This document shows positions 1 through 64,000 of a DNA stretch of 64,000 bases, in pieces. Both the position numbers and the translations under genes were made by a program. Each line of letters opens with the position of its first letter. Within the stretch, counting starts at the first letter, position 1. The notes under the pieces were generated by a model. That model ran no database searches and was not told the origin of the DNA. It worked only from the letters and a program-made list of their open reading frames with translations. Origin of the DNA: Phoenix dactylifera (taxonomy: Eukaryota > Streptophyta > Magnoliopsida > Arecales > Arecaceae); NCBI RefSeq assembly GCF_009389715.1, contig NC_052409.1, positions 1,528,001 through 1,592,000 on the forward strand, written 5' to 3'.

Positions 1-223
1 GTTCAGGGGGCTTTGGGCACAAGACTGCCTTGATTCACCAGTTTTGTTGAACTATAGTCGTGATTAATCTTGTTTGGAATCCCGGTGAATTAACCAGCAA
101 ATCTGAGTGGATTCTTTATATATAGTGGTGGAATATGTGAGAATAGGGTACTATTCATCTAATGAGGTGGGATAATGCTTAGACCAATAGAGTACGGTGA
201 AGTTTTAAGTTGAACCTTACCTC

Positions 224-922
224 AGGTAAATCGGCATAGAGATTGTGCAAATCAGGTGAGAAACAAGTAAATTCTTTGGGAGGCTAGATTCTATGTGGTG
301 GACTAAACCAATTAAGACAGTATCCTTCCTCCTGAGATGGATTTTGGAATCTTGAAATGATCTGCATAGTGGTAATAAGATACACGGCAGGTTGGGGATA
401 TAAGTTTTTGATAGTATTTGCAAAGGAACTGCATTATGATTTGATTCAAGTGGAACATGACACAAGCATGGTGAACAAAAGAAGGAATAGGCACGCTAGC
501 ATGGCGATGTAGCGAAGAAAGCTAAAGTTTTAATAATAAGGAGTTTTAGGAGTTTAGTGGTTTCCAATCTATTCTATATGTGTGCATGTATGTATGTACC
601 ACCTTAGGTAAATCGGCATAGAGGTTGTGGAAATCAGGTGACAAAAGAGTAAATTCTTTTGGAGACTAGATTCTATGTGATGGACTAAACATATTAAGAT
701 AGTATCCTTCCTCTTGAGATGAATTTTGGAATCTTGAAATGATCTGCATGGTGGCAACAAGAAACGGCAGGTTAGGGATATAAGTTCTTGATAGTCTTGG
801 CAAGGGAACTGCATCATGGTTTGATTCAAGTTAAACGTGATGCAAGAATGGCGAATGGATGAAAGAATAGGCATGCTAGCATGGTGAGATGAGAGCTAAA
901 GTTTTTATTATCAGGAGGTTTT
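224..922. repeat. Tandem duplication, two units about 382 bp apart
   Basis: The segment starting AGGTAAATCGGCATAGAG at 224 recurs at 606. It stays alignable for about 320-330 bp, to the shared AGGAG...GGGAGTTTA ending near 556 and 922. The copies differ by roughly 10-15 percent plus small gaps, so the duplication is not recent. No coding frame is kept in both units. The source element is not recognised. Confidence 0.8.
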
Positions 923-1791
923 GGGAGTTTATATGTATGAACGTGTGTATGCATGTATTTATGTGTGTATGTTTATATGTATGTATGATGCTTTCTAATG
1001 GAAATCAATGATGGAGCTATCAGCATGAAAATTATCACCATTGATCATGCCCATGGACTAACAGTCATTTATTTTGGAGATCTCTTGCCTATGCATCAAG
1101 TAGACACAAAATAAACAATAACAATATAGCTTGTGTGCTAAAGCATTTCATACACCATATAATTTGCAAATGTAAAATTTTGATCTTGATCTAAATATTT
1201 TAAAACACATATAGATCAAATTTCAGCTGATTTGGATACTTCTAGACTTTAGATCAAATAAAAACATGGCATCGTACCATTAAAAGTGTTCATTTTTCAT
1301 CGATTCAATGCATGAGTGAAAGAACTTAAAAATATATGATATTTTGTTTCGTCATTTTGTCTGCCATAGATCATGATCAGTGGTTTCGATTTTCATTTTG
1401 AGAGGTCCATGCAGTGCTCTAGTTAATTTTTAGAAAACCTACTTAAAAAGAGAAAACTAGATGGCCAGCCACTATGGTGAATCGCAGTCACATATGAGAA
1501 GTTAGCAATGTTGTCCATGAAGATTAGCAAGGGTCTTGTTCTTAATAAAAGAACAAAGCTCCCAACTATATGGTGGTTGAGCATTTGGGGACATTTTAAG
1601 GGGCCAAGTATTGCATTATTGAGTCTTTAGCTTAGTTTTTGCTGGTCACATATACTAAATAAGCTTTCTTTTCTATTTATTAAAGGAAGATATCATAAGG
1701 AGTTCACATTTCTTAGGAAAGTGTAGAAGAAATTATAATTGGCTCTTACAGTTTAAGAAGGGTTGTTGCTACTGTAATTTTATTAGATTTT

Positions 1792-1793
<2 letters not shown>

Positions 1794-1833
<40 letters not shown>
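1794..1833. repeat. (TC)20 microsatellite
   Basis: Forty bases of uninterrupted TC dinucleotide, followed at once by GCAGG. Likely length-polymorphic. Confidence 0.95.
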
Positions 1834-1836
<3 letters not shown>

Positions 1837-3562
1837 GGCTCTCTTTTGTTGATTTATGTTGCAATTGTATGGAAGTTTGGTCCAAGGGTTTATCCTAAGA
1901 GTACATGCAAATTTGATTGCAGGCTCATTATGCATCATGCTATAGTGGAATTTGCTTATCTGGTTTTTTTTTGTGGCTTTTGGGAGAAATTTCATGTCAT
2001 AATAATGCTTTTAGGAAGGAAAAAAAATTAGTTATTGCACTTATCCCTAAACAAAACCTTGATGATGTGAAAGCCATGGAATTTGCTACCTTGCTTAGGC
2101 TTCCATGTGATTGCAGCTCCAAACATAGGTGAAACAGCACCTATTTTTGTAGGTGGGTTGTTAAAGCAGTCCTTTTCTGATGTCTTTCTCCATCCTCTCC
2201 TATCATTTTTAGGAACTGTTTATTCAGTAGTCAGAACACCCTTTATGCCCTCATCAGCAGGTTAATGGTTCCTGGGCACCATATATTTCTTCAGAAGTTA
2301 TTTCACATTTCTCCTGATGACGGTTGATGGCATAAGTCAATTTGGGGTGTGATTACAGCTCCATAATTTTGATCATTCACGTAAGTTCTGTACATGGAGC
2401 TACAAAGCTAATGGTACTAGGTTAAATCTACATTATCAAATATATGCCTACACCACTGAACTTATACCGTAGCTGTAAAAAATTTGAACATGCCTGTGGT
2501 TCCTGCAGTTAAATTCAAAATATGGTTGATTATAAGCAAGTAGACGCCTTAGGTGGAGTTGCAATAGTCTTGGCTGAGACTGTAACTTAAAAAGTCCGTT
2601 ATAGATGACCATAGTTTTAGCAGGCTGATGAAATACATGCCTGGTAATATTCCTGTGGTCCATGCAGTCATATCCACAGAGGACTATGGTGGTCCTAGAT
2701 TTTCTAATAGAAAGGAAGTAGACATGAGCTACCTGGAGCGAGATATTATCTAAGATAGAAGGTTCAAGAGTCTGGCCAAATACATACCAGATTGAGATAT
2801 CCAGTGCTCCTTTTCTAGCCATGCATCGACCTGGATACGAGCTATTTCTTATCAGCTTGCATGATAACACTTTTAGAGCACAAACATTCGGCTATACTAT
2901 GCTGATGAGGTAGTCTTCAGTTATGTAAATCTCTGCTGAGGTATTGGCAACTCAAAGTTAAGTATTTTTTCACAGCGAACAAGCAACCACTGCCTGCCTG
3001 GTTAGCTGTGAGCCTTCGGCAAAGAGGAGTGGGCTCATGAATATCTTGTTGAAGGATCATGGTATGCATGAACTGTAATCACCTGAATGTTAACAGGGTT
3101 CAGATGCTAGGAAGATGGCAGTAGAAGCCAAATGTTTCAGTATGAATGAGAGGAATGTGTGAGATCTCTTGGTTATAACTCGTAAAATTTGATATTGGGA
3201 CTTTAAGATTGTCTTGTGGCTGCTGTCAGTTTGTTTGCATTCGTGCTTTCACGGATCTCCTGGTGAAATATTCAACACCGTTTTAGCTTTTCCACAGGGA
3301 TTATTCTCAAAAAAATCCATGAGATATCTTTATCTTAAATGAGAACTGAGAACCATGTGAAATTGCAGTATCTATGAAATGAAGCAAATTCTGTGACTAT
3401 TTTTTGTAGATCATGTGAAATTTCTGAAGGATAGGATTTCCTGCTTTCTCATACAAAGTTTACCGTTTGACATCTCCCCACATGTTCTGCATAAATATGT
3501 AGCAAAAGTATAAATAAAATGACTTTACCGGTGTTGCTGAATCTGTTTTTATCTGTTCTTAG

Positions 3563-4285
3563 GCAAGCCGATCCGTGCAAGAACTGCAGGCGACCTGGAT
3601 GCTATGCCAGAGAATGCCCCAACCTTCCTCTGTAAAAATGGAACTCAATGCTTCAGCCATTTTCCCCCCCTTACAATTTGCAAGTTAATCTCCACCGAGA
3701 TTGCAGCGAACCTGCAGCTAAGCTTGGATCTGCTTGCTCTTGTTCTTTGTCATCATTTAATTGAGGCAGCTGTTTTATGACAAGGCATAGATAAGGGCTG
3801 ATTGCTAACCTGAGTCAAACTCCATTTGTAAACTTTTGCTGCCTTGATTCATCTCAACTCAGAAATCAGATGCTGCATACTGTGACATGTATATGCACTA
3901 TGATTCTAATTAGAGCTTTCCATGATCTCAGTTAATTTTTCAATTGCTCAGCGACAAGGTATTCGAATGTCTAGATTTTTCACCGGCATCAGGTTCATGA
4001 TTTATAGGCACATCGCCTTGGAATGCACTGCTAAAGACGCTATGCGGGAACTGCAAAGAGCCAGAGCCAGTGGTATTTGTACCCTTAGAATGAACTTGTA
4101 TGCAAACTGCGCAATTTCGAAGGGCAGCGCCGCAAGGCAAAACCCGGAAGTACTTGGCGAATGGGCCGGCCATCAAGCTGGGACTGCGTGTGGAGGCCTG
4201 GTTCACCTGGCATTTGGGTGCCCATCTGAGAGATACTCGTCGACGGTTTTGAACCGTTTTGATGAACGGCAGCCATGAGCGAGAC
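3563..4285 (+). pseudogene. Decayed GIS2/CNBP-like CCHC zinc-knuckle gene
   Basis: This reads as a broken copy of a plant CCHC zinc-knuckle protein of the GIS2/CNBP type, a nucleic-acid-binding family with several CX2CX4HX4C knuckles. The first knuckle is at about 3575-3628 (CKNCRRPG, then YARECPN), with cysteine where the zinc-binding histidine should stand. Around 4005-4070 there is HIALECTAK followed, one frame away, by LCGNCKEPEP. Around 4100-4165, ANCAISKGSAARQNPEVLGE matches the usual CNLCN..GHVARQCPK..VLGE segment with zinc ligands lost. Around 4195-4236, CGGLVHLAFGCPSERYSS matches the family's CGGRGHLAYECPSGR end. Several knuckles between these are missing, and the pieces lie in more than one frame. 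The 3630-4005 gap begins GTAAAA and ends TTTATAG, so it may be an old intron. The match is from memory of the family, not a search. Confidence 0.65.
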
Positions 4286-4829
4286 ATGGTACGATGATAT
4301 ACTTCATCTCTGTCAGATGTATGGAATTTTTAAATTTTTCGTAGCATAGATTCTTTGATTTGTATTGGAGATCGGGTCCATTGGTTAGGAGTATATTTTC
4401 CATGGCGGTAAACTAAACTACTTTTTCCACTATGGTTTCTGCTACGTCCGATTAATGCTGAATTATTCTCAAAGACTTTATTGGTATTCTTGGAATATTC
4501 ACTTCTTTGTAGGGAGCCTTTGGAGCATTATATGCTATTTTGGTATTGGATTTTCATACTGGTACCATGCTACTATTCTATCAGTACATCTCATATAGGG
4601 GCCGATTTAGCATACCGAGCGCTAGTACCTTGTACCGCATACTAATTTCAAACTAGCATGGTATATTCTGTATCATCTAGTTCGGTACAGTATAGCATAC
4701 TTTTAGAGAGTTGATGGACGCCGTGGATTTTTTTTTTAAGTTCTAGCGTAACAAAGAAATCGCATGCCAAAAAAGAAAAAATACATTAGTATTGTCCAAA
4801 CTCTCTTATAACCTTCTTCTCCAGCGTCC

Positions 4830-5035
4830 CATGTAGGCTACCAGACCAAGATCATGGAATGGCACTAATGTTTCAAAAGGCCAATGGAGTAGCAGATTGG
4901 CTAGCCAGTCTTGCTCGTTCATCAGGTACCATGCAACTCTGGAAACATAATTTTTCATCTAAATTGTGTGATAGCCGTGGGGCTGAAATGCTATTTGGTT
5001 GCATTCTACGGTAGTTTGATTAGCGATGACGACTG
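4830..5035 (+). mobile_element. LINE fragment, RNase H-like C-terminal end
   Basis: The plus strand reads KANGVADWLASLARSSG, then LWKHNFSSKLCD, close to the (R)EAN.VADWLASLA..S motif that ends the RNase H-like domain of plant L1-type LINEs. Only this terminal part is visible. No poly(A) tail or target-site duplication was found, so the boundaries are approximate. Confidence 0.55.
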
Positions 5036-6344
5036 TAATATGGTGTGCATCTCCGGCTTTGGTTGCTAATCTTATGTGAAATGGATCGGCCCGTGACACC
5101 AGGTTCAACAAGTGAACGTATCTTGCGAGATGGGCCTAAACACAATGTAGGATATCAACGTGTCAGGTGCAATCAGCTCACGTATTGGCACATAGGATGA
5201 TATGAAAAATAACAATAACAATAATAATTAATACTACAACTCCTAATAATAATAAGAGAAAGAAGAGTAGGCTGACGGTCCTGAGCCTCCTTCTTGCATA
5301 AGAGCGAGATTTTTTAGTGACAATCCAATTTTTGTTATGTTAGTATCCGTGACAAAGTCCAATATCCTTGTAATTATTGCAAACCTCGGAGTTGTGCCAT
5401 CCACCCAAAAAGACATTCTCATAAAATAGTTTATCCTAATTTAGAGGCTAAGGGCCTCCATAAAAGAACACATTAAAAAAAGAAAGAAAGGCAAATGAAA
5501 GAAGGTTACTTGGCTGGCAAAGCAACAACCTGCCCTTTCAAAAGAAATGCAAGAAAAACAGAGGGAGGTCAATGGTTTTGTATATCTTAACATTGTTTTG
5601 TAGGGTGGCCCTAATAACACAACCACCGACGAACCTCGAAAGCCATCAAGGCTTGCGACGTCTATTTCTTTATTGAGCCTTGGACTTATTCCTGACAAGG
5701 ATTCTCTATGATCAACGGTTTATAACTATTTTATAGTCACTGTTCCCCAAGTGGGATTATATCACAATCCCTCTCTCTGTTCTAAGCATCAATTTCCTTC
5801 AAACTCAAATGCCTTGGCTCGTCGTTCACTCTACAAGGGCCAAGGCTGCTATGATTTTTTTTTATTTGATGATTTGTATGCATCCTTTTGTCTTTGATGG
5901 ACACTCCTCTAATTTTGTAGTGGCATGCAAGATACAAATACTGGCTGATTGGCTAGCTTATAGTTATAGTCTTGAAGAAATACCACGTCCATATAGTCTT
6001 GTTGAAATACTATCCACAGTAAGAAAAAAGTATAAGAGGAAAGCTTTTATCTTATTTTGTTTATTTTCTCACCCATACCTGTCTCTCTTTTAGATGTATA
6101 ATCTTTATGAGGATCCATTGATAATGATTATTGGAGTAAGTTTGGCCTTTCATAATTTTAGGTCATATCTGTTGATTTCACTGCTAGTCTATTCAACTAT
6201 TACTAATCCAATAAAGCTGCTCCTACCCATATGTAGGAGTCTAAATCTAGCTTATCTGGAGTTTTTTATCTGTAAGTGTAAGTTTGATCTTCTATATTGA
6301 ATGATATAACAAAGGGATATATCATAGCAGTTAACCTTGCCTCA

Positions 6345-6490
6345 TGTTTTTTTTAAAAAATTTTTTTGAGATTAGGAGAGACTAATTCCTACATTTTTAC
6401 CTTGGATCTGTCCCTCCATCTGGATTAGAACCTTCAACCTCTTGCCTAAATAAAGGGTGATACCGTCCGAGTAAATGCTTGATGTCTCAC
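6345..6490 (-). mobile_element. tRNA-derived SINE, minus strand
   Basis: On the minus strand the sequence has CTCGGACGGTAT (weak A-box-like), then AGGCAAGAGG, then the B-box-like GGTTCTAATCC. It runs into an A-rich tail at about 6345-6370. The layout of box A, box B and A-rich 3' end fits a tRNA-derived SINE. Boundaries are approximate and no clear target-site duplication was found. Confidence 0.5.
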
Positions 6491-6740
6491 TATGTTATAA
6501 TTATGAGTGCCTTTGCACTTCAAAAGGTTTCTCATCGTTATACATATAGCTGGAATATTGTTCTGTTTAAGGGGCTTGCAGCGACTAACTTTAAAGAGTA
6601 AATGCTTAGTCCTTGGCAATTTTAACTTACTGCAGCCTATCCCACATTTTCTTTTTCTTGCAATCCATAGTCTATCACATATAATTATATCGAAACAGCT
6701 TATCAAATTTTACTGAATTGCATTACCTTGGTTGATGTAG

Positions 6741-6821
6741 TAAGTAATGTTTTTTTTTTTTTTTAGTAAAACGGTCGCTCATGTTAATCTAGCGCGAGTA
6801 CAACCAACATAAGTAATGTTT
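6741..6821 (-). mobile_element. 57-bp 5'-truncated LINE-like insertion with 12-bp TSD
   Basis: The direct repeat TAAGTAATGTTT at 6741-6752 and 6810-6821 brackets a short insert (6753-6809). The insert is an uninterrupted T run followed by AGTAAAACGG and ending near GCGCGAGTACAACC. Read on the minus strand, this is the last tens of bases of an element plus its poly(A) tail. The same kind of tail follows the LINE remnants at about 23.1 kb and 62.45 kb. Confidence 0.75.
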
Positions 6822-7471
6822 AAATGTCACTTTTGTGTAGTAGTACTTGAAGAGAGAGGGAGAAGGGGTTTTTGCAGCCATTTTGTTCAATATAGATGGA
6901 CCGGTGGATCAGATTGGAGTTTATTTTCAAAGGCTTCCTCGTGATTTCTTGGTTCTCGCTGGAATTTTTATCAAGTTTTTCTCATGCGTCTCCAAGTAGT
7001 AATGCGCGCAATGCATTGAGGTCCAACGTAGTCCTTGAAAGCCTTGTGGCAATCAAGATTTACCAAAATAGAACTACCAAGCATTTGACTCAACGGAAAT
7101 ATACTTCCATTTTTTTGTTATATTTCCAATCACTTCATCAAATCATCAGCTTCTTTGCTTCATTTCTGTATTCCATATTATTAATCAAGACAATCCAAAA
7201 CATCTCAACCATGCACAAGTTAAACTACAAAAAAAAATTATGAACAAGTGAGGGGACAGTCAAAAAGAACCAAAGCAGCTATTTGGCCATGTAACGAATT
7301 GAAATTTAGAAGATTAGGATAAAAAAAACATCCATGAAGCTTGACTTATCCCTCATTGCTCCAACAAAACCTTAGGTCTTACAATTTGGTAACCCTGGCA
7401 TACTCTTTCTGCTTTTAACCAGAGTGGGGTGGGACACCAATGCATTTGCCGCAATAAAATAATAGATTTTG

Positions 7472-7476
<5 letters not shown>

Positions 7477-7502
<26 letters not shown>
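7477..7502. repeat. (CT)13 microsatellite
   Basis: Uninterrupted CT dinucleotide of about 26 bases. Confidence 0.9.
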
Positions 7503-7506
<4 letters not shown>

Positions 7507-8397
7507 GATGGGATCTTTGGTACAGAATTAGGATCACCTATACTTAGCAGCTACACACCGTGAGATGCACCTGCACCAAATCCAACGGTGGCAAGGGCAG
7601 TAGAACAGCTTGGCCAACCCCATATCTTGCCTTTTTATATGAGGTTTTGTTCTCCATCAATCTCTTCCGCTGCAGCTGTCCTCCTTACTTGCTGCTGAGA
7701 ACTATTTACAGGTTTCAGTTTGTGGTTGTTTCTATCTTCTTTTGTTTTGGAACGAAGTGCCCCCCCAACCCCCTCCCCCACCAACAAAAATTGGAAAAAA
7801 AAAAAGGTTAACCTGACATCCCTCTTTGTTTGCTTTTATTGGGATTACAATTGATAACTGAGCATCACCTCGTATGTTGAAAGAGCTGCAGTGAGAATCT
7901 CAGTTCAAAACCAAAGCGTCAGCGTTATTATTACATTACAACAATCCATGCGAGATCTAAAACTTTGCATTTTAAACGACATTGGGATGCCTCCGATGCA
8001 ATCCCAAGCCCCTAAACTTTCACCAAGTCCAAAGTCTCAAGTCTCCATACCAATCTAGTTCTGATTGGGTTCAAAAAAGAAAAAGGGATAAAGGTGGGCA
8101 AAGATAGGGAAAAAGGAAGGAAAGAAAGACATGAGTGTTTGGTTTTGAATCTCACAATGATGACCTCACGAGGTACAACCACTGCCACTGATGACTGAAA
8201 CACTGCAAGGCATATGATATTCTTGAATGCTAAGCCCAAGGGGATTTCACCACACTCGCACACACAAACATCATGTCACAAAAGAGGAACTGCATACAAG
8301 AAAGCCAACACTCGCTTTAGCCTATGTACCGTCAAAGTCTTCCATCAGAACACACAGCCTTACCTCCAAAGAAAAAAAATTCTTGTAGTTACAGCAG

Positions 8398-9594
8398 TCA
8401 GTAGTAGTACATGGCCTTGCCCGGGGGTTTGAAGCTGATGTCCTTGGTTGTTGCACTGCTTAGATCATCCCCAAAGAGGCTGTTGCACCAGCTGTTTGGG
8501 CCAACCAATGGCTTAATCTCCTCAATATTGTACTCCAATGAGGCCTCACCATCGCCAAGAAATAGTTTCTGGGTTTCCTCCATCCCACCATAGAGAAAGC
8601 TCTCAAGAGATCGCATCTGTTGCCCACCATTACAAAGCTCATAGTCGACGACATTACTCCCATAGCTGATCTGAGTGCAACTCCCATCAGAGGAGCTGCA
8701 GCTCTGCTCACTCCCAAAGATGAGGAGGCTGCTACTGTCCTTCACTTGACATTGATGCATGGAACCTTGTGGGAGAGGGGAGGAGAAAGTGGTGGCCGAC
8801 ATAGGGGTCGGGAGATATTGGGAGATTTGCATGCCTTCAAGGCTTGGTGGCGATGAGAATGAACCAGTCCTGATCTCGGGAGGATATGGGAAGAATTGCT
8901 GCTGCTGCTGCTGCTCCAGCTGCTTCTGCAGCTGTTGATGGGTTTTTCTTTGGGATGGTGGAAACCCCAAAAGCTTCTTCTTCAGTTTGGAGTTCCAGTA
9001 GTTCTTGATATCATTATCTGTCCTTCCTGGCAGCTGGGAAGCGATGATGGACCACCTGTACTCGAGAGAGGAAAAGCAAAGGAATTTTGGTCCATAAGAA
9101 CCACCACTAGTCTTTTGGGAAAGGAAACTATCCTTTTGCGGTAGACTTTAATTGAGTAGCTAGTGATGAGAATGATACATCGGCATGCATGCAGGATATG
9201 CCTAAATTTAGAAGATCCTTTTCTTCCATGCAAACTTTGCTAAAAATACACAAGGGTCGGGGTTCCTTTTGTTTTGTCTCATTTTACTTTGTTTCGAGTC
9301 ATAGCCAAGGAAGGATAGATGAGAAAAAAAGAAAAGAGACAGAAGAGCAAGCAGCGAGATATTTATGGAAGATATATAAAATTACTTCACCTGCTTCCAA
9401 TGGTAGCATAAAGGTTGCAGATTATCCTGTCCTCATCATCAGTGAAGTCCCCATGCTTAATGTTGGGTCTCAGATAGTTGAGCCATCTCAACCTGCAGCT
9501 CTTGCCACATCTGTTCAAACCTGCTCAAAAAACCAACCAAATAATACACCTGTAAACAGAAAACAAAAAAAGAAGAAGAAAATTGGAGCAAGAG

Positions 9595-9629
<35 letters not shown>

Positions 9630-9822
9630 CCCACCTACTTAAAGATGGAAAAAACTGGATCAAAGAGAGAAAGTCCAAGGTCTTACCAGCTTTGTGAGGG
9701 AGAGCAATCCAATTGCCACCAGTGCCATACTTCTCCATATACTCCTTGAGCTGTCTATCTTCCTCTGGAGACCAAGGACCTTTCTTCACAATGGCTTTGT
9801 CGCAGCATGGAGCCCTCCCCAT
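8398..9822 (-). CDS. R2R3-MYB transcription factor, RAX/MYB37-like (subgroup 14)
   Basis: This is a DNA-binding transcription factor acting in the nucleus. Exons on the minus strand are 9822-9687, 9520-9391 and 9055-8398, giving 307 codons. All junctions are GT-AG, and exon 2 has the 130-bp length typical of the family. The start reads [21 protein letters not shown]2 continues to [14 protein letters not shown], and exons 2-3 supply [19 protein letters not shown], then [20 protein letters not shown] and [20 protein letters not shown]. The HKAGL...HGD signature and the C-terminal motif (YNIEEIKPL ... AMYYY) resemble Arabidopsis RAX1/MYB37, which promotes axillary meristem formation. Assignment to that role is inference. 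A glutamine stretch follows the MYB repeats at about 8896-8925. Intron 1 carries a CT/GA microsatellite. A TATATA stretch lies about 125 bases before the start codon. Confidence 0.93.
9597..9626. repeat. (CT)15 microsatellite in MYB intron 1
   Basis: Uninterrupted CT dinucleotide (GA on the gene's strand) of about 30 bases, inside the first intron of the MYB gene. Confidence 0.92.
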
Positions 9823-10824
9823 GTCTCTCAGATGCGAAGCCCTGTGGCTCCTCCACTCCCCCTTTCGCCTTCTGGCTTGTGATAAGCTCTCGGAAGGAGA
9901 CACTGGCTGTGGCTTAGAGAGGGAGATTGCAGAGGTATATAAGGAAAGAAAGGAGACGGAAATGTTAAAAGAAGTCAAACGATAGCCTGTCAGCTGGTTT
10001 CAATCACACTTCCTTCCTCTGCTGGCTGTGGCTCTCTCAGTCTTTTAGCCTCATAAGGCTTGCCATCATGTATAAATGTAGGAGTGCCTACACTTCCGGA
10101 GGGCCTCCATCTACCTAAGCCTCTGCTTCCCCCAGTTTTATTCTCCCTTTACTTCATATCCCCAGAACCAAAAGGCATGGGTAATATCACGAGTGGGTAA
10201 AGGTGGATGGAAGTGGGGCCTTTGGATATTGTGACATCTTTCGAACCTCAGCCTATGTGCGATACTAGAATGTAGCCTTTGAGACCCACCTTATTCTGTC
10301 CCCAGCCACATGCACCCTGATGACAAACGAGAGAGTTGTATATTAATGTCTCTATACACCTCCTTACAAGGCTTTTGTTTGTGTCCCGAGCATGTAAACT
10401 AGATTGACACCGTATAAAAATGACCACATTGAGTTAGTTTTGTACCGCTGGACTAACAGGGTCACGCTAGAAGAGGATTCATATCCATCTCAAACATCAG
10501 CTAAATCACATAGATACCAACTCCCAAAAAAAAAAAAAACAAGGAATTTAATGCTTCGTACAAGTAATGGGTTTGCATCATGTTGAAGTGACTCAAAATT
10601 TTCGAGTAATTGCAGCAAACATAATTGTTCGGAATTTGCAGGGTTTACAGCCTAGTATAGGCTAGAGGTCCCTTCTAATTAAGACGCATTCAACGCAAAA
10701 GTAGTTTTTCTTAAGTTAATTAATCTATTTATTTAAACAACAAAAAAAGGTTGGTTTCCTCCCATCTTTATTTACCAGATGTAAATAACAAACAAGAAGC
10801 CTGCACTAGGGCCCAAGATTATAG

Positions 10825-10871
<47 letters not shown>

Positions 10872-12356
10872 CATAATCTATAAAAGATTCCACCGAGACT
10901 GAAAGACACAGCAATATCTACCAAACATAACAAAAGGAAAGAAATAAAGAGCCTCACGAGTTCTACACAAGAAAGATGCAGTGGAAAAACACTACCATCA
11001 TCTAGTTCATGGTGCAAAGCATAAAACAAAGTTTACTTCTTGATCAGATGTAGTGTCGGTGAACTTTCAGATTTATGATGACTGCTGCATGGGTTCATTA
11101 GAATATGCATGATGCACGTACGTAGAACAAACTCTCAAACTCTAGCTGATATTATCTATTTTATGCTGCTTTCTATTGAAGATAACTCGTATCCTAACAG
11201 TATAATGCTTTTATCGAAGAATTAAATTAATCATCGTTTAAACAAAAGCATCACCTATTTCCTCATCGAATAAAAAGAATAAGAAAATGTATCACCTAAC
11301 TGCAATCAACTAGATTATGCCCCTGTTTCATATACTTTCAACTTCTATGTTTTTCCTCTTCTTTTTTTTTTAACTGAAACTTTCAAACTTCTATGTTTCG
11401 TGACCTGCTGAGATAGCCGAAGGACCCCACATAACATATCAATCAGACATACTGGGTTGGTATCTAAGTCGCCTCCGTTATTTTTGAATGGAAGGATTTT
11501 GAAGATTAGTTGTGACGATAATATTCCTCCCAATATCAAGTTACAGCAGCATGAATGGACATCCCAACTTCCAAACAACCTCATGCATGAAAGAAAAATA
11601 GTCCCTTCGACAAATGACTGCCAACGGTGTCCAAATTTTGCATTAACTAGATCATCAAGAACAAAAGAAAATAAGGTACTCTTCTAAAACAATGGCAACG
11701 ACCATTGAAACCTCCAATCAAGTCTCTTTCTTGTTGCCTGCATGTTGCCTTCTATGTCAAGGGATTTGGTGATTACCTCAACAACCAGCAGGATATGATG
11801 GACGTTCGATGCTCAGCATTGACCCATGCAAGAGCAAGTACATGAAGCAAATGGAGCATACAACTGAGTCACTGGAAGCAATTCATTCTCACTCTCTTCA
11901 TTGGTTTGTCTCGTGTTTCTGACTCCAATAAAGTAATCGTCCAGGTTGGTTTGGACACCAAACAGGTCTGCTTTTCGCCCTAAATGCCTGCTCGACAGAG
12001 AGTGCTGCCTTGCCAACAAGGGTAGAGCGACGCATACCAACTTGGTAGAGCACATCAAGCAACGTCGCAGCCATTAGTTGTTGCTTCGATGATTAAGAAA
12101 TTGCAAAAGTGAGTGGTCGCGTTAATTAATTCCATTCTGAGAAGGCCATTAGTTGCTGAAAAAATGATTTGAGTCCCTGTCAAGTAAAGCCATCTTTCAC
12201 CATGTCAATCCACTGTTGCATTGGTTCACATCCTGTACAAGGTGGAAAATCATGTCTGAGACGAAGTAGTTGGTGGTGAGTATTATAGCCACAAAAGGAA
12301 AGGCACCAGTATTAAAAATTCAGCTATGCGAAGATTGGATGGATGAATAAGATTAG
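9823..12356. other. MYB upstream region and intergenic DNA
   Basis: The first few hundred bases are the leader and promoter side of the minus-strand MYB gene. The remainder shows no recognisable gene or element except the AT microsatellite at 10825-10866. Open frames are short and match nothing I know. Confidence 0.5.
10825..10866. repeat. (AT)n microsatellite
   Basis: About 42 bases of TA/AT dinucleotide broken once by a TG step. Confidence 0.92.
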
Positions 12357-12359
12357 TTG

Positions 12360-13553
12360 CATTACAAAAAATAAAAATAAAAAATAAAAAATAGCCTTCT
12401 TCAGCGCTTTTTAGAGTTTGTACTAATGCTTATAAGTGTCGATAATTTTTGTGCCGATGCTTCCAAAAGCGTTGCACAAGCGTCGGACAGGTGGAGATGA
12501 AAATTTTTTCTGTTGACGCTTTCAAAAAGCGTCGGTATAAACTATAGCTATGCCGATGCTTATATGCGTCGGCCCATTTTGGAGTCCAACAATGCTAACA
12601 AGTGTCGGTAGAAAGCGAAAATAGGCGGACGCTTATAAGCGCCGGTCCATTTTGGAGTCCACCGATGCTAACATGTAATCACCCCTAATTACCCCTAATC
12701 AAATCAAAGGCTCAAAAGCAATTCCATTCAAGTAGAGATCAGCTTACAATTTAATCACCCTTAATCAGATCTTCTAACACCCCAAGAAACTCAATTCTTT
12801 TGGAATACATCAATGAAAAATCTAACTACATTCTAAATCAGATTTTGTAGTATGAGTCAAGAGCTCAAATGGTGGCACAAATTATAAGATGATGCATAGT
12901 GCAATACCTTGGGCAGAGGCGGACCTCGATCGATCGGGGCTTCAGACCGATCGGTCGACGCTAGAGAGGAGGGAGGAGGAGAAGATTCTCAGGCGGACGC
13001 GAATCTCGATCGAGGCTTGAGGGCTGGTCGGTTGGTGCTGGAGAGGAGGGAGAAGGAGAAGATTCTCGGACGGAGGCGAAACTCGATCAAGGTTTGAGGG
13101 TCGGTCGGTCGGCGCTAGAGAGAAGGGAGGAGGAGATCGATTGGGGCATCGGGTCGGTAGATGGGCGCCAGAGAGGAGGAAAAGGGGGCTAGGGCTTAGA
13201 AATGAAGCCTTCAAGTTGATTGGGCTGGGTTAAGGAGGCATGTGGCCTCCGATGACGCTTATAAGCATCGTAAGAGTCGTCTTAGGTCTAGGCCTCCGAC
13301 GACGCTTATAAGCTTTATCTTAGGCTAGGCCAATACGTGGAGGATGGCCTTCGATGATGCTTATAAGCGTCATCTTAGGTTGAGGCCTCCGTCGTTGCTT
13401 ATAAGCATCGTCTTAAGCCCGGTTGACTCCGGCGATACTCTATAGTGTCGTCTACTCTCCATGCCTGAAATTTTGATGTTGGAGCCAAAATTGCCGATGC
13501 TTCTACCTAGCATCGGCTTCTTGTAATCGAAAAAACATGCTTTTCTTGTAGTG
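12360..13553. mobile_element. Non-autonomous CACTA (En/Spm) DNA transposon
   Basis: The right end reads TTTTCTTGTAGTG, the reverse complement of the CACTACAAGAAAA terminus typical of plant CACTA elements. The left end is a decayed version (CATTACAAAAAA). The element is flanked by the 3-bp target-site duplication TTG at 12357-12359 and 13554-13556, the length expected for this superfamily. Subterminal regions contain many copies of a GATGCTTATAAGCGTCG-like motif with the palindromic core GCTTATAAGC. The inside holds a 77-bp tandem repeat and no transposase frame, so it would need a transposase supplied elsewhere. Length is 1194 bp. Confidence 0.88.
12905..13180. repeat. 77-bp tandem repeat inside the CACTA element
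   Basis: The CT(A/G)GAGAG..GGGAG segment recurs at 12961, 13038 and 13115, exactly 77 bp apart each time, with a shortened fourth copy near 13168. Units are GC-rich, with CGATCGA and GGTCGGT steps followed by a GGAGAAG-rich part. They differ at scattered positions. No transposase motif is present in them. Confidence 0.85.
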
Positions 13554-13556
13554 TTG

Positions 13557-14637
13557 AATTGCTGAATACCTTGGCTTCTCCATTTAGACCAAGCTCGAAC
13601 TACTCTCTTTTAACATACTATGCACGAAAGCTAACTGGATTCCTTCATCTCCACTTTAGACAAAACTTTCTTGCATCTGAGACGTGCGAACAAAGAGAAT
13701 GGAACTGTAACCAACCATTAGCAATTAAAAGGTCCAAACGACAAATCTATATCATTTTTCCACCAAGCAGTTTATACGATCAATGAGGTTGCAACTTCAA
13801 ATATTGGATCAAGCTACTCCTGGGAATTCTGATAATTGGTCAAGATCTTCAGATATCAGCTGATATCATGAAGTAAATTTGATAATGACAAAAAAAAAAA
13901 AAATATTCGATGGGTGATATTATTACTATAAATGCCAAAGTCCAAGCAATGCTATATTGATATATCAGCTGAGATATCGACCAATTAAATATGCATGGGT
14001 ACATACAACTGGTTCTAAAGAACTTTAGAGTTCATCTATTATTGAGGACAGGGAGGCAAAGACGCTCGTCAAATTAAACAAAGGAAGCCAGGGAGAAAGA
14101 GAACCATGGATCTTCCCCCGTTTACTTCTCTGTACTATAAAGAAGGCGGTGGTGGGGTGGCGGATTGGAATCTTATGAACCATTACATTGTTTAAGAGTT
14201 CTGTTTTTAACTGCTAGCCAATGACATTTCTTGACTGCTGTCTTGGCTGATCAGATAATAAGCTTTCCATAATTACTATATATTCATCTGCTTAAACACT
14301 TGTTCCTGCAAAAAGAACATCTAAAGAAGCACTTAAAATAGCAATAGCTACAACTATTAAGTGGAATGTAGACCTAGCCGTGCCAATTCATCCCCCTGAA
14401 GTCATCATTGAATCATACCTTCTAAAAGAAACCAACTCAAGGTAAGCATTTCATATGAGAACCATCATTAAATCAGTTCAACTAAGATTTGAAGTTGGGA
14501 CTTCAGGTCTGCTGGCCGCCATCCATTCCCCTTGAGTCTAGAAAAGAGAAAAGAAGCTCTTAGCTTTGATGGTCTTCATGCAATAAAGAAGTATGAGAGG
14601 AAGGCACCTCAAGAGTCCAGTAGATGAACTATTGTTG
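13557..14637. other. Intergenic stretch, nothing recognised
   Basis: Between the CACTA element and the TRIM I see no coding family, RNA gene or clear repeat. Confidence 0.5.
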
Positions 14638-15075
14638 TGTGAGGATCCGTATGGGCATATGTTTAGTCCCACATCAGTTATTCGCTGAGGAGATCTTGGG
14701 TATTTATACAGAATTAAGGAACCCAAAAAATACCTTCCAATTAGTTATTTTGGGGTGAGATTCTGGGTTGTGACACATAATATCAGAGCGAACTCGGCCC
14801 TAGCTTATGTGGACAAAAAGACACTCCAGCACAAGTTAACGAAGGCTAACTACAAGCCCATCATGGTGCTTGTGATTAGATTTAAATGGATTTGAACTTT
14901 TAGTCTGATGAGGACGTCGAGGCTTGAACGGAAGGAGCATGTGAGAATCTGTGCAGGAGTGTGCTTAGTCCCACATCGATTATTCATCGAGGAGATCTTG
15001 GGTATTTATACAGGACTAAGGAACCCAAAAAATACCTTCTGATTAGCCACTTTTGGATGAGGTCCTGAGTTGTAG
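14638..15075 (+). mobile_element. TRIM (terminal-repeat retrotransposon in miniature)
   Basis: Two direct repeats of about 137 bp, 14638-14775 and 14940-15075, both begin TGTGAG. They share the AGTCCCACATC box, a TATTTATA box and AGGAACCCAAAAAATACC. After the first repeat comes TATCAGAGC at 14781-14789, the core of a primer-binding site for initiator-methionine tRNA. Just before the second repeat lies the purine-rich GAACGGAAGGAGCA (polypurine tract). The internal part is only about 164 bp and has no coding room, which is normal for a TRIM. The LTRs differ at roughly one position in five, mostly transitions, so the copy is old (millions of years or more). It is a fossil that would rely on other elements for movement. 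Confidence 0.85.
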
Positions 15076-18000
15076 AAAAGGAAAAAAAAAGAGAAGAAGA
15101 TGATAAAGAAAAGAGAGATTATCAAAACGATTTGTCATGCAAGTTAATTGTCCGTAAAGTATGAGCGTTGCAAACATGCCAATATGTATGTAATCAGAAA
15201 ACTTGGTTATCATTAAAGAAATTTGTAAATATTGATAATGTTTTTTATTGTAAGGTAGAAAAAAAAAAGAGATTTATGGAAACTGTTGATTGTTCATGTA
15301 TAGATTATCCGAAATTAATTTACCCTACAATCATAGGAACAGAATTCCAGCACTCATCATCCAATTCTTCTTCCATCAAAATGGGGCTAGCTAGCTAGGG
15401 AGAAACTGAGACCTCCTCCTAAATAACAAAAGGAAAAAAAAAAAACCTAGAGTAGTTAGTGGTAAGGCAATACAAAATCCACCATCTAAATTTCTACAAA
15501 AACAAAGCCAGTGAACTTAATATTGCCACAAGCAGAATTTTACACAGATTGAAAATTAAAGCATTGTCCTTATAGAGAATTTTTCTCCCCCCCCCCCCCC
15601 CTCCCTTTTTTTTGGTTTGTTTGAGATGAAGGGAGGCTTAGCCACCCAAAACACAAGTCTTGAATTCTTTAATAACAGCTACCAATCGAAGGAATTAGCA
15701 TTTTTCTACATTAGTTGATAACCATATGGTCTGTGCATGCGCTCTTTTTTTTTCTTTTTTTTTTTCTCTAAAAGGTTTAACAAGTTTCTTGTTACGTACT
15801 GTATTTTAAAAAATAATAAATATTTATCGCAAGACAAACAGTACTACTAACTGGATTGCTTTCTACGCAGCTCATCACTTCTGAGATTTATTCAAGAAAA
15901 ATCATGTGTCTGCCCTTTTTTTTTGCTAATTTTATTTTTTTAATTTTATTGATCGCATCCACACCTATCATGTGTGAGAGACTGTTGTACCAAATAATAA
16001 TAAATTAAGGCCAAGTCCGCATCACATACAAAGATCACCATATAAAAAAAAGGTGAATTGTGTTGATGGGATAGAGCTACCCCACTTGCTACCTAGACAC
16101 TATCATGGAATCTTTAACAAAACAAGCATGGCCACCATTATAAAATGAGACCCATGTCCATCAACCACAAAAAGAGTCACATAGCTTCATTAAAATATTA
16201 GTGTCGTCACTTGCATTGACTCTGTGAGCAACGAATCTACACTAAGCGTTCGGTTCCCTTTTGTTCCTTTTGCACTTTGTGGGTGGCAGATCAGAGAGGA
16301 AAATTTGCAGGCTGCAATGCCCGGAAAAAAAAAAACAAGAAAAAGAAAACCAACACATGGACATTGCCCACCACAAAACCATTCGGTGGAGAGAGTTATC
16401 ATACATTGATGCCAGCCCGGTGGTACCTTGCAAGTTATTGTGTCTGAACTTTGGGGACTCTGGCTTCAATTACCTTCTGCCTGCTCATTTAGATATTCTC
16501 CCATCCATGATCCAAATATCACACGAATATCCCTTCTTTTTTTCTTCTTCTTCCTCCCTTGACAATAGATATCGCATGTATCTCTTGGCAAGGCATTTAG
16601 AAATCTATAAAGTTGCTTACTCAATTAACTACTCTACTTAAAATATAGAATAATTTACAAAAAATTTTCTAAAGTTTATGTTTTTTATCCTTGCAACTAA
16701 TGATTTGTAACATCTAGCATTATAAGTTAATAATTTAACTAATATTCTACTAAATTATGGATTAAATTATTGGATAAAAATAAGCCGTAGAAGTATATTT
16801 TTCAAATTTTTAGGTGTAAGTGTAACTTATTATTAATCCTAAAAACTTTTTGTAATTTATTTATAAATGTACGTGCATATAGAAAATAAGAATAGATTAT
16901 TTTATCTGTAAAGACTAGTATATATATTCATTAAACAACCTCCTATCTGCCACGGTGAAAAAAAAATAAGCAACTGAAGAAGTGTTCTTGTCTGTTGTAT
17001 AAATAAATGGCCGTATGCAGTTTGATGGTATCCAACGATCAGTAAACAATGCCAGAGACTAAATGATTGACGTTAAGAACTAGAGAATACGGGGCCACAT
17101 GAGCATATATATATATAGAAGTAATTGAGTCACATTTTAGAATAAAGAACCGTGTGCTTGGATCGCAAGCCTCCCTATACATAATTTCACAATTTTTTTC
17201 TGGGCATAGTTTTTCTCATCATTGAGTCTTTTGGCACTTCAAGAAAAATTATAAGAATCAGAACCCATGCCCGGATCATGCCCCTCTCCTCCCAAAGCCA
17301 TGCAAACGTCTAAGATGAATCCTATCCAGTCACTAAAATAGTTTTTTTATATATATGACAACAACTTTTATATAGAAATCCAAGCCGGAAATCACCAGAC
17401 CCCATTCAAATGAATGGGAGATTTAAAAAAAGATTGGTTGCCTCCTGACTCCAAGAACATGTTGCTGCTGCTAATGGTCATAGGCAGCAGAACAACTAAT
17501 GCACTTGGGTCACCAAATACAGTGGCACGTCGGAGGGAGCGTCAGCATCACAGAAGATATGAAGTTGGTCGAGAGAGATTGCTTCTGCGAGGTGATGTCA
17601 GTACTCGCGTTTGCCTCGGGAAGGGCCAGGCTGTGAAACAAAGGCAGTGGTAGAAAGACAGAGACAGAGAGAGAGAGAGAGAGAGAGCTTTGTCCCATCC
17701 CGTCCATCCACCTATCGACTTCCCATTCGATTAAAACTTCTGAGAAACCCGCGCAGAGTGGGAAAACTAATGCAGGCGCAGTGTTGGATTCCCATTTTCC
17801 CATGAAGATTGGACGTTGCCAGTAGCCCCACCCACAGATGCTGTCAACTCAAAACAATTGTATATTTCTCCATTTCTGTTGTTTATTTCTGCTCTCATGG
17901 CACTACCTGACTAATCCAGAAAGCTTCATCAAGACTCAAGAGAGAGGAAACAGAGCTAGACATGGGGAAAAACTATGAAACAGTAGCACCATAAAATGGT

Positions 18001-18099
18001 GACTTGACAGACAAGCTCCATTGCATTTCTCAGTGCAACAAACCATGTTACATGCACCTACTAGATCCCAGTATTAGACTACGACTTTATTGTTTTTTT
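15076..18099. other. Intergenic stretch, nothing recognised
   Basis: AT-rich DNA with several poly(A)/poly(T) and poly(C) runs and a GA microsatellite at 17664-17688. No protein family or RNA gene was recognised on either strand. Confidence 0.5.
17664..17688. repeat. (GA)12 microsatellite
   Basis: Uninterrupted GA dinucleotide of about 25 bases. Confidence 0.88.
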
Positions 18100-18455
18100 T
18101 TTTCTGAAAAAAAAAGAAAAAAAAAAAAAAAAAAAAAAGGTAAAAAGAACTTCATCCATTGTAGCAACCCCCACCGAGCTCTCTTTCCGCTGAAGAATAT
18201 TCGATATAAACTACATATTTACTCACACCCTTCCCACCTACGAAAAAGTCCCAACCAACATAACAACCCCTTCCACGTGTGAGTACGCCACATTAGCACT
18301 ATCTAAATATCGACCAAACCAGATAGTGACTCCATCCGGACAAACCATGCGAGAGATATCTGATCTCCGCATTTAATCGATACCCGTACGTTTCGAACCT
18401 AGGTCACTCCGGTAGAATCTTAGCTTCCGTTCCAACCATACTACCACCCCGATGG
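18100..18455 (-). mobile_element. tRNA-derived SINE, minus strand (longer copy)
   Basis: On the minus strand the element starts near GGGGTGGTAGTATGG (A-box-like). It then carries CCTAGGTTCGAAACG (B-box-like) about 40 bases on and ends in an A-rich/T-rich tail at about 18070-18125. The same sequence order recurs at about 38.4-38.68 kb, where the 5' part is missing. Shared landmarks include GTAGCAACCC..ACYGAGC, ACRTGTGAGTACG and TTTAATCGAY.CCGTAC on the plus strand. Two diverged copies of one family with internal Pol III boxes support a SINE. Ends are approximate. Confidence 0.65.
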
Positions 18456-21400
18456 TGACAACGGCTCCTTTTCGCCAATGGTCTGGTCGATAGAGCCTTT
18501 AACAATGAACTAAAGATGGAGTGATTAAGATCAATAACCAAAGTTGCGATGGGAGAGCTTAACATGCCTGTTCCTGAGACCATCCAGATTTTAGTATCAC
18601 CCTAACACCTATCGGACCCCAACCACATATAGGGACTGACTGGGCTTGTCCGAGTCAGGCTAATCCCTAGGTTACGCCTGGTCTATAACAGGCTTAGGGA
18701 CAACCCTTGGATTTGGGCTAGGGCTAGATAAATGAAGGTTGATTACAAAACGACCGGATCAAACATAGACAAGCTAACAAGCTCATTAGCTACGATAGTA
18801 TATAATTACCATGGCAATGTACAATAATCGTCGGCAGGCGCACTTGGGATTGATTCTGTTCAAACAAAAAAGTCCAGATTATGTGTTTTGATTGCAACTC
18901 GAACATACCACTACTAGGATGCTATGCAGCCTTCACAAGAATCACCCACAAGCTGCACAAATCACTGCCCGATGGTAAGCCAACATAGGCTTCTCCTCCT
19001 AGGAGTAAACAATCCTTAATCCAATTTATTATTAATAAATTCTTTTACCATCAATTTGGAGGTCACTCGTGCATCGTTGAGTGGCAAGGCTAGGCCGGTG
19101 CAGAAGCATGGCCTGGTCCAAGCTAGCCATGGCTAGCCCATAATATTCTGCAAGATCCCAGCTTGGGCCAAGCAAATATAGTTTCTTCTGAATGAAAACA
19201 GACTGAAATAGGTGGGATTTTCATGGGTAAATCGAGTTTCATCATGACTTACAGAACATTTTGTGCTGCCGACTAAGAATCCATTTGTTAGGGGAAATCT
19301 TGCCTCAGGATATGTCCTCTTGTTCATCTGCAAGAAACAAAAACATTTTCAGAAGAGAGAGCTTTCAAGAGCTAGATGTCAGGGCCTACCATGCTAGGGA
19401 CATGGACAGCAAGCTTTATCTCTTCAATGCCAAATGACTCGGATACACATAACAAACACAAGTAGCTTTATTTGCAGTGATCTATTATGCAGTAAGAAAT
19501 TGTACATTGATTCCCCACACAAAAATACGACCTGTGGACCAACCATGAGCCGATGATTGAAGGCCGCTGCTGCTATGAAGAATCCATCAGTATTCTGATC
19601 TTTCATGACATCATAAATCTAATGAGGAATAGTTATTTGAAACAACTCCCATCTTGCTGCCTCAAACTCATCCAAACACAGTTCTCTGAATTTCAACTCT
19701 TTTTCCACAAGATTCAGAATAATGCTTCGAGGACTCTTCGATGTGCAATTAGTTTCTAGATTACTCTGCTCGCCATAATAGAACATGGGTCTTATGCTCT
19801 GCCGAAATGAGCCAGAAAGTGCAATTTATTTTGGCATTTTTTTTATTATAAGTATTGTAGCATAACCATGCAAATTTTAAAATGCTACCCAATAAAAAAA
19901 GGAAAAAAATGATGCTGGAAAAATACTGGGTACAACAGTATTCCTGGATTCTACTCAGCCAGTTTTCCATGATACATATATAGGGGGGGTCAAAACGAAC
20001 AGAGCAGTTTGAGCTTAAATCAAGCTCGATTTGAAGCTAAACAAACGAAGCTTGTACTAGCAAAAATAGACTCAAAAATAATTTCAAGCCGAGCCAAAAT
20101 TTGATCCAGCTCGACTCAAGCTCGGCTCCGTAAGGCTCAACAGTAAAAACAAGTTGCCTAGGGTAATTTTCTTCTTGAGACAATAAAAGCAAAGCTTTAC
20201 AATAAACTAAAAACGTAACATGAAGCAAAGACCTTACTACCAAATTGTGCGAGATCAGCTCTTGTTCGTTACAGTCAAAGAAACCAACATAGAAGTTTGA
20301 ATGTGGAAGCAGCCAATCCAATTAATCATTTGTAACATGAAGGTTTAAGTTTGGTAAGGTTTGCTGCTCGTTGATCCCCCCATTGATGTTTAAGCTGAAG
20401 CTACCTAGCCTGGAGACCGAATAACAAGATGAGCCAGCAGAGGTAATGCCCTGAATGCTGGTTTTAATTTTTTCCATCATTCATGAGGCAGAAAGCTCTG
20501 AATCGATCTCGATGCTGGATAAGTAATTTAGATTCCTTAGATTTATACTTTTACAAAATCTCACAATCTAAGCAAATGAACAGGATGTTCTTAAGACTGC
20601 AAACTCTTTTAAGCAAAAACTCATGGATTTGAATTGCTTAATCTCTAATTTTCAGACTTTCGCTCTCCCAGATTTATCTGCCTTTTCAGGAAGCAAGCAT
20701 ATATTGTTATGAACTTCATAACTACAATAATCTGGTTGAGAACACTGTTCTGTTCCTCAATCTCAATCAACATCTAATATCTAGCTGCAAAACCTGACAT
20801 GGGAAACCAGAAAGAAATTGTAGATTCACAAAGCATCCATATCATACTCATGAAAGGTCAGAACATAAAATGAAGCACATGAATTCCAGGCTCATGATAG
20901 ATCACAAAGGCTGAGAAAGGACATGAGTTGAAGTGCTAAACAGAAACGGCATAAAAACATTAAAAAGAGAAATTGAGCAAGACGAGAAAATTAATGCATT
21001 AGCGATGATGCCGCTCTTGAAATCCCCTGCAAATACTGAAAAGTTGAAGAACATGTACTTAAAATATGATTATTTCATTACATCCACTCTACTTCCTAAG
21101 ATGACAAAAAACTAAAATTAGCCATGCAACTTCTGAAGTGTCTTATACAGCATCCAGCCATCCACGCAGCCAAAAGTTACATGTATTGGCCTCGTTATCG
21201 TTTTAGTGGATTTTGTAGCCCAAATTGGTGCCTTGGTCAGCTAACTCAGTGAAAAATTTAAATTATAAATCATTCTGTAACGATCGTTTCTTCTGAATTG
21301 AAATGACAAAGGTAACTTCGAATTGTTGACATCATCATTTTGAACCGCCTGCGTCCTCGAAGTTTATTCTTTCAGTGTTCAGAGATTAGTTTTTAATCTG

Positions 21401-22358
21401 TTTTAATTTTTTTTCAAAAAATTCTCTAGCATCTCCATGTCTTTCTCCTAAGATTCATTCTAAATTACAGATATCCTCACTAGCCAAATTGACCCCACAT
21501 CTCAAATTTGCGACAACGGTCACTAATATATTATCACCAATTTGGTTGCTTGATGGCTGCTATACGCAGATTATTTCCACCATTAAAGTTATTAGTTAAA
21601 TTCATCAGTTCAAACAGAAATTCTCAGTAAACTGCTTCTATAAGATGTCATTACACATAGCTCAAGCAATGAACAAGGCATCTGACAACAGTTTTGGAGT
21701 ATCAACCAACTAAAACATAATATTGCAAAAACAAAAAAGTGCACAAATACGAACGAAAACACTTCTTACAGCATATGACAGAGTGAGCTGCAAAAGTCAA
21801 ACAAGAGATTCGCCAACCACACTGCATAAAAGTAGCAACCCTGCAGATAAGCTTCTTCTTGCCAGATAGAATCTTTAAGCATAAAATAAATAAGCAGTGT
21901 AGGTATATGCTGTAGTACTGGAAGCAAGGGAATCATGTTTGCAATAATTCAATATACTTTGGGGACAAAGGCTTGAAACCCAGATAGATGCAATCACTCC
22001 TCCTTCAAGGATACAGAAACAGGTGTATATTTTTCCCAATAGGCCAAAATCAAATGAAAAAGGAAAAAGAACCGCAGTAAAAAAAAAATCTAGGGTTTCA
22101 CTTGGTCCCACTAGGGCAAGGATTGCCTACCTTGTAGGAGGGTACGGAAGACGAAGACGAAATCCCCAACCATGCCCAGTGTCCCGCCATGGCCGGATTT
22201 AATCTGATAAACCAAGAAATCGAGGGGGGACCCGAAACAAATTAGAAGGGCGTGGAGAGGAAGAGCCGAAATCCCCAACCATAGGTAGAAAAAAAACGAA
22301 GGGCATTGAAAGACGTGGAGAGGAAGACGCCCGCCAGGATAGCAATCGGAAATTGGGG
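18456..22358. other. Intergenic stretch, nothing recognised
   Basis: No gene family was recognised. Around 20000-20150 there is a stretch rich in AGCTCGACTCAAGCTCG-type motifs, a common degenerate plant repeat. The last few hundred bases lie downstream of the minus-strand U6 gene. Confidence 0.45.
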
Positions 22359-22366
22359 AAAAAAAA
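22359..22366 (-). terminator. Pol III terminator of the U6 gene
   Basis: A run of eight T on the minus strand directly follows the ...GGTCCAAAT end of U6. This is the oligo(T) signal that stops RNA polymerase III. Confidence 0.85.
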
Positions 22367-22412
22367 TTTGGACCATTTCTCGATTTATGCGTGTCATCCT
22401 TGCGCAGGGGCC

Positions 22413-22444
<32 letters not shown>

Positions 22445-22464
22445 TCGGATGTCTCCGAAGAGAC
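22363..22464 (-). ncRNA. U6 spliceosomal snRNA
   Basis: The minus strand matches plant U6 throughout: the 5' stem-loop with UUCG loop, ATCCGATAAAATTGG, the ACAGAGA box (GATACAGAGAAGATTAGC), the AGC-containing catalytic region, CCTGCGCAAGGATGACACGC and the 3' end AAATGGTCCAAAT before a T8 terminator. The length of about 102 nt is usual. Relative to the canonical sequence as I recall it, the only changes I see are two in the 5' stem (C4 to U, G11 to A). These keep the pair, as expected for an RNA under selection rather than a dead copy. U6 pairs with the 5' splice site and U2/U4 and forms the catalytic core of the major spliceosome. Confidence 0.93.
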
Positions 22465-22500
22465 GCCACGACGTCTCCATCTTTGCAATAAGGGTTAAGG

Positions 22501-22605
22501 AAATATATTTTACTTTCTCAATGTGGGACTAAACGGACGCACCCGTCCGGTCGACCCACCTAGTGGTAGGCCGACTTTAGTCTAACTGAGCCCACCGAGA
22601 GCCCA
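22501..22605 (-). promoter_or_regulatory. U6 Pol III promoter: USE, TATA-like and monocot MSP boxes
   Basis: On the minus strand the upstream sequence element AGTCCCACATTG lies at 22530-22519, 55-66 bases before the RNA start. This matches the plant snRNA USE (RTCCCACATCG) at nearly its usual distance. A TATA-like AAATATATTT sits at 22510-22501, about 37-46 bases before the start, somewhat further upstream than usual. Further out, two AGCCCA boxes (22589-22594 and 22600-22605, plus-strand reading) fit the monocot-specific RGCCCR promoter element of snRNA genes. Confidence 0.75.
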
Positions 22606-23068
22606 ATCTTCATAGTTCAAACGTAGAATTAACCACAAATGATCTGAAAAGAAGAAATTTAATGAAAAAAAAAAAAGAAATGAGACTCCTGTCCCGTGAT
22701 TGATGAAGTTGCTAGCCTTGGCTTGGGCCATGATGACAGATAAAAATCTTCCCAAGGACTGAGCTTAGCCAGGTTAGAACTTGGATGGGCCATCCTGGAC
22801 CCATACGTAAGGTGGCTTCTGCATGAATCCGGACGGCATTGGAGGCACCTGGGCTCTTGGAGGCTTCATGGAGCAGAGCAAACATATGGTCCAGAGAAGA
22901 AATTGTAGAGAGACACCCGAACCAAAGACTGGTGCGACACGACGAGGACCCCCACCACGGCAGCATTCAATTCCCCCACCAGGAAGGCTGCAGAGATTTA
23001 GAGGAGAAAGATGAGCACTGAGGAGATGAGGGGGAATTAAGGGTGGATCTTTTCTTCAGACCTAAGTG

Positions 23069-23250
23069 GTGTTGCTTTTTTTTTTTTTTTTTTTTTGGCT
23101 AAAAACGGCATTCATATAGTTATCACATGAGTACAATTTGCTAAATCAAAAGAAAGAAAATGATACAGAGGGTGGGATATATCTTCGACTCTGATCCAAA
23201 TCACTCCATCCGAATGCCGGACCACAAAGAAGGCGATGTAGCGTGTTGCT
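23069..23250 (-). mobile_element. 5'-truncated LINE tail with probable TSD
   Basis: A T run at about 23076-23096 followed by GGCTAAAAACGGC reads, on the minus strand, as the 3' end of a LINE with poly(A) tail. The last codons (DLANCTHVITI) resemble the D.AGCAHMRA end of the LINE at 54.9 kb. GTGTTGCT at 23069-23076 and 23243-23250 may be the target-site duplication. It is short, so the upstream boundary is uncertain. Confidence 0.5.
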
Positions 23251-23369
23251 GCTTTAAAGAGCACGTAAGGCAAGCCACCCAATCCGACCGCCCGGCTTCG
23301 CAAGAGAATTTTCATCTGCCTGTGGATTTGGAAAGCAACCTCTTGTCCTCCTTCTTCCTCCTGTCGCTC

Positions 23370-23414
23370 TCCATGCGGGCCGGCTTGCATGCACTGCAAG
23401 CCGGCCTGCATGGA
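23370..23414. repeat. 45-nt hairpin with 20-bp arms
   Basis: Arms 23370-23389 and 23395-23414 are complementary over 20 positions with one G-U type pair, around a 5-nt loop TGCAC. The core GCCGGCTTGCA / TGCAAGCCGGC is perfect. A third, partial copy of one arm follows at about 23434-23463. A 23-bp direct repeat (from TGGATTTGGAAAGC) at 23322 and 23411 overlaps the structure, so it may have arisen by local duplication. Confidence 0.85.
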
Positions 23415-26400
23415 TTTGGAAAGCAACCTCTTGCGGCCGGCTTGCTTACATGCATGCACTGCTTCTCCTCTCAATCATCGCGCATCCATCCTATCTATCT
23501 TGTAAGCTGTGTCCTCCATGATAAATGGAAAAACTAGTAAATAATTGATATAAAAATATCTCTCACAAAAAGTAATATACAAACAAAAATTAATGTTTTT
23601 TATGGAAAAAATGATGCGAATACCATCATTCACATCCAAAAATAATCTCTCTGAAGAGCAAGTGTTGAGGAGAGGGCTGCGAATCAGGAAATCTGAATCC
23701 TATTTACAAAATGAAAAAAAAAAAGTTCATTTGTAAATTATAAGCCTACGTTACTGATCGAAAGAATAGTTGTTATACTATATATAAATAGCCTTTTTAA
23801 CCGTGAGGTTTGGCTCGTCACCAGTCTCCATGGCATTTCAGAAAGTAAAACTATAGTTGAACTACGTACCATCTCCTGCTGAAAACAAAATATATGGTAC
23901 TCGTGTTGCAGGGTGACATCGGTTCGAGTACTCAGATAATAAGCATTGGAGATGGCCAAGCCTCTCTCCCATGCAACTTGAAGTTTTCATTGGCATTTGA
24001 AACTTTCATGTGACCTGTTTCCAGTCCTCAAATGGACTTGAGCTCATCGAGTTCCTGAGCCCTGAGCTACGACGCATCTTGACGGTAAACTCCTTAATTC
24101 CATATTAAGAAGGGCTTCAAATAGGAGGCTGGGTTTGCACTTATTTCTGTCGACAAGAAGCACTGGCACAAGAGTGGTCTTCGGACCGTGATGAACCCAC
24201 TTTCAACTCACGAAAACAAATAGTGCATCACTGCATGATGGATTCTACCAGCTGCTGAAGAAAGATTGATAAGGTGGAGTCCTTACAGTGCCACGTACGG
24301 ACCTGATCTGTGCCTTTGGTAGGTTTCCCCCGGCAACAAAAATTTCCTTCGGTAGGTCGAGTGACCCATCGCAATCTATGAACAAAATGAAGTAAGGTGG
24401 GGATTAATAGCCTCCTCTCGGGGCTCCGAGAGAACATGGTGAGACGCTAATGAACAAACCCTTCACATGAACCTTCGGACTTCTATCTACATATTTAACT
24501 CCCTCTTTAGGACGTGGAACCTAAGTCACCTTTTATTTGGTAGTTCCTACGTCTCTTCCAGCCAAACGAAAGCTTCCAACTTTTTTCTTTTTTATTTTAA
24601 TCCTTAACTTACACAATGATTTTTTTTGGAGTTTTCAGGATCCATTTCTTTAGGAAGAAATGATTTCAGGATGGCTAATAAAAAGATTGCATGAAGTTGG
24701 AATAATATATAGGAGGATAGTGAGGGATTTTGATTCAGGATGGCAATGACATCCTTCCACCCCCTCCAAACCAAAAAGCATACGTGAAGCTGGAATAATA
24801 GGAGGAATGGTGAGGGATTTGAATGGTGCATGGGATTAGAATGCTTTTACCCTGTCTCACGTACGTCCCACGTACGTATAAGGCCTATATACCCTGGTAA
24901 ATGGAATTCTACGTACAGATAAGAGGATTAAAGGGAGGGGAAGATGAGAAAGAGAACAGGAGAATAACGAACAGCTCACGTGCAGGGGACAAAAAGCCTC
25001 CGAAGGCCCTTTAAAGGTGTGCACTCGGTGGCCCCTATAACCCAGAAGGCACACATGGAGACCAACTCCACTGGAGTAGCAATAATCAGCCATCAATCAA
25101 CTCTTAGTACGCTTTTTGTCATTAAGGGGCTGAGGTCAAACCCTAATCACCTCCTAACTGACCAACCCTAGTGAACCCTAATCACATCTATTGATGCCTC
25201 ACCAAAAGCAACTCCTAAAACCCTTCAAATGATCATGATTGACATATTAACTAATCCTGTTTCTCTACTTCTTGTTATCACTTAGGCTTAGTCTATAAGT
25301 TTGTCTCAAGTACTTTTCTCGGTCTATTTCTGCAAGGCTATAGGTATCATCTTATGTGCTGGAAATTTAACTAGTTTTGTGTTATTCAGGGTGTTTGCAG
25401 GTAATTAAAGAGCAAGAAACCAAGAATCTTTTAAAGAAAAGAAGCATAATGAATCCCAAATCCATGGTTTACTCATTAACCCCAACTTCCAGTTTAGAAG
25501 ATGCAATAGAAGACTTCTCTTTTTGCCTTCCTAGTGATCAGATGTTCCATATATATACACCTTTAATCAGCATTGAATAATACTACCATGGCATAATGTG
25601 GGTGCATTATCGACGACTATGGAGGCTATTAGATAAAGTCATTCGAGGAGTGATGATGCTATGGGGTAAAAAGCCAAGGTGGTCTCCTGATCCAACTGAG
25701 ATTAGACATCGATGATGGCAAAAGAAACTCCAAATTTGATTGGGATTAGTAATTTATTCTGCAAAGTACCCACGAATTGAGCCATGTGAACGGGTGCAGC
25801 CGAACCATCAACTATGACCATCTAAACTCCTCGCTAAAGAAATTAGTTTACCTGGGAGTAGTACAAGAAACCGTTGGAGATGCTGAATGAGTTCCTCTAC
25901 TAGGATCCCACCGCACAAGTGGATTAGTTTATTAGTGATGTCACGAGCCACTACAAGGATTGGAGTCGGCACCTGGACCTGATAGGTTTCCAATTAATAA
26001 TCTTGGTCAATTAAAGAAGATGGTATAATTAGCCTATTCAAAGTATCTGGACTGGAGGTTAGGATGGGAAACGGCCATGAAATTGAGGGAGCAATTATCT
26101 GGTCGACTTGACTGTTAAATTAAATCACTAGCTTCATCTCTCTTTGTAGTTGAAATTGCATGAGAGTAACACTAATCTTACTGACCTAATTACGCAACCA
26201 AAATGAGCTTAAGCACTCGATACAAACTGTCCACGATAGAATGATGCACAAAAGCAAGATCTCGTCCGTTAGGGATCGATATTAGGAGAAGAATGTCTTG
26301 TACATGATTTTTCTCAAAGAAACGGAGGAGTTTTGCCTACATTGGGACTTGTGAGAGCATTAAAGCAGACAGTGGAATCGAGCAGAGAGAAAGGAAAAAG

Positions 26401-29389
26401 AATATAGAAATTTAATATATCTTGATGCCTGAATTCATAGTGATTCGTTCAAGCAGGATTTTGGTGACAGTATTTTATTCTGTTTTTTTTATATTTTGCT
26501 AAAATGTCGGAAGAATTTCAGTCATTTAGCAAGCATATGTACATCTTCGAGAAAATTTATAAATATAAATACTTCGTCAATCATTTTAAACTTTAGCTAA
26601 TGTCCATCAAATATCGAAATCAACTTCACCTCACAAGCATAACTAAGTAATATGTAGCTCGAAGCCTCAGAACCAAAATCTAAAATCGGTACGAGCCATT
26701 CAGAGTCATGCTAAACTTAATTAAACCAGAATGTATAAATTGTTATTAATTTACGTGGATAATGATACCTTCATAGCAGATGCATGTGGATGCTCGGTAC
26801 ACACACTTGTCGTCCAGTTGACTGCAACTGCCACCTCCGCATAAGTAGGTGATCACGATAGTAATCGACATGGAATCGCATGCATTCATCCACAAGACAG
26901 CACAATCTACGGTGTACCAGCACTCCCACCATCCATATACCTTAGTTAATTAGGTCTCATGGGGTCCCATGCAAGTCCTCTTCAGCCTTCGTGCATTGAA
27001 TACCCCCATTCTGCTCCTTAATTATAGCATGCAAAGAAGAAAGAAAAAGAAGTAGGAAAAGCTTCTACACCCAAACAGACGAGAAAGACAAGGCCACCAA
27101 ATTATATATGAGTGAAGCTCACATGGGTCGGACTTTTACGGAAGCTCTGAGTGGGCTCTGAGTGCTCTCTGTGTTTTTAAAATAAGAACTCAGCGTCCAA
27201 AGAACTAAGCGATCTCCGCCGCAGTGGCCACCTCCAGAAGAAAAATAAAGTAAAGAGAGGTGGTCTTGGAAGCCCACTTCCTTTCTCCTGTTGACTTCCT
27301 CTAGGTTAGCTTTCTCCAGCCTCCAACTTGCATAATAGCATGAGAGATGCCAAAAAATGATAATTATATGGTAATCAAAGCTTTGGATGGTTAATCTACT
27401 CATAACCTAAAGAATGGCATCTGCTGACCACTCTGCTTTACACCTAGCAAAGCTCCATTAAAGTGGCTCCCTTAAGCTTTAGTCCATATGATTAGTACTA
27501 CTTGCTGGCCATGACTCCCTGTTTGATTTAGATAATTTCTTCGATCAAACTTAACCCTCAAGAATCAGCTTTATTTATAGTGATTATGTTGTTGTAACAA
27601 GATAATTCATGATAACATACAGAAACAATGTTTCAATTGACATAAAATGATATAAATTTTCATAAAAAAATTAAATGTTAGCTACTTGCACATGCACGCA
27701 AATATACTAGATCAAATGTGAGAAAATACATACCATTTTGAGAGAAAGGAAGGGAAGACTCACGATCTGAGTAAATAACTCAACCTATATACTCCGGTTT
27801 GCACTAGCATCACCCAAGACTTGAATTATGAACAGGCTTTGAAAGAACCGAGGCATCATCTAGTTCACACGAGAAAATATTTACATTTTATTGATATGTT
27901 ACAAAATTAAATGAAATTCAGATACAATAATTAGTTAATCAAGTGATTAACTTCACCTATCCCACTCTTACAGTTTATGCCACCCAAAAACGTTTTCATA
28001 TAAATTTCAATTAATTCTATTCTTAATCTTTTAACTTTCCTTTAAACAGGTATGTTGATTGTACAAAATCAGAACAATGACTTAAGCAATTGCTAGCTGG
28101 CCTTAATTGCAGTACACATAGCTCCAATATTTTCTGTTCCAATCCTTCCAAATATTGACAAAATAAGTACAAACCTTTTGTCAACATTCTTATCACAACA
28201 TTGCACATTGTCTTTTAATGTAAACCATGAGAGAGACATTTCATGCAAGTGTTTGGATTTTGCCCCCTAGAATTGCCTGTGTCCAAAATATGAACAACTT
28301 GTAAAAAATGACACATCACAAATGATAAATTTGTCCAAAAATCAGGGAAATGTATGGATCCAAAATGGTAGGGTATTTATGTTAGATAATCATCTTGCTC
28401 TTTTTTTATCAGCAAAACCACCCCAATATAGTTATATAGACAATCTTCAATATTTCCATCAGGCATTTGTGCATCAACTGGTTGGGTTGGTAAAGTTATT
28501 GATATCGGATATCCCACAATCTAGGTTAGATTTTGCCCCCAACCTAATTTTGACTACACCTGCTCTTCTTCTAGCTTTTAAAACAATAGGAGATGGTATG
28601 TGTTTTGAATCAACATGATTGAAGAATTTTGGTTGCCAAACTGTTGACCAGACTCGACGGCCCTAAATTTATTCAATCATCACTAATCCAAGTCTAGACT
28701 CCATCTGAAGACGTACGAGCTATAGGAACGATAGCGACACCCTGCCTAACTTCCATAAATCTCGAGAGATAAATCTCCAATCGGACGCACAGGATTGGCT
28801 CGCCCGGATTGGGTCCATGGCATCCTGTAAATAAGCAGAAATCCGTGCCCTATCGTTGAAGGGAACAACCCGGGGATCCACCATAATAATAATAAATTCT
28901 GCTATCAGCCGTCCGTTTGACTGGCGCCAAAGGCTCACCGTCGAATTAAAGATGGTTTATTTATTGGCGAATTTAGCTGGACAAATCTCCACCGTACGAT
29001 TTGCGAATCTCTGCTCTTTTCTCCGCGTTGCGTGCTTTGCTGTATAACCCACTAATTTATCAAAGTAAACAATATTAATTAGAGTGCAGAAAGAAGTAAG
29101 AAATCGTGAAAGCTCCACGGATCCGATTCTAGACTTAGCGAATCCCTTTCCTTCGCTGTACTCCTTTACTTAGTTTACTGCTAATTTATACTTAATAATA
29201 ATATTAATAGATTTGTGGACCATTTGATCAGTGGATGTCCATCTGGATCCATGTACCAATTTTGAGCTTAAACGAAGCCGTGGACAATCACGAAATACTC
29301 CTCTCTCTTTTTTTCGTTTTTACGTTACTGCAGAAAAAAAAAGTGCAAAGTATAGTCAAGTTAAAAAAATAAAAAATATATATTATATT

Positions 29390-29740
29390 TGAATTGGAGT
29401 TTTCAAATAAAAGATAAAAAATAGTAGCTTTTTCATAAAAAATAAATTTATATATTTTATATGAAGAAAAAAAAGCATATGAAATATAGAAAATTTCAAT
29501 TTTCTGCTAGCTGAAAATTAGGAATTTTTTAAAAAAAATATTTTTAAGTTTTAGATATGAATAGAGTAAGATATTGAGAAAATAATAGATATTTTATATA
29601 ACTATTCCTAGAAAGTAGATAAGTTGGTCTTCTATATACTACTTTTTCATGATCAATTAATATTAAAAATTATTTTTTAGATATTATATATATAAGTATC
29701 AATTTTTTTAAACAAAATTTTAATAAAAAAGAATTATGAA
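29390..29740. repeat. AT-rich dispersed repeat, copy 1
   Basis: This segment shares ordered blocks with 54960-55310: TTTTCAAA(A), TTTCAATTTTC..GCTGAAAAT, then AGATATTTTATATAA. Both are very AT-rich and of similar length. They look like diverged copies of one family, possibly a MITE. No terminal repeats could be fixed. Confidence 0.5.
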
Positions 29741-31545
29741 TCAAATAAATTTTTAATTACATTGTGTTTCTATAAAAATAAATAAATAAATAGAAGAGAC
29801 GCAGAATTAGGGAGGAGAAGTCGCCGCGTTAAAGAGGGAGGAAGGGAAAAAAAAAAAGGAAAAGAAGGGACGGACTCTGGAGGAGTGTGAGAGTGAGAAA
29901 AGAGAAGCAAGGCTGTGGAACTTGATGGGGTGGAGGGGCCTCTCGATTTCACACGCTTGCTTCCGTCTTCACCTTTAATATTTCCACGGAACATGGTTAC
30001 TTCACGAATATGACAGGTGCAAGGCACGTGCAAACGTTGATTGAAGATTGTGACCTGTTGTGACATGTTGAAGTCCAAAATTATCTTTCCAAAATATAAG
30101 AATCGTAATAAAATTTAAAAGAACTAGAGTAAATTCTTAGATATTTCACACCAAGTCTGTCCTTGAGGTTTAGATTAGTGAGGAAAGGGGAGTTAGAGAT
30201 TGCATTAATCAAGTACTTTGTTCATACAAGTGAGATTTATTCTTCTATCCCTGAAAAATCGAGGTTAAAGAGAGTTGGTGAATTTTTCAATTTTCTTGGA
30301 CTTCCTCTTTGTTTCTTTGAACATGAAAGTGAAAAAACATTTCAGCATACCTCAATACATAAATTGTAATGCATCCGTATCGAGCTAAGATTTTAAAATA
30401 ATGGATTAGTCTATTATGCTGCCCTCATGTCAAAATTGTTATTGACCATTACACCAGTTATAAGGACCGTTACTTGTCTCAAAAGCAACCTTGTGAAATA
30501 AAGATGGTTGTAATAAAAAATAATGGCTAATAACGAAAATACAATAGCATTATCTTTCTTTTAATTTTTTATTATATAAATTAATATATATTTGGACCAA
30601 AAAATCATTTTTTGGAGCAAATTTGAAGGAAAATTTGAACTTCAGAAAAAAATATTTTATTAAAAACTACAAGTGAAAATAATGATAACTGTTATGTTAT
30701 AATGGTTCACTATAAATAAAAAAAATGAAAATAAGAAAAAATAATGACTGTTATATTTTTTAGCAGTTATAATGCCTTTATTTTGAACAAGTTATAAAGT
30801 ATAAGACTATGTTTTGGAAGCAAAATAGCACAAGTAGAATAATTTATTTCTAACCTTCTTTACTCCTGTTAGTCCTAGGACTAAACGGAATAAGCCTAAT
30901 TTTATTTTGTTCAAATCTATAATTCCAGAGGTTTTGTTTGAATGTTGCTTGGTTGGAAAGTGACTTAGCATTACAAAATAACTTTTTTTTTTTATAATTG
31001 GACTAAATTACTCTAGGAAGATATTAGCCAAGTATGATTGAATGCCAAACATATTATTGTCATATTCTTTGTGGAATAGTATAGTAACAATAATATTATT
31101 TAAAACTAAAATAATTTGAAAATTTAAAACTACATAAATAGTAAATTAGATAGTAATTGTCGGATCTAGATCTTAGTACGCAGTCAATTTTTTGGGCTCA
31201 TCCAAAACCTGTAAGTTTGGTCAAAAAACACCCCTTCTGAGTTCTGACCTTTCAGTTTTCACACGCCTTGCTGTCGGACAGCCAGCCTGCCAGTTTTCTC
31301 CCGTTCCAGCCTTCACAAGAGCTCTGTTAAAAAAAAAAAAAAAAAAAATCAAACGCCTTGCCCTTCCTTTCCCAGTCTCTCTCCCTTCAGTTAAAATATA
31401 AAAATAAAATTTAAATCAAATATGGAAAAATGGCGATCATATGCAAGGGGTTAAAAAAGGGCAGGAAAAGGAGCAAGAAAGAGAGAGAGAAAGTGAAGAG
31501 AGGGAGAGAGGGGAGGGAGCGAGCTCTCATGGTGCTTGCTGCGAT

Positions 31546-34500
31546 ATGTCTCAGGCTTCAGAGGAGTCTTCTGAGATAATAAATAGGGGGCGCGTGGGAG
31601 GAATGGAATCACCCGGAGATGCAAGCTTCCCACCACACTCTCCTAAAGAAGACTCGCCGGCCATCGAATTCGTCGACAAAGGAGGAGGAGGTCTTCCTAC
31701 CGGCGGCGGAGCCCGAACATAAAGATTCATCCTTTGTTCCTCCTCCTACTAGTAATTCTGTCGTTACTCATAGTTTAGAAATGGAGGTATCTAACGGCAA
31801 GCAGGAAGGGGAGTCGCCGGAGACGGCGGCCGGTGGTGGGGAGGTCGAGAAGCCCTCTCCGCCGGCACCGTCGGTGGGCTTCGGGGAGCTCCTCCGCTTT
31901 GCCGATGGTCTTGATTACATTTTGATGGCTATCGGGACTGCTGGAGCTATCGTCCATGGTTGCGCTCTTCCTGTCTTTCTTCGCTTCTTTTGCGGATCTT
32001 GTCGACTCCTTCGGCTCCAACGCCGACGACCCCGACGCCATGGTCCGCCAAGTCGTCAAGGTGCTCGACCCCTTCACCAATTTATTCCCAATAGAAGAGA
32101 TTTGGGTTATTTGAGCCGGAATGATTTTGTTATTGGGAATTTTGCAGTATGCTTTCTACTTCTTGGTCGTCGGGGCGGCGATTTGGGCGTCTTCTTGGGC
32201 TGGTGAGTTCTTCCCGATTTCTCTCTTTTTTGTTTTTTTGATTTCGCGAATATCGTTAGAATTTGAGAGCTGGTTATCGGAATGCAACAGAGATATCTTG
32301 CTGGATGTGGACCGGGGAGCGGCAGACGACCAAGATGAGGATCGAGTATCTGGAGGCGGCGCTGAACCAGGACGTCCGCTACTTCGACACCGAGGTCCGC
32401 ACCTCCGACGTCGTCTACGCCATCAACGCCGACGCGGTCATCGTTCAGGACGCCATCAGCGAGAAGGTGGGGCTCCTTTTCCATTACATTACCCGATCTC
32501 TCCGATGGTTTGGGGTTTCTAATGCTGGCTATGGTGTTCGAGCAGCTGGGGAATTTTATCCATTACATGGCCACCTTCGTCTCCGGCTTCGTGGTGGGTT
32601 TCACCGCCGTGTGGCAGCTGGCCCTCGTCACGCTCGCCGTCGCCCCCCTCATCGCGGTCATCGGAGGCATTCACACCGCCACACTGGCCAAGCTCTCCTC
32701 CAAGAGCCAAAAATGCCCTGTCCCAGGCCAGCAGCATAGCCGAGCAGGCGAGATTTCAATCCATTTGCTTAAAGTCCTTCCACTCCTTTGGCACCATGTG
32801 GCTTGCTTAGTTTATTAGTTTATTGGCTCCAGGCATTGGCTCAAATCAGGACGGTGCAATCCTTCGTGGGCGAGTCTAGGGTTCTCCAGGCCTACTCCTC
32901 GGCTCTGAAGCTGGCTCAAAGGATCGGCTACCGGATTGGCCTCGCAAAGGGTATGGGACTGGGAGCCACCTACTTCACCGTCTTCTGCTGCTATGCTCTC
33001 CTCCTGTGGTACGGCGGATACCTCGTCCGCCACCAGCACACCAATGGCGGACTTGCCATCGCCACCATGTTCTCCGTCATGATAGGAGGATTGTAAGGAT
33101 ATAGCCTGCTCCCAAGTTATTTGCTTGATTTCGTCGAGTTGGTATTGCGCTCAATTTGGATTATTGGATTGGTCGGCAGGGCTCTCGGGCAGTCGGCTCC
33201 GAGCATGACGGCATTCGCCAAGGCTAGAGTGGCAGCGGCGAAGATACACCGGACCATCGATCACAAGCCAAGCATCGAACGGAACAGCGAGGCGGGGACA
33301 GAGCTGAATGCCGTCACGGGGCATGTGGAGTTCAAGAATGTCGAGTTTGCTTACCCTTCGAGGCCGGAGGTCCTGATACTCCGCGATTTCTCGCTGAGTG
33401 TTGCGGCGGGGAAGACCCTTGCATTGGTGGGGGAGCAGTGGCTCTGGTAAGAGCACTGTGGTCTCCCTCATCGAGAGATTCTACGATCCCGCTTCAGGTA
33501 GCCACGATAGCAACATCCTTACTTCCATTTGCGCCCGATGTTCTCAACCGAGACAGACATCTGGTGATAGCTTTAATTTCCTCCCTTTTCTTTTCTAAAC
33601 GGATCCATCTTTAACTAGTGACTAATAAGGCTCCAATTATTAACTTCTAACACAACAGAACGAAGAGTAATTAATGATAAGGCTCCGGGTCTATCTATTT
33701 ATGATGTATGTGCACAGATCAACAGAGACAAAAACCAGTCACAAAGTCTGAATTTTTTTTTCTTCCCTTTTTCATAAATCTTGATCATGTAAAGTGCTGC
33801 TGTCGGTGGGATTTTGATATAAGCTTTTGTTCTTTTCCTGCGGTTCTAGATACTATAGAGATTATGCTGATACATCCTATTAATTCTCCCTGCTTTTCTT
33901 CTGAAGGACAAGTGTTGCTTGATGGGCATGACATAAAGACCCTGAAGCTAAGGTGGCTAAGACAACAGATAGGGCTGGTGAGCCAGGAGCCCACTCTCTT
34001 TGCAACCAGCATCAAAGAGAATCTTCTTTTGGGCCGGGAAGATGCTAGCCAAGTGGAGATAGAAGAGGCTGCTAGGGTTGCCAATGCCCATTCCTTCATC
34101 ATCAAGCTACCAGATGGCTATGATTCCCAGGTCTGCATCCATCCACCTTTTATCTAACATACGGAAAAACCTGTCGACATTTCATGTTTGTTCTCTTCGC
34201 GTCTGACTGTTGTTAGCCCCTCTCCATGCAATATGACTTCAGCTCTGTCCTTCTATGTGGAGGAGGTCATACACCGTGACCCTCCAGCGTCCCAATCACA
34301 GACAAAACTGGCCCCTCCACGGTCCAAAATGAAGTAACATGGAAAGATTCCTTTCTGAGGTCCTTTTCTAAATCCAAGCTGACAGTAAGAGCCTCCGGGT
34401 GGGTGGTTTGAAAATCGCTCCGCCTGCCCTCACAAGAAATATTTGTTGGAATTAAAGCCTCATTTTGTCCTTGATTAGTCCCATGATTTAACTAATTACA

Positions 34501-34549
34501 CCGGCTTTCAATTGGAATCATAGGGATAGCAGCAGTCGTTGTCTTTCCT

Positions 34550-34583
<34 letters not shown>

Positions 34584-37221
34584 TGGGTGGGGGGCAGTAT
34601 TCGCCATGATGGTTTCCAGTCAACTCCTTAGCCATCAGTTCAGGCGTGAGTCATCCGCATGTTTGAACCCGTCTTGATGTGTGGCACAGGTAGGGGAGAG
34701 GGGGCTGCAGCTCTCCGGCGGCCAGAAGCAGAGGATCGCTATTGCGAGAGCCATGCTGAAGAATCCGGCGATCCTCCTCTTGGACGAGGCTACGAGTGCC
34801 CTTGACTCGGAGTCGGAGAAGCTTGTCCAGGAGGCGCTCGACCGGTTCATGATTGGCCGCACCACGCTCGTCATTGCCCACCGCCTGTCAACAATCCGCA
34901 AGGCCGACGTGGTCGCGGTCCTCCAGCAGGGGAGTGTCTCCGAGATTGGCACTCATGATGAGCTTATGGCCAAGGGTGACAATGGACTCTACGCAAAGCT
35001 GATTCGCATGCAGGAGCAGGCCCACGAGGCCGCAATCGCCAACGCCAGGAAGAGTAGCGCGAGGTAATCGGAAACTCCCATGTTATCCTGCTGCACAGCT
35101 TAGCTTTACCGAGTCTAGTGACTCCGCTGTTTGATTCAATGTCAGGCCTTCCAGTGCTCGGAACTCGGTGAGCTCCCCAATTATCACAAGGAACTCATCA
35201 TACGGCCGATCACCATACTCCCGCCGTCTCTCCGACTTCTCAACATCCGACTTCAGCTTCTCAATCGACCCCAATCACAGGATGGAGAAGCTCGCATTCC
35301 GTGACCAGGCCAGCTCCTTCTGGCGCCTCGCGAAGATGAACTCACCTGAATGGACCTACGCCCTCATTGGCTCCATCGGGTCGATGGTGTGCGGTTCCAT
35401 CAGTGCCCTCTTCGCCTACGTCCTCAGTGCCGTCCTCAGTATCTACTATGCCCAGGACCACCGCTACATGAGACGGGAGATTGCCAAGTACTGCTACCTC
35501 CTGATCGGGGTTTCCTCTGCCGCGCTGCTCTTCAACACCCTGCAGCATCTCTTCTGGGATGTTGTTGGGGAGAATTTAACTAAGCGAGTCCGAGAGAAGA
35601 TGCTCTTTGCGGTACTTCGAAATGAGATTGCATGGTTCGACCAGGAAGAGAATGCAAGCGCCAGGATTGCTGCAAGGCTCTCCTTGGATGCTCACAATGT
35701 TAGGTCTGCAATCGGAGACCGGATATCGGTCATCGTGCAGAATTCGGCGCTCATGCTTGTCGCCTGCACTGCTGGGTTTGTCCTCCAGTGGCGCCTTGCC
35801 CTCGTCCTCGTTGCGGTGTTCCCTGTCGTCGTTGCCGCCACCGTTTTGCAGGTACTGCATTCAAGTCGTCAACATGCAGATGGCTAAAAGTGTTTGCGAA
35901 TTGGCCTCGCTCTCTTTTTTTTTTTGAAACTTAATCGAACATCTTGTGGTCGCAGAAAATGTTCTTGAAGGGCTTCTCCGGGGACCTGGAGAAGGCGCAT
36001 GCCAAGGCGACGCAGATCGCCGGCGAGGCCGTGGCCAATGTCCGGACCGTGGCGGCGTTCAACTCGGAGGCCAAGATCGCCCGGCTTTTCGCCGCCAACC
36101 TCCAGAGCCCCCTCCGCCGCTGCTTCTGGAAGGGCCAGATCGCCGGAAGCGGCTTCGGCGCAGCCCAGTTCCTCCTCTACGCCTCCTACGCCCTCGGCCT
36201 ATGGTATGCCGCCTGGCTCGTGAAGCACGGCATCTCCGACTTCTCCAAGACCATCCGCGTCTTCATGGTCCTCATGGTCTCCGCCAATGGCGCCGCCGAG
36301 ACCCTCACCCTCGCCCCCGACTTCATCAAAGGCGGCCGCGCCATGCGCTCTGTCTTCGAAGTGCTCGACCGCAAGACGGAGGTGGAGCCCGACGATCTGG
36401 ACGCCGCCCCGGTCTTCGACCGCCTACGCGGCGACGTCGAGCTCAAGCACGTCGACTTCGCCTACCCAACCCGTCCAGACGTGCCGGTTTTTCGTGACCT
36501 GACCCTCCGCGCCCGCGCCGGCAAGACGCTCGCCCTCGTCGGGCCCAGTGGCTGCGGCAAAAGCTCGGTCATCTCGTTAATTCTGCGCTTGTACGAGCCG
36601 AATTCGGGGCGGGTGTTGATAGATGCGAAGGACATCCGGAAATATAATCTCAAGTCCCTGAGGCGGGCGATGGCGGTGGTGCCGCAGGAGCCATGCTTGT
36701 TTGCAGCCACGATTTTCGAGAACATCGCGTACGGACGGGAGGCGGCGACGGAAGCAGAGGTGGTGGAGGTAGCGACGCAGGCGAATGCGCACAAATTCAT
36801 AGCGGCGTTGCCGGACGGGTACCGGACCTGGGTCGGGGAGCGGGGCATGCAGCTCTCCGGCGGCCAGCGGCAGAGGATAGCGATCGCCCGAGCTCTGTTA
36901 AAGAAGGCGCAGGTGCTGCTGCTGGACGAGGCGACGAGCGCGCTGGACGCAGAAGTGGAGAGAAGCGTGCAGGAGGCGCTGGACAGGGCGGGGGCGGCGG
37001 CGGGGCGGACGACCATCGTTGTGGCGCACCGCCTGGCCACTGTGAGGAATGCGCACGTAATCGCCGTGATCGACGAGGGGAAGGTGGTGGAGCAGGGGTC
37101 CCATTCCCACCTGCTCAACCACCACCCGGAGGGCTGCTACGCCAGGATGCTTCAGCTCCAGCGGCTCACGCGCTTGCCGGAGGCCGGCGCGCCGGGCCCA
37201 TCCAACCCTGCCGGGATATGA
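31546..37221 (+). CDS. ABCB1/PGP1-type auxin transporter, ten exons, with apparent one-base insertions
   Basis: This is a full ABC transporter (TM-NBD-TM-NBD) of the plasma membrane. Its Arabidopsis, maize (br2) and sorghum (dw3) counterparts export auxin and control stem height. Exons are 31781-32060 (or from 31546), 32148-32202, 32291-32466, 32546-32747, 32833-33092, 33180-33497, 33907-34130, 34690-35063, 35146-35851 and 35956-37221. NBD1 has Walker A in exon 6, the Q-loop LVSQEP in exon 7, and [19 protein letters not shown] and IAHRLS in exon 8. NBD2 in exon 10 has [26 protein letters not shown] and VAHRLA. The linker [20 protein letters not shown] is typical of ABCB1. The expected frame needs one base fewer in exon 1 (near 31998), exon 4 (A run, 32709-32713) and exon 6 (G run, near 33430, inside Walker A), and again between the leader frame and ATG 31781. 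Otherwise all phases close, giving about 1285 aa from 31781 or 1363 from 31546. Intron 4 has a GC donor. Either assembly errors or a recently lost gene. Confidence 0.93.
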
Positions 37222-38384
37222 ACTTCGGACCGGACAGGGGAGGTGAGCCAAGATCCAAGTGCTACGCTTACCGCTGCCTTTTTGCCTCCTTTGTGTTTTT
37301 GATTTTTTGTTTATTTTTTTATGTTTCGTTCGCGCAGAATTAAATTCCTCGTGTAATTAAATTATTACGGAATGCGTGTTTAGTCCACTATTAGCCGTAT
37401 TTGCAAAAGCTAAGAATATTTAGCCTTATAACCCATTCTATTGCATTATGATTGTTGGAATGCTTTTGACGCAATAATCTTAAATAATATGTAATAACTC
37501 AAGACCTCATCCAAAATGGCTAGTCGGAATGTATTCATTGAAATTCTAACATTTTCATTAGGCTAAGAGTTTAAATTTATTCAAATTTAATTACAAAAAT
37601 CACGATCGGTCCGTGGTCAGCCCCAATGAATCTGTATTGGAGTGTCTTCTAGTCCACAAAGATTATGGCTCAAGTCCTCTTTAATACCATTTGTAATAAT
37701 TTAAAGTGCTTGGAACCTAGATGGTGGACCTCCTTATAAACAGAAATGCTAATGTGACGGTCCAATTTCTGCAAATTACGAGCTTCACGTCTCACAGGTC
37801 CATCATTCATGTACTCGCGTCTCATGACCCATTTCTGTGGATGTTGAGGGCACAATAATTTGCTTGAGAAGGGAACTTCATTTCATCCATGACGTCGAAC
37901 ATTTAGAGCCGCTAAAACAGGAAATCAATTGCATTATTGCCAATGCAATCTAGATTTTGCTGGTACTTCAGCATTCATTCTGGTTGATACAATGCAGACG
38001 CGACAGGTGCTAGCCATTCAACACCAGTTCAATGAAAGGGCTCTCTCTCCTTGCTAATGGTACCAGTAGAGTTCTCCAACGAGGTCAGAAACATCCAATA
38101 ATCAAACAGAAGCATTGCTCTCTCTTTTCTATTGATACCAGTAGGTCTTGCTCGAAATTTACGAAGCATTGCTGCTCAAATGCTAAAATTAAATTGTTAT
38201 GTTGGTATCGATAAACAGAACCCTACCTACCAAGAATATGTAGGGTAGTATGTTGGCACAACATTTTTCCTTTTATTCTTAATTTGAAATCCTACATGCA
38301 AGATATTGTTTCTCCTAGATCTTCCTCGATATTAATCACCAATGATAACTTAAATATACTAACCTACTTTTCACCTCTCCTCCT
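37222..38384. other. ABCB1 3' flank and intergenic DNA
   Basis: This begins with the ABCB1 3' untranslated region (T-rich, AATTAAA-like motifs near 37340-37360). No other gene or element was recognised. Confidence 0.5.
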
Positions 38385-38680
38385 TTTTTTTTTTTTTGTC
38401 AAATAAAGAAGGAGGAGATGAAACCTCATCCGCGTAGCAACCCTCACTGAGCCCCTTCCACCAAAAATGTTCGACGCAGGTAGAAATTTTGCTCATAACC
38501 TCTCCAACCCGTAGGTCACCCCACATGTGAGTACGTCACCCCAGCACCATCTCAGTGCCAATCGGAACAGATAGCGTTCCCATCGAGCATGTTTAGGGGG
38601 GCATACGGTTCCCAATATTTAATCGACGTCCGTACTTTTCAAACCTGGGCCACGCCGGTGAAAGTAAAGCTCCGTTCCTT
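38385..38680 (-). mobile_element. tRNA-derived SINE, minus strand (truncated copy)
   Basis: Diverged second copy of the family at 18.1-18.45 kb, with the same order of landmarks (CGTAGCAACCCTCACTGAGC, ACATGTGAGTACG, TTTAATCGACGTCCGTAC). On the minus strand the B-box region reads AGGTTTGAAAAG and the A-box end is missing. The T run at 38385-38398 is its poly(A) tail on the minus strand. Confidence 0.6.
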
Positions 38681-41600
38681 CATTCGCTTTTTCATGCAAG
38701 TGCATGTGCCCCTTGTTGCATTTGGATTATTTTACCATATATCTGTATTTCTACTCAGATCGGTGAAACATACAGTGGCCCTACGAAGCTTTGACTTAGC
38801 CTACTAGATTAACAACTGACCAATTCCTCAAATTTTGGCAATTATATTATAATTTATCATCCATGAACATTGATACGTTCTCAACCACCATATCTTATTA
38901 ATAAAAATAAAGGGGAGCGGTTAGCACTAGCGGTCGAGCTCTTCCTCCGTAATTTGATAGTCACTGCCATCCATTGTTTGAAAGATCGTACTAAATCTAG
39001 AATCTAGTTAGGACTAAGATGTGATGCTGCTTTGATGAGAAGTAACATTTTTGTGAACAGGCCTCTCTTGCTAGCTAGGAAACCTATGTACAGAATAAAA
39101 AAGCCTCATTTTTTATCCATGAATTAGCAAGTGGCTTGGGTTAAGGGTTCATCAGATAGCCCCTGACCAAAGCTTTGAAAGATTCCTAGGTTCTTTTCTT
39201 CAAAAGAAAATTGGTGAAGAGTAGAAAATGCACAGATTATGTCCTCGTTTGAAAACAAACTTACATGATGCCGGATGATATAATCATAAAACAACTATTA
39301 AGGTCTATTTAAATATGTTTAATTCTATTGCTTTGAACCTTGGCCAGCCAGCACAAAAGCTACTACTTTCCATTAGAGACGGAAAGAGAGACATAAAATA
39401 AATAGAAACTTGCCAAGATATAACAAGTGAAGATACTTTGGGAGTGCAATCATGTCACCCGTCCTAAAAATGTCCCTACTTATCTCTCCAACAGGGCATA
39501 ATAATCTTCAACATACACGATCATCTAATTCTGCAATTAGATTTCAAGAGTCCGCATGAGATTTCAAGTGGGGATTATATAAATCCTAGTGGGGATTTGA
39601 GTTGGTTCACTGTTTGAAAAGTAGTAATTACCTTCCATTTGTGTTGGATTAGTTGGGTACATTAATTATGGGTGTTAAGTCGGTGATAGAAGTAGAAGAG
39701 GAAGGCTTCTCTCATCCGTGATTCCAGGAAGCTCTGTGGTCAGGAATGCCTTCAGGTGGAAGACGGGGGACTAAACATCCAGCTCTATTATGCTGCATTT
39801 ATTTTAAGAGCGAGCAGCAATTTTTGACTTAACCCATCAATCCATTTCACATTTCACAAACAATCCATTTTAAAAAGGTTTGGATTGACACAAATGATTC
39901 GGTTATAAACAAATTAATTTGTTTGTATCTGTTTATTAAATGAGTTAGGTTCAAATTTAAATTTTTGATCCCTTTAACTCGTTTTTAGCCCGTGTAATAA
40001 TAGAGTGCTTAATTTTTGTCTGATATGTTTAACCATATCCACTTAATCTGTTAATCTGATTAAAACTGGTTAATTCGTTAAAAATCTATTTAACCCAATT
40101 AACCTAATTTGATCGGTTTAATAAATAAATTTTATAAATTAAATTGAATTATCTATTTAATAAATAAATCAAATTTAAAAATTAAAATTTTAATTAATCT
40201 AATAAATAGATTGAACGAGATGTCAAACACCTGACAGTCCCAGTATTGACTATTTTAGAGTTCGGGCCCTTAACAACAAAGTCCGCACTTTTTCTAGGAC
40301 TGCCCTCTAGGCCGCATTCATTGAAGTTAACTTTTTCACTCAGATTTCTAAATAGAATAAAGGCGTAGCTGCGTGGTTTTCGGTTGGCTTTGGGTTGAGA
40401 GTACCAAGTTGAGAAGGATATAGTCTGATGGGTCAAAGAGTCAGGATTTTAAAACAAGTTAGTGGTGCTTTGATTGCCAAATGGGTCTGAAGTTTGTCTG
40501 TTCTTTAAAAGGATGGGTGGGATTGTCTTCTTCCTGTATCAACTTGGAAGAAACCTTATGAAATAGCACGCTAAGTTTGAACGGACTCATAGTCATCAAG
40601 GCGTTAGAAATATTTTTTTTTCCTAATGGTTATTGGATTTGTTTTATGCTACATTATATATAAAAGAATGAAGACAGCCCTGTTGAACGACTTGACAAGT
40701 TGACATATGGCCGTTCTGATACATTATGTAGTTGGTTGGACTGGACTGACCTTTGCATCATTCCCAATGAATGATCTGACTTTAGAGCTCAGTTAATTTG
40801 ACTTGAAAATATCAGTCTTGAAGGCCTGTAAATTTTAAATACACACATGATGTTTGTTGGATTTTTTTTATTACTGTATATACATTTCATTTTATTCTAC
40901 TTCGATGCATGAATTACAGCCCACCTTGGCATGGAGCATTTACCTTCGTCTTCTCTAACTTGAATGGATGGGTGAGCGTTTAAGCCTTGAGTTAAAGGGA
41001 AAAAACAAAAAAGACTTCTTATCTGGCTCTCTCTCTTGAGCTTTCTTTCAACCCTTTGTGTCACCAACATCAAGATTCTATACAGACGTTCTTGATAAGG
41101 AAGAGAAGGACATAATCTCAGAGGAAGCTGAAGACCATAATATTTTTTCTTTTTATACACCAGCGATTCATACTAGACGGACATGAGTACACTCAGAACA
41201 ATTCAAAAAAAAAAAAAAAATGAAACGCAAAGTAGAAGAAACGGCCTTAATGCTTTTCTAAAAAAATTCTTTCGAATGATGCGTGACAAAAAATGCAAAG
41301 ATCATAATATCCCTCGGAAGATATCAAATGCCAATGAAAGCTTTGAGTTCAGATGATAAAGCAGGAGCACGAAAGAGATGATTTCTTTTGAAGAATTACG
41401 AAGGAAGGATATTTTTCTGCACCACGAGAGAGCGAAGATGGTTCACAGAGCTTCATGCAAAAGCTTTTCAGTTGTCAGTACTCGAAAAAGTTTTGCTTTG
41501 CTCAAGCAAGAAATATCGACCCAGCCAAATAGTTCCCGGATATTTAGAAGAGACTCTCTTCCAGCATTGTTGAAGTCTACCACATATAGATCAGATCCAT

Positions 41601-41698
41601 AATTTGTCGTCATGTTAATTGGAGATGGAATCTCCCAAACAATGAAATCATCAACAATGGTTTAAATATACCTTTAGAGCTGTAAAAATTCTAAATAT
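38681..41698. other. Intergenic stretch, nothing recognised
   Basis: AT-rich DNA. 39880-40210 is a low-complexity TTAA/AATT-rich stretch of the kind common in plant intergenic repeats. No gene was seen on either strand. Confidence 0.5.
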
Positions 41699-41701
41699 TT
41701 A

Positions 41702-41956
41702 GGATCTATTTGGTTGTTCCTATAAAATTAAGTTAAAAATTTTGCAGGATTCATAGATTGGACCATGGGTTTAAGAATGACTCTATATCAGCCAAACTCT
41801 ACTCAATCCAAATTCTATAGAATATAACTTTTTTTTTCTGATGTGCATGCGCATCCCAAAGGCTCGAATCTAGGCTGAATTTGGAATATCAAATAGATTT
41901 GATTCCTACAAAATTTTTCCAAAATCCTAATTCTATAGAAATATCCAAAGAGAACA
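41702..41956. mobile_element. Tourist-like (PIF/Harbinger) MITE
   Basis: The left end GGATCTATTTGGTTGTTCC and the right end, read in reverse, form imperfect terminal inverted repeats of about 28 bp (AATTYTATAG.AA..CCAAA). The element is flanked by TTA at 41699-41701 and 41957-41959, the target-site duplication of PIF/Harbinger MITEs. At 255 bp it has no coding capacity. Confidence 0.65.
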
Positions 41957-41959
41957 TTA

Positions 41960-42900
41960 TTTTTATTCAAAATAGCTGAACTACGAAAAGCTAAAAAAAA
42001 TTTCTAAATAAAACAAGTTTATTCTGATGAACAAGGTTCCAATAAGAAGATGATGAAAGACTTACGAGTATACTTGGTTGGGTGATTTGACTGTCAAAAA
42101 AGACATGCTTTGCGAGCCGTGCCAAACGATGGCACGCAACTAGTCACAAAATTTGGCAGAGCTCTGATTTTAAAAAAAATGTGAGAAGGGATCATGGCAT
42201 GATGGAAGAAACTTTTCTGGCTAAGTGGCTAATCGTATATAGAAGAGAAACCATCATAATCATAACCTGTCAACTCCTATTAGAATTTTTTCCCCCAAAA
42301 AGTCAAATGGTCCTTAAATGCTGAATTTCTGATTCAACTTTTGAACAATATAAAAGGGCTATAGCATCCCACAAGCAGAACCAAATAATATGAGATTGAA
42401 TCTTTTTTTTTTCTAAAGAAGATATGATCTGAAAATAGTTAGACACATCAGATGATCGCCCCAAACAAGATCATAATCATGGTCTTTTGTTTCATTCCCA
42501 ACCATGCATGGACCACATGGCATGGTTCCAGACCTGTCAGGCTAAAACCTGTTTGATTTTGTGCAAGGAGAAAAGTAAATGGCTAGAAGTCAAGAATACC
42601 GAGCACACTGTTGCATTTCACCTAAAATTATGACTACTTCAAAAACAGGGGAAAAGAAAATTCACTAACAAAGCACAGGGAAAAATGGGACATAATTTAT
42701 ACCATTTAATTATAAATGACTTTAATTATAAATGACGGCTCCTTTTGACTAAGTGGTGTAACACAACGGTAAAAAGATTCTGCCGGCATCCTCTTTGTCA
42801 ATCAGAAAGCCTTCCACTTATGCTACCTATACTGAAAATTGTTATCAGGCTCCAGACTTTACATGCTTTTATGGCAGAAACGCCTACAAAACTGAAGGGC
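41960..42900. other. Intergenic stretch downstream of the BUD20-like gene
   Basis: No gene was recognised. The right part holds the 3' untranslated region of the minus-strand zinc-finger gene. The GACTAAGTGGTGTAAC..ACGG stretch near 42748 looks faintly tRNA/SINE-like but lacks a second box. Confidence 0.4.
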
Positions 42901-45900
42901 TCATGGTGACATGAGCTTCGGACCATTATCAGGCATTCCCATTCCGGCAGCGAGCTCAGCATCTAGCTGAGTGTGTGGAGCAGGTCCCATCATTTGCTTC
43001 ACCCTGCAACAACATGAGTCGGATTGTAATGTAGTTTTGAAAACCCAACCATGCTGAAATTTTCAGGTTGCTAGAAACATGAAAGACTCGTAATTGAATG
43101 CGAAGAGAACTTTCATGAAACTAACATGCATTTTAACAACAAAATTCTGTTAATTAATACAACACACCTTTCTGCCCATGCAGGCAGTCAATCAGAGCAA
43201 CAAACAATTAAAGCAAACACAGGAAACCAAGATGAAAGGAAAACATAAATATTATGACAACCAAAGTTCTGATAGATTTCAGAAAATGAGAAACGAGAAA
43301 AGTCCATCCATCATACATCCAGGGGTAGCAATCCATGACCTGACCAGCCAGCAGACATGCTACCGGCCCACCATAAACATGTTCGAGTTTGTACTAAGCA
43401 TATTCCGATGCTAAACAGGTCGACCTGTTTTACCCGTTTTGTTAAAAGGGTCTGGTTCGGGTTAAGAGTCCTACCCTCCCATTTGATAACTAAGTTGATC
43501 AAACCCTGGCTCATTGGTTCAACACCTGACCCATTCGGTATTTAAGAGAAGATGGTCTGGGCCAGCCCGTAGTTCGGCATTTAGGAGAAGATGGTCTGGG
43601 ACGGCACCTTAAATGGATAGAGCAACTAACAACAATTACATAATTCATCCCTATTAAAAAATTGATGCACGAGCTAACCATAGAGATACCAAAAAAAATT
43701 AACCACCTACATTCTTGAGTTATAAATGTTGCTACCATATCCCACCAACCTGATTTACAATAAATAAGACAACAGCAATGAGCCAATACAAGGTGATAGA
43801 GTAAGAATGAAATACGAAGTGATAAATCTTAGATTTAACTCCCATGGTTGTGCTAGACATACTCAAAAGTGTCTTCCTTTATTTACAGAGGACCTTTCCT
43901 TGCTATTCAAAGATAAGGTGGCAACCTAGGTTACTGGAGTTTATAAAGACTATGATAACTCAGGCTTCTCACTGCTAAGTAATATGTGGCTATCATACCT
44001 TTGCTAAAAAAGATCCATTTCAGGTATCTGTTCCCTCACGCCTCTAGAAGAAGCTCTCCTGAAAGACATCAAGGCTCACAAGTGAGGCTGTAGAGGATGA
44101 GGCATATGTATCGGAATGACGTTCATGAGAAACGCACACCTTGCAACACAAATTACCTTCATATGGGAGGCATGCATGTTATGCTTTCATTATACGTAAG
44201 AAAAGAAGAAAAAATCATTTTCCTTCTCTAATAACATTGTTGTGTGCAAACTCAGAATTCTAAACCTGCATATAGTATGATATGTTATCATATAATAACC
44301 ATCAAAAGCACATCTAACATTGCATTGTGATCTCTCTATCTTAATCTCAATCTCCATCTCTGTGCATGTGTGAACTTTGTGAATTTGTCCTAAAGTCTGT
44401 AATCAAGCAAAACAACTTCGATCCTCCAGCCTACTCCTTTGACATGACTTTCTTAGATTTCTATTCATTCAAGAAAAAACACAAAGCTAACACCTCACCT
44501 CATTTTGAGTCTAGAATTCTCTCTTACACCTCAACCTTCTTAAACACCAAATCAAATCATTAAAGAAATTTTGAGACTTAAATAACCTATCTAGAAGCTT
44601 CCCAAAAATCAATTGTAACGTAAGCACTCCTACTCAAAGTGAAAGGAGTTGAATATAAATACTCCAGCATCTACCAAGAAAACAAAATTTTCTACAGGAC
44701 CAAACCAATATTTCCACTTTAGATGGTATGGTCGTGTACGACAAACAATGAGAAGCCTTACATGAAACAAGTTACCCGAAACTTTGAAAAAGAGAATAAA
44801 AAATCATTCCATCCGAGGTAACACTTAAATAGGAAAAATTGATGAAGGAAGATTTTTAAAGCAAATTCTGACTAGCTGAGACATCACAGTGATGGATTAC
44901 AACACCTACATGCTTGTAACATATACATGTCAACTTGTTTCTTTTGGAAAGTTACTCTCCTACAAACACATTATAGAAGATTAAATTTTCTTTAAAAAAT
45001 TAGCTGAGCATGTTATGAATTATCATTCTATGCTTAAACAAGAAACAGTTTTTGTTTGCGGTTTGCAGAACAAGAGGGAGCCTTTTCTCTTTTGCATGTG
45101 TGTGGTGTGTGTGTTCTACTCAACATATTGCAGAAATGTTCACCTATCAAGTTATGTTGGCATTAAATTATGATACAAATGACAAGTTTGGAAACCTAAT
45201 AATCTAACTGCAGTGCCAGGAGCTTGACTTTTTTATTTCCATATTCATAGATACTATGCTGCATAATCCTAATAAAGATACATATAGCATGGGTGAATAA
45301 AGATTGATGGATTTCTGAAAACACATTCACCAAGGAGAATCTTGATAAGTTGCTTAACCAAAACAAGCATATCTAACCATTTAGGCCATCTACATGCAAC
45401 GCTTATATCTCCCGGTGTCACGAACTTTTTCCTCTCTTGTCACCAAAATATTCCATGTTAGACTATCTCATTCCACCATCCATGCCATCACATTGTAAAA
45501 AGGTTACTCTACATCCCTAAGTTTGCATTGCTCCCAAGATACAGCACCTAACAATTTCTGCGGTCTCACTGACCCACTGCAGTGCTGCCGACATTCCTAA
45601 AACTCATGGATTCAACATTAACTAAGTCACCATGCGATACCTGGTCCTCAAAGAGCTAGTGATTGCTGCTACCGACAAAGTCGGCCATAACCTCTAGGTA
45701 GCAAGGAAGCAAATTTCCAACCCAATAATTTGTGCCACTCCTCCAAATCATTGAGTCCTTTTGATGTCAATTATACCATCCGTGGAAGGAGTTTACTCGT
45801 CGATCATGATCTTGTGCATGAAACTCCTATATAAGGGAAGAAGTACACCCAAGTACAAACTTAAGCTGGAAAAGGAATTCATATAGTGAAGCGAGCCATT

Positions 45901-46828
45901 ATAGTGAGCAATTATAACTAGCAGCCAAGAAGAAAGAAGCTAGGTGGCAGATAAATTAGAAGAGGCTAGGTTCTTGGTACAGTAGGATCATCGGCATTAT
46001 TGACCAGATTCCATCAAAATCTAATAAGCATAGGAAGCTAACACATGTTTCAGCAAGGTTCCTAGCAATAACAATTTTAAATAATTCAAAGCTCACCATC
46101 GAAAAGATGGAAAAAATCATGCCCGAGCGAATCTATTTATAATTTAAATAGCAAGAAAAGATTGGAAGCATCTTGATGAGTTTAAAAATACAGACAGAAC
46201 CGATCACCCACTGCAATGCAACCAATATAAACTCATTTATAAGTGATATCAACGCCGAGAGCAAAAACGTTAGAGAAAAAGGAACGGGACCGAATAAATT
46301 ACCGTTTCTTGTGGCGCTTTGACCGGAAATGCTCATCTCTCACATCCTTATTAGCAAAATATCGACTAAAACGATAAAAATTAAAACTTTGTAAGGATCT
46401 CATCACGAAAACAAAAAAAAGGAGGCGTTGTGGGGTTGTTATATATGGGGAGAGATTGAGAGTGATAAATACTCGCAGTGGAGGCAATAGAATTGGCCCA
46501 TCCCGGGGAGGTCTTCATCCAGCGGCTGGGGCTTCGCCTCTGCCCCCTCCGCTAGCTTCAAAAGCTCGCCGTACACCATATCATCACGTGATCATCAATC
46601 TTTTTAGGTTAAAGAAATCGAATGAAGATAGAATCGAAGAATCAAATTAAAACGCAACAAAATAACTTCTAGCCCCAAAAAAAAGAACAGAGAGAGATGG
46701 GATGGAAGAAAATAAGAAGAACAGGAAGAGATGAGGAGGATATCTTTGAGGAGGAATTTGGAGCGGCGATCCGTCTTATGCGAGAATCTCCGCTTCTTCA
46801 CCCTTCTATGCGGACACTTCCCTCCCAT
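42901..46828 (-). CDS. BUD20/ZNF593-type C2H2 zinc-finger protein (pre-60S ribosome factor)
   Basis: Four exons on the minus strand: 46828-46744, 46587-46473, 46365-46303 and 43003-42901, giving exactly 122 codons (121 aa). The start MGGKCPHRRVKKRRFSHKTD is the conserved family start, so it is preferred over the in-frame ATG at 46861. The middle reads GDDMVYGELLKLAEG and DEDLPGMGQFYC. The single zinc finger is CLHC-X12-H-X5-H (residues about 63-85), followed by HFRSKRHKKRVKQMMGP and DAELAAGMGMPDNGPKLMSP. In yeast and human, BUD20/ZNF593 joins the pre-60S particle and helps its nuclear export. The same role in plants is inferred. Intron 1 starts ATATCCTC and ends CAC, a U12-type AT-AC intron. 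Intron 3 is 3.3 kb, long for so small a gene. The promoter side has a telo-box and TGGGCY motifs. Confidence 0.93.
43004..46302 (-). other. 3.3-kb intron 3 of the BUD20-like gene
   Basis: GT-AG intron between the zinc-finger exon and the C-terminal exon. It contains a short tandem repeat at about 43534-43608 (two 36-bp units around AGAAGATGGTCTGGG) and no recognisable gene. A FRWYGRVRQ-like reading near 44716 weakly recalls a LINE end but is not enough to call. Confidence 0.75.
46588..46743 (-). other. U12-type AT-AC intron
   Basis: The 156-nt intron begins ATATCCTC (U12 consensus RTATCCTT, one mismatch) and ends CAC. The branch-site-like TTCTTTAAC at about 46616-46608 (consensus TTCCTTAAC) places the branch A about 21 nt from the intron end. 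These borders join ...KFLLK-G to GDDMVYG, the conserved protein sequence, in the right phase. No GT-AG alternative gives that join. Confidence 0.88.
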
Positions 46829-46885
46829 CTCTCTTCTCTTCGAGCTAGCGGCCGGCGGCAACGAGAGGTTCTTGCTCGCAGCGTC

Positions 46886-47148
46886 GGAACCCTAGCCTCG
46901 TGATATTATGACTTATGAGCAAGGCTTCAGATTCGGCTTGTCCGCGTAGCAAATACTTATGCGGGATCCAGATCTGCCGTCCGCCTTGCGCGCTGGAAGG
47001 CGATCTGATCCGTCCGTGCTTGGGTTCTTAGGAATGGGCTGGGAATGCTTTATTATTATTATTATCCTCAAAAGCCTGATTTGGACCGAATCATTTTTAA
47101 AAGCCCAATTAAATTTGACGGGCCTACTGGAAGCCCGGGGAGGCCCAA
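46886..47148 (-). promoter_or_regulatory. Telo-box and site II motifs upstream of the BUD20-like gene
   Basis: AACCCTAG at 46888-46895 is a telo-box. TGGGCY (site II) motifs lie at 47035-47040 (plus strand) and, on the minus strand, at about 47102-47107 and 47141-47147. Telo-box plus site II is the known promoter signature of plant ribosomal-protein and ribosome-biogenesis genes, which agrees with the gene's identity. Confidence 0.65.
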
Positions 47149-47599
47149 AAGACGAACTTGAGGTTCGGATCCTCCACGCGGGACAAAAAAGCATTGAAGA
47201 AAGCAGTGCGTTGATGGCTGGGAGCCTGGGATTGAACTGATTGGGTCGACGGTGTCTCTTGGCTGCATGAACAATTAGAAGGTCATTATAGTAAATCCAG
47301 ATCCTCTGCAAATTGGGATTGAACTTGAGAGATTGGAATCGAAATCACGAGTTGATCATGACTTGCAAAATGCCTCATGATTTAAGTAGGATCTTCCGCA
47401 AATATGGATATAGACGAACCTCGGTCAATGACGATCCATTCAATGATGCATGGATGGCGAGTAATTTTAGAACATTTCAAATTGTAGAGAATCTAGATTT
47501 CATTCCTGATGGGAGAAATACTGGATACCCTGATCTCGAGATTGACCGACCTCCCTGTCCTCATACGTAAACTGAAGCAAACGATTTTGGCTCCGACGG

Positions 47600-48115
47600 A
47601 GGAATTGCCAGTTGTGGAGAATAATCGGCACATGTCGACAAGAGCTAACAGTCCCAACAACCAACAGCCCTGCAGTTTGCAGTCGCGGTGGCATCACATC
47701 CTGCACCCCACCACTCACTCTGTCGCCCACGTGGGCAGGCATCCACGTCATGGTCGTACCACTGGCCATTGTCTGACTATCATTGCACGCCACATCAGCC
47801 TAGGTAACGACAAATTAGTTTCTCTATATAAGATGAGCAACCCGGAGGACCTCAAAGAGGCAATGTACATGCAATATGCTACACTTTTTGTAGAGCTCTT
47901 ACTCTGCTAAAATCTCTCCCTTTCATACTATTGTCTCGTTATTCTAACTTGGCATCGGTGAGTTCCATATCGAAAATCTTCCGATAAGTAAACTTCTTGC
48001 AGGCTATCCAACAAAGGAATCCAACACCCAACGTCTCAACCAGCCTGCTGAACTCGTCTTCAGCCGACTTCAGGGTTGTCTGAGTTGCGCTTCTACCTTA
48101 GTTCGGATATGACAG
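47600..48115 (+). mobile_element. Possible LTR remnant (Gypsy-like), fossil
   Basis: The stretch has the look of a plant LTR promoter-to-U5 segment: CCACGTGGGCAGGCATCCACGTC, then CTCTATATAAG at about 47821-47831, a C/T-rich part ending TTATTCTAACTTGGCATCGG, then CCAACG..CGACTTCAGG. No second LTR, primer-binding site or target-site duplication was found, so this is at most a lone, old remnant with unclear ends. Confidence 0.35.
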
Positions 48116-51100
48116 CAATAATTTTACTAAGCTAATTTACATAAATAAATAGCCATATGATCTTTTATAGAAGCGACTATAGTCGTATCCGTGCATGGAA
48201 ATGATTTTTTCTCTTTTTCCAAGTATTTTTGTGATAAGATATAGGAATGTAATGAATTACAATACTTCAATAGTTAAGCTTCTGTTCCATATGAAGCAAA
48301 AAAAAAAAAAAAATTGAGCAGAAACTTTCATTATCGGTACCAACGTCTGTATAGCAAATGAAGAATTCTGCATAAGCTATGCTTCGGTGCAAAACTTTCG
48401 ATCATTAATATTATTGTCATTGATATATGCCCCGTACGATGTGCAAGGTGTGTTTTTTTCTCCTTTCTTTCAATATTTTCGAAATATTATAGTAACCAAA
48501 TTTATGCTACACATTAAGCAATAAATTTTAATAATAGCCAAGCGGAAACTTCGTCATTACCATCGATATTCACATAGTGAATAAAAAATTTTGTACAAAT
48601 CAAACCTTTATTTTAGATATATAAAATAAATTTTTAAAAATAAATAATAAGATGATTTCTATAAAAATGACTATAATCATAAGAGCAATGTTAGGATCGT
48701 CTCCTTTGTCTCTCATTTTCGATACTCCGATCATAATTAATTAAAGAGCCTTCCATATGTAAACTACCAAAGCAGAGGGATGGAGATAGGAGAAAAGGGT
48801 GGGGGACTTTTTGAGATAAAAAGGATTGTAATATGAACGTCAAGTGACTTTCTTAGACGACCCCCTAACTTCCTGACTCCTGAGGAACATGACTGCCGCG
48901 TGGAGTTCGCGACTTAACAAAGTCTCCTTTCCTCTCCTCGTGAGACAGCTTTTATGGACTACGGTGGAGCCCATGGCTTCAATGATAGCAGAGCTCTGGT
49001 CGAAGCATGGAACTCCCATAGCGTCGTATGTATCCTCATGGATGGTTTATGAAATCTTGGCACGATAATCATAAAGTTAACGCTGAGAAGAAGTACTAGA
49101 GATATTGCCGGTTTCAAAATATATATTAAAAAAATTATTATTTAATTGGTCCGATAAATTATTGTTACTATTATAATATTGGCAATGGCTACTATGATAT
49201 TTTATGATATCGATAAATCTATCGCTGCATGGACTTTGTATTATTTTTTTTTTTTTGAAAGTCTATTGCTCGTTGCACCAATGCTAAAATTTTATTTTTG
49301 GTTTATTTTTATTTTTTATTTTAATACTAATTGAAATAGTTTACATTTTAGTGCTAGCTCATTTTAATTAGGTTAAATTTTAAGCTTAATATATCCGAGT
49401 TTGTTTTCTAACTGGAGCGAGCCAGTGATACTTTTGTCTTGTGGTAGGCTGTGGATTGTGGTTTTATAAAAAGGGAGAGAAAGTTATGTGAAGAGTCCTC
49501 GAGAAAGGGAGATGATAAATCCTTGGATGGCATGGGAAAAGAGAGGGGGGAGAGAGTGAAAGGTGGCCTTTTCGATGATGCATGAGAGTGTCTTTTTTGT
49601 GGCTCAAATTTTAGGATTTTTCTTCTATGTTTTTAGTATTTATTCGAGATCATGAGCCGGTACAGTAGATCTACTTCAGGTATCATATATACTATTCTAC
49701 ACTTATTTGTACAATAATATCAAAAGAAGTGAGCCTGATCCTTCTCTTTTAAAATCAAAACACGTTGCACTAATCATTCAGTGGGAAAGTATTATGTTTT
49801 GAACCCTACGATAACGAACATGCACAAGAGTATCGACAAAGTACGGTACTTTGCAACAACACGCCATCTCGTAGACAAAATATAGAAAGAAAAAACAAAG
49901 CATAAACTCTTCGATAGAAGTGCTTCATGCTCATGATCATGTGATTGTTATTAAATAATTCTAGAATAATCTCGATTAGTCTAGAGGATGTGCTGCTATT
50001 TCGATTTAATTAATTCTTTTGGCATGTTTTAACTCACATAAAACAAAAACCAGATCTTAATCAACGGCCATGTTGGAGACCATTCTCTCAATAAACAAGA
50101 CAAACATCAATGCTTGTGAGACAAGCACAACTTCCGACCAACTCTAACGACAATTACATGCCTTGGGAGAAGTGGATAGTTGGGATGGATGCACTTCGCA
50201 CTCATGTATGTAAAATACTTATCATGCTACAATATTGGTAGCTCATCAAGCCCTTATTATTAGAAAAGCATCATATTTGAGAGCCATAACTCATGTTTCT
50301 AACTTAAAATCATGCCTCTCTTTCTCTATCTTGATTATATTAGCATCTTCCTAACCTTATATAATAGGGATTTTGACACACATAGGCCCTCTCCCTAAAA
50401 TACAATTCCAAAATGATACTCTTTCTTCAAAAGGAACAATAGCTCTCACCCTCCGACTCATCTCCATGTCCATTAACCTCTTTCCATAAAACGATAACTA
50501 TACCCCGATTCCTTTTCTCATGGGAATGGTTCTTTAAAATTAATCACAATACCATCCATTCTAACCTTAATCAAAGAATGGTCCATTTAACATGGTCTAA
50601 GAATTTTGGCCAGTGCAAATCTAAACTCGAGCTCCTAACACATGGATAAGAGTTTATGGACGAACTTGAAAGCGTCATGGAGCATGTCTAGAGCTGATCA
50701 TGAGTCGAGCCTTGAGCCTATATTTTATTTATTTTTAATTAGACTTCGAATCAAATCTATGTAAAATTAACCTAAACTCGCGCTCCTAACACATGGATAA
50801 AAGTTTAGGGACAAACTTGAAAATATCATGGAGCATGTCTAGAGTGATCCTGGGTCCAGCCTCGAGCCTCGATTTTATTTATTTTTAATCGAACCTAATA
50901 TTTTTAAATCTAAGTAAAATTTAATATTTTTTATGTATAATAGTCGGTGCCTCTAAGTCTTATGAGCATGGTATCATCGGATCCACCATCCCAACCTTCG
51001 ACTTACACTGAAGATGAAGATGGACCGAAAGTTCTTAACAACCGCTCCACGTAAAAACCCAACCGACACCGTCCTTCTATTTTACTCAAATACCCCTATA

Positions 51101-51310
51101 GTACAACCCCCGATAGAGGTCGTCTAATAGGGGCGTCTCAGTCATTACACAGAAATGCACTCAACCAACTACCCCCACTTCCGCGTCCATACGACGCGCC
51201 CTGCACCTCATCCGAAGATTCCCGAGCTTAGGCGTGGGCCCCATCTCCATGCCAAATGGGATCATGATGCCATGGCTCCCGTCATCATACATTACATCCA
51301 TCACATCGTC
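48116..51310. other. Intergenic stretch with old tandem repeats
   Basis: AT-rich. Around 48300-48690 two very diverged repeat units can be aligned (AGC(A/G)GAAACTT at 48319 and 48540). 50622-50930 holds a clearer tandem duplication, listed separately. No gene was recognised. Confidence 0.45.
50622..50930. repeat. Tandem duplication, 151-bp period
   Basis: TAAACTCG(A/C)GCTCCTAACAC at 50622 recurs at 50773. Both copies continue through GGATAA.AGTTTA, TCATGGAGCATGTCTAGAG and ATTTTATTTATTTTTAAT. The copies differ by roughly 10 percent. Confidence 0.85.
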
Positions 51311-51318
51311 TTTCTCCT

Positions 51319-51326
51319 ATTTATAC
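51319..51326 (+). promoter_or_regulatory. TATA box of the HIPP gene
   Basis: TATTTATA about 95 bases before the HIPP start codon, followed by a C/T-rich leader. Position and context fit a core promoter. Confidence 0.55.
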
Positions 51327-51419
51327 CTCGCCCCCGCTCTCCATCCTCTTCTCCACTTCGTGCAGCCCGGGGACCGAAGCGAGCGCGAGAGCGGGCGAAA
51401 GAAGAAGAGAGCTTCCATC

Positions 51420-52675
51420 ATGGGCAATGTGAGCTTCACTTCCACGAATTCCCTCTATCGATCACTAAATTTCACCGATTTTCTCTAATTCGTGGGCTTT
51501 TCTGATCGCAGCAGGAGAAGAAGGAAGGGGGAGAAGGGGGGAAGAAAGACGGCGGCACGATCGCCGTCGTCTTGAAGGTCGACATGCATTGCGAGGGATG
51601 CGCTGAGAAGGTGAAGAAATCTGTCAAGGGATTCGAAGGTAATTAATCTCTTAGTTCCTTGCGTCGATCTCGAAGCGCTTTGATTGGATTTGTCTCACGG
51701 TGGAATCGTACAAAAAATCGTACAGGAGTCGAAGGGGTGAAGGCGGACATCGGGGGCGGGAAGCTGACGGTGGTGGGGAAGGTAGATCCGTCGAAGCTCC
51801 GCGATCGGGTGGCCGCCAAGACCCACAAGAAGGTCGACATCGTCTCCCCCATCAATCCCCCCAAAAAGGACGCCAAAGAGAAAGACATCTCCAAAAAGCC
51901 TGCCGCCGAAAAAGTCTCCAAAAAATCCGACGATAAAAAAAAATCCCAGGAGGTACAATTTATTTCTTCTTCTTCTTCTTCTTCTTTTCCCCCAAACAAA
52001 AAAGCGATCCGATTCTTTATTGGTTTTACAAAGTAATTGATGAATTGTTTCGTTTTACATTTCTCAAACAGCCTGTGGTTTCGACGGTGGTGCTGAAGAC
52101 TCACCTCCACTGCGATGGCTGCGTCGATCGGATTACAAAAAAGATTCGCAAACTTAAGGGTAATTTTATTAATATTTTTCATCTCTATTCGCTTTTCTTT
52201 TGGGAGGGAAAAAGGGCAATATTTTTTAAAAAAAGAGAGAGAGAGAAGAGATGGATCTATGCCGGAAATGCCCCTGATAGTTTTGGTATTTTACGACGGA
52301 TGGGCAGGAGTGCAGCAGGTGACGGCGGACGCGCAGAAGGATCTGGTGACCGTGAAGGGGACGATGGACGCCAAGGCGCTGCCTGAGGTGCTCAAACAGA
52401 AGCTGAAGCAGGCGGTGGAGGTGGCGTCGCCGAAAAAGGACGACGATGGGAAGAAGAAGGACAAAGGCGGCGACAAGAAGGACAAGGGAGGCGAGAAGGA
52501 GACCGCCAGCGGCGGGGGCGGCGGCGGAGGAGGAGGAGGGAAGGACGACGGCGGGAAAGCGGAGGCGAACCGGATGGACTACTACTATACGGCGGGGTAC
52601 CCTTACGGCATCGAGATGGGGCACGCGCCCCAGCTATTCAGCGATGAGAACCCCAACGGCTGCTCCGTTATGTGA
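51420..52675 (+). CDS. Heavy-metal-associated isoprenylated plant protein (HIPP) with two HMA domains
   Basis: Five exons: 51420-51428, 51512-51638, 51726-51952, 52072-52159 and 52308-52675, giving 273 codons. Exon 1 codes only MGN. The first HMA domain has VVLKVDMHCEGCAEKVKK (metal-binding CxxC). A lysine-rich linker follows. The second HMA domain has TVVLKTHLHCDGCVDRITKK (again CxxC) and ends near LKQAVEV. A long K/D/G-rich tract includes a run of eleven glycines. The protein ends APQLFSDENPNGCSVM, where CSVM is a CaaX farnesylation box and the DENPNGCSVM ending is typical of the HIPP5/HIPP6-like group. HIPPs are membrane- or nucleus-associated metallochaperone-like proteins tied to heavy-metal handling and stress. 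The metal bound here cannot be read from sequence. The exon 2 acceptor is a tandem NAGNAG, allowing a form one glutamine shorter. Confidence 0.94.
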
Positions 52676-54455
52676 ACCGCAAACGGAGCCGGGAACGGTT
52701 TTATATTTTTTAATTTAGGCGGTTTAATTTTCCTCTGTTAGAAAAGCTCCGTAGAATATAATATAATTAAAGAAAATAGGAATTTGATGCAAATCCTTTT
52801 TGGTCGTAGATATGATACTTTCTTGGTTCTGCGGTTGCGATGTTTCCGCGTGTCTATTTACAATTGGTTATCTTTTGATAAGTATGGGCCCATGCCGCCT
52901 TCAATGAGTGATTGAGGAATGTTTGGATACTACTAAATGCGAAAAACGTGCAACGGAGGGATTTAAGGCGAGGAAAACGGGAACGTCGCTATACCGGACC
53001 GTTTGATGGGGAACGGTCGGTAGATTCTCGATGTCGGGGTTATAGGGAACAATAATATATCCTGTGATGGTACACCAAAATTCATGCTTGATAAATTAGA
53101 TTCATAGAAAAGCTGCGTGCATAGCCATATAGATAGTTATTGCTCTCAAAGAAAGATCTTATCCATGATATTCTTAAAAATATTATCCGAGGTGATTAGA
53201 GAGATTGCTAGTGTCATCTTTATTAATATTTACGCCCAAAAATTATTGATCAAGTATAATAAATGAACAAGAATATTAAATCGATCAGAATTTGCCTAAT
53301 TATTTGTGCATGATGGAGGAATTATGTTTGACCACTTTTTATTTATACAAGAGGCAACTTATGGGTAGCTAATTGCTTGAATTAACTATATAAAATAGTT
53401 ATTGTTGAAAATAATTTTTTATCTTCGTGCTCAAAAAAAAGAAGAAAAATTTATTTGCTTCTTCCTTACATATTTTATACTATAGCATTATTATTAGGCG
53501 CCGACCGCCTTCTATTGTAAACAACATATCCCATGAAGTGGTTGATCTGGCATTCTTCTTGTAGGAATTTTGAAACTAATTCTTTTTTTGATGATGAAGA
53601 ACCGACCTCAAAAAATATGGCTCTGATGCTACCAATAGAGCAAAGATTCAACCCATTTGCACGAGGATGTCGAGTGGCTTATATTATGGAGGTTCAACCT
53701 ATGTATGTAGTTCAACTGACTTGTAAAGATAATAATACACATCTTTCTATCTTCAAAGTAGATGTTCGAGTATTGCTTGCTTCAATGCTAGATTCAGGTG
53801 ATAAAGGACATAAGATATACTGTATGCCATCTTGTTTATATTCAAAAAGCAATACATTTTAATTTGTTTTCTTTGTCTTTTTATTTATCTTTATAAATAC
53901 TAGTGAATTAATTTGTTTCAAAGTTAGGATAAAGAACTCGGATCAATTTGGACCCAATCATGTCTCTCGTCGTAATGATGCCGATATGTGGTTTAAAATG
54001 TTGAGAAATAATTATTTTGGTCCTTTTAAAATGAATTGGAAGGGGGTGGGACTGATTAGAAATGAGTTCAAACAAGGAAGGTTCCAAGATTGGAGTCTCT
54101 ATCTCTTTGAATCCACTTAGAAATCATAATCCAGAGGGTGGAGGTTAATTACTTAGAAATCAGTCCCTGTTAGTCCACTCTCTTAGCTTAGTTGAGGATA
54201 AGGTTGCGTTATATATGGCGTTTTGGTAGCAGTCTCCCTACGTTGCTGGGCCCCGTTGAATATCTCCTAATATTTAATAATAAGTGAATAAAGCATGCAG
54301 CAAACTATAAATAAGTACGATAATGAATTGAATAATAAAAGAATAAAACAAAACGACGATAGGACAAACTATGAAATCTTAAAAAGATTGAATACAAAGC
54401 TGTCAATTCTTTGAGTCAAGCATGGATTGGAAAACAAATTAAAGAAGCTACCTAT
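52676..54455. other. HIPP 3' flank and intergenic DNA
   Basis: The HIPP 3' untranslated region (T-rich, with AATATAATATAAT near 52755) is followed by AT-rich DNA. An open frame at 53533-53862 (109 codons) matches no family I know and is not called. Confidence 0.45.
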
Positions 54456-54949
54456 GAAAAGCGGAGTGATCAGGGGTGGCATTTGTGACCAGGGACCATA
54501 GAGCCAGATTGGTTGTTGCGGGGAGATGCCGCTCCTTTGAGACCTCGGCATTTAGGACGGAGTTCAGGGCTGCATGGAAGGGTCTATCCTATAAGAGATA
54601 TGTGTTGATGGCTGATCAAATTATTCTGGAGAGGGATTCAACTGTTTTGATTGATCGCCTCGAGATGGAGGGTCGGAAGAGGGCGGAGCACCCACTTTTG
54701 GGCAACATGAGATGGATGTTACGGAAGTGTCGGATCATTCAGGTCAAGCACGTCCTTCGAGAGACGAATTAGGCTGCCGATTGGGTCACCTTATTCGTTG
54801 CTCAATATTCAGGCGAGTTCTTATGGCGTCAGCAGTCTTCAGTTCCTTCTGTTTTTTGTAGCTTTCTTGATAGTGATGTAGCTGGCTGTGCTCATATGCG
54901 AGCAATGTGAGCAGCCGACTTATCAAAAAAAAAAAAAGTGGAGAAACGT
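54456..54949 (+). mobile_element. 5'-truncated LINE, RNase H-like domain
   Basis: From about 54474 the plus strand reads GVAFVTRDHRARLVVAGRCR, FRAAWKGLSYKRYVLMADQI, LLGNMRWMLRKCRIIQVKHV, then AADWVTLFVAQYSGEFLWRQ and DSDVAGCAHMRAM, before a poly(A) run at about 54928-54939. This is the RNase H-like domain and C-terminus of a plant L1-type LINE. One internal TAG stands where the motif has glutamine (ETN-Q-AADW). AAAAGYGGAG flanks both sides (54457-54466 and after the poly(A)), a likely target-site duplication with one mismatch. Confidence 0.8.
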
Positions 54950-54959
54950 GAATTGTTTT

Positions 54960-55310
54960 AAATACAATGAATCAAAAAAAAAATTATTTTGGGTTGAGTT
55001 TTCAAAAGAATAAAAATATTTCTCCATGAAATACAATTTTTGTATTTTATAGGGAAAAAAATTTATATGGGATATGAAAATATCCAATTTTCACCGGCTG
55101 AAAATAGCGATAATTTTTTTTAAAATATATTATTTAACTTTCATATAGGATAGGACAAGATTTTTAGGATATAACAGATATTTTATATAATTTCTTAAAA
55201 AATGTGTTCAACCGAATATAAAATATTTTAGAATGTGCCATTATTTTTTATCAACTAAATATATAAAAATTATTTTTTTAGGCAACATATACTAATCTTT
55301 TAGTAAAGAA
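54960..55310. repeat. AT-rich dispersed repeat, copy 2
   Basis: Diverged partner of the repeat at 29390-29740, in the same orientation and with the same order of blocks (TTTTCAAAAG, CCAATTTTCACCGGCTGAAAA, AGATATTTTATATAAT). It lies immediately after the LINE tail. Confidence 0.5.
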
Positions 55311-57335
55311 ATTTTTTTCCAATAAATGAGTTTTTTTTTTTTCAATGGTCATGTAATTAGAATCTCCTAGTTATCACCTATGTACGGTACTCGTTCATAT
55401 ACTTTATAATACCATTTCATCGCGTCACACCGTGCGTAATAGATGGCATCATGGCATGGATGGATGCCGTCGCCATGATGCATGAGGGATGGATGGGGTT
55501 CCATTGGTTGCGTCAGGAGGAAGGGAGGCAATGTTGACCACATGGTCAAGGTCAAGCCGCCGCCGGGTCTTCCACGTGCATCCGGTCAATGCGTGGATAG
55601 AGACGGGAAAGGAGGGTTCTGCTCACCTTCGCCGCCGGATAGCGCAATACCGGCAAAGCCGGTGGCGCGCCCACGTTGTAAAGAATCTTTGGCGGCGGAC
55701 TTAAAAAAAGAATGTGGTGGCTTTGGTTGCTATGATCTCTTGTTAATGCAATAGTTGCAATTATCTAATTGGGTTTGCAAGGGTCGAGCTGCATATATTT
55801 ATTGTGGCTGATCGAGGTATGAGGGTGTGGTTACACTAATAGATGCGGTGGGAAATTACATAGAAGCACTTGGTCAGCTAATTAAAGATTTTTTTTGTTT
55901 GTTTGAAGGTATCAATTAATCAAAGTTACTGCCAACTAACTAAGAAAATCTAATTTAGGGAGCTCTCACATGGTGGCACGTTCGCTTACGTACAAATCTT
56001 CTAAATACTTATTGATTTCTTGCATCAGTGTATGTTGCTATCAATCCATGTGCCAAGAGAAGTAAATATACTGCTGTAGATTGATGCAGGAGCATGGCAC
56101 ATGAATTCAAAGAGTCCTTGTGTGTTTAGGAGTTTTTATGCCATAAGGAGTCTAGTTAATTTGGGTCTTAAATTGAGGCTGTACCACAGTCTTTTCCTTC
56201 CAATACGCCGTCACAGATAGGTTGGCCAACACAGAAAAGTTGAATCAAAATAGTTAATGGGGCCAACGAAAGGCGATGTACATGTATCAAGCATTCAAAA
56301 TATAAATAAAAAAATCATTCAAAATATTTTTCCTTCCAAAATACTTGCTTTATTGTATTAGGCTCCTCTATTGAAAGGAGCCTAAAGAGCTAGAGGCTTG
56401 TGGAATTTTTTAAAAGCCTAAAGATTCAACAGGAATGTTAGATATTTTTCGGAACTTTTATAAAAGGAACTAGATTGCTTCTAACCATTCAAAATATTAA
56501 TCTGTCCATCTCCTAACCATTCATTATAAAAAGGAAGAGGTTTGATTGGCTCTAGCTTGGAAGGCTAGAGTTGTAGACTAATTAAAAAATGATTACGAGC
56601 AAGCAAAGCTTCTAAATACCACACAAGAATACCACACAAGTGCATGAGGAAATGCTAGGCCCCCGAAACACCTCCCACCCAGCCTCTGTTTTTCCATCTA
56701 ATGATGCTAGTTATGGCTCCATGAAGTTCTAATCTTTTACTTTCAATTCCTTAGGATAAATTGGCTTGGCGAGGCCATTGCCCCCACTAGGACAATTTGA
56801 GGGGCTACTTGCTTCGGACTCTGGGATCTGCAGTCAATAGACCTGCTAGAAGTTGAAGAATCTGAAAAGATGCTCTAAGAGGCCGGTTAAACACCATGGC
56901 TCAGTAGAGTACGGTTGGAGTGTCCCTTGCGAGGAGGTGACCAGTACACACCAAACAAGCATTTCATCAAAAGGATGCCATTCATTAACCAGAGCTGGAA
57001 TTCATCAATAGTTACATGATATGACAAGTGCACAAACATAGCACTACAGGAAAGAAGAACAACTGCGGAGGAGGTGCGCTTGATTTCGTCAGCTGCGAGA
57101 ACCTAGCAAACAGACTTGTGGGCCTTGATTGCCCTCCAAAAGAGTCCATGCTGCAACCCACAAGCATTTCATCCAAAGGGTGTCATTCATGACCCTAAGT
57201 TGGAGCTCTTCACTTCTCAAATTCTATGTTGAACGAACAGTCTGCGCATTTACATTGAAAAAGACTGAAAGGAGATCTCCATAACCTTGCCAAACAAACA
57301 TTGTTGGATAGAAGCAAAAATTTTCAAAATCTGCA
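55311..57335. other. Intergenic stretch and 3' flank of the uL18-like gene
   Basis: No host gene was recognised. The GC-rich stretch 55480-55710 has open frames on the plus strand but no known family. A pair of similar 60-bp segments (CAAGCATTTCATC.AAAGG at about 56958 and 57164) lies in the 3' flank of the uL18-like gene. Confidence 0.45.
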
Positions 57336-57722
57336 TCAGGGGCAAGGAGGAGGCCCATGGTCATCCTGGTCAAGATGGAGGTTGACACCATGCGAGCGGA
57401 GAGCATTGAAGATGGCCCAAACCTTGGTGCGGTTCTTGAATCCCTTCTTCTCCACCTCCTTGGCCGCATCAGCATATATTGGTTCCTGGGACAGGCCATC
57501 AACCTTGAGGCGTACAGCGAGCACTTCTCCGACAGCTGCAGCTGCCTTGGAATTGCAGGTGCGACCACACTCGAGCGCTTTTTTGAGTGCTTTCTCCACT
57601 GAAGATGCCGTCACCACCACTCGCCCGCTCCGCCGATCCACGACATTGGCAGTCACAAACTTGAGTGATATGAAAAGCCGTAGCACATACCTCTTTGCCG
57701 GCAGCGAAGGAAGCCGACTCAT
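57336..57722 (-). CDS. uL18 (L18p/L5e)-like ribosomal protein family
   Basis: Single coding exon of 128 aa on the minus strand. The protein begins MSRLPSLPAKRYVLRLFISL, continues KFVTANVVDRRSGRVVVTAS and ALECGRTCNSKAAAAVGEVL, and ends with KKGFKNRTKVWAIFNALRSH and GVNLHLDQDD. This fits the short plant 'Ribosomal L18p/L5e family' proteins. The organelle served (mitochondrion more likely than plastid) is not shown by the sequence. An in-frame TAG lies 12 bases before the ATG, supporting this start. The GCAAACAG directly before the ATG looks like a splice acceptor, so a 5' UTR intron is likely. A candidate first exon with TATA box lies near 62.1 kb. Confidence 0.85.
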   Translation of the reverse strand: MSRLPSLPAKRYVLRLFISLKFVTANVVDRRSGRVVVTASSVEKALKKALECGRTCNSKAAAAVGEVLAVRLKVDGLSQEPIYADAAKEVEKKGFKNRTKVWAIFNALRSHGVNLHLDQDDHGPPPCP

Positions 57723-59004
57723 CTGTTTGCTCTTCTACAATGTCGTAAGAATGTCCGCTTTCTTCGAATGAGGAAGGATATAACTATTCAGAATTTCACC
57801 ATGAACTATCTGCAACATCAATTGAAATACATGGATTTGATTAAGCCTCGTCAAGAGAGCAACAGACATCCTGATGGCTTGCCATCATTTACATCAAAAG
57901 AACAATAGACAATGATCACAAGTTCTTAAAAGACGCGTAAGCAGCCGTTGTTTTTGACAATGCAGCTTACCTAGACAGAGAAGTCAGTCGGCAAGATGTA
58001 GGGGTGGCTGTAAGAAAGATTCAAGTAGGTTTAGATAAGAACAATTAACATATACAACCTTAAGCCATTCCCAACCTGATGCAACATGAAGTCATGACTC
58101 TTCTTCTATCCATACTTGCCGACCATCCGAGAACCATGACCTAAATAACCAAAGCTGTTGCACTCTACATGACCCAACTTTAAACCGACCAACTCAGCCT
58201 GACTGACTCTATTAAGTATTCTACTCACCATGACACAACTCCAGAGGGACCCAACCTCAACAACTACACCAAAAAAAGACCATTTACTATTAAAATTCTT
58301 TCCATGGATGTGACAGTCAACCAACACAGATCGATTCCAAACAAATAAAACCCTCACTTCACGACCTGAGGTAAGCCGACCACATTCAAATTGCAGGACA
58401 CAAAATTCAGACCTAAGCTTAAAAATCCCTGACCAAATCTGGCCCAAAGAGAGGTCAACATTTGCCAAACCTAAGAAGGCAAATAGTATGGACAAGCCTT
58501 CACAAGAAGATAATGTTCAAAATAATTCATCCAGACAAATGAAGAAAAGCTAAAGAACCATTAGTAAGTACTATCAGCAAAACATCTAAATGGCAACCTT
58601 AGTACTATCAATAAAACATCTAAATAGCAACCTTCACCATTTGTCAAATAAAAGGAAGGGCTTATTTTAGCTATTTGGCTGTATCTAATGCAAAATGTTA
58701 GGTGCTGAATGAAGAAAGGATGTGTTGGTGCATCATTTGCAATCTCTTCTTACATGCAATTTACCATGTGCAAATACTTCATCTATGATTATGAGGTATA
58801 GTTGATTCAGAAAAATAATACAGACAAGCTTAAAACTACTGAAGAACTGGCTACTGCATATCTTATGCCATCCAAAACAAATGTTTAAAGACTACAATGA
58901 CAAATAATGGACGGTTTTAAAAAGTAGTCAGGTTTGTCTATTTTGGTGGAAAGACAGTAACATAATCCCCCCCCCCTCCTCTCACTCTTTCATTCTCTCA
59001 TATG

Positions 59005-59027
59005 CACACACACACACACACACACAC
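59005..59027. repeat. (CA)11 microsatellite
   Basis: Uninterrupted CA dinucleotide of about 23 bases. Confidence 0.9.
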
Positions 59028-61959
59028 TCAAAATAAGTTACTCATGAAGGACAGCTGTTTTGCCCACTCACCTAACTCTGAAACAGCTGATATGCGTCAC
59101 TTAATTTACATATCAAGAAAAGAAAATATACTTAAAAGTTATACAAAAATAGAAACATAAGTTATTTAAATTTTACAATACAAAACCATAATTGTTAAAT
59201 TCACACCAGTTAAAGTGTTATATGAATTATTATTTATATACTCAAAAGTAGTGAGATAAAAATATTTGTCTTCAATATAACATTGTACATGATTTTTATG
59301 CTACCATTTTAATGGAAAAAATGATAACTCATCGAGTTAGTTTCTTTTAGAACCTAGAACAATGAGGATACCAAACATAAAATAAAAATCCCAGCCGGTA
59401 CAGGTCAATTGGCCAGTTTATACTATAACCATCTGATGTATGAAACTGAAGAACATAAAGCAAGAAGCTCAACTTACCAGCAGAACATAGAAGCAAAGAA
59501 GAAAAAAATTAAGTTCAGGACTTGTTTAACAACATAGTTGAGAACAGTACATGAACAAGCCAGCCAAAACATGTAAACCCTTTGACTTGCACTTCACCCC
59601 TAGGACCATTGACTCCTATTTCTGGGTACCTTTAGGACTCATAAAATGCCAAAAGTTTTCCAACATCCTCTCAAAGAAGCCAGTTATGAAGCCCCTTACC
59701 TTTAGGGACTCAAGTCCAATTAAGACTTCTTTAAAAGCAAGCTGGGCTTGCTGGCTTCCCATGCATCTTTTTATTTCAAACTTCAAGGGGAACAAATACC
59801 CACTATAAACTCATGATTCGTAAATTGCACATACTGATCTGAAAAAATAACTTATTTTCTTTTTGTTTTCAAAATGTACATGTTCATAAGAACAGAATGG
59901 GATCAAAGACTCAGCTCTTTTACAAAAATCAGACCATCAAACTAATCCTAAAGCAGCGCAATGGTCTAGCTGCATCCCCAGTGTGAACTAGTAGATTTTG
60001 GCATGTGGCTAGGAACAGGCTATTAACAGCATGACCCCTCAAATTGTTTTGGTGGTAGTCAGATCTCGTATGAATTAGTGATGTCAGCTGGTTTAGACCA
60101 ATTCAAACTGTTTCAAGTTTCTAGACTTGCCTTTACTATGGAAGAGATCTATAAGCAACAAGGCAAAGGAACAAAACTACAGAGGCAACTAAAAGATTCA
60201 AGATTTTCTTGGCAAGGAATCACCAACACCTACAATTTCAGATTTCAGGACAGAAAATCACAATATGCTGAAAATAGATATAACAGTAAAAGCTGATTGA
60301 ATGCCAAATACAAGTGTAGAAGCTTCTAAATTGCATTAGACCTATGCTGAGTTCTCCCATACTTTATTTTAACATCAACTTCATGCAATTTTATTTAAAA
60401 GGAAAGGAAAGAAAGCAAGCTCTGAGCTCCAATGAATCATGTCAGTACTGCACACACATAATCTCTCAGGCTAGAATTTTTTGCAAGTTACTTTGTAATA
60501 TGTACGGTGTATATAAGTTTTATTGCATAGACATGGGCAGGACAGGCAAGACAGGCAAGACATGGCTGTCAGTGCATTCTACCTTTTGCGTAGCATAGAC
60601 ACAGGTTACTCGTCTAATATGGGTAGGTAACTGCATGCATGACCAGCTTACAATACAATGATAACTAACTAGTGATAGATAATACCTACATGAGTGTAAC
60701 TATCTCAAACTCAGCATATCTAAACTATAAATTGGACATGGTGCTTTAACATAAATGCCTTGGAGACTTTACAGATTTCAATTTGTTTGTGAGAACTAAG
60801 AAGTAAAGGGTAGCCTTGGAAGTCAGTATTCTTAGTTTCCATCAATAAATTACACAATTTTTTAGTCCACAACTTGTCTAATAACCAAAAATAATTAGGA
60901 CACTTAAAAATGATTTTTTTTTCCTTAAAAAGGAGCTTCACTTTTGTTACAAGATTGTAGATTAATCGATAAGGATGCAGGCATCATCCAACTTGTGAGT
61001 GTTTGTATCATGCTCTGACCTCTCACAAGCGGGACGATATTTAAATTCATAGAACGACTAAAATCATTGAATATCATGTTAATATACATAGCAAGCTTAA
61101 TTTTTAAGTTGATAAGAGGTAGACATCATTCCTGTATTTTATAAGACTTCCTGCAGAGGGTTTAGTTTTTAAATACCATATACTCCACCAATATCTACAC
61201 TACGAGAATACTTGCTACAAAAATACGTGGCTGCAGAAGTTGTTTTCTAATTATCTTTCTTTTTCATTTTTGATTGTACAAAGTCCTGAATCTTAATATT
61301 GACAGTGGTACCATTGAACTGTAGATGCTGCCAATTATCTTCTGCACTTGGAATTTGCCACATATTGGGACCATGAACTCATATCCTTCTGCACATGGCT
61401 GATGACTCCCAAGTCAGGCAGAGCCTGAACAGGGACTTGAGCAACATGGATAATGAGTTAATAGAACGTATCTCCTTTCGTATGCATTAAAGTGTTAGCC
61501 CCTTTTGAATCATTTGGAAAGTTGCTACATGTTCTTGCAATTATCCTCTTCCTTTATGCTTCGCTGCTTGTAGGATAGAACTTTTTTTTTTTTTAAGGCC
61601 TTCCCCTCGTACCCTTTTTTATGGTTGATGCTGGACAAAGTACACTACATCTGGAAATTATTTTTTTAGGAAAAAAGCAACAAATTTGTGATGTAGAATA
61701 GCAAAAGCTTCTCCAAAATTTGGTTCTCGAATCTAGCCACAGCTATGTAGTTGGTCCTGCTGTATTAAATTAAATTCTATACTCACAGAACATGAACTCC
61801 TCCCCCTACAAGATAAACTCTAATCCCAATTACTTAATCGACAAGCGATCTTAGAATACAAATAGAAAAAAATGATAAAAAAAGAGCACGAGATAGAAGA
61901 ATAAATCTACTGCAGAGATTATCACAGCGACGCATTAAATCGAAGAGAAGGGAGAAGAG

Positions 61960-61971
61960 CCCTAACCCTAG
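61960..61971 (-). promoter_or_regulatory. Telo-box motif near the uL18-like gene 5' exon
   Basis: CCCTAACCCTAG (minus strand CTAGGGTTAGGG) lies about 45 bases inside the presumed first intron. Telo-boxes near the transcription start are common in plant ribosomal-protein genes. Confidence 0.5.
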
Positions 61972-62016
61972 CCATCAATGGAAATAAAAGATTTAAGAGA
62001 TAGAGATGGGATCTAC

Positions 62017-62130
62017 CTCGACGCCGGAGAAGGCGAACGCTTCCGCCTCCGCGGCCGCTGCCTTCGGCGGTCCTCCCTCGGCCGCTGATGCTACCGCGAG
62101 GAAGAAGAGATGGTCTTATTGTTTCGAAGG
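62017..62130 (-). other. Candidate 5' UTR exon of the uL18-like gene
   Basis: On the minus strand a TTTTATATATTT box (62164-62153) is followed about 30 bases on by a C/T-rich leader (CCATCTCTTCTTCCTCGCGG) and a GC-rich segment ending at a good donor, GAG|GTAGAT (62017|62016). Joining it directly to the exon at 57722 would not keep an upstream reading frame, so it would be untranslated leader. Confidence 0.42.
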
Positions 62131-62152
62131 AAAGCCGTCGCATGTCGTCGCC

Positions 62153-62164
62153 AAATATATAAAA
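62153..62164 (-). promoter_or_regulatory. TATA box, minus strand
   Basis: TTTTATATATTT about 30 bases before the candidate 5' UTR exon of the uL18-like gene. Confidence 0.45.
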
Positions 62165-62433
62165 TAACATTGGTACGGGGTTGCGGGATAAAAGTGCTTT
62201 GGATAAATTTGTTCCAGACCCCGCGCTACAAATTAAGAAGTCGCAAAGTTACACATAACACCTTATTCATATCCAATATTATGGTTATAAAGAAACATCT
62301 CATGCGTGTTTGCGATAATACTTCAGATAAATTTGAGTTGGTATCGGCAGTCGCAGTGCCGGAAGATGCAGTTTTATGCATAGCCGCCTAACATTGGAAC
62401 TATAAACAAGTATCTATTATATATTTTAAAAAC

Positions 62434-63056
62434 AATGCTTCGGTTTTTTTTTTTTTTTGGTGAAATAGCTGCTAATATTACCCTAGCATGAGCACAGCTA
62501 GCCACATCAGCATCAAGCAAACAACACAAAATAAAAGGAATAAAAGACTGTTGCATCAAAAGAAGGTCTCTAGAATGGTACGCAGCGAAGGAGGCGAGCT
62601 AGTCAGCAGCTTGGTTCGCTTCCCGCAAGACATGCCTTTGGAGAACCCGGCACTCCCGTAGCATCTGACGAATGTCGTCCAGAAGTGGGTGCTCCACCTC
62701 CTCCCGCCCCTCCTCTCTTAGGCATGCCATCAGGGAAGCCGAGTCTCCTTTCAAAACGATGCAACCAGCTTGCAGAACATATCTCGCATAAGAAAGTCCC
62801 TTCCAAACAGCCCTAAGCTCCGCCCCAAAAGTCGAGGCCTCGAAAGAACGTCACCCACCTGCTGCAATCAGCCTAGCGCCATGATCTCTGATAACAAATG
62901 CTACATCCGTCCGATCGGCACCGCCGGACAGACTTCCGTTGAAGTTCACCTTTAGATAGCCAGGAGGTGGAGGCTCCCAAGAGATAGACAAATCCGGGCG
63001 CTATAGTAGCGAAGAGGGGGTCCTAGATGTCCCTAGCCATCGCAAATGCTTCGGTT
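62434..63056 (-). mobile_element. 5'-truncated LINE with 12-bp target-site duplication
   Basis: AATGCTTCGGTT at 62434-62445 and 63045-63056 brackets a 599-bp insert. On the minus strand the insert reads WEPPPPGYLKVNFNGSLSGG, DVAFVIRDHGARLIAAGG, FGAELRAVWKGLSYARYVLQ, EVEHPLLDDIRQMLRECR, REANQAAD and ASCAHARV, then a poly(A) tail of about 15. This is the RNase H-like domain of an L1-type LINE with a few stops and frame changes. It is the best-defined LINE in the window and is related to the one at 54.5 kb. Confidence 0.9.
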
Positions 63057-64000
63057 GGTTTTTACTGATAACGGCCGGGACTGAATGAAGTGTAGTAGAA
63101 GCAAAATTTCATTTAACCCCTAGCAAACATGAGTCCTGCAAATGTGTTGGATGTATGAGTGATACTGACTCGACGAATTTGAACTCCGGCAATAGGCGTG
63201 CCGAGACTAGATAAAATTCAAATGCAAAAATTACAGCTAACACCCTTACAATCGTGAATATTGTATTTAGCTATCTGATGTATGCATGCAATAATGCTTT
63301 ATGATGCTTCTGCGCAATTTGAACTCCAGTGCTTGGTCTGGAGGAAGTAGCTCAAATTTTAATAATACTTATATATACCCCCCTGTTAACGCCAATTTTA
63401 ATTTAAACCCCAGGTGCATGTTTCTTGTCATATTTAAAGTGGTGCTCGCAATTTGCATGGAGGGTATACTGGCCTCTCTTGTAAAACAATAAATACAAGG
63501 GTTTGTAAGATGTCACAAAGCAATGGTGTTGGTCTCGTGTTGGCATATAAAAAAAGGGCTATATCCTGGTTCGTTGCTTGCCGTGACAAGGAATCAAACC
63601 ATCGATTTTTCAACAAAGATCTTTGAGAAATAAATTTTAGACGGAATTGGCAAAGGAAGTAGCTATGCATCGATCATATTATCGAAGGCGCTTTGCCACA
63701 TGGTATTTAAATTGTGGGGGAAATCTTTCCATCATGTGGAGGTTGAGACTCTCCTTTATATATTTTTTTATCTTTTTATTTTGGCAAGGGTCGATATATT
63801 GAAAATATGTTGCAAAATTGTTAATAGTCATGTCGGTGTAGTCTTGAAATTCCATCAATGCCATGAACTCATCATTTTGATCAATTGCAAATTGACAAGT
63901 TGATGGTCATCTAAACATGTGAACATGATACTATAAATGAGCATGTAATATTTAAAAGAATATCTCCTATTACTTGCCAGAACGTAATGGCATAATATTT
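63057..64000. other. Intergenic stretch, nothing recognised
   Basis: No gene or element could be supported. A WF.....RDKESNHRFF reading at about 63569-63615 faintly recalls the LINE reverse-transcriptase motif but is too short to call. Confidence 0.45.

Follow-up and report, generated by a model that had tools for sequence, protein, structure and literature searches.

A probable U12-type AT-AC first intron in a date palm BUD20/ZNF593 gene and in its duplicate

We analysed a window of 64,000 nt of Phoenix dactylifera DNA (by the window we mean this whole stretch), which carries on its minus strand a gene of the BUD20/ZNF593 family, encoding a putative pre-60S factor. Judging from its sequence, the first of the three coding introns of this gene is a functional intron of the U12 type with AT-AC ends, a reading to which we assign a probability of about 0.95. 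An earlier sequence-only reading had placed the intron in the U12 class and the AT-AC subtype, and this assignment, as well as the boundaries, the branch site and the gene family that went with it, stands on the basis of the spliced translation, the splicing motifs, matches among PDB sequences and a second gene copy elsewhere in the genome.

Gene model and encoded protein

Joining base 46744 to base 46587 and removing two further introns, both GT-AG, yielded in the spliced translation an intact Bud20/ZNF593 protein of 121 aa. Its ATG is at 46828 on the minus strand, and the last base of its stop codon is 42901. The parts of the gene are as follows, with the evidence for each given in brackets:

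46744..46828, minus strand: coding exon 1, MGGKCPHRRVKKRRFSHKTDRRSKFLLK and the first base of the Gly codon (spliced translation; same exon in the duplicate)
46588..46743, minus strand: intron 1, probable U12-type AT-AC, 156 nt, phase 1 (spliced translation, motif match, duplicate)
46473..46587, minus strand: coding exon 2, GDDMVYG...FYCLHC (spliced translation, PDB match)
46366..46472, minus strand: intron 2, GT-AG, 107 nt (spliced translation)
46303..46365, minus strand: coding exon 3, second half of the zinc finger, RYFANKDVRDEHFRSKRHKKR (spliced translation, Pfam)
43004..46302, minus strand: intron 3, GT-AG, 3299 nt (spliced translation)
42901..43003, minus strand: coding exon 4, VKQMMGPAPHTQLDAELAAGMGMPDNGPKLMSP and the stop codon (spliced translation)

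Against the PDB sequence set, the 121-aa protein matched yeast Bud20 with an E value of 7e-15 and human ZNF593 with one of 7.3e-14, and it contains one zinc finger of the C2H2, jaz type (zf-C2H2_jaz) above the Pfam cut-off; a Pfam scan of two long ORFs nearby gave no match. The PDB alignments have their starts at query residues 17 to 43, and those with the yeast protein have a gap of four residues near the joint of exons 1 and 2. They thus back the family assignment but not the precise joint, and as evidence for the latter they were discarded. What the protein shares with Arabidopsis BUD20 (AT2G36930), yeast Bud20 and human ZNF593 is the likeness of a Bud20/ZNF593-type protein with a single C2H2 finger, the alignment covering the yeast and human proteins only. 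By inference from yeast Bud20 and Arabidopsis BUD20, the palm protein may serve as a pre-60S export factor. In PMC12332008, AT2G36930 is named BUD20 and its localisation was followed, together with that of RPL24C and NOG1-1, to monitor the maturation of pre-60S particles.

A second copy of the gene in the palm genome

The DNA of the palm's own genome (773,078,369 bases in 2391 contigs) was searched with the gene, and the best candidates were scored. Eight places were recovered, namely the gene itself, a duplicate on contig C17 and six 39-nt matches to a repeat. The duplicate, which runs from C17:9656109 onward, has four exons and an intact frame of 121 aa; it is identical to the window copy at 113 of the 121 residues and at 341 of the 366 coding nucleotides. 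The divergence amounts to a dN of 0.029 and a dS of 0.24-0.25, with 8 of 54 four-fold sites changed. The resulting dN/dS of about 0.12 suggests constraint on the protein ever since the duplication, and a broken splice would be hard to reconcile with this. Our guess is that the pair goes back to a whole-genome duplication. No retrocopy with joined exons was seen among the best candidates of this search, and a protein search of viral and genome contig collections gave no relative (2 and 24 pattern stretches, respectively, 0 confirmed). Conservation was therefore compared with the within-genome duplicate, in place of monocot and dicot orthologues.

The first intron of the duplicate is 169 nt long, interrupts the same codon and has kept the AT-AC ends. 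Its 5' splice site ATATCCTCCTC is identical at 11 of 11 positions, the block around the branch site, TTCGATTTCTTTAACCTAAAAAGAT, at 25 of 25, and the terminal GATGATCAC is conserved as well, whereas the middle of the intron has diverged between the copies by several indels and substitutions.

Upstream of the intron, about 47 nt of the 5' leader, including the start codon (window 46868-46822, minus strand), recur in an interspersed repeat. The repeat occupies at least six other places in the genome, with 95-97% identity over 39 nt and unrelated flanks. Since the duplicate on C17 carries a diverged version of this leader, it was probably the repeat that captured the leader from the gene.

Boundaries and signature of intron 1

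On the minus strand, the context of intron 1 reads ...CTCAAAG / ATATCCTCCTC ... GATTTCTTTAACCTAAAAAGATTGATGATCAC / GTGATGATATGG. The intron opens with ATATCCTC and closes with TCAC, the last stretch before exon 2 being GATGATCAC, and it interrupts in phase 1 the Gly codon of K-G-DDMVYG. Three elements can be placed within it:

46733..46743, minus strand: 5' splice site ATATCCTCCTC, 11/11 the same in the duplicate (motif match, duplicate)
46608..46616, minus strand: candidate U12 branch-site element TTCTTTAAC, inside a 25-nt block that the duplicate shares unchanged (motif match, U12 pairing, duplicate)
46588..46591, minus strand: 3' splice site TCAC (spliced translation, duplicate)

The opening ATATCCTC has no mismatch to ATATCCTY and agrees with ATATCCTT at seven of the eight positions from +1 to +8, the sole mismatch being the C at +8. 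The branch element TTCTTTAAC has one mismatch to TTCCTTRAY (8/9), and its branch A (46609) lies 21 nt from the end of the intron. When checked against the sequence, the coordinates, the AT-AC ends and the distance of about 21 nt to the branch site, as first proposed, proved exact.

To judge these motifs we defined a trio, consisting of ATATCCTY, a branch element with at most one mismatch and YAC 8-25 nt further on. At least one such trio was present in 14 of 40 Markov-simulated windows, with a mean of about 0.4 per window, and motif statistics were for this reason discarded as the sole proof. In shuffled versions of intron 1, a branch element (at most one mismatch, 8-25 nt) appeared in 251 of 5000 cases, and ATATCCTY occurs nine times in the window when both strands are counted. 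What lifts the case above chance is that ATATCCTY stands exactly at the in-frame exon joint and is kept in the duplicate. By motif alone, a second trio was noticed on the plus strand at window positions 21471-21565 (ATATCCTC / TTGCTTGAT / AC), where about 0.4 per window is the level given by chance.

Introns with AT-AC or AT-AT ends could also be excised by the major (U2) spliceosome rather than the minor one. U2-type AT-AC introns do exist in plants, at 0 to 0.05% in the four plants of Table 2 in PMC7367187; the spacings between branch A and acceptor in the two copies (21 and 36 nt) are long for a U12 intron, and the whole of intron 1 is 71% pyrimidine. However, both ATATCCTC and TTCTTTAAC match the U12 signature and are located where the intron is best conserved in the duplicate, and the 21 nt past the branch A (CCTAAAAAGATTGATGATCAC), up to the AC end, hold only 9 pyrimidines, without a tract. 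Excision by the major spliceosome is thus scarcely credible to us, and we retain the U12-type reading.

Reading frame at the exon joint

According to the sequence-only reading, no intron other than this AT-AC one brings KFLLK and GDDMVYG together in phase; the KFLLK-GDDMVYG segment is, we assume, conserved among plants. We enumerated the introns of at least 50 nt with the ends GT-AG, GC-AG, AT-AC, AT-AG, AT-AA or AT-AT that leave the frame open and free of stops, the donor ranging from a point 30 nt past the ATG to one 60 nt short of the end of exon 2 and the acceptor reaching to 20 nt before that end. The window copy gave 129 such pairs, and the 12 that retain both KFLLK and DDMVYG all start with AT (4 AT-AC and 8 AT-AT). 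KGDDMVYG is produced by a single pair among the 129, namely 46743/46588. The AT-AT pair 46741/46583, shorter by one codon, gives KDDMVYG, and the remaining ten add or alter residues. The claim is thus nearly right: the exact joint KGDDMVYG has this one source, and KFLLK and DDMVYG are kept by 12 different AT pairs.

The same enumeration in the duplicate gave 39 pairs, including 11 GC-AG pairs and no GT-AG pair. Four of the 39 retain NFLLK and DDVVYG (2 AT-AC and 2 AT-AT); the AT-AC pair at the matching place gives KGDDVVYG, and the other AT-AC pair, which opens with ATCCTCCT, gives KDDVVYG.

These counts also bear on the possibility that a GT-AG or GC-AG intron at another place in the stretch joins the exons, the AT-AC motifs being accidental. 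Such pairs do leave the frame open in the window copy (11 GT-AG and 6 GC-AG), and in both copies it stays open with several of the GC-AG pairs and also with some AT-AG and AT-AT pairs. Yet none of the 17 preserves both KFLLK and DDMVYG, and the GC-AG and AT-AG pairs open in both copies lose part or all of KFLLK-GDDMVYG. The duplicate, which lacks an in-frame GT-AG pair, keeps the AT-AC motifs, and none of its 11 GC-AG pairs preserves the matching segments. We therefore consider a GT-AG or GC-AG joint very unlikely and the AT-AC joint 46743/46588 the preferred one.

If intron 1 were retained, translation would pass through an open stretch and then meet a stop within the intron (stop-to-stop ORF 46604-46891), so that the minor spliceosome should be required for making the full-length protein. 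Our inference that the gene depends on minor splicing is strengthened by the fact that both copies found by the DNA search carry the intron. A pre-60S assembly factor would in this way be tied to the minor spliceosome of its own genome through both of the gene copies found. For annotation this is a warning, as a gene model restricted to GT-AG introns would harm the N-terminal part of the protein.

Minor-spliceosome RNAs and their pairing with intron 1

In the mechanism that we propose, the U11 snRNP would recognise ATATCCTC, the U12 snRNA would pair with TTCTTTAAC leaving the branch A bulged, and U11 would then be replaced by U6atac. Joining of AAAG to GTGATGAT would create K-GDDMVYG.

Of the four minor-class snRNAs, the three that were searched for are present in the palm's own genome above the Rfam cut-offs: U12 (94.6 bits), U11 (78.7 bits) and U6atac (best 97.1 bits, at least six matches). 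The 40-46 best first-look candidates were scored, and the snRNA counts are lower bounds. The upstream region of the U12 locus contains TCCCATATCGG and TATAAA, and that of the U11 locus TCCCACATCGG and TATAAG, elements which we take to resemble the plant snRNA promoter. The two best U6atac copies contain AAAGGAGAGA. U6atac is represented by two strong copies (95-97 bits) and at least four weaker ones (35-59 bits); the four U6atac-like copies in this lower range are perhaps pseudogenes.

The branch element TTCTTTAAC pairs with GTAAGGAA of the palm's own U12 RNA gene at all 8 scored positions, with a G-U pair at one of them; the mismatch to TTCCTTRAY converts a C-G pair with the U12 RNA into U-G. 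Among the 127,982 nine-mers that the two strands of the window contain, 33 reach as high a score for U12 pairing. By this computation TTCTTTAAC is a TCCTTAAC-like branch element able to pair with the U12 RNA. For the 5' splice site, the C at +8 weakens the computed U11 pairing, which was -4.4 kcal/mol in comparison to -6.5 for ATATCCTTTTT, the 5' part of U11 being assumed to be AAAAGGGTCGG.

Comparison with known plant U12-type introns

Intron 1 resembles the plant U12-type AT-AC introns (intronIC/IAOD, U12DB, ERISdb) in its ATATCCTY start, its TTCYTTAAC-like branch element and its YAC end, and also in having no pyrimidine tract between branch and acceptor and in being the first coding intron. 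It differs from them in the C at +8 and in the spacing of 21 nt (36 nt in the duplicate) instead of 10-20 nt. According to Table 2 of PMC7367187, AT-AC introns make up 26% of the U12-type introns in Arabidopsis, 23% in soybean, 22% in rice and 13% in maize. The statement in the sequence-only reading that they are a small minority even among U12 introns was thus overstated for plants, at least for these four. PMC10639083 reports that minor-intron densities are similar in nearly all land plants studied and that minor introns have a significant 5' bias in 112 of 290 Streptophyta. Intron 1 is very probably a real and ordinary U12 AT-AC member, its subtype being in the minority without being a rarity. 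The literature passages searched contained no statement on the intron class of AT2G36930 or ZNF593, and a term search of the main text of PMC4892727, on Arabidopsis U11-48K, found no At2g gene named.

Distance between branch site and acceptor

The branch A is separated from the acceptor by 21 nt in the window copy and by 36 nt in the duplicate, the latter because of a 15-nt GAT-rich difference. The usual distance in U12 introns is given as 10-20 nt with an optimum of 11-13 (PMC8199999, PMC3584512), a range that the window copy narrowly misses. Published scans, as described in PMC2846911 and PMC7367187, accept branch sites as far from the acceptor as -40 or -55, so that spacings of 21 and 36 nt are not excluded by practice. 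The minor spliceosome may here tolerate a long spacing, or one copy may have shifted its branch point or be spliced poorly, so that the output of the copies differs; we put this forward tentatively and with some doubt. Should poor splicing or a shifted branch point be true, the output of the two copies would differ through minor splicing alone. With an identical 5' splice site and an identical branch element placed 21 and 36 nt from the acceptor, the copies form a natural test of spacing and a ready-made small experiment on how the minor spliceosome chooses its acceptor. The unusual spacing of the duplicate is the only lead obtained here that we find worth a test at the bench.

Through the 15-nt GAT-rich difference, the branch site of the duplicate might also have moved to TTCGATGAT, in which case the copies would use different branch sites. 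With two mismatches to TTCCTTRAY, this sequence sits 13 nt away from the duplicate's acceptor, within the optimum of 11-13 nt. However, TTCTTTAAC is unchanged in both copies (25/25 block) and has the top U12-pairing score in both, whereas TTCGATGAT is absent from the five best U12-pairing sites listed; we consider such a move improbable and TTCTTTAAC the likelier branch element of both copies.

A hairpin that would shorten the distance between branch and acceptor was considered and rejected, because neither copy gave a better fold than shuffled sequences (z 0.61 and 0.46). By eye, we also noticed in both copies an AG that ends 9 nt past the branch A and that would lead to a stop if used as the acceptor (AAA GAT TGA).
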